DNA of 21,339 bases from a virus. The position numbers and the translations under genes are program-made. Shown piece after piece: positions 1 to 21,339 of this stretch; position 1 is the first letter of the stretch, and each line of letters opens with the position of its first letter. A model generated the notes under the pieces. That model searched no databases and was not told the DNA's origin. It worked only from the letters and a program-made list of their open reading frames with translations. Where the stretch lies: positions 1 to 21,339 of IMG/VR virus record IMGVR_UViG_3300037089_000269, one strand, 5' to 3'.

Positions 1-199
1 GATTCTCCGGCCAGGGCTGGGCCGGCTCAACTCGGTAGCCCTTCTGAATCCACGTCCGGCGCGGGATATGCGGGCAGGCCGGCGCCGTGACGGGTGGATC
101 CGAATACCTACAGGCCGCGACGTGGGCAGCGCGCCGGTAGGTCCCGTAGATCGTGGTGGACTCGACGGGATGGCCGCTCAAGGTGATCTGGAAGCTCAC
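1..199 (-). CDS. Hypothetical protein, second gene of minus-strand operon (3' end outside window)
   Basis: The gene starts at a GTG (199-197 on the minus strand) that overlaps the TGA of the upstream gene as GTGA, the same coupling used throughout this phage. A GGAGG Shine-Dalgarno sequence (211-207) lies 7 nt upstream, inside the preceding gene. The frame stays open for 66 codons to the left edge, so the C-terminus is not seen. The visible N-terminus starts VSFQITLSGHP and continues with a basic, Arg/Pro-rich segment with two Cys. I do not recognise a family. Small early accessory phage protein is an inference from its position only. Confidence 0.55.
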   Translation of the reverse strand, partial: MSFQITLSGHPVESTTIYGTYRRAAHVAACRYSDPPVTAPACPHIPRRTWIQKGYRVEPAQPWPEN

Positions 200-540
200 G
201 GCTGGACCTCCCCGGTAGCTCTGGCGATGGCGGCGCGGGCCGCAGTTTCGGCGGCATTGGCGGCTTTCGTGTTGTCGTCCTCGCCCCAATGCTTATGGAC
301 GAAGGCGCACTCTTTGAGGACCGCTTGCAAAGCCGCAAGAAGATCGGGGCTCGCGGCTATGAGGCGGGCGTTGGCCATGGCCGAACCCTGGAAGTCATGG
401 ACGCTGATGTTGTTGGCTATCCAATGCCCGTCAGCGGCTTGCACGGATGCGGGGTGAGAAACCCAGGACCCGCGCTTGCTGAATTTATATGGCTCGACTT
501 TCCACGGCCCCTTCGTGTGCTGCGCGTTCTTGGTTTTCAT
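196..540 (-). CDS. Small conserved early phage protein (HT-GPW / NARLIAASPDLL family)
   Basis: The protein has 114 residues and starts at ATG 540 behind a GGAG Shine-Dalgarno sequence (550-547). It carries the two signatures of a very common small phage family of unknown function: an N-terminal HTKGPWKVEP and a central NARLIAASPDLLAAL, followed by a helical, Ala-rich tail. Such proteins normally lie in early accessory clusters of siphophages and prophages; their biochemical role is not known. It is the first gene of the minus-strand operon, expressed from the promoter at 667-695 through a structured leader of about 120 nt, and is translationally coupled to the next gene by GTGA. The family signature is strong; no function can be assigned. 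Confidence 0.85.
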   Translation of the reverse strand: MKTKNAQHTKGPWKVEPYKFSKRGSWVSHPASVQAADGHWIANNISVHDFQGSAMANARLIAASPDLLAALQAVLKECAFVHKHWGEDDNTKAANAAETAARAAIARATGEVQP

Positions 541-660
541 GTTCTACTCCTGCCCCATAAAAAAGGGGCGCACCATTTCCCGGCTCTCCCAAGCTAGGTT
601 GGATGATGCGCCCGAAGTCGGATTCGTCGTCGGGTTTCTTCCGGCTGCTTGGGAGAGCAT
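541..660 (-). promoter_or_regulatory. Structured 5' leader of the minus-strand operon: P1 stem, P2 helix in pseudoknot register, U6 tract
   Basis: Transcription from the promoter at 667-695 should start near 660. On the minus strand, 658-647 is perfectly complementary to 594-583 (12 bp, P1). Inside the P1 loop, 613-603 can pair with 576-566 downstream of P1 (11 bp, P2), with one G-U wobble (573/606) that exists only in the minus-strand RNA. P2 is followed at once by six U (564-559), so P2 plus the U-tract resembles an intrinsic terminator placed just before the Shine-Dalgarno sequence (550-547) and ATG (540). GAAG (641-638) and CUUC (617-614) could add a small helix in the loop. Attenuation or antitermination is an inference. 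Confidence 0.65.
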
Positions 661-666
661 GGTTAG

Positions 667-695
667 ATTGTAACAGATGAGTGACGGCCTGTCAA
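667..695 (-). promoter_or_regulatory. Sigma70-type promoter, minus strand (early operon 1)
   Basis: Read on the minus strand there is a perfect -35 TTGACA (695-690), a 17-nt spacer and a -10 TACAAT (672-667, five of six consensus positions). The predicted start site is near 660, exactly at the base of the leader stem. It points at the two minus-strand genes at 540 and 199. Confidence 0.85.
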
Positions 696-879
696 GTGCT
701 ATTTTCCCGGAAATGCCCGCTATTTTCATACCCCCCTTTCGAGACAATTCCTCGACGGCCTCAGACGGTGGAAACGTGATAGAACGCATTTCCTCGTCGA
801 GAATCAAGGGGCATAGCTATGGCTGCTTCGCTCCTGGGTCAACGTCGAACCGTTTTTATCGACGAGAAACGCGAGGGGA
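696..879. promoter_or_regulatory. Divergent control region between the two early promoters, with repeated operator-like motifs
   Basis: This region separates the two -35 boxes. It contains a 9-bp direct repeat GCTATTTTC at 698-706 and 719-727 (21 bp apart, two helical turns) directly abutting the minus-strand -35 box. It also has four copies of the hexamer TCGACG in either orientation: 752-757 (+), 795-800 (-), 843-848 (-) and 859-864 (+). A short CGTTT/AAACG dyad (851-855 / 867-871) flanks the last copy. These are candidate binding sites for a regulator not encoded in this window. Apart from a possible 41-codon reading frame starting at 819, nothing here looks coding. Confidence 0.45.
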
Positions 880-944
880 TTGACATTAAGGAAGAATGGG
901 TGTATGATTTCTATGTCACTTGGCAAAGCGACAAGAAGAAATGA
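819..944 (+). CDS. Possible 41-residue protein overlapping the early promoter
   Basis: ATG 819 opens a 41-codon frame ending at TGA 942-944. A weak AAGGGG-like ribosome-binding sequence lies about 8 nt upstream. The product has a protein-like middle (for example IDIKEEWVYDFYVTW) and a basic KKK end, with no family I can name. The frame fully contains the near-consensus promoter at 880-908 and the 5' strand of the leader stem (917-935). If that promoter is real, this frame is either an accident of the AT-richer promoter DNA or is expressed from another, unseen promoter. I cannot decide between these from sequence alone. Confidence 0.35.
   Translation: MAASLLGQRRTVFIDEKREGIDIKEEWVYDFYVTWQSDKKK
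880..908 (+). promoter_or_regulatory. Sigma70-type promoter, plus strand (early operon 2)
   Basis: A perfect -35 TTGACA (880-885), a 17-nt spacer and a -10 TATGAT (903-908, five of six consensus positions) predict a start site near 915. That is the base of the leader stem at 917. It mirrors the minus-strand promoter at 667-695 in strength and spacing and would drive the genes from 1041 onward. Confidence 0.75.
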
Positions 945-1040
945 AAAGCCACCTTCGCCTCACCCCGGACTTGTCGCGTGTCTCTGCCAAGTGGCGCCTG
1001 CCGAGATCCCGGGGTGGGGCCTATTTTATAGGAGGACTCC
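915..1040 (+). promoter_or_regulatory. Structured 5' leader of the plus-strand operon: two-part P1 stem and 12-bp P2 helix in pseudoknot register
   Basis: P1 consists of 917-925 with 985-993 (9 bp) and 928-935 with 970-977 (8 bp), separated by a small internal loop. In the P1 loop, 957-968 pairs with 1009-1020 downstream (12 bp, P2), with one U-G wobble (960/1017) allowed only in the plus-strand RNA. GAAGAAA (935-941) and CUUC (953-956) occupy the same loop positions as in the minus-strand leader. P2 is followed by UAUUUUAU (1022-1029), then the AGGAGG Shine-Dalgarno sequence (1030-1035) and ATG 1041. The layout is compatible with an attenuator, a cis-acting antiterminator or a translational control element; which one is not shown by the sequence. 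Confidence 0.65.
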
Positions 1041-1358
1041 ATGATCGACATGAACGGTGAACGGATACACAGAGCACAGCATACTGAGTGTTTCTATTTC
1101 TGGCCGCCGGACAAGCCCCACATGGACAGCCACTTCGGCTACTGCCGGCTCACAAGTCATTATCTTGAAGATCACATTCCGACAAAGAATGAGAAATCTT
1201 TAGGGCTCGATCATGGGCCCAGGGATGCGAGTCCGTGCTCGATGTTCTTCCCGGAAAAGAAAGCCAGGGAAATGGTGGAGAGGGCTCGGCTCGGGCTGCA
1301 GAGCATCGAGGTTATAATGTCGGGAATCCCGACATCGCCGCGGCGCCGGATATTTTAA
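1041..1358 (+). CDS. Hypothetical early protein, 105 aa
   Basis: The gene starts at ATG 1041 with a strong GGAGG (1031-1035) 5 nt upstream. The protein is 105 residues, rich in His, Cys, Tyr and Phe in its first 40 residues (Cys17, His27, His31, Cys35, His40) and ends in a basic RRRIF. The Cys/His spacing could allow metal binding but does not match a finger I can name. It is the first gene after the structured plus-strand leader and is followed by the replication gene after 10 nt. Its last 15 codons contain a TATAAT and a perfect dyad (1313-1334) that may regulate the next gene. I do not recognise the family. Confidence 0.7.
   Translation: MIDMNGERIHRAQHTECFYFWPPDKPHMDSHFGYCRLTSHYLEDHIPTKNEKSLGLDHGPRDASPCSMFFPEKKAREMVERARLGLQSIEVIMSGIPTSPRRRIF
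1313..1334 (+). promoter_or_regulatory. TATAAT -10 box overlapping a perfect 17-bp dyad (operator-like)
   Basis: A perfect TATAAT lies at 1313-1318. Its last T is the first base of the dyad TGTCGGGA-A-TCCCGACA (1318-1334), perfectly symmetric about 1326. A transcript from here would start near 1325 and reach the replication gene ATG (1369) in about 45 nt. No good -35 box is found 16-18 nt upstream, so activation or a chance match is possible. The same bases could also form a small RNA hairpin. Confidence 0.4.
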
Positions 1359-1368
1359 GGAGAGACAT

Positions 1369-2508
1369 ATGAGCATGACTGACATCAACATCGACCGAGG
1401 CTACCCCGCGCACCGAAAGACCAAGAGGCTCTTGGGGCTCTGCGGCCCAGAGGCGGATATCTACCCGATCAGGCTATGGTGCTACTGTGCCCTATACCAC
1501 GCCGCGGACGGGAAAATGGTGGACTACTCGCCAGCCGAGGTTGAGGCTGCGGTCGGGTGGAGAGGGGAAACTGGCGTTCTCCTGGCAGGACTCCTGAAGG
1601 TTGGGTTCTTGGAGTCTTTGAATTCGGGGCAGACTGGGTACGCTTGCCATGATTGGATAGAGTACGAAAGCCATATTTCAAAGTTCGCGGCCAAGGGAAA
1701 GGCTATGAATGACGCCAAATATGGTAGGACTTCATCTCCTGTAAGGACTACTAACAGTACTCCTGACAGGACTACTGCAAGGAATCCCCTACCTAACCTA
1801 CCTATACTACCTACCGAAGGGGTCCCTTCGATTGGAGTAGAGTCTGAAACGAAAACAAAAACACCCCCCACGCAAAGTATTATAATAGGGCCAGTCAAGC
1901 CTGCCACAGCAGGCGCCAATCGGTTCGGAGATCGTATGCCGGAAGGCTGGCCTGAGCAGTTAGGCACCTGCATTTGGAGGGGACCGCTACTCATTATCGA
2001 TCCCAAACAGGTGCTGCCACGATTCGACTTGTGGTCAGATGCCAAGCATACTCCCGAGCAATCACCTGTCCCGGTTCCGCCATCTGGAAGAAAGTGGGAA
2101 TGGAGTTCCTCCACCATGTGTTGGTTGTCCTCTATGCTACACGATAACCGGGATTGGGTGTGCGGTATACCGAAGAAAGAGTGGGAGATATTGCAGGCGC
2201 GCGGGATATTCGAAAGGCAACGCGAGCTCCAGCAGGAATATGATGCCGAGGATAATTTGGAAGTTGCTCGGCAGTTGTGGTACAGAGAGGACGACCGCCG
2301 CACCAAGATCCGCGAGGACGCCAACGGGACCACCAAGCGCAACCAGGACGCCATGGACGCAGCGGAGAAAGAGAGATGGGCGAAACTCAAGGCCGACGAC
2401 GAGGCACGACGAGCCGACATACAGAAGGCAGCACACAAGACCGCGCCTTCAAGGCCAGTCGCTCATGGCAAAGCAAAGCCGGACAGCCATAGGAAGTTCT
2501 TCAAGTGA
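1369..2508 (+). CDS. Phage replication initiator / replisome-organizer-like protein
   Basis: The protein has 379 residues; ATG 1369 follows an AAGGAGAG ribosome-binding site. Residues 1-115 resemble the N-terminal winged-helix type domain found in phage replication proteins, with the characteristic RGYPAHRKTKRLLGLCGPEA start, then YPIRLWCYCALYHA and a GWRGETGVLLAGLLKVGFLE segment. Such proteins bind the phage origin and recruit replication machinery. A low-complexity linker (about residues 118-185) contains RT-x and LP-x repeats encoded by DNA repeats that may form the origin. The C-terminal third (from about residue 270) is highly charged and probably coiled coil, ending in a basic tail. The C-terminal half does not match anything I know. 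Assignment as replication protein rests on the N-terminus and its early position before the packaging genes. Confidence 0.6.
   Translation: MSMTDINIDRGYPAHRKTKRLLGLCGPEADIYPIRLWCYCALYHAADGKMVDYSPAEVEAAVGWRGETGVLLAGLLKVGFLESLNSGQTGYACHDWIEYESHISKFAAKGKAMNDAKYGRTSSPVRTTNSTPDRTTARNPLPNLPILPTEGVPSIGVESETKTKTPPTQSIIIGPVKPATAGANRFGDRMPEGWPEQLGTCIWRGPLLIIDPKQVLPRFDLWSDAKHTPEQSPVPVPPSGRKWEWSSSTMCWLSSMLHDNRDWVCGIPKKEWEILQARGIFERQRELQQEYDAEDNLEVARQLWYREDDRRTKIREDANGTTKRNQDAMDAAEKERWAKLKADDEARRADIQKAAHKTAPSRPVAHGKAKPDSHRKFFK
1726..1888 (+). repeat. Iteron-like repeats plus AT-rich tract inside the replication gene (candidate origin)
   Basis: AGGACT-starting units occur at 1726, 1744 and 1768 (AGGACTACT exact at 1744-1752 and 1768-1776), each of the first two followed by CTCCTG (1736-1741, 1760-1765). 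Next come three tandem 9-bp units CTACCTNNN at 1789-1815, a fourth CTACC copy at 1811-1815, and then an A/T-rich stretch around 1841-1888. This layout (repeats followed by AT-rich DNA within an initiator gene) is that of the lambda ori in gene O. Function here is inferred. Confidence 0.4.
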
Positions 2509-2666
2509 AAGACCTGGCCGCCAATCAGAGCGAGTCAAAGTTCCGCGAGCAATGCCGTGACGAGCTCATTCCCGGTTGCCCGCACTGCCTATACAAGCTG
2601 CCACCGTTTGGGAAGTGGGTCCGGGCGCCGGCTCCTCCAGAGGCTCGGCACCGAAGTCATGCGTAA
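2505..2666 (+). pseudogene. Truncated gene head, possibly of a VRR-NUC/resolvase-type nuclease (53 aa)
   Basis: GTG 2505 overlaps the TGA of the replication gene (GTGA), so initiation is probably genuine. The product begins MKDLAANQSESKF and contains CRDELIPGCPHC then YKLPPFGKW; this resembles the start of small phage nucleases of the VRR-NUC kind, though the similarity is from memory and weak. It stops after 53 codons at 2664-2666, well short of any nuclease core, and no catalytic motif is present. From about 2620 the DNA instead encodes, in the +1 frame, the tail of a nucleotide kinase. I read this as the 5' remnant left by a deletion that joined two genes out of frame; it might still be translated as a short peptide. 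Confidence 0.45.
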
Positions 2667-2928
2667 GCGCGACCCGGACTACTGGGTGAAGGCGTGGATA
2701 ATCAAGGCCGAAGAAGCGCGCAAAGCTGGCTTCAACGTGTGCGTGGCGGACTGCCGGTTCAGGAACGAAGCCGAAGTCATACTGGCGAACGGAGGCGAAC
2801 TGGTGTTTTGCGATTATCACTCAAACCGTTACGACGCCGGGCAGGCACATGAGTCCGAACACCTGGCACAGCGCATGCTAGCGCTGGGGCTCAAGGACGG
2901 CGACGCGGTCATGGCGGGCCTGCTGTGA
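2557..2928 (+). pseudogene. C-terminal part of a deoxynucleoside monophosphate kinase-like protein, P-loop missing
   Basis: From about 2626 the frame encodes RRLLQRLGTEVMR, DPDYWVKAW, VADCRFRNEAEVI and AHESEHL, which match the second half of phage dNMP kinases (the LGTE, DVRFxNE-type and HxSE segments). Those enzymes phosphorylate dNMPs for phage DNA synthesis and are usually about 200 residues with an N-terminal P-loop. Here the P-loop half is absent: upstream sequence belongs to a different gene in another frame, and the first in-frame ATG (2557) yields residues unrelated to a kinase N-terminus. The gene overlaps the next one by GTGA at its 3' end, as an intact operon member would. I think it is a decayed remnant and catalytically dead; a short expressed fragment cannot be excluded. 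Confidence 0.55.
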
Positions 2929-3188
2929 GCGTCCGCGTCGCCCGCTTCGAACAGCTCGCCGGAATAATCGGTCCGCGCCTCACCGAGTGCGTGTGCGCCC
3001 TGCTCCACGGCAAGCGCATCACCATCGGCAAGAAGGAGTGCTGCGCCCGCGCGGAGTACGCCAAGCGCCGCAGGCAGTACGACCGCATGAAGGCCAAGCA
3101 GGCGGCTACGGCCCTGGGCTGCACCGTGCGGTACTACCTGGCGCTCAAGGCGTCGGCGAGGCTGCTGGACGTGCGCAACGACCCATAG
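2925..3188 (+). CDS. Small HTH-type DNA-binding protein
   Basis: GTG 2925 overlaps the previous TGA. The 87-residue product is basic, with a Cys pair (Cys39-Cys40), a positively charged helix around residues 42-58 (ARAEYAKRRRQYDRMKAKQ) and a segment at about 57-78 (KQAATALGCTVRYYLALKAS) that fits a helix-turn-helix. Similar small proteins occur in the stretch between replication and terminase genes of siphophages; a regulatory role, for example in late transcription or packaging, is a guess from position. It ends at TAG 3186-3188, and the following zinc-finger reading frame begins at the same place. Confidence 0.6.
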   Translation: MSVRVARFEQLAGIIGPRLTECVCALLHGKRITIGKKECCARAEYAKRRRQYDRMKAKQAATALGCTVRYYLALKASARLLDVRNDP

Positions 3189-3213
3189 GGCGGCCTGCCG
3201 GGCCAAGTGCCAG

Positions 3214-3357
3214 GTGTGCGGCAAGCGCATCCTCGAAGGTGAGTCCGCGGTGCTCGCCCGAGGCTACATGTCTGAGGGGCAGGCCCACCTGGACTGCCTC
3301 AAGCGGGCCGCCATCCGCGCGGCCATGGACGCCAAGCCGGAAGTGGAGGTCATATAA
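3214..3357 (+). CDS. Small zinc-finger protein (CxxC...HxxC), start codon apparently lost
   Basis: The frame is open from 3091 to TAA 3355-3357 and its protein-like part starts near 3187: two closely spaced Cys, then CQVCGKRILEGE, a 24-residue middle and HLDCLKRA. The CxxC and HxxC pairs resemble one CCHC treble-clef finger of the PARP-finger kind, probably DNA or RNA binding. There is no ATG, GTG or TTG upstream in frame; GTG 3214 is the first but cuts through the CxxC motif. The junction reads CCATAGGG where an ATGAGG-type overlap start would be expected, so loss of one G could explain the missing ATG. This is either a mutation or an assembly error. Confidence 0.45.
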   Translation: MCGKRILEGESAVLARGYMSEGQAHLDCLKRAAIRAAMDAKPEVEVI

Positions 3358-3358
3358 C

Positions 3359-3444
3359 ATGTACACCGTGACGAACTACCGGAGCCGCACCGCTGGTACG
3401 CCGAAGCCGTGGTCAAGGACGGCATCGTAGTCTCGGTCAAGTAG
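3359..3444 (+). pseudogene. Frameshifted mini-gene (about 27 codons)
   Basis: ATG 3359 begins MYTVTNYR but this frame then runs into unlikely sequence and stops at 3428-3430. In the neighbouring frame, which is open to TAG 3442-3444, the DNA encodes EPHRWYAEAVVKDGIVVSVK, which looks like a genuine protein C-terminus (alternating beta pattern, charged turn). One missing base around 3380 would join the two parts into a single peptide of about 28 residues. This is inference from composition; no family is recognised. Confidence 0.3.
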
Positions 3445-3456
3445 CTCGGCCAGTAC

Positions 3457-3517
3457 GGGCCCACGCTCGCGCCAGGTGGGCCCTCCCTCTGCCTGGGGGG
3501 TGTTGCCCCACCTGGCG
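3457..3517 (+). repeat. Two mutually exclusive hairpins sharing one strand
   Basis: Stem A: 3457-3464 with 3476-3483 (8 bp, 11-nt loop). Stem B: 3470-3480 with 3507-3517 (11 bp). They share 3476-3480 and so compete. Neither is followed by a U-tract, so a simple intrinsic terminator is not supported. Stem B is the longer of the two and could help end upstream transcription or protect a 3' end. Confidence 0.5.
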
Positions 3518-3520
3518 GCG

Positions 3521-3532
3521 TGGCGCGCGCCA
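3521..3532. repeat. 12-bp perfect palindrome of alternating GC
   Basis: The sequence TGGCGCGCGCCA is its own reverse complement. It follows hairpin B by 3 bp. It may be a protein site or a by-product of high GC; no function can be claimed. Confidence 0.5.
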
Positions 3533-3640
3533 TATCGCATCGTCGTGCGGAATGGGCGGTATTTAGAGCGTCATGTTATCTTGTACCAAATTCAACAACT
3601 AGACGATTCAGGCTGATTCATGTACACTACCCGTACCAAT

Positions 3641-3744
3641 GGGCGCCGCGGGCTTCAGACCGTGCCGGGTCCTACCAAGAGCGACTTCGTCGCTGATGCC
3701 ATATGGCAACGAGGGTCATGTTCGGTCTGAAGCGCGCGGCGTTC
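3641..3744 (+). ncRNA. Long-stem multibranch element abutting the small terminase gene (candidate structured RNA or packaging site)
   Basis: 3645-3662 pairs with 3723-3740 (17 of 18, one G-G mismatch). As plus-strand RNA the stem extends outward by 3641-3644 with 3741-3744 (G-C, two G-U, C-G) to about 22 bp. The 60-nt interior contains a perfect 6-bp hairpin 3680-3685 / 3689-3694 with loop TTC and a palindrome TGCCATATGGCA (3697-3708) that can form a 4-bp hairpin. The stem ends 4 nt before GTG 3749 and 13 nt before ATG 3758, where no Shine-Dalgarno sequence is evident. It could be a terminase recognition site in DNA, a regulator of terminase translation, or a small RNA. Confidence 0.45.
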
Positions 3745-3748
3745 TGCT

Positions 3749-4150
3749 GTGACAGTCATGGCACAGGGACCGAACAAGCGCCGCAACAAACTCCAGCCGT
3801 TATGGACGATACATAAAAAGGCTTCCTTCCTCAAAGCCTTCAAGAAACTCGGCGGCGTTTACATCGCCTGCAACGCCGTCAGCATCAACCCGTCCACGGT
3901 TCAAACCTGGCGCGAACAGGACCCGGCCTTCGCGGCCGAGTACCTGGCGGCAAAGGAAGCGGACACCGAAGAGCTTGAGAAGCGCGCCCGCTTCCGCGCC
4001 ATGAAGCGCAGTGACATCCTCATGATGTTCCTGCTCAACGGCCGGCGGCCGGAGATGTACAGGCAGAACGCCAAGGTGACGCACGCCGGCGGCATCACGG
4101 TGCGCGACCTCCTGGTCGACGACGACCCGCCGGCCAAGGGCGCCAAGTGA
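3749..4150 (+). CDS. terS: Terminase small subunit
   Basis: The protein has about 130 residues. GTG 3749 gives 133 aa; ATG 3758 gives 130 aa and is equally plausible, since neither has a clear Shine-Dalgarno sequence. An N-terminal basic segment is followed by a helix-turn-helix around residues 22-54 (KAFKKLGGVYIACNAVSI then STVQTWREQDP), then an acidic helical EADTEELEKRARFRAM part and MMFLLNGRRPEMYR. This arrangement (HTH, DPxF-type boundary, then the FLLNGRRPExYR segment) is that of phage terminase small subunits, which bind cos/pac DNA and recruit the large subunit. The gene lies two genes before the large subunit and just after an inverted-repeat element that may be its target. The 3' end overlaps the next gene by GTGA. 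Confidence 0.88.
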   Translation: MTVMAQGPNKRRNKLQPLWTIHKKASFLKAFKKLGGVYIACNAVSINPSTVQTWREQDPAFAAEYLAAKEADTEELEKRARFRAMKRSDILMMFLLNGRRPEMYRQNAKVTHAGGITVRDLLVDDDPPAKGAK

Positions 4151-4317
4151 ACGAGCTCACCCCCATCGTGGTGCCGGCGCCCGGCTTCGCCTGCCAGTGC
4201 GGCGCCTCCCATTCCCTGATACGCCGGCCGCCCTATCCCTTCGACCTGTGCCCCAACTGCGGCACGGCCCTGCACCGTGAGCCGTATGTGAACGTCCTCG
4301 GGAGCGGACTGCAATAA
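4147..4317 (+). CDS. Zinc-ribbon mini-protein between terminase genes (56 aa)
   Basis: GTG 4147 overlaps the small terminase TGA, and the TAA (4315-4317) overlaps the large terminase ATG as TAATG, so this frame is tightly embedded in the packaging operon. The 56-residue product has CQCG (Cys16, Cys18) and CPNCG (Cys35, Cys38), a CxC-x16-CxxC arrangement typical of a one-zinc ribbon. No other domain is present. Embedding between the terminase subunits suggests a role in packaging or late control, but this is only context. It is too short for many gene finders, yet the double overlap and cysteine pattern make it convincing. Confidence 0.75.
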   Translation: MNELTPIVVPAPGFACQCGASHSLIRRPPYPFDLCPNCGTALHREPYVNVLGSGLQ

Positions 4318-5954
4318 TGCCCTGGCAACCCTGCAACACCGAGGCGGCCAAGGGCGTCCAACTCAAGGGCGCCGTGCTGCGGGACAGGATAGGCGAGAAG
4401 CCCGAGTGGGCCATGAAGCGCATCCTGGCCCAGAAGCCCTGGGACAAGCAGGTTGAGATAGCTAAGGCGGTCTTCCTCCACCCGCGCGTCGAAGTGTCCG
4501 GCTGCGTGAGCTCGACCAAGACCTATTGCGCGGCGATGGTCGCCTTGCTCTGGCTCATGCGCTGGGGCCGCGGCTCCCGCGTGTTCAGCATCGCCCCTTC
4601 CTTCCGGCAGGTGGACACGAACCTCTGGGGATACCTCCCCCGCCTGGTGGCGGCCGCCGAGCGCAACGGGACGCCGCTCGGGTGCCGTGTGTTCAAGGAG
4701 CCGCGCATCGAGTTCGGCGACGACTGGTACTACGAGGGGTTCAGCACCGACAAGCCCGGCAACGTCCACGGCATCCACGGCGACCATGACCTGCTCATCG
4801 TCGACGACTGGCAGGGCGTGGACAAGGCGCTCATGGAGGAGCTGGACAACATGACGGCCGGCGGCGCCTGCCACTTCCTGTGCCTCCATAACAGGGTGGT
4901 GCTGTCCGGGCCTTCCTACGACTGCGCACACAAGGACGCCGCACTCTGGCACCACATCAGCATCAGCTTCTGGGACATGCCGAACAGCGACCCCAAGAGG
5001 GCCGACGAGCACATCCCCGGCGCCCTGTGCCTGCAGACCGTGGACTTCTGGAAGCGCAAGTACGGCGCCAAGTCGAACTTCTACCGGAACAAGGTCGACA
5101 ACGAGTACCCGACAGCCGCGCCGGACACGCTCATCCCGCTGGACTGGGTGGAGCTGGCGTTCGCCCGCAAGGCCACGGACCAGGGGCCGCTGATGCTCGG
5201 GGGGGACGTCGCCCGCTTCGGCGACGACTCCTCGGCCAAGGCCCGCATGCGGGGCAGGTCAGTGCAGATGGTCACATCATGGTCCAAGTACGACCTCATG
5301 CACACCGCGGGCGAGTTCGCCCAGGACCTGCGCGCCGAGACGGCGCCGGACCCGAAGAGCGGCGTGCGCCGCTCTGCCTTCGCCTTCCTGGACGTGGTGG
5401 GGATGGGCGGTGGGCCGGTGGACCGCCTGGTGGAGCAGCGCATCCCCAACGCGACCATCGTCGGCGTGGACTGCGGCGAGAAGGCCGAGGGCATGGCGCT
5501 GCGCGGGGACAAGTGGGTCCCGGCCCACGAGGTGTTCGTCAACAAGCGCTCTCAGATGTGGTGGAACCTCCGCGAGCGCCTGGACCCGTCGGCCACCGAC
5601 CAGGCCAAGCTCATCAGCCTCCCCGTCGACCTGGAGCTCCAGGCGCAGCTGACATGCGTGCGCTACCGGCTGGCCAGCGACGGCCGCATCGAGGTGGAGC
5701 CCAAGCACTCTAGCGCCACGAACGGCGGGAAGAAGTGGGGCCTCAAGAACCGCCTCGGCTACAGCCCGGACAAGGGCGACGCCGTGGTGGTGGTGGTGTG
5801 GGGCGCGGACACCTGCGTGCGGGGCGAGGTCATGACCCAGGGCCACGAGGCCAAGCCGCAGACGATGGCCCAGGCCGTGTCCTCGGACTTCCCGGTCGCC
5901 ACGGCCTGCGGGTCTGGCGACGACGGATACATGGACGGCACGGAGCGCGCATGA
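4317..5954 (+). CDS. terL: Terminase large subunit (packaging ATPase/nuclease)
   Basis: The protein has 545 residues and starts at ATG 4317. It powers DNA translocation into the prohead and cuts the concatemer. The ATPase part holds a Walker A-like VSGCVSSTKTY (residues 60-70; the usual second Gly before Lys is Thr) and a Walker B-like DLLIVDD (158-164; the usual catalytic Glu is Asp). SGPSYD near 197-202 may be motif III. The RNase H-like nuclease has the expected three acidic positions in GGDVARFGDD (Asp297), FLDVVGMGGG (Asp359) and DKGDAVV (Asp488). Full length for the family. It overlaps the portal gene by ATGA. The atypical Walker residues may be a family variant rather than inactivation, since both motifs keep Lys/Thr and two carboxylates. 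Confidence 0.93.
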   Translation: MPWQPCNTEAAKGVQLKGAVLRDRIGEKPEWAMKRILAQKPWDKQVEIAKAVFLHPRVEVSGCVSSTKTYCAAMVALLWLMRWGRGSRVFSIAPSFRQVDTNLWGYLPRLVAAAERNGTPLGCRVFKEPRIEFGDDWYYEGFSTDKPGNVHGIHGDHDLLIVDDWQGVDKALMEELDNMTAGGACHFLCLHNRVVLSGPSYDCAHKDAALWHHISISFWDMPNSDPKRADEHIPGALCLQTVDFWKRKYGAKSNFYRNKVDNEYPTAAPDTLIPLDWVELAFARKATDQGPLMLGGDVARFGDDSSAKARMRGRSVQMVTSWSKYDLMHTAGEFAQDLRAETAPDPKSGVRRSAFAFLDVVGMGGGPVDRLVEQRIPNATIVGVDCGEKAEGMALRGDKWVPAHEVFVNKRSQMWWNLRERLDPSATDQAKLISLPVDLELQAQLTCVRYRLASDGRIEVEPKHSSATNGGKKWGLKNRLGYSPDKGDAVVVVVWGADTCVRGEVMTQGHEAKPQTMAQAVSSDFPVATACGSGDDGYMDGTERA

Positions 5955-8299
5955 ACCTCTGGAAGACAATCGGTGGTTGGGCCAGACTGGGCGAGCCGAC
6001 GCCGGGCTCCATGGCGGCCGCGAACCAGCCTTCGCTGGACGACGCGCCGGTCAACCCCGCGCCGGACCTGGCCAAGGAGCAGCCGGCGCCGTTCATGGGC
6101 CAGGAGTTCGGCGTCTCCCAGGAAGTCTACAATACCCGATTCGAGCTCTACCAGTACACGCCCGACATCCTCCTGACCAAGAAGGGCTTCCGGGTCCTGG
6201 AGCAGATGTACACGGACGACCAGGTGTTCATGGCCCTGTCGGCCCTGAAAATCATGCGGCTGTCCGGCGGCTACGAAGTGGAGGCCGCCAGCGACGACCC
6301 GATGGATGAGCAGATAGCCGACGAGGTGGCGGCCAACCTCGAGGCGCTGGACGGCAGCCTCCAGGACGCGCTCTTCTCCTTGATGGGTTCGTTGGAGATG
6401 GGATGGTCCCTCCATGAGAAGGTCTGGGACTTCTGGCAGTCAGGCCCGTACAAGGGCCGCGTGCGGCTCAAGTCCCTGAAGAGCAAGAACCCCCAGTGGT
6501 TCAACCCGACGGTGGACGACTTCAACAACCTGACCGGCATCGCGATGATTTCCCCGCCCTGCTACGGGCGCAAGCTGCCGGCCGACAAGTTCGTCGTCTA
6601 CTCCTTCCAGAAGCGCTACGAGAACATCTTCGGGACGTCCCGCATCCGCGCCCTCTACGACTGGTGGTACATCAAGGGGCTGGCCAAGCAGGCCCTAGCC
6701 GTTCTGGCGCGCAAGTATGGCCGCAAGACCCCGATGGGCGTCTACCCGCCCACGATGCAGGCCGACCAGAAGACTGCGTTCCTCAACGCCCTAGTCAAGA
6801 TGGGCACGGAGGCCGCGATACTGATGCCGCAGGGCTGCACCGTGAACTTCGCCGACGCGCTCCAGCACGGGTCAGACGGCCTCCTGGCCATCATCGAGAA
6901 GGCGGACCAGAACATCGTGCGCGTCGCCCTGGGTCAGACTCAGAGTACCGGGACCAGCTCGGGCCAAGCGCACAAGGGCGGCGGACAGGCCGGCGGGGGG
7001 GTGGGAGGCGGCGGAGGGAAGGGCGGCGCCTCGCTGCAAGAGCGGACGATGGACCTGTACCTCGAGTACATCGCCAGGGACCAGGAGGAGAAGCCGCTGG
7101 CGCAGGTAGTCAAAGACATCGTCGACTACAACTACCCCGGCGTGTTGAAGTACCCGAAGTTCAAGTACAAGGACCTGACCGAGGAGGATCTGGCGAGCGG
7201 CATCGCGGCCTTCATCCAGGCCTCCGCCGCGGGCCTGGTCAAAGCCACGGCCGACGATGAGCAGCACATCCGCGAGGTGCTGAAGTTCCCCACGGCTCCG
7301 GGCAAGACCGCGCTGCGCAAGGCCAAGCGGTCTGCGCCTGCCGTCACGCCGAAGGAGCCCATCGACCCGCGCCTATTCCCGACCGCGGGATACCGGCCTC
7401 CGACGCCGACCGCGCCTGGGCTGCCTGCGAACTTCTCCGAATCTTCCTTTAATGGGCGCAAGCTTACCCGCTTCGAGTCCCATGTGGACTTCGCCGAGGC
7501 CCAGGAGGTTCAGGACGAAGGCGTGGCCATCGCGCCCAAGGCCGCCGCGCTCCTGCGCGCCTCCGTCGACCGCGTCCTGGCCGACGTGCAGCGCCGCAAC
7601 CTGGCCGACCCGGCCAACGTCCACGAGGTCAACAAGCTCCAGATGCGGGGCAAGGGCGAGCTCAACGCCTGCCTGCGCGACGGGCTCTGGAAGGTGGCCG
7701 ACCAGGCCGAGCGCCAGGCGCGCCGGGAGCTCCGCGGCCGCGGGCAGAAGCTGGCCGAGCGAGTGCTGGAGCCGAAGGAGGTCATGGCGCTTATCAAGGC
7801 CCAGGCCTTCGACATGGCCGGGAACATCTCCGACGAGGTGCTCAAGAAGATACAGCAGCAGATATTCGCCGGCGTCAAGGCCGGCAAGTCATACAAGGAC
7901 ATCGCGTACGCGGTGGAGAACGCAATCGCCGAGTACGTGTCGCCGGACCTCGTGGACGGGGCGCTCAGCGGATCGCGGTTGATGACTGCCATCCGCACTG
8001 CGGTGTCGTCCGCGTACAACGAGGCCAAGAAGGCATCATACGAGGACCCTGAGCTCGGCGGCTTCGTCCTGGCCTACCAGTACAGCTCGGTCCTGGACGG
8101 ACGGACGACGGAGTGGTGCGCAGACGAGGGCGGCATGGACGGACGCATCTTCCGGGTGAACAATCCCATCTGGTCCTCGTGGACGCCGCCGGTCTGGTAC
8201 AACTGCCGCTCGACGATAGTTCCCATCACCAAGGTGGACGCCTGGGACGGGGTGGAGAGCGAGCCGCCGACGAGCGAGCCGCCGGAGGGTTTCAAGTGA
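5951..8299 (+). CDS. Portal protein (DUF935, Mu gp29-like) fused to MuF head morphogenesis domain
   Basis: ATG 5951 overlaps the terminase TGA; the frame is open further upstream but that part is only terminase DNA in another frame. The protein has 782 residues. Residues about 60-420 match DUF935 portals (the DILLTKKGFRVLEQM start, SLEMGWSLHEKVW, and IFGTSRIRALYDWWYIKG segments), with a very Gly-rich loop at about 342-358. After a Pro-rich linker (about 455-495) comes a MuF-type minor head domain (about 500-770) with AVSSAYNEA, SSVLDGRTTEWC and PPVWYNCRSTIVPI, the conserved DGRT-C and NCRS signatures. Portals form the DNA entry ring; MuF proteins help head assembly and in some phages are injected. 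Mu has these as two genes (gp29, gp30); here they are one chain. Confidence 0.92.
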   Translation: MNLWKTIGGWARLGEPTPGSMAAANQPSLDDAPVNPAPDLAKEQPAPFMGQEFGVSQEVYNTRFELYQYTPDILLTKKGFRVLEQMYTDDQVFMALSALKIMRLSGGYEVEAASDDPMDEQIADEVAANLEALDGSLQDALFSLMGSLEMGWSLHEKVWDFWQSGPYKGRVRLKSLKSKNPQWFNPTVDDFNNLTGIAMISPPCYGRKLPADKFVVYSFQKRYENIFGTSRIRALYDWWYIKGLAKQALAVLARKYGRKTPMGVYPPTMQADQKTAFLNALVKMGTEAAILMPQGCTVNFADALQHGSDGLLAIIEKADQNIVRVALGQTQSTGTSSGQAHKGGGQAGGGVGGGGGKGGASLQERTMDLYLEYIARDQEEKPLAQVVKDIVDYNYPGVLKYPKFKYKDLTEEDLASGIAAFIQASAAGLVKATADDEQHIREVLKFPTAPGKTALRKAKRSAPAVTPKEPIDPRLFPTAGYRPPTPTAPGLPANFSESSFNGRKLTRFESHVDFAEAQEVQDEGVAIAPKAAALLRASVDRVLADVQRRNLADPANVHEVNKLQMRGKGELNACLRDGLWKVADQAERQARRELRGRGQKLAERVLEPKEVMALIKAQAFDMAGNISDEVLKKIQQQIFAGVKAGKSYKDIAYAVENAIAEYVSPDLVDGALSGSRLMTAIRTAVSSAYNEAKKASYEDPELGGFVLAYQYSSVLDGRTTEWCADEGGMDGRIFRVNNPIWSSWTPPVWYNCRSTIVPITKVDAWDGVESEPPTSEPPEGFK

Positions 8300-8568
8300 T
8301 AAGCGAATTGGACCGGCAGGTACTGAAGGACATCGCCGCGAGCACGGCGATCAGCCATTGCGAGCAGCTCGCCGAGGCCTTCGACCAGGCCCGCAAGCCG
8401 GACCACGACACGCTCATCCGGGCCGTGGAGCAGGTCAACAAGCTCGGCATCATCCTGGACATGCTCATCGGGTGCTGCGTGGCGGCCAAGGTGGTGAAGG
8501 GCCGCGAGGTGTTCAACGAGCTGTGCGCCCAGCGCGCCAAGCTCATGCAGGAAGGGAGGAAGCAATGA
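8296..8568 (+). CDS. Hypothetical head-operon protein, 90 aa
   Basis: GTG 8296 overlaps the portal TGA and the stop overlaps the next ATG (ATGA). The 90-residue product is mostly helical, with a moderately hydrophobic middle helix (KLGIILDMLIGCCVAAKVV, about residues 49-67, with a Cys pair) flanked by charged helices. The hydrophobic helix is too polar for a confident membrane call. I do not recognise a family. Its position between portal/MuF and protease suggests a head-assembly or accessory role only by context. Confidence 0.75.
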   Translation: MISELDRQVLKDIAASTAISHCEQLAEAFDQARKPDHDTLIRAVEQVNKLGIILDMLIGCCVAAKVVKGREVFNELCAQRAKLMQEGRKQ

Positions 8569-8771
8569 GCCAGCCGAGTGCGGGGCAGGTACACGTGGAC
8601 GGAGCCATGAAGAAGATGAGCCTGAAGGCCAAGCTGGCCGAGCTGAAGACGCCGGCCGAGAAGAACCGATTCACGGCCAAGTACCACGAGGGGCTGGGGT
8701 TCCGCGGCGCCTCGGGCAAGGGCGCCACCGTGGCCGAGGCCCTGGCGCACGCGGAGCAGGCGGCCAAGTGA
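8565..8771 (+). CDS. Hypothetical basic protein, 68 aa
   Basis: ATG 8565 follows a GGGAGG ribosome-binding site and overlaps the previous TGA; the stop overlaps the protease GTG. The 68-residue product has a lysine-rich helix (MKKMSLKAKLAELKTPAEK, about 15-33) and an Ala-rich C-terminal helix with GASGKGATVAEALA. A second ATG at 8607, behind GGAG, would give a 54-residue form starting at the lysine-rich helix. No family recognised. Confidence 0.7.
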   Translation: MSQPSAGQVHVDGAMKKMSLKAKLAELKTPAEKNRFTAKYHEGLGFRGASGKGATVAEALAHAEQAAK

Positions 8772-10282
8772 ACCCCAAGGTCAAGGCCGCCTTCGCCAAG
8801 GAGCGCGCGGAGCACCCGGACCTCCAGGATTCCGAGGTCTGGACCATCGTGCGCGACCACTTCAAGGCGACCGGGCAGAATGCCCTGGCCTCCCAGGCCG
8901 CCGGCCAGACCGGCTACAGCGAGCTTGCCGAAATCAAGGGCGCCGAGATATTCATGGCCGGCACCTGGCTCGGCGAGACGTACTCCGAGGAAGACGTGGC
9001 GGAGATAGCCGCCAACACGAACAAGCTCCTGGCCATGAAGAAGTTCGAGCCGCCGGCCAAGGTCAAGAAGCTCGGCAAGGGCAAGCTCGGGCACAGCGAG
9101 GCCCAGGAAGTGGCCGAGACCGCGGGGCTGCCGGCCGCGGGCTGGGTCAGCCGGGTCTACCTTAATGGGCGCAAGCTCCTGGCCGACTTCAAGGACGTGC
9201 CGGCGGAGATGGCCGAATGGATTCGCAAGGGCCTCTACCGCTACGTGAGCTCCGAGATATACGGGGACAAGCTCGCCGCCAAGTACTTCGGCGAGTACGG
9301 GATTTCGGGGAAGGTGCTTCGCGCCGTGGCCTTCCTCGGGGCAGACGTGCCGGTGGTAAAGGGCCTGGCGCCCCTGCCGCTGGCCCTGCACGAAGCAGCA
9401 ACAGGAGGCTACAAGGTCGCGGTCTTCAGCCAACGCGATAAGCACATCATGGCACACGATGAACCGGACGAGGACGATAAGGGCGGGAAGGTCCCGCTGA
9501 TGGTCCCGGCCAATCGCCACGCGCCCGGCGCGCTGGTGAAGATGGCGGGGAGCGACAAGACCCACCAGGTGCATGCGACTCACCCTGACGGGTCCTACGA
9601 CGTGCATGAGCTGCACAACCCCGGGAAGGAGCAGAAGCAGGTGCCGCATGACAACCTGACCCTGCTCGCAGAGCAGGAGGCCAGGGAGGAACTCGCCAAG
9701 CTCGCGGAGCGGTTGACGCCCGCGCAGGACGAGAAGCCCGGCCAGCAAACCAAGGAGGAGCAAATGGCAGAGAACGAAGCAGTCAAGCTGGCCGAGAAGA
9801 CCGCGGCCGACGCCGTCGCCAAGCTCGCAGAGTCCGACGCGAAGGTCAAGGCTTTGCAGACCGCGCAGCGCGACGGGCGCATCGCCGCGTTCTGCGAGAC
9901 CAACAAGGAGTACATCATCCCCGCGCTCAAGCCGGCCTTCGAGGCCGTGGCCAAGGCGGAGGGCGGGATGGTGAAGCTGGCCGAGAAGGAACTCTCTTTC
10001 ATGGACGCCTTCCTGGCGTTCGCCGAGGAGTTCATCAAGGCGAAGAAGGTCGTGACTGGGGAGACCGCGCCGGAGGGGCAGTCCGTGACCGATGCCGCCG
10101 CCGAGGTCAAGCTGGCCGAGGCCCAGTACAAGGACACGCAGTCCGCCAAGAGCGGGTGCGATGTGAAGGACGCCGCCCTGCTGGTCGAGGCGCGCGCCTA
10201 CGCCGAAGGGCACAAGGTCCCGTTCCGGGCCGCGCTGCTCGCCGTCGCCAAGCTGCACAACATCGAAGAGGGGGGCAAGTAA
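8768..10282 (+). CDS. Prohead maturation protease with C-terminal scaffold (Mu gpI-like)
   Basis: GTG 8768 overlaps the previous TGA. The protein has 504 residues. Residues about 45-225 look like a Mu I-type prohead protease: a GTWLGETYSEEDVAEIAAN start, GLPAAGWVSRVYLNGRKLLA, WIRKGLYRYVSSEIY and a terminal AVAFLGADVPVVKGL, the usual landmarks of that family. A short insert (about 226-295) with a KHIMAHDEPDEDDKG acidic stretch and a beta-rich DGSYDVHELHNPG part follows. The C-terminal 172 residues are an acidic/basic Ala-rich helical scaffold. The protease should cleave scaffold and head proteins during maturation. An internal start at 9764 probably makes the scaffold separately, as gpZ is made in Mu. 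Confidence 0.82.
   Translation: MNPKVKAAFAKERAEHPDLQDSEVWTIVRDHFKATGQNALASQAAGQTGYSELAEIKGAEIFMAGTWLGETYSEEDVAEIAANTNKLLAMKKFEPPAKVKKLGKGKLGHSEAQEVAETAGLPAAGWVSRVYLNGRKLLADFKDVPAEMAEWIRKGLYRYVSSEIYGDKLAAKYFGEYGISGKVLRAVAFLGADVPVVKGLAPLPLALHEAATGGYKVAVFSQRDKHIMAHDEPDEDDKGGKVPLMVPANRHAPGALVKMAGSDKTHQVHATHPDGSYDVHELHNPGKEQKQVPHDNLTLLAEQEAREELAKLAERLTPAQDEKPGQQTKEEQMAENEAVKLAEKTAADAVAKLAESDAKVKALQTAQRDGRIAAFCETNKEYIIPALKPAFEAVAKAEGGMVKLAEKELSFMDAFLAFAEEFIKAKKVVTGETAPEGQSVTDAAAEVKLAEAQYKDTQSAKSGCDVKDAALLVEARAYAEGHKVPFRAALLAVAKLHNIEEGGK
9764..10282 (+). CDS. Nested scaffold protein from internal start (Mu gpZ-like)
   Basis: Inside the protease gene and in the same frame, AAGGAGG (9752-9758) lies 5 nt before ATG 9764, the strongest ribosome-binding site in this gene. 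The nested product would have 172 residues: repeated KLAE(K/S) helical motifs (about 1-35), a central FCETNKEYIIPALKPAFEAV part and a C-terminal basic/Ala helix. Separate production of a scaffold from the 3' end of the protease gene is established for Mu (I/Z) and lambda (C/Nu3). The start is supported directly by the sequence; its use is inferred. Confidence 0.65.
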   Translation: MAENEAVKLAEKTAADAVAKLAESDAKVKALQTAQRDGRIAAFCETNKEYIIPALKPAFEAVAKAEGGMVKLAEKELSFMDAFLAFAEEFIKAKKVVTGETAPEGQSVTDAAAEVKLAEAQYKDTQSAKSGCDVKDAALLVEARAYAEGHKVPFRAALLAVAKLHNIEEGGK

Positions 10283-10285
10283 GCC

Positions 10286-10729
10286 ATGAGCCAGGGACAA
10301 TCACTCGGAATCGGCGGCCTATCGTACAAGGCCACCGCGGACCTGTCGGGAACCGCAGCGGACGTCACCGGAGGCAACGCCATCGGGACGACCTATAAGA
10401 ACGGCATCGGAATGGCGGTCATCGCCGACGCCAGCAACGCGAACCAGGTCGTCATCGCCGGCGCCAACGCCGTCATTCTGGGCGTGCTGATGAACAACCC
10501 CAAGGCCGGGGAAGCCGCCGCCATCCAGTCCGTCCGCGGCTCCTCCTGCAAAGTGGTCGTCGGGACCGTCACCAGCATCGTGCCGAACGCGAAGCTCATC
10601 ACGGACAGCAACGGCGCGTTCGTCATCGCCGGCAGCACGGCCAAGAACGTCGTCGCCATCGCCATGGAGACGCCGACCGCAGCCGGAGACCTCATCGAAG
10701 CGGTCCTCTTGGACGGCTACGTCGCGTAA
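10286..10729 (+). CDS. Head decoration-like protein
   Basis: ATG 10286 follows a GAGGGGG stretch and lies 3 nt after the protease stop. The 147-residue product is small, Ala/Gly/Val-rich and predicted all-beta, with evenly spaced G-V-L, G-S-S-C-K-V-V-V-G-T and SNGAFVIAGSTAKN segments and the final AAGDLIEAVLLDG. This pattern, and its position between scaffold and major capsid gene, is that of trimeric capsid-stabilising proteins such as DUF2190-type decoration proteins. These bind the outside of the expanded head. Family placement is by pattern and context, so the exact family is uncertain. Confidence 0.65.
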   Translation: MSQGQSLGIGGLSYKATADLSGTAADVTGGNAIGTTYKNGIGMAVIADASNANQVVIAGANAVILGVLMNNPKAGEAAAIQSVRGSSCKVVVGTVTSIVPNAKLITDSNGAFVIAGSTAKNVVAIAMETPTAAGDLIEAVLLDGYVA

Positions 10730-10741
10730 GGAGAAAAGAAC

Positions 10742-11692
10742 ATGATGCCCTCAGTCAACCAAGTCCATATCGATGCACCGCTGTCCGACGTCTCCATCAA
10801 GTTCCGCAATTCCAAGTTCGTCGCGGAGAGCCTATATCCCCAGAAGATGGTCAGCAAAATCAGCGACAAATACTGGGTCTACGGCAAGGAGAACTTCGAC
10901 CTGGCTTCCGACCTCCGCGCCCCCGGCACCCGCGGCGTGGAAATCGACTGGTCCGTGTCGACCGACTCGTACCTGCTCGCCGAGCACGCGCAGACGCACA
11001 GCATCCCGGACCAGGTCCGCGACAACGCCGATGAGCCGCTGCAGATGAATATCGACACCACGGAGTTCCTGACCGAGAAAATCCAGCTCCGGCTGGAGTA
11101 CGACGTGGCCGCCATCGCAACCGCGACCGCCTCGTACGACTCGACCCTGCGCGTGGACCTTTCCGGCGCCGGGCAGACCCAGTGGAGCGACGGCTCCTCC
11201 GACCCAGTGGCCGACGTCGAGTCCTGGAAGGCGGCGGTGCTGGAGGCGTGCGGCCTGGAGCCGAACGTCATGCTGCTGGGCCACAAGGTCAAGATGGCGC
11301 TCAAGACGCACCCGAAAATCATCGAGCGCGTGAAGTTCGGCGGCATGGGCCAGGGCGCCCTCGTCACCGACGCCATCCTGGCCGAGCTGTTCGAGGTCGG
11401 CGAAATCCTCGACGGCAAGGCGCTGTACAACACCGCGGTCGAAGGCGAGACCCGCGTGCTGAACTACGTCTGGGGGAACAACGTCATCCTCGCGGTGCGG
11501 CCTGCCAGCATGGGCGTGAAGGTGCTCAGCTCCGGCTGCATCTTCCGCATGAAGGGTTACCGCCTCACCGAGACGTGGAGGCAGCAGCCCGAGTCGGCCG
11601 ACTACGTCCGGGTCCGGGACTACTACCAGCCGAAGGCCATCAGCACGCTGGCGGGCTTCCTGGCCCAGAACGCCATCAAGGCGAGCGCCTGA
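10742..11692 (+). CDS. Major capsid protein
   Basis: The protein has 316 residues; two ATGs in tandem (10742, 10745) follow AAGGAG (10728-10733). It has no long N-terminal delta domain, consistent with the separate scaffold. Features typical of Mu-like/E-type capsid proteins are seen: an N-terminal arm with YPQKMVSKISDKYWVYGKENF, the repeated arginine-binding RGVEIDW strand, the central helix region NVMLLGHKVKMALKTHPKIIERVKF and a C-terminal DYVRVRDYYQPKAISTLAGFL. It forms the HK97-fold shell. It sits directly after the decoration protein, as expected. The assignment rests on length, position and these patterns. Confidence 0.85.
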   Translation: MMPSVNQVHIDAPLSDVSIKFRNSKFVAESLYPQKMVSKISDKYWVYGKENFDLASDLRAPGTRGVEIDWSVSTDSYLLAEHAQTHSIPDQVRDNADEPLQMNIDTTEFLTEKIQLRLEYDVAAIATATASYDSTLRVDLSGAGQTQWSDGSSDPVADVESWKAAVLEACGLEPNVMLLGHKVKMALKTHPKIIERVKFGGMGQGALVTDAILAELFEVGEILDGKALYNTAVEGETRVLNYVWGNNVILAVRPASMGVKVLSSGCIFRMKGYRLTETWRQQPESADYVRVRDYYQPKAISTLAGFLAQNAIKASA

Positions 11693-11715
11693 GCGCGGGA
11701 GAGAGGAGAGATACC

Positions 11716-12123
11716 ATGAAGAAACTACTCATCGTGCTGGCGGCCCTCGCCGCCATGTCGTTTGGCTCCAAGGCCCAGGCGAGCATCGTCGTAGTCTCGT
11801 CTGGGTCCACGGCCGGCATCCAGATGGTGGCCAAGCCGTCGGCCGGCTATCTGTACCTCAAGGGCTGCGTGTACAGCTCGGTCAGTGGGAACTGCGTCAT
11901 CATCGAGGACAGCAGCACGAAGAAGCTGCAACTGTGCGCGACGTCCTCGACCACCGTCTGGGGCGGCGGCCTGGCTGCGAACAGCCAGGGGGCTTCCCAG
12001 ACCGGCGATGTGACCTCCGCGTTGGGGGAGTCCATCGTGTTCACCGGGCCGGTCATCGCCGTATCGAACGCGACGCAGACCGGGGACTCGCTGACCTGCT
12101 CCTTCGGGACCAGGCTCCAGTAG
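11716..12123 (+). CDS. Sec-exported beta-rich protein next to the capsid gene
   Basis: ATG 11716 has a GGAGAG ribosome-binding site and starts a 135-residue protein. Residues 1-22 are a classic Sec signal peptide: KK at 2-3, a hydrophobic core LLIVLAALAAM and cleavage after SKAQA (22/23). The mature part is small and beta-rich with four cysteines (GCVYSS, GNCVII, LQLCAT, LTCSFG), an even number compatible with disulfides. Its shape, with a CVIIEDSST strand and a GPVIAVSNATQTGDS end, resembles the beta-sandwich minor virion proteins common at this place in siphophage operons, but those lack signal peptides. It lies between the capsid and connector genes. Whether it is an export-targeted virion protein, a surface protein or a lysis/exclusion factor cannot be told. 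Confidence 0.8.
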   Translation: MKKLLIVLAALAAMSFGSKAQASIVVVSSGSTAGIQMVAKPSAGYLYLKGCVYSSVSGNCVIIEDSSTKKLQLCATSSTTVWGGGLAANSQGASQTGDVTSALGESIVFTGPVIAVSNATQTGDSLTCSFGTRLQ

Positions 12124-12136
12124 CGTAGGGGGAGAC

Positions 12137-12637
12137 ATGGCGTACTGCGCGGTCGCGGACGTGCTGAACAAGGCCATCATCAAGCCGGCTACGGACGCTG
12201 GATGGGATGTGACCTCAAACAGCCCGGACGTCGGTGAGTTCATCACCGAGGCTCAGTCGGTCATCGACGGGATACTGGGGAAGCTCGGGTACGCGCTGCC
12301 GTTCGCGGCCGTTCCCCCGGTAGTCAAGGAGATGGCCAAGGCCTACGCGCGGTACGCCCTGCTCCGCGACCTGTTCACCGGGGACGCGCCGTCACAGGCG
12401 GCGTCGTCCTCGGTGAAGGCGAACAAGGACAGGTTCGATGCACTGGTGCAGGGATTGCTGAGCGGGGAATCTTCCTTAGTGGACTCAGTCGGGGTCGTGC
12501 TCCCCCGCTCGGACGGCAACGTGCAGACGGCAGACTATCCGGACCCGAACCCGCTGGCGGACCAGTACCCGAACTTCCCCGCCGGCCCGTACCCGGACAA
12601 GTTCAACCCGCTCTCAGACCAGGAGGACGCACCATGA
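12137..12637 (+). CDS. Head-tail connector protein (DUF1320, Mu gp36-like)
   Basis: ATG 12137 follows GGGGGAG. The 166-residue protein begins MAYCAVADVLNKAI, the usual MAYCxxxDL-type start of DUF1320, followed by FITEAQSVIDGILG, then YALPFAAVPPVVKEMAKAYARYALLRDLF and a VKANKDRFDALVQGLLSG helix. The helical bundle of this family forms the adaptor ring between portal and tail. The C-terminal 40 residues are Pro/Asp/Tyr-rich and disordered. It is flanked on both sides by the two Sec-exported proteins and its stop overlaps the next ATG. Confidence 0.88.
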   Translation: MAYCAVADVLNKAIIKPATDAGWDVTSNSPDVGEFITEAQSVIDGILGKLGYALPFAAVPPVVKEMAKAYARYALLRDLFTGDAPSQAASSSVKANKDRFDALVQGLLSGESSLVDSVGVVLPRSDGNVQTADYPDPNPLADQYPNFPAGPYPDKFNPLSDQEDAP

Positions 12638-13065
12638 AGAAGATGATTTTCGCACTCGCAGTACTGCTGGGCCTGGCCGGCAAGGCGCAGGCGCAGATCC
12701 AGAACTTCGTGCAGATGAGCTCGGTGACGACCTGCTCAGTCAGCATCACTTCGTACACCGCGGTCCGTGTCGACAACTTCAACGGGGCGTGCGGAGGCGT
12801 CATGAAGAGCCGCAACGAGGTGGAGGTCTGCGTGCAGACCGGCGGCGCTGCGGTCAACTGCGGCTTCTCCTCGTCCGTGTCCACGCAGCCCGGCTCGGCA
12901 TTCATCGGCAAGGAAGTCACAGCCGGACCGACCAACTGCATGAAGGAGTGGCTGCCCTCGTTCATCCAGTTCTGGTGCTTCGGACAGAGCATGTCCGCGG
13001 CGCAGAACGTCTACGTAAAGCAGGGCGCGCCGTCAAAGCAGTTCAACTGGGCGCACAACTTCTAG
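12634..13065 (+). CDS. Second Sec-exported cysteine-rich protein in the head operon
   Basis: ATG 12634 overlaps the connector TGA (ATGA). The protein has 143 residues. Residues 1-20 form a Sec signal peptide (KK at 2-3, core MIFALAVLLGLA, cleavage after KAQA at 20/21), very like the one at 11716. The mature part has six cysteines (TTC, GAC, EVC, VNC, TNC, FWC) and a beta pattern with RNEVEVCVQT, AAVNCGFSSSVST and NVYVKQ, which resembles the CGF-SSVST type beta domains in phage minor virion proteins. It may be a virion-type protein made for export, or a phage protein acting at the host surface. The even cysteine count fits an oxidising compartment. Confidence 0.8.
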   Translation: MKKMIFALAVLLGLAGKAQAQIQNFVQMSSVTTCSVSITSYTAVRVDNFNGACGGVMKSRNEVEVCVQTGGAAVNCGFSSSVSTQPGSAFIGKEVTAGPTNCMKEWLPSFIQFWCFGQSMSAAQNVYVKQGAPSKQFNWAHNF

Positions 13066-13073
13066 GAGGCACC

Positions 13074-13652
13074 ATGCCGCAGGCGTTCTTCGAAGTCAGC
13101 TTGGACGGCTGGGAAGAGGTTCAGCAGAACCTCGCTCGGCTGTCCGACGACCTCGGCGCGCCGCGGGTTCCCGCTATGCAGTGCGCGCTGTTCATGGAGG
13201 GCCAGGTTACGAAGGCGTTCGACGAGGGCGGACTGGTGGAGCCGTGGGAGCCGCTGAGCATGTTCAGCCGGTTCGTACGCAAGCACCGCAAGGGCGCGGC
13301 AGACTCCGACCCCAAGGTCATGAACGACACCGGCCGACTGAAGAACTCCATGCAGGCTTTCATCGACGAAGGCGGCGCGGTGGCCGGCGTCGGCACGAAC
13401 GTGGAGTACGCCAAGGCCATGCAGGACGGCGGGCCGGGGCAGGGCGGGGACGTGGACATCGCGGCGTTCTCGCGCAAGACCCCCAGCGGCAAGGCCAGTC
13501 GCGTCCGCGGCTTCACCATGCACATCCAGGCCGGCCACTACGTGCCGGCGCGGCCGTTCCTGCCGCGGGACGCCAACGACATCGACCGGCTCGGCTGGGT
13601 GGACAAGTTCGCCGAAATCTTCTCCTCATGGATATCGGGGGGTAGGGCGTGA
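13074..13652 (+). CDS. Virion morphogenesis protein (Mu gpG-like, tail/head completion)
   Basis: ATG 13074 follows AGGAGG (13064-13069). The protein has 192 residues. It shows the layout of the phage virion morphogenesis (gpG-like) family: an N-terminal beta/alpha part, a central PWEPLSMFSRFVRKHRKG segment followed by MNDTGRLKNSMQAF, a strand GVGTNVEYAKAMQDGG and, near the C-terminus, YVPARPFLP. The NDTGRL, VEYAxxxQ and PARPF elements are the family landmarks. It helps complete or join head and tail. GTG of the next gene overlaps its TGA. Confidence 0.87.
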   Translation: MPQAFFEVSLDGWEEVQQNLARLSDDLGAPRVPAMQCALFMEGQVTKAFDEGGLVEPWEPLSMFSRFVRKHRKGAADSDPKVMNDTGRLKNSMQAFIDEGGAVAGVGTNVEYAKAMQDGGPGQGGDVDIAAFSRKTPSGKASRVRGFTMHIQAGHYVPARPFLPRDANDIDRLGWVDKFAEIFSSWISGGRA

Positions 13653-14137
13653 GCAACAGCTACGAAGTCGACATCTGGAACGCGGTTAAGGCAAAGCTGG
13701 TCGCCGCCCAGGTGGCAGGACAACCCCTGGCCTACGTCGCGGCGACGAGCCTGTTCGAGGGCCTGCGCCCCATCCCGGTAAACTGCGCGCCGGCCATCGT
13801 CATGGAGCCCGGCCAGACCGTGGACCAGTTCTTCCTTGAGCCGAACGGGCTGAAGGCGCTGCACCGGATGATGGTGTTCTGCATCGTGAACCATGCCGTG
13901 GTCTCGAAGGGCATACTCGGCGACTCCACCCAGAACTTCGTCGGCATACTGGACCTGGCGTCGGCCGTAAAGAACGTGCTGCAGGCGGACCAGAAGCTCG
14001 GGGGAGCTTCGGGCGGCCGCATAACGAAGGTGCGGTTCCCCCTGACCCAGTACGTGCCTCCGAGCGCGGACTACCCCATGCGAGAGGCGCACATCACCGT
14101 GGAGGTCGAGGTCCAGCTGACCACGACCACGCGATAA
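13649..14137 (+). CDS. Tail terminator / tail completion-like protein
   Basis: GTG 13649 overlaps the previous TGA. The 162-residue protein has an N-terminal helix (YEVDIWNAVKAKLVAAQ), a central beta part with NCAPAIVMEPG and MMVFCIVNHAVV, a helix with ILDLASAVKNVLQADQKLGG and a final VEVEVQLTTTTR strand. This alpha/beta order and the position just before the tail-tube gene are those of tail terminators (lambda gpU / Mu gp37 position), which cap the tail end that joins the head. Sequence similarity to a specific family is not evident, so the role is inferred from context and shape. Confidence 0.65.
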   Translation: MSNSYEVDIWNAVKAKLVAAQVAGQPLAYVAATSLFEGLRPIPVNCAPAIVMEPGQTVDQFFLEPNGLKALHRMMVFCIVNHAVVSKGILGDSTQNFVGILDLASAVKNVLQADQKLGGASGGRITKVRFPLTQYVPPSADYPMREAHITVEVEVQLTTTTR

Positions 14138-14152
14138 CAGGAGAATGATACC

Positions 14153-15466
14153 ATGAGCGTCGCCACCAGCATTGAGATTCGGCAGTTCGCCCTCGCCAAG
14201 GAGTCCGTGCGAGGCACCGTCCCCGCCGCGCCCGCGTACTTCTACGGCTTCGACAAGTCGGACGAGATAGCGTACACGCGCAGCCTGCTCGAGGACCCTG
14301 CCAAGCGTGGCGTAAACGCCATCTACCCACCGACCCCGGGCTCCGAGCAGGGGACGGGCAAGCTCAAGATTCCCGCCCGGGCCAGCTCCATAGGGGAGTT
14401 CCTGCAGATGCTCATCGGCAACCCAGTCAGCACCGAGGTGGTCAGCTTCACCGTGGTCCTGAACACGAACGATACTATGGACTTCATGTACAACGTGAAC
14501 ACCGTAGGCTCCTGCGTCGTGACCCCCGGCACCTACCTGCCCGGCACCACGCACGCCGACGCCGGCAGTCTTTGCGCGCTCCTCTACGCCGCGATGCACG
14601 CGGTGGACACGGCCATCACGGAGGTCGCCTACAGCCACACGACCGGGCTGTTCACCATCACGCGCAGCGGCACCGTCCTCTCGCTTCTGTTCGGCACCGG
14701 CACGAACAAGGCCAAGTCCATATGCGCGCTCATCGGCTTCGCAGCCGCGGACCAGACCGGCCTGGCGGCCTACACCGGCACCATCGCGGTCATGTCGCCG
14801 ACCTCGCACGTGTTCACACCCGGTACCGGAATCCAGCTCCCGAGCTACGGGTTCTACATCAACCGCGGGATGTCGAAGAAGCAGTACGGCCTGGGCGTCA
14901 CGTCCAAGGTCGTGTTCAGCGGCGACAACCAGGGGCACATCATGATGGAGGCCGACCTTCTGGCCCAGAGCGAGGCGGCCTACTCCGGAGCCTGGACCCC
15001 GTCCTACTCCGAGAGCCCCATCCTGGAGTTCTACGACTCCACCGTGAAGGTCGCCGGCTCCGCGCCGGCTACGCCGAACGTGAAGTCCTGGACCGTCACC
15101 ATCGAGAACGGCATGAAGCCGTTCAAGCCACTGAGCCAGCAGGCGTACCCGCAGGACTTTCTGGCGGCCGGACCCATGAAGGCAAGCGGTAGCATGGTCA
15201 TCTACTTCATGGACGAGACAGAGCGGGCCAAATTCATCGCCGGCTCTACCACGTCCCTCGAGATGGTGGTGGCCAGCTCGCAAATGGTGAACGGCACCAA
15301 GCCCTGGTCCCTGGACTTGATGCTGGACGACTGCCGGTATAAGGCATTCCCGTTCGGCGACGAGGACGGCTACCTGGCGGCGAAGGTCAGCTTCGAGGCA
15401 TACTACAATGCCGGGACGAGCCGCCTATTCCTGGCCACGCTGCAGAACGCCAGGTCCGCGTACTAG
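14153..15466 (+). CDS. Major tail tube protein with an inserted domain
   Basis: ATG 14153 follows AGGAG. The protein has 437 residues, long for a siphovirus tube protein. The core has an IEIRQFALAKESVRGTVP start, GTGKLKIPARASSIGEFLQMLIG, then after the insertion GIQLPSYGFYINRGMSKKQYG, VKSWTVTIENGMKP and the final LAAKVSFEAYYN, the pattern of major tail proteins. Residues about 97-218 look like an inserted domain (NTNDTMDFMY, AGSLCALLYAAMHA, GLFTITRSGTVLSLLFGTGTN, ALIGFAAADQTGL) found in several phage virion proteins, perhaps exposed on the tail surface. It polymerises into the tail tube. The lack of a sheath gene supports a non-contractile tail. Confidence 0.8.
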   Translation: MSVATSIEIRQFALAKESVRGTVPAAPAYFYGFDKSDEIAYTRSLLEDPAKRGVNAIYPPTPGSEQGTGKLKIPARASSIGEFLQMLIGNPVSTEVVSFTVVLNTNDTMDFMYNVNTVGSCVVTPGTYLPGTTHADAGSLCALLYAAMHAVDTAITEVAYSHTTGLFTITRSGTVLSLLFGTGTNKAKSICALIGFAAADQTGLAAYTGTIAVMSPTSHVFTPGTGIQLPSYGFYINRGMSKKQYGLGVTSKVVFSGDNQGHIMMEADLLAQSEAAYSGAWTPSYSESPILEFYDSTVKVAGSAPATPNVKSWTVTIENGMKPFKPLSQQAYPQDFLAAGPMKASGSMVIYFMDETERAKFIAGSTTSLEMVVASSQMVNGTKPWSLDLMLDDCRYKAFPFGDEDGYLAAKVSFEAYYNAGTSRLFLATLQNARSAY

Positions 15467-15479
15467 GGGAGGCGTGGCC

Positions 15480-15725
15480 ATGGCCTTGCCGCACGGTCTG
15501 ACCGAACAGCAGGTCCGCGACGCCTGCGCCTGGGGCTTCTGGAAAAGGCTCCGGGCCAGGCGCCGGGCCGTCGCCGGAGATGCGCAGGCTGCTATACTCC
15601 TAATGGCCCACGCCACCGCGAAGAGCCTGCGCCGCGCGCTTGGCGCCGGGCCTTCAGCGGCCATAGACGACACCGTCCGGCTCCTGGCGCGGTGCAGCAT
15701 CCGCGTGGAGGTGGCACGTGGCTGA
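15480..15725 (+). CDS. Small tail-operon protein, 81 aa
   Basis: ATG 15480 is preferred (GGGGAGG at 15466-15472 lies 7 nt upstream); GTG 15474 in the same frame is the alternative. The 81-residue product is helical and Arg/Ala-rich, beginning MALPHGLTEQQVRDACAWGF and ending in VRLLARCSIRVEVARG. It sits alone between tube and tape-measure genes, where most siphophages encode tail assembly chaperones joined by a programmed frameshift. It may be a minimal chaperone, but I see no family signature. Its 3' end overlaps the tape-measure GTG by 8 nt. Confidence 0.65.
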   Translation: MALPHGLTEQQVRDACAWGFWKRLRARRRAVAGDAQAAILLMAHATAKSLRRALGAGPSAAIDDTVRLLARCSIRVEVARG

Positions 15726-17172
15726 CATAGGCGAGCTCAACCTCAAGATACGGGTCAACCCCGACACCGGGCAGCTACAGATTTTCAACGACGAGGTGGC
15801 CCAGCTCCAGGGCCAGGTGAAGGACCTGACCCAGGAGTCGGAGGGCCTGAACAAGTCATTTACTCGGCCGCTAGAGAATGTGGGCGTCCACATCTTCGGG
15901 CACGAGCTCCTCGGGGCGATGGGGATTTCCCAAGCCACGCGCCCAATCCTGACCCTGCTCAGCGTTGGTATACGTGAGGTCGGGGAGAGCTTTGGGGTTG
16001 CCGCCACCGCCGCGATGCCATACGTCTTCGGGCTATCAGCCCTGGCAGCCGTCATCTATAAGGTCGTGGAGTCGCAGAAGGCCCAAACGGCAGCCACCGC
16101 CGCAGCTATAGAGGCAAACGCCCAGTCGATATCGAGCCATATGGCCCTGCTCGACCAGATAGGAGCTTACAAGCTCGCGGTCGGGACTCTGACCCCGGAG
16201 CTTGAGAAGCTGAGGAAGGAGACCGAGGAGCTTACCGCCGCAGAGCTCAAAAACAACGTGCAGAAGGCCGGCCTGGCCCTGAAGACCGTGCAGGACTCCA
16301 TTAAGGCGAACGAGGAAGCAGCTAAATCCGTATCGGAACTCAAGAAGCAGAATGAGGACTTGATAAAGTCCGAGAACAACGACCTCGCACTAAAGGCAGC
16401 CTATGCCGAGACGGTCTTCAACCTTACCGAGAAGCTGAAGAAGCTCGGAGAGGAGCACATTGCGCTCAAGAAGGCCCTGACGGACGCTGAGGGCGCCTCG
16501 ATAGCGGCGAAGAACGGGTACGGCTCCCTGGCGCAGATGCTGTCTGAGACGACTTCGTCAATGACCAAGCAGACGGAGACCGTCCGGATATTGGCGGATG
16601 CCGAGGAGGAGCTTAAAGCCAAGACCAAGGACTTATTTGTCGAGACAAGCTCATCGACCAGCGAGATGATGCGGAAGGTGGTGGCCGAGGAAGAGACGGG
16701 TCTCACTAAGACGAAGGAGCTAAACGCACAGCTCGTCGAGGACACCAGGAGTGAGTACCAGAAGAAGGCTGCGGTCATAGATGATTTCCTCCTTAAAGAA
16801 CGAGAGTCAACTAAAAGGCACTATGACCAGCTGGAGCAAGATGTCAAGAAGGCCGGATTGAATATCACGGCATTCGAGCAGCAGCGCGCGGCGCAGAATG
16901 CGGCGATAGATGACTTAGTGGCCCAGAAGAGGAAGCAGAATCTTGATGTATGGAGCGCGGAGGCCAAGAAGGCTAGCGATTCCGTTGCGTCTGGATTCGC
17001 TAGTGCGTGCGCCAGTTCCATCGTTGAGGGGAAGAATTTAGAGGATGAGCTCAAAAATGCCTTTAAGAGCATTGCGGAGCAAGTCATCGCCGACTTAATT
17101 CGCATAGAGATACAAGCGGCAATCACGGCCAATGCGGTCAGGGCAGTGAAGACCGCGGCGATATTGGCATAA
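15718..17172 (+). CDS. Tail tape-measure protein
   Basis: GTG 15718 begins a 484-residue protein (MADIGELNLKIRV start, typical of tape-measure N-termini). A hydrophobic stretch at about 93-113 (VAATAAMPYVFGLSALAAVI) could insert in the host membrane; the middle, about 155-400, is a long Glu/Lys-rich coiled coil; the C-terminal ASGFASACASSIVEGKNLED followed by a helical FKSIAEQVIADLIRIEIQ is characteristic of lambda H-type tape-measure tails. Tape-measure proteins set tail length and act in genome ejection; this one is short, so a short siphovirus tail is predicted. Codon use is visibly more AT-rich than in the head genes, most clearly in the second half. Confidence 0.85.
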   Translation: MADIGELNLKIRVNPDTGQLQIFNDEVAQLQGQVKDLTQESEGLNKSFTRPLENVGVHIFGHELLGAMGISQATRPILTLLSVGIREVGESFGVAATAAMPYVFGLSALAAVIYKVVESQKAQTAATAAAIEANAQSISSHMALLDQIGAYKLAVGTLTPELEKLRKETEELTAAELKNNVQKAGLALKTVQDSIKANEEAAKSVSELKKQNEDLIKSENNDLALKAAYAETVFNLTEKLKKLGEEHIALKKALTDAEGASIAAKNGYGSLAQMLSETTSSMTKQTETVRILADAEEELKAKTKDLFVETSSSTSEMMRKVVAEEETGLTKTKELNAQLVEDTRSEYQKKAAVIDDFLLKERESTKRHYDQLEQDVKKAGLNITAFEQQRAAQNAAIDDLVAQKRKQNLDVWSAEAKKASDSVASGFASACASSIVEGKNLEDELKNAFKSIAEQVIADLIRIEIQAAITANAVRAVKTAAILA

Positions 17173-17173
17173 A

Positions 17174-17413
17174 ATGGAACGCGGGTGGATGGACGAGACG
17201 GTCGAAAAGCTGAAAGCGATTTCAGCTGCGGCCTCATCGGCGTCATTGTCAGCCAACGCTACTCAGAACGCAACGCAAGGCCAAAGCATCCTAGACCCGC
17301 AGGCGGTCGGGAAGGCTCTGGCCGAACTGCTTAAGAATGACAATACTTTGAGTCAATCTATAGCGGTGAGAATTGCGAACCTATCGGCGAAGTATCCTCA
17401 GAGGGCATACTGA
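17174..17413 (+). CDS. Hypothetical tail-operon protein, 79 aa
   Basis: ATG 17174 lies 2 nt after the tape-measure stop but without a clear Shine-Dalgarno sequence; ATG 17189 (giving 74 aa) is possible. The 79-residue product has a Ser/Ala/Asn-rich N-terminal helix (SAAASSASLSANATQNATQ) and a C-terminal helix pair (AVGKALAELLKNDNTLSQSI). Its TGA overlaps the next ATG by one base (TGATG), supporting translation. Family unknown; tail assembly role by context only. Confidence 0.6.
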   Translation: MERGWMDETVEKLKAISAAASSASLSANATQNATQGQSILDPQAVGKALAELLKNDNTLSQSIAVRIANLSAKYPQRAY

Positions 17414-18249
17414 TGCTATCGATAGCGGCCGATGCGCCAATCGCCTTCCTTTCTGGCCCGCACATCACCTCCGACTCGTATATCGCCGGAGCCTTGACTT
17501 CAGGGGACGCCCTGCTCGGCCCACTGGTTTACAGAACGTATCAGCTTGACCCATCGCAGCTCATGGCATCGTCCGGCGTCCCCAGCATAGGCTCGCCGGT
17601 GGTGATAACGTCAGGGATATATGTCGGCTCGGCCTTGACGATGCGGGCAGCGGACACATTCTTCCTGCTCAACACGAATGCGCAGAACTTTAAGATTGAG
17701 ACTTGCCCGGACTTCGGCACCGGGAACACCTGGGCCGTAGCCGTGAACTACACCAGCACCCCCCTGGCCGCGGCGGACCTAGTCACTCCCATCGCCTCCC
17801 CCGTCGCCTACAACGGAATCAGGCTCACCGTCACATCAACCCAGGACGGCGATGCGCTGTTCCTGGCGGTATTCAATTCAGCCCTGTTGCTCTACCAAGC
17901 GTCCCGCGGATTCCAAAAATTCACTCCGACTATGATGCAGACATCGCGCGAGGTGGTCCTAGCCGACAAGACGACCGACACCGCCTACATCTACTGGAGC
18001 GACGGCTCATTCACGCTTCAGGACATGGATTTTTCATTCGACCTCATGAGCGCGGCGGACAAGGCCGGAATAGAGGCGGTCATCAACGCGCCGGACCCGT
18101 TCCTGGTCCTGGTGGAGCCGGGCTACCTGCCGCGCGAGCTCTACCTATGCAAGGTCAAGCCGGGCAGCTACCGGCCGGAGTACTCGATGCAGTTCAAGGG
18201 CGCTGGATACAAGTTTCCTCTCGGACTCAAGCATATGGGGTGGCTATGA
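17413..18249 (+). CDS. Distal tail-like protein
   Basis: ATG 17413 overlaps the previous stop. The 278-residue protein is predominantly beta. It begins with a beta-sandwich-like part (about 1-165: LDPSQLMASSGVPSIG, SGIYVGSALTMRAADTFF, a NFKIETCPDFG turn and ALFLAVFNSALLLY). The C-terminal part (about 170-278) has MMQTSREVVLADKTTDTAY, a FSFDLMSAADKAGIEAVI helix and a final RPEYSMQFKGAGYKFPLGLK. Position between tape measure and hub, and the closing strand pattern, fit a distal tail / tail-tip adaptor ring protein. No exact family is recognised. It is coupled to the hub gene by ATGA. Confidence 0.6.
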   Translation: MLSIAADAPIAFLSGPHITSDSYIAGALTSGDALLGPLVYRTYQLDPSQLMASSGVPSIGSPVVITSGIYVGSALTMRAADTFFLLNTNAQNFKIETCPDFGTGNTWAVAVNYTSTPLAAADLVTPIASPVAYNGIRLTVTSTQDGDALFLAVFNSALLLYQASRGFQKFTPTMMQTSREVVLADKTTDTAYIYWSDGSFTLQDMDFSFDLMSAADKAGIEAVINAPDPFLVLVEPGYLPRELYLCKVKPGSYRPEYSMQFKGAGYKFPLGLKHMGWL

Positions 18250-20732
18250 AGTCTGTGACCCAAGGCTTCCTTGACCTCTGGGGGAAGAAAGGAGGTAAGC
18301 CAGAAGTCATCGCCGTTTATTATAAGCGCCGTTATTGGAACGGGGCGGCATACGCCTACGAGACGAACTGGAAGCAAATCACATCGCATAAGATGGTAAA
18401 CATCGGTCAAATAACTTGGAAGCTCGACACGCCATTGCTAAACAATATCAAGGCTTCCAATCTAACAGTCTACCTCCGCAATACAGACTGGGAATGGGTC
18501 GAGCAGAACCAGATGACCGGAGTGTTCGCTCCCGACTCGGTGGCGACGCGAGGCTATGACCCATTCCTGACCCTGTTCCAAATTCAATTCGGCTACACTC
18601 TCGCGAATGGGACCAACTCGCTGATAACCATCTTCACCGGAGTCGCGATAGATTACATCCACGATACCCAGCAAGGATTCACCGAGGTCTTAGTTTCGGG
18701 GAACGAATACCTCCTGCAAGCGGCTACTCCGCGCTCCGTGTCCGACACGTTCGGAAATCCAACGCCCGAGTCATGCTCCCCGGCGACAGGCGACGGCAGC
18801 AACAAGACATTCAACACAGTATCGGTCGGGGTCGCCTATATCCCTCCGGTGACTGGTGTTCTAGTCAACGGGGTCGCTAAGGAACAAGGAATCGACTACA
18901 CCTTGTCGAATCTTGATGTCTACCAAGGCACAGCGACTATCGTTTTCTTCAACGCCCCGGAAGCAGGTAAAACAGTCAAGGTGCAGAATGGGCTTAAATG
19001 GAAGGCGTCCCAGAAGATAGAAGTCCTCATCGGATATCTTTGCGATGCTTCTGGAATCACCGCCGGCAATAGGACAATCAATCCTGCGATATTTCCCGGA
19101 GGCGCGCTCGCCAGGCAAATATATCAAGCGACCGCGGATTGGCAGACAGGCGTCGCGAATCTCAACATTCAGATAGACCCAGCCGTCACGACCGCGAATA
19201 CCCTCGCCATGTTTTTTGGCGACGTCACGCCTTTCACGGACAGTTCCCTCAATGGATGGGGATTTACTGGAGGTGGCTTCGGTCATTTCTCTCCCAATCC
19301 AAACGGTTCTGGATACGGTGAATACTATAATTATTCGGGCGGTGGAGGAGAAAACAACACACTAACTAAAACAGCCGTCACGGCCTATGGTTCATGGTCG
19401 TTTGATTGGCTTTGCAACGTGTATAGCGCGGGAGCGACTCAACTTACTCCATACATCTTCGACTTCGGTGGAAGATACCAGCTTTACAATCTAAATGCTT
19501 CCGGATTCGCAGGTACTTATCAATTGCGTCGGGACAATAGCTCTATTATTGGTTCATTCGCTGGCGGGCCATCGGATTCGGCATGGCACACATTTCTGGT
19601 GACTCGTGATTATACAAACGTCTTTTCTGTCTATGTTGATGGCGTATTAAAATTACAGGTCACTGACGGGACGTATTCAACATTCAGCACAATGACAATC
19701 ACTTTTACTGCGAACGCGGTCGGCGGACCGGCATACCTTCCAGCAGCAATGAGGAACATAGTTATCAATGGGTCAACGTCCGCCAACTGGTACAGCGGAG
19801 TCTTGGACCTAGTCGGACCATTGTCTTATGGGACGATATCTACAATTTCATCAATCCCAGCGAACACGAGCATTGATATCTACACGCAATCCTCGACTAG
19901 CAACTCGCCATTTAACGACCCAGATGGATGGAAGGCCCTCGGAGGCGGCGGCCAAGTCCAATCGGCCGTCCGAGAATACTTCAAAATAAAAGTCGTTATG
20001 TCCCGGTCGGGCTCCTATACCATCACGCCTTCAATGACAAAGCTCGTCTTTGGATTCACGACTGCTCAGGTCTTGCTCGCCTTGGCGGATTTTTCGTCCT
20101 ACGCGACGTGCTTCGATGCCGTGCAGAGCCTCGCTCAGCTATGCGACTACGAATGGGGGTTCGACGCTTCTGGGAAGTTCTTCTTCCGAGCGAAGGCGAC
20201 GGGCTCAAGCCCAGTCGTGACGATGCGACCGGATAATATCATCTCTAACATAACAGGATTCAGGCCAGGGTACGATGCCGTAATAAACGACGGTCAGGTC
20301 ACATACAATGAATACTTCTCAGAATACAATAGCGCATCACTGCCCGAGGCGTCCCCAACAAGCCAACAAAGATTTCTAACCCTGACGCGCGCGGAGGATT
20401 GGTCACAGCTGCTCCTGGCATACGATATTGACATAGCGACGGGTCGCGCGCAAGTGCTCCATGACAACTACTACAATCCGCGTCGGCGATGCAAGGTGCG
20501 GGGGAAAATCGTGCCGCACCTTGACCTCTCGGACGTCGTGAACGTGAGCTACTGGGACAACCGCCTGAATGCGAATCCCGCTATATGGGGCGACCCGATG
20601 CAGAAGTGGGGCTCGGCGCCGTATGGGAAGGGGAGCAACACTCTGGTTGACTCCATGTCGGCAAAAGTCGTCGGAATAGTCTTTGACCCCGTAGCCGGCA
20701 CAGGGGAATACGACGTCGTGGAGGTCATATGA
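18246..20732 (+). CDS. Tail hub / tip protein with embedded lectin-like domain
   Basis: ATG 18246 overlaps the previous TGA; the protein has 828 residues. The N-terminal part (1-165) starts MKSVTQGFLDLWGKKGGK and is rich in Trp and Tyr. Residues about 176-252 form a beta domain with GDGSNKTFNT, TGVLVNGVAKEQGIDYTL and FFNAPEAGKTVKV, a small domain type common in phage tail proteins. Residues about 330-520 look like a laminin G/concanavalin-type jelly roll (SWSFDWLCNVYSAG, IIGSFAGGPSDSAWHTFLVT, NVFSVYVDGVLKLQVTDG). The C-terminal 260 residues (ALADFSSYATCFDAVQSLA, YEWGFDASGKFFFRAKATG, CKVRGKIVPHLDLSDVV) return to a hub-like fold. The lectin-like part, encoded by distinctly AT-richer DNA, may bind host glycans. 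Confidence 0.7.
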   Translation: MKSVTQGFLDLWGKKGGKPEVIAVYYKRRYWNGAAYAYETNWKQITSHKMVNIGQITWKLDTPLLNNIKASNLTVYLRNTDWEWVEQNQMTGVFAPDSVATRGYDPFLTLFQIQFGYTLANGTNSLITIFTGVAIDYIHDTQQGFTEVLVSGNEYLLQAATPRSVSDTFGNPTPESCSPATGDGSNKTFNTVSVGVAYIPPVTGVLVNGVAKEQGIDYTLSNLDVYQGTATIVFFNAPEAGKTVKVQNGLKWKASQKIEVLIGYLCDASGITAGNRTINPAIFPGGALARQIYQATADWQTGVANLNIQIDPAVTTANTLAMFFGDVTPFTDSSLNGWGFTGGGFGHFSPNPNGSGYGEYYNYSGGGGENNTLTKTAVTAYGSWSFDWLCNVYSAGATQLTPYIFDFGGRYQLYNLNASGFAGTYQLRRDNSSIIGSFAGGPSDSAWHTFLVTRDYTNVFSVYVDGVLKLQVTDGTYSTFSTMTITFTANAVGGPAYLPAAMRNIVINGSTSANWYSGVLDLVGPLSYGTISTISSIPANTSIDIYTQSSTSNSPFNDPDGWKALGGGGQVQSAVREYFKIKVVMSRSGSYTITPSMTKLVFGFTTAQVLLALADFSSYATCFDAVQSLAQLCDYEWGFDASGKFFFRAKATGSSPVVTMRPDNIISNITGFRPGYDAVINDGQVTYNEYFSEYNSASLPEASPTSQQRFLTLTRAEDWSQLLLAYDIDIATGRAQVLHDNYYNPRRRCKVRGKIVPHLDLSDVVNVSYWDNRLNANPAIWGDPMQKWGSAPYGKGSNTLVDSMSAKVVGIVFDPVAGTGEYDVVEVI

Positions 20733-21339
20733 TTCGGACGCTTATCATCGCTTTGCTAATGGGTATTGCTCCTGCGGTTCACTCGTACTGCGTCACGCAG
20801 CCGTCCGGACTGGGGTTAGGCGTCCCGACCTACGGAGACAGCGGCCCGGCGTGGACGTCGTGCGTGACGCAGGACCTCATCACACTCAACGCAGGCGTCC
20901 CCAGCACGGCCAGCCTGGCCGGATACGTAAGCACTGGCACGTTCGCCGCAAGCACCGGGACCCTCACTAACGTCAAGGCCAGTACCGGGACCTGTTCGTC
21001 TGGCTACGCCGCCCAGGTCCTGGGCTCCGGGTCCGTGTCGTGCGTCTCGATAATATCAGAGGTCAGCACCAACACCATCACCGGAGTCCTGCCGCTGGCG
21101 AAGGGCGGGCTCGCCAACACCATCGGGCAGGCCCAGAGCGTGGTGTCCGGGGGCGTGGATTTCTCCACCCTAACAGCCTACGCCCAGGCCGTGAGTTCGG
21201 CGGCGTCAGCGGCAATGAGTTATGGTCAGGCCACAAGTTCCGGGGCTTATGCCGCCATCAGCGCGACGGGGACCCTAGCGGCCCAGGCTTTGTCTTATGG
21301 GCAAGCTACATCCTCCGGGGTCTATGCGGCTGTCTCAGC
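20729..21339 (+). CDS. Tail fibre-like protein with N-terminal Sec signal peptide (3' end outside window)
   Basis: ATG 20729 overlaps the hub TGA (ATGA). 203 complete codons are visible and the frame is open at the right edge. Residues 1-19 are a signal peptide (Arg3, hydrophobic core TLIIALLMGIAPAV, cleavage after HS at 19/20). The mature part has four cysteines (YCVT, TSCV, GTCSSG, VSCVS), then STG(T) motifs, the fibre-type ITGVLPLAKGGLANT motif seen in many tail fibres, and 15-residue repeats SYGQATSSGxYAAxS. Fibres bind the host receptor and normally fold in the cytoplasm without a signal peptide. The position right after the hub supports fibre; the signal peptide is the odd part. Confidence 0.75.
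   Translation, partial: MIRTLIIALLMGIAPAVHSYCVTQPSGLGLGVPTYGDSGPAWTSCVTQDLITLNAGVPSTASLAGYVSTGTFAASTGTLTNVKASTGTCSSGYAAQVLGSGSVSCVSIISEVSTNTITGVLPLAKGGLANTIGQAQSVVSGGVDFSTLTAYAQAVSSAASAAMSYGQATSSGAYAAISATGTLAAQALSYGQATSSGVYAAVS
21173..21337 (+). repeat. Coding repeats in the tail fibre (15-aa unit)
   Basis: SYGQATSSGAYAAIS is encoded at 21218-21262 and SYGQATSSGVYAAVS at 21293-21337, 75 nt apart; a degenerate copy (TAYAQAVSSAASAAM) is at 21173-21217. The two good copies differ at many synonymous positions (for example AGT/TCT, GGT/GGG, GCC/GCT), so the repeat is kept at protein level. It probably forms part of a trimeric helical fibre shaft. Confidence 0.65.

Follow-up and report, generated by a model that had tools for sequence, protein, structure and literature searches.

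Cis-acting RNA control of early phage transcription is represented, to our knowledge, by very few cases, chiefly the put RNAs of HK022, which bind the zinc-binding domain of the RNA polymerase beta' subunit and suppress distant terminators. Bacterial attenuators have a 5' leader with an early helix, a later GC-rich helix and then a U-tract, and HDV-like ribozymes have a 7-bp P1, a P3 hairpin and a catalytic C at the start of J4/2. The put RNA of HK022 is about 70 nt long and is described as a pair of adjoining stem-loops with a short triplex, without a pseudoknot, and putR is located about 270 nt downstream of its transcription start (PMC9378689). In the T4 gene 32 leader an H-type pseudoknot is followed by A+U-rich sequence ahead of the ribosome site (PMC3014915).

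The locus described here lies in a linear viral record of IMG/VR (IMGVR_UViG_3300037089_000269), the 21,339 bases of which were analysed as a whole and are called the window; the record is probably a fragment. Portal, head morphogenesis, capsid E, tail tube and terminase-type proteins are encoded in it and, judged by these proteins, the virus is an undescribed tailed phage that infects bacteria. A single long frame at 5735-8299 matches both the portal and the head morphogenesis families, which suggests a fused portal/head morphogenesis protein. Among the GenBank phages the terminase has only distant relatives (23-29% identity in the best matches listed), and a search via the terminase found no relatives in GTDB genomes. 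Two terminase relatives, L004 and L005, have structural genes in common with the window. The early region of L004, the best other relative (65% terminase), is different and carries repressor-like and integrase-like genes, as read from the translations, while L005 is too short for an early-region comparison. The early genes, promoters and leaders of the window are the following.

196-540, minus strand: first leftward gene, 114 aa, phrog_1273 (unknown function); its body is swapped behind the same leader in L003, a near-identical copy
1041-1358, plus strand: first rightward gene, 105 aa; the near-identical copy is the sole relative found
1369-2508, plus strand: second rightward gene, replication initiator-like (phrog_9474)
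695-667, minus strand: leftward early promoter, TTGACA-17-TACAAT with TG ahead of the -10, 11 of 12 matches
880-908, plus strand: rightward early promoter, TTGACA-17-TATGAT, 11 of 12 matches
541-660, minus strand: leftward leader RNA, about 120 nt, predicted start 660, placed from the -10
914-1040, plus strand: rightward leader RNA, about 126 nt, predicted start 914-915, placed from the -10

The two divergent promoters are found where the original prediction had placed them and are the two best in 1-4400 by a sigma-70-like match score; the start sites 660 and 914-915 are predictions from the -10 box. Between the promoters there are operator-like repeats (WTTYCTCGWCG and its inverse) at 745-757, 787-799 and 856-870. 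Repeats of this type have 8 matches in the window where 2.7 are expected with one mismatch allowed, and 4 of the 8 fall inside 747-870; they are possible repressor sites controlling both promoters. A 19-bp near-perfect palindrome, ATGTCGGGAATCCCGACAT, could also be observed at 1317-1335, late in the first rightward gene and just ahead of the replication-initiator gene.

Both early leaders contain two helices, P1 and P2, the strands of which are complementary in the interleaved order of an H-type pseudoknot. Their parts are listed below.

658-647, minus strand: minus P1, 5' strand, 12 bp, from the helix search
594-583, minus strand: minus P1, 3' strand, 12 bp, from the helix search
613-603, minus strand: minus P2, 5' strand, 11 bp, from the helix search
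576-566, minus strand: minus P2, 3' strand, 11 bp, from the helix search
614-617, minus strand: minus CUUC, complementary to GAAG and abutting P2, read from the sequence
559-564, minus strand: minus U6 run, one base 3' of P2
650-635, minus strand: common motif AAGCNNCNNGAAGAAA, 16 bases after the -10, with GAAGAAA at 641-635
914-925, plus strand: plus P1, 5' strand, 12 bp including two U-G pairs
985-996, plus strand: plus P1, 3' strand, 12 bp including two U-G pairs
928-935, plus strand: inner extension of plus P1, 5' strand, 8 bp
970-977, plus strand: inner extension of plus P1, 3' strand, 8 bp
957-968, plus strand: plus P2, 5' strand, 12 bp, from the helix search
1009-1020, plus strand: plus P2, 3' strand, 12 bp, from the helix search
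953-956, plus strand: plus CUUC, abutting P2, read from the sequence
1022-1029, plus strand: plus U-rich run UAUUUUAU, 3' of P2
926-941, plus strand: common motif AAGCNNCNNGAAGAAA, 17 bases after the -10, with GAAGAAA at 935-941

The presence of such a leader pair is thereby confirmed, with the predicted lengths (about 120-126 nt), pseudoknot register and helix positions, and with P2 helices of 11 bp (minus) and 12 bp (plus) as claimed. The 12 bp given for the minus P1 are correct as well, while the plus P1, which had been described as 9+8 bp, is in fact a 12-bp helix with two U-G pairs plus the inner 8 bp. The one strand-specific G-U wobble ascribed to each P2 is there, and the plus P1 adds two more of which the claim made no mention. 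After both folds the expected U-rich run is followed by a good Shine-Dalgarno sequence and an ATG start codon. The 16-nt motif AAGCNNCNNGAAGAAA occurs in both leaders and nowhere else in the window (0.07 expected, with at most one mismatch). Its GAAG is complementary to the CUUC, which directly adjoins the 5' strand of P2 in both leaders, and GAAG and CUUC could possibly form a short third helix. As judged from AAGCNNCNNGAAGAAA at a matching promoter distance and from the CUUC abutting P2, the minus and plus leaders are related to each other. Between them 9 of the 12 P1 pairs and 7 of the 11 P2 pairs are changed on both sides yet still paired, a comparison of two loci and not formal covariation among homologues.

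In both window leaders a GC-rich helix is followed directly by a U-tract, as in an intrinsic terminator. The richest 8-base window starting at most 2 bases from P2 holds 7 T in the minus and 6 in the plus leader, the background for at least 5 being 2% in this genome. The minus U-run was also considered as a slippery site for -1 frameshifting and dropped, the frame being wrong and the pseudoknot lying upstream of the run. The leaders resemble the bacterial attenuators in having an early helix, a later GC-rich helix and a U-tract in a 5' leader; they differ in that their helices interleave as a pseudoknot and have no pairing strand in common. With the HDV-like ribozymes, including the phage theta ribozymes, they share the order P1 5', P2 5', P1 3', P2 3' near the RNA 5' end. 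This identity was rejected: P1 is 12 bp in the window leaders and 12-13 bp in three leaders against 7 bp, the P3 hairpin is missing, and the one match of the CPEB3 model, in the leader of another phage (L264, below), scores 15.5 bits, under the gathering score of 35, with none in the window. No Rfam 15 covariance model matched at its gathering score, and none matched up to E 5 in 530-1060, which is consistent with the earlier statement that no described motif has this layout.

The HK022 put RNAs had been named as the known parallel. The likeness lies in a cis-acting RNA present in both divergent early transcripts, with a possible effect on elongation. The fold is unlike, since the window leaders have 120-126 nt and interleaved P1 and P2 whereas put has adjacent stem-loops in about 70 nt (PMC9378689), and identity with put is ruled out by this. 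The parallel survives as a functional analogy only; the earlier placement of put at the start of both transcripts is wrong for putR, which lies about 270 nt away (PMC9378689). By the same analogy, the folded leader could act as a processive antiterminator, bound to the elongating RNA polymerase so that distant terminators are ignored in both early operons. The position at the start of both divergent RNAs and the common AAGCNNCNNGAAGAAA, as for a common binding partner, would agree with this, and so would the location of HK022 putL, which is likewise just downstream of its promoter (PMC9378689), and the fact that the leader is kept with the promoter as genes change. We regard this explanation as unlikely: put has no described pseudoknot (PMC9378689), and a U-tract directly 3' of P2 is not a described put part.

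The strength of the folds was compared with several backgrounds, all pseudoknot energies being stacking sums with an assumed penalty range and all structures predicted. Among all interleaved helix pairs on both strands of the window the two leaders rank first and second by stacking energy, and they are the only ones at or below -48 kcal/mol among the 382 H-type candidates with a span under 125 nt. Dinucleotide shuffles of the leaders themselves reached -45 in 0 of 4000 cases for the minus and in 2 of 4000 for the plus leader. Shuffles of the whole window gave best values of -45 to -60 somewhere in 42 kb of GC-rich strand. Since such values are attained there, the energies alone are not exceptional, and what carries the weight is that the folds coincide with the starts predicted for the two strongest early promoters. 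In a first survey of 1122 sigma-70-like promoters (at least 10 of 12 matches) in 2.86 Mb of fetched viral DNA, a fold at +1 of -45 or better was found only in the two window leaders. The whole-window shuffles, and the lack of a varying homologue of the window leaders, are what speaks for chance complementarity in GC-rich DNA; against it stand the coincidence with both promoters, the local shuffles, AAGCNNCNNGAAGAAA, the promoter surveys and the compensatory changes in a second phage group described below, and chance is a very improbable explanation. The claim of matched structured leaders on both early transcripts is supported by position, AAGCNNCNNGAAGAAA, shuffles and promoter survey. For the minus RNA the computation favours a nested structure with P1 intact and P2 sequestered (-48.7) over the pseudoknot (about -35 to -43); for the plus RNA the nested optimum (-49.1) and the pseudoknot (-46 to -54) have similar energies.

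The only other copy found of the window leaders (L001/L003) is 99.97% identical from position 507 on. L003 carries another gene body downstream of the minus leader from about codon 12 onward, with an identical leader and identical first codons, and a mosaic junction is seen within the first leftward gene at about 507 of the window and about 1509 of L003. Positions 5-321 of L003 hold 5.6 tandem copies of a 54-nt unit, as would a sequence that encodes a protein with 18-residue repeats. Varying homologues of the window leaders were not found by DNA in GenBank phages or through proteins in IMG/VR and phages. In pattern scans of IMG/VR and GTDB (promoter with GAAGAAA and CTTC; AAGCNNCNNGAAGAAA with CTTCG) a divergent pair with the fold was found, among the matches listed, only in L003. 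The pattern and survey candidates L300, L146, L142 and L061 were set aside for want of a promoter or a U-run, for an implausible position or as likely coding sequence.

The same layout could be observed in a second phage group. L264, a phage richer in AT, surfaced in the first promoter survey; its leader precedes a replication-initiator gene. The loci in which this leader turned up had been fetched for a different purpose, and the data had by then been inspected several times. L324, a relative of L264 with 70% identity in the replication-initiator protein, has a leader of different sequence with a P1 of 13 bp and a P2 of 19 bp, and no fold of this kind in its 31.7-kb contig is stronger. A third version stands in L323 ahead of an inserted HNH-type gene; this gene (2002-2475), HNH homing endonuclease-like as read from its translation, lies between the leader and the replication-initiator gene. 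phrog_9474 (replication initiation) is the family matched by the replication protein in each of L264, L324 and the window. The leaders of L264 and L323 are 84% identical, and five paired positions vary between them: four changes are compensatory, one position is unpaired in one of the sequences and none is one-sided. Sliding the pairing register destroys the fit, the shuffle control being weak with two sequences (33 of 500). Between L264 and L324, with the register set by hand, 16 pairs are changed on both sides. Compensatory changes in this group thus support both helices. Conservation of structure, as the original prediction put it, is upheld for the layout through these changes and not for the window leaders by a homologue of their own, their sole copy being without variation.

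When the survey was widened to 11,851 promoter-like sites (2.84 Mb of viral loci), only the two window leaders and those of L324, L264 and L323 combined an energy of -35 or lower, at least 6 U in the 8 bases after P2 and a Shine-Dalgarno sequence. In all five the U-tract comes after P2 or at its end, and the P2 helices of L264, L323 and L324 extend beyond one A-C mismatch until they reach the foot of the U-tract, as a terminator stem does. L325 and L326, relatives of the same replication-initiator protein, have no such leader directly upstream of the initiator gene, no relatives of the initiator were found in 391 Clostridia genomes, and GenBank phages with distant initiators gave no lead.

The leader stays with the promoter and not with the gene, the first gene being swapped in L003 and an HNH gene inserted in L323. 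This bears on the view that the leader is a 5' stabiliser or translation element, in which the stem at +1 would protect the early mRNA and the fold, possibly with a phage protein attached to it as at T4 gene 32, would present or mask the ribosome site. P1 begins a few bases from the predicted +1 and both leaders end in a good ribosome site and start codon, as such an element would have it, and a pseudoknot in a phage leader has a precedent in T4 gene 32, where, as in the present leaders, an A+U-rich stretch stands before the ribosome site (PMC3014915). The T4 element belongs to one gene, which is autoregulated by its product, whereas here two divergent operons, an exchangeable first gene and helices of 11-12 bp are seen. 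A gene-specific operator should follow its gene, and since in both phage groups the leader is constant and the first gene is not, gene-specific translation control becomes less likely; for stability alone P2 would not be needed. On balance this explanation is rather doubtful, if less so than a put-like antiterminator.

A leader-peptide attenuator was weighed as well, in which ribosomes would read a frame from an ATG on or beside +1 across the whole leader as far as the next start codon, thereby opening the structures and coupling early expression to translation. Such frames exist: from ATG 660 to TAG 547-545 in the minus leader, from ATG 913 to TGA 1042-1044 in the plus leader, and from ATG 6642 of L264 to a stop just ahead of the next gene. 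An ATG 5-8 nt after the -10 with a coupled frame was met in only 8 of 1115 background promoters, and AAGCNNCNNGAAGAAA falls into one and the same codon frame in the minus and the plus leader. The pattern was noticed after the fact, and the plus ATG 913, 5 nt from the -10, is close for a start site. In L323 the frame is shifted relative to L264 and runs into the HNH gene; in L324 there is ATA for ATG and an early stop, and the fold persists. Thus the RNA fold outlives the frame, and a peptide-based mechanism is improbable.

The reading that we tentatively prefer, at somewhat less than even weight, is that both leaders control elongation in cis, close to the promoter, as conditional intrinsic terminators in the form of a pseudoknot. 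P1 would close upon synthesis of its 3' strand and keep the 5' strand of P2 inside its loop. As soon as the other P2 strand has emerged, P2 and the U-tract could together act as an intrinsic terminator, and a lasting P1 would hinder or delay the full P2 and so favour readthrough. If P1 were stabilised or opened by a phage or host factor or by ribosomes, both divergent early operons could be set together. Folding of successive prefixes gave P1 first in all four leaders tested, and in three of the four P2 overtakes it upon completion of its 3' strand. This order, together with the terminator-like P2 and U-tract, favours conditional termination with P1 opposing or timing it. In L264, L323 and L324 the full P2 has 20-27 bp and the linker left to span it only about 1-5 nt; sterically, a full P2 should therefore leave no room for P1, and the two would form a switch. 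The exclusivity argument is limited to these three, and in the window leaders P1 and P2 can coexist. We infer one mechanism for both phage groups on the basis of the layout and not of homology.

Several points weigh against a conditional terminator. The loops of P2 are longer than is usual in an intrinsic terminator, the U-run of the plus leader is mediocre, and the computed optimum of the minus leader is without P2. A U-rich stretch also stands, without such a fold, ahead of the Shine-Dalgarno sequence of the next early gene (1369), and hence the U-runs may aid translation.

The fold of the five leaders is probably a new kind of RNA switch which lets early genes be read or stops them. It is nearly an even call whether these leaders represent a new class of phage early-promoter RNA, that is, pseudoknotted conditional terminators or antiterminators at +1, found in unrelated phages with entirely different helix sequences, ahead of replication operons and, in one phage, as a matched divergent pair. 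If this is true, a second architecture, found by layout and not by sequence, would mean that early cis-RNA control is commoner and has been missed by sequence searches, and the leaders would offer a well-defined terminator, open to experiment, whose gate is a pseudoknot made by the earliest transcribed bases.
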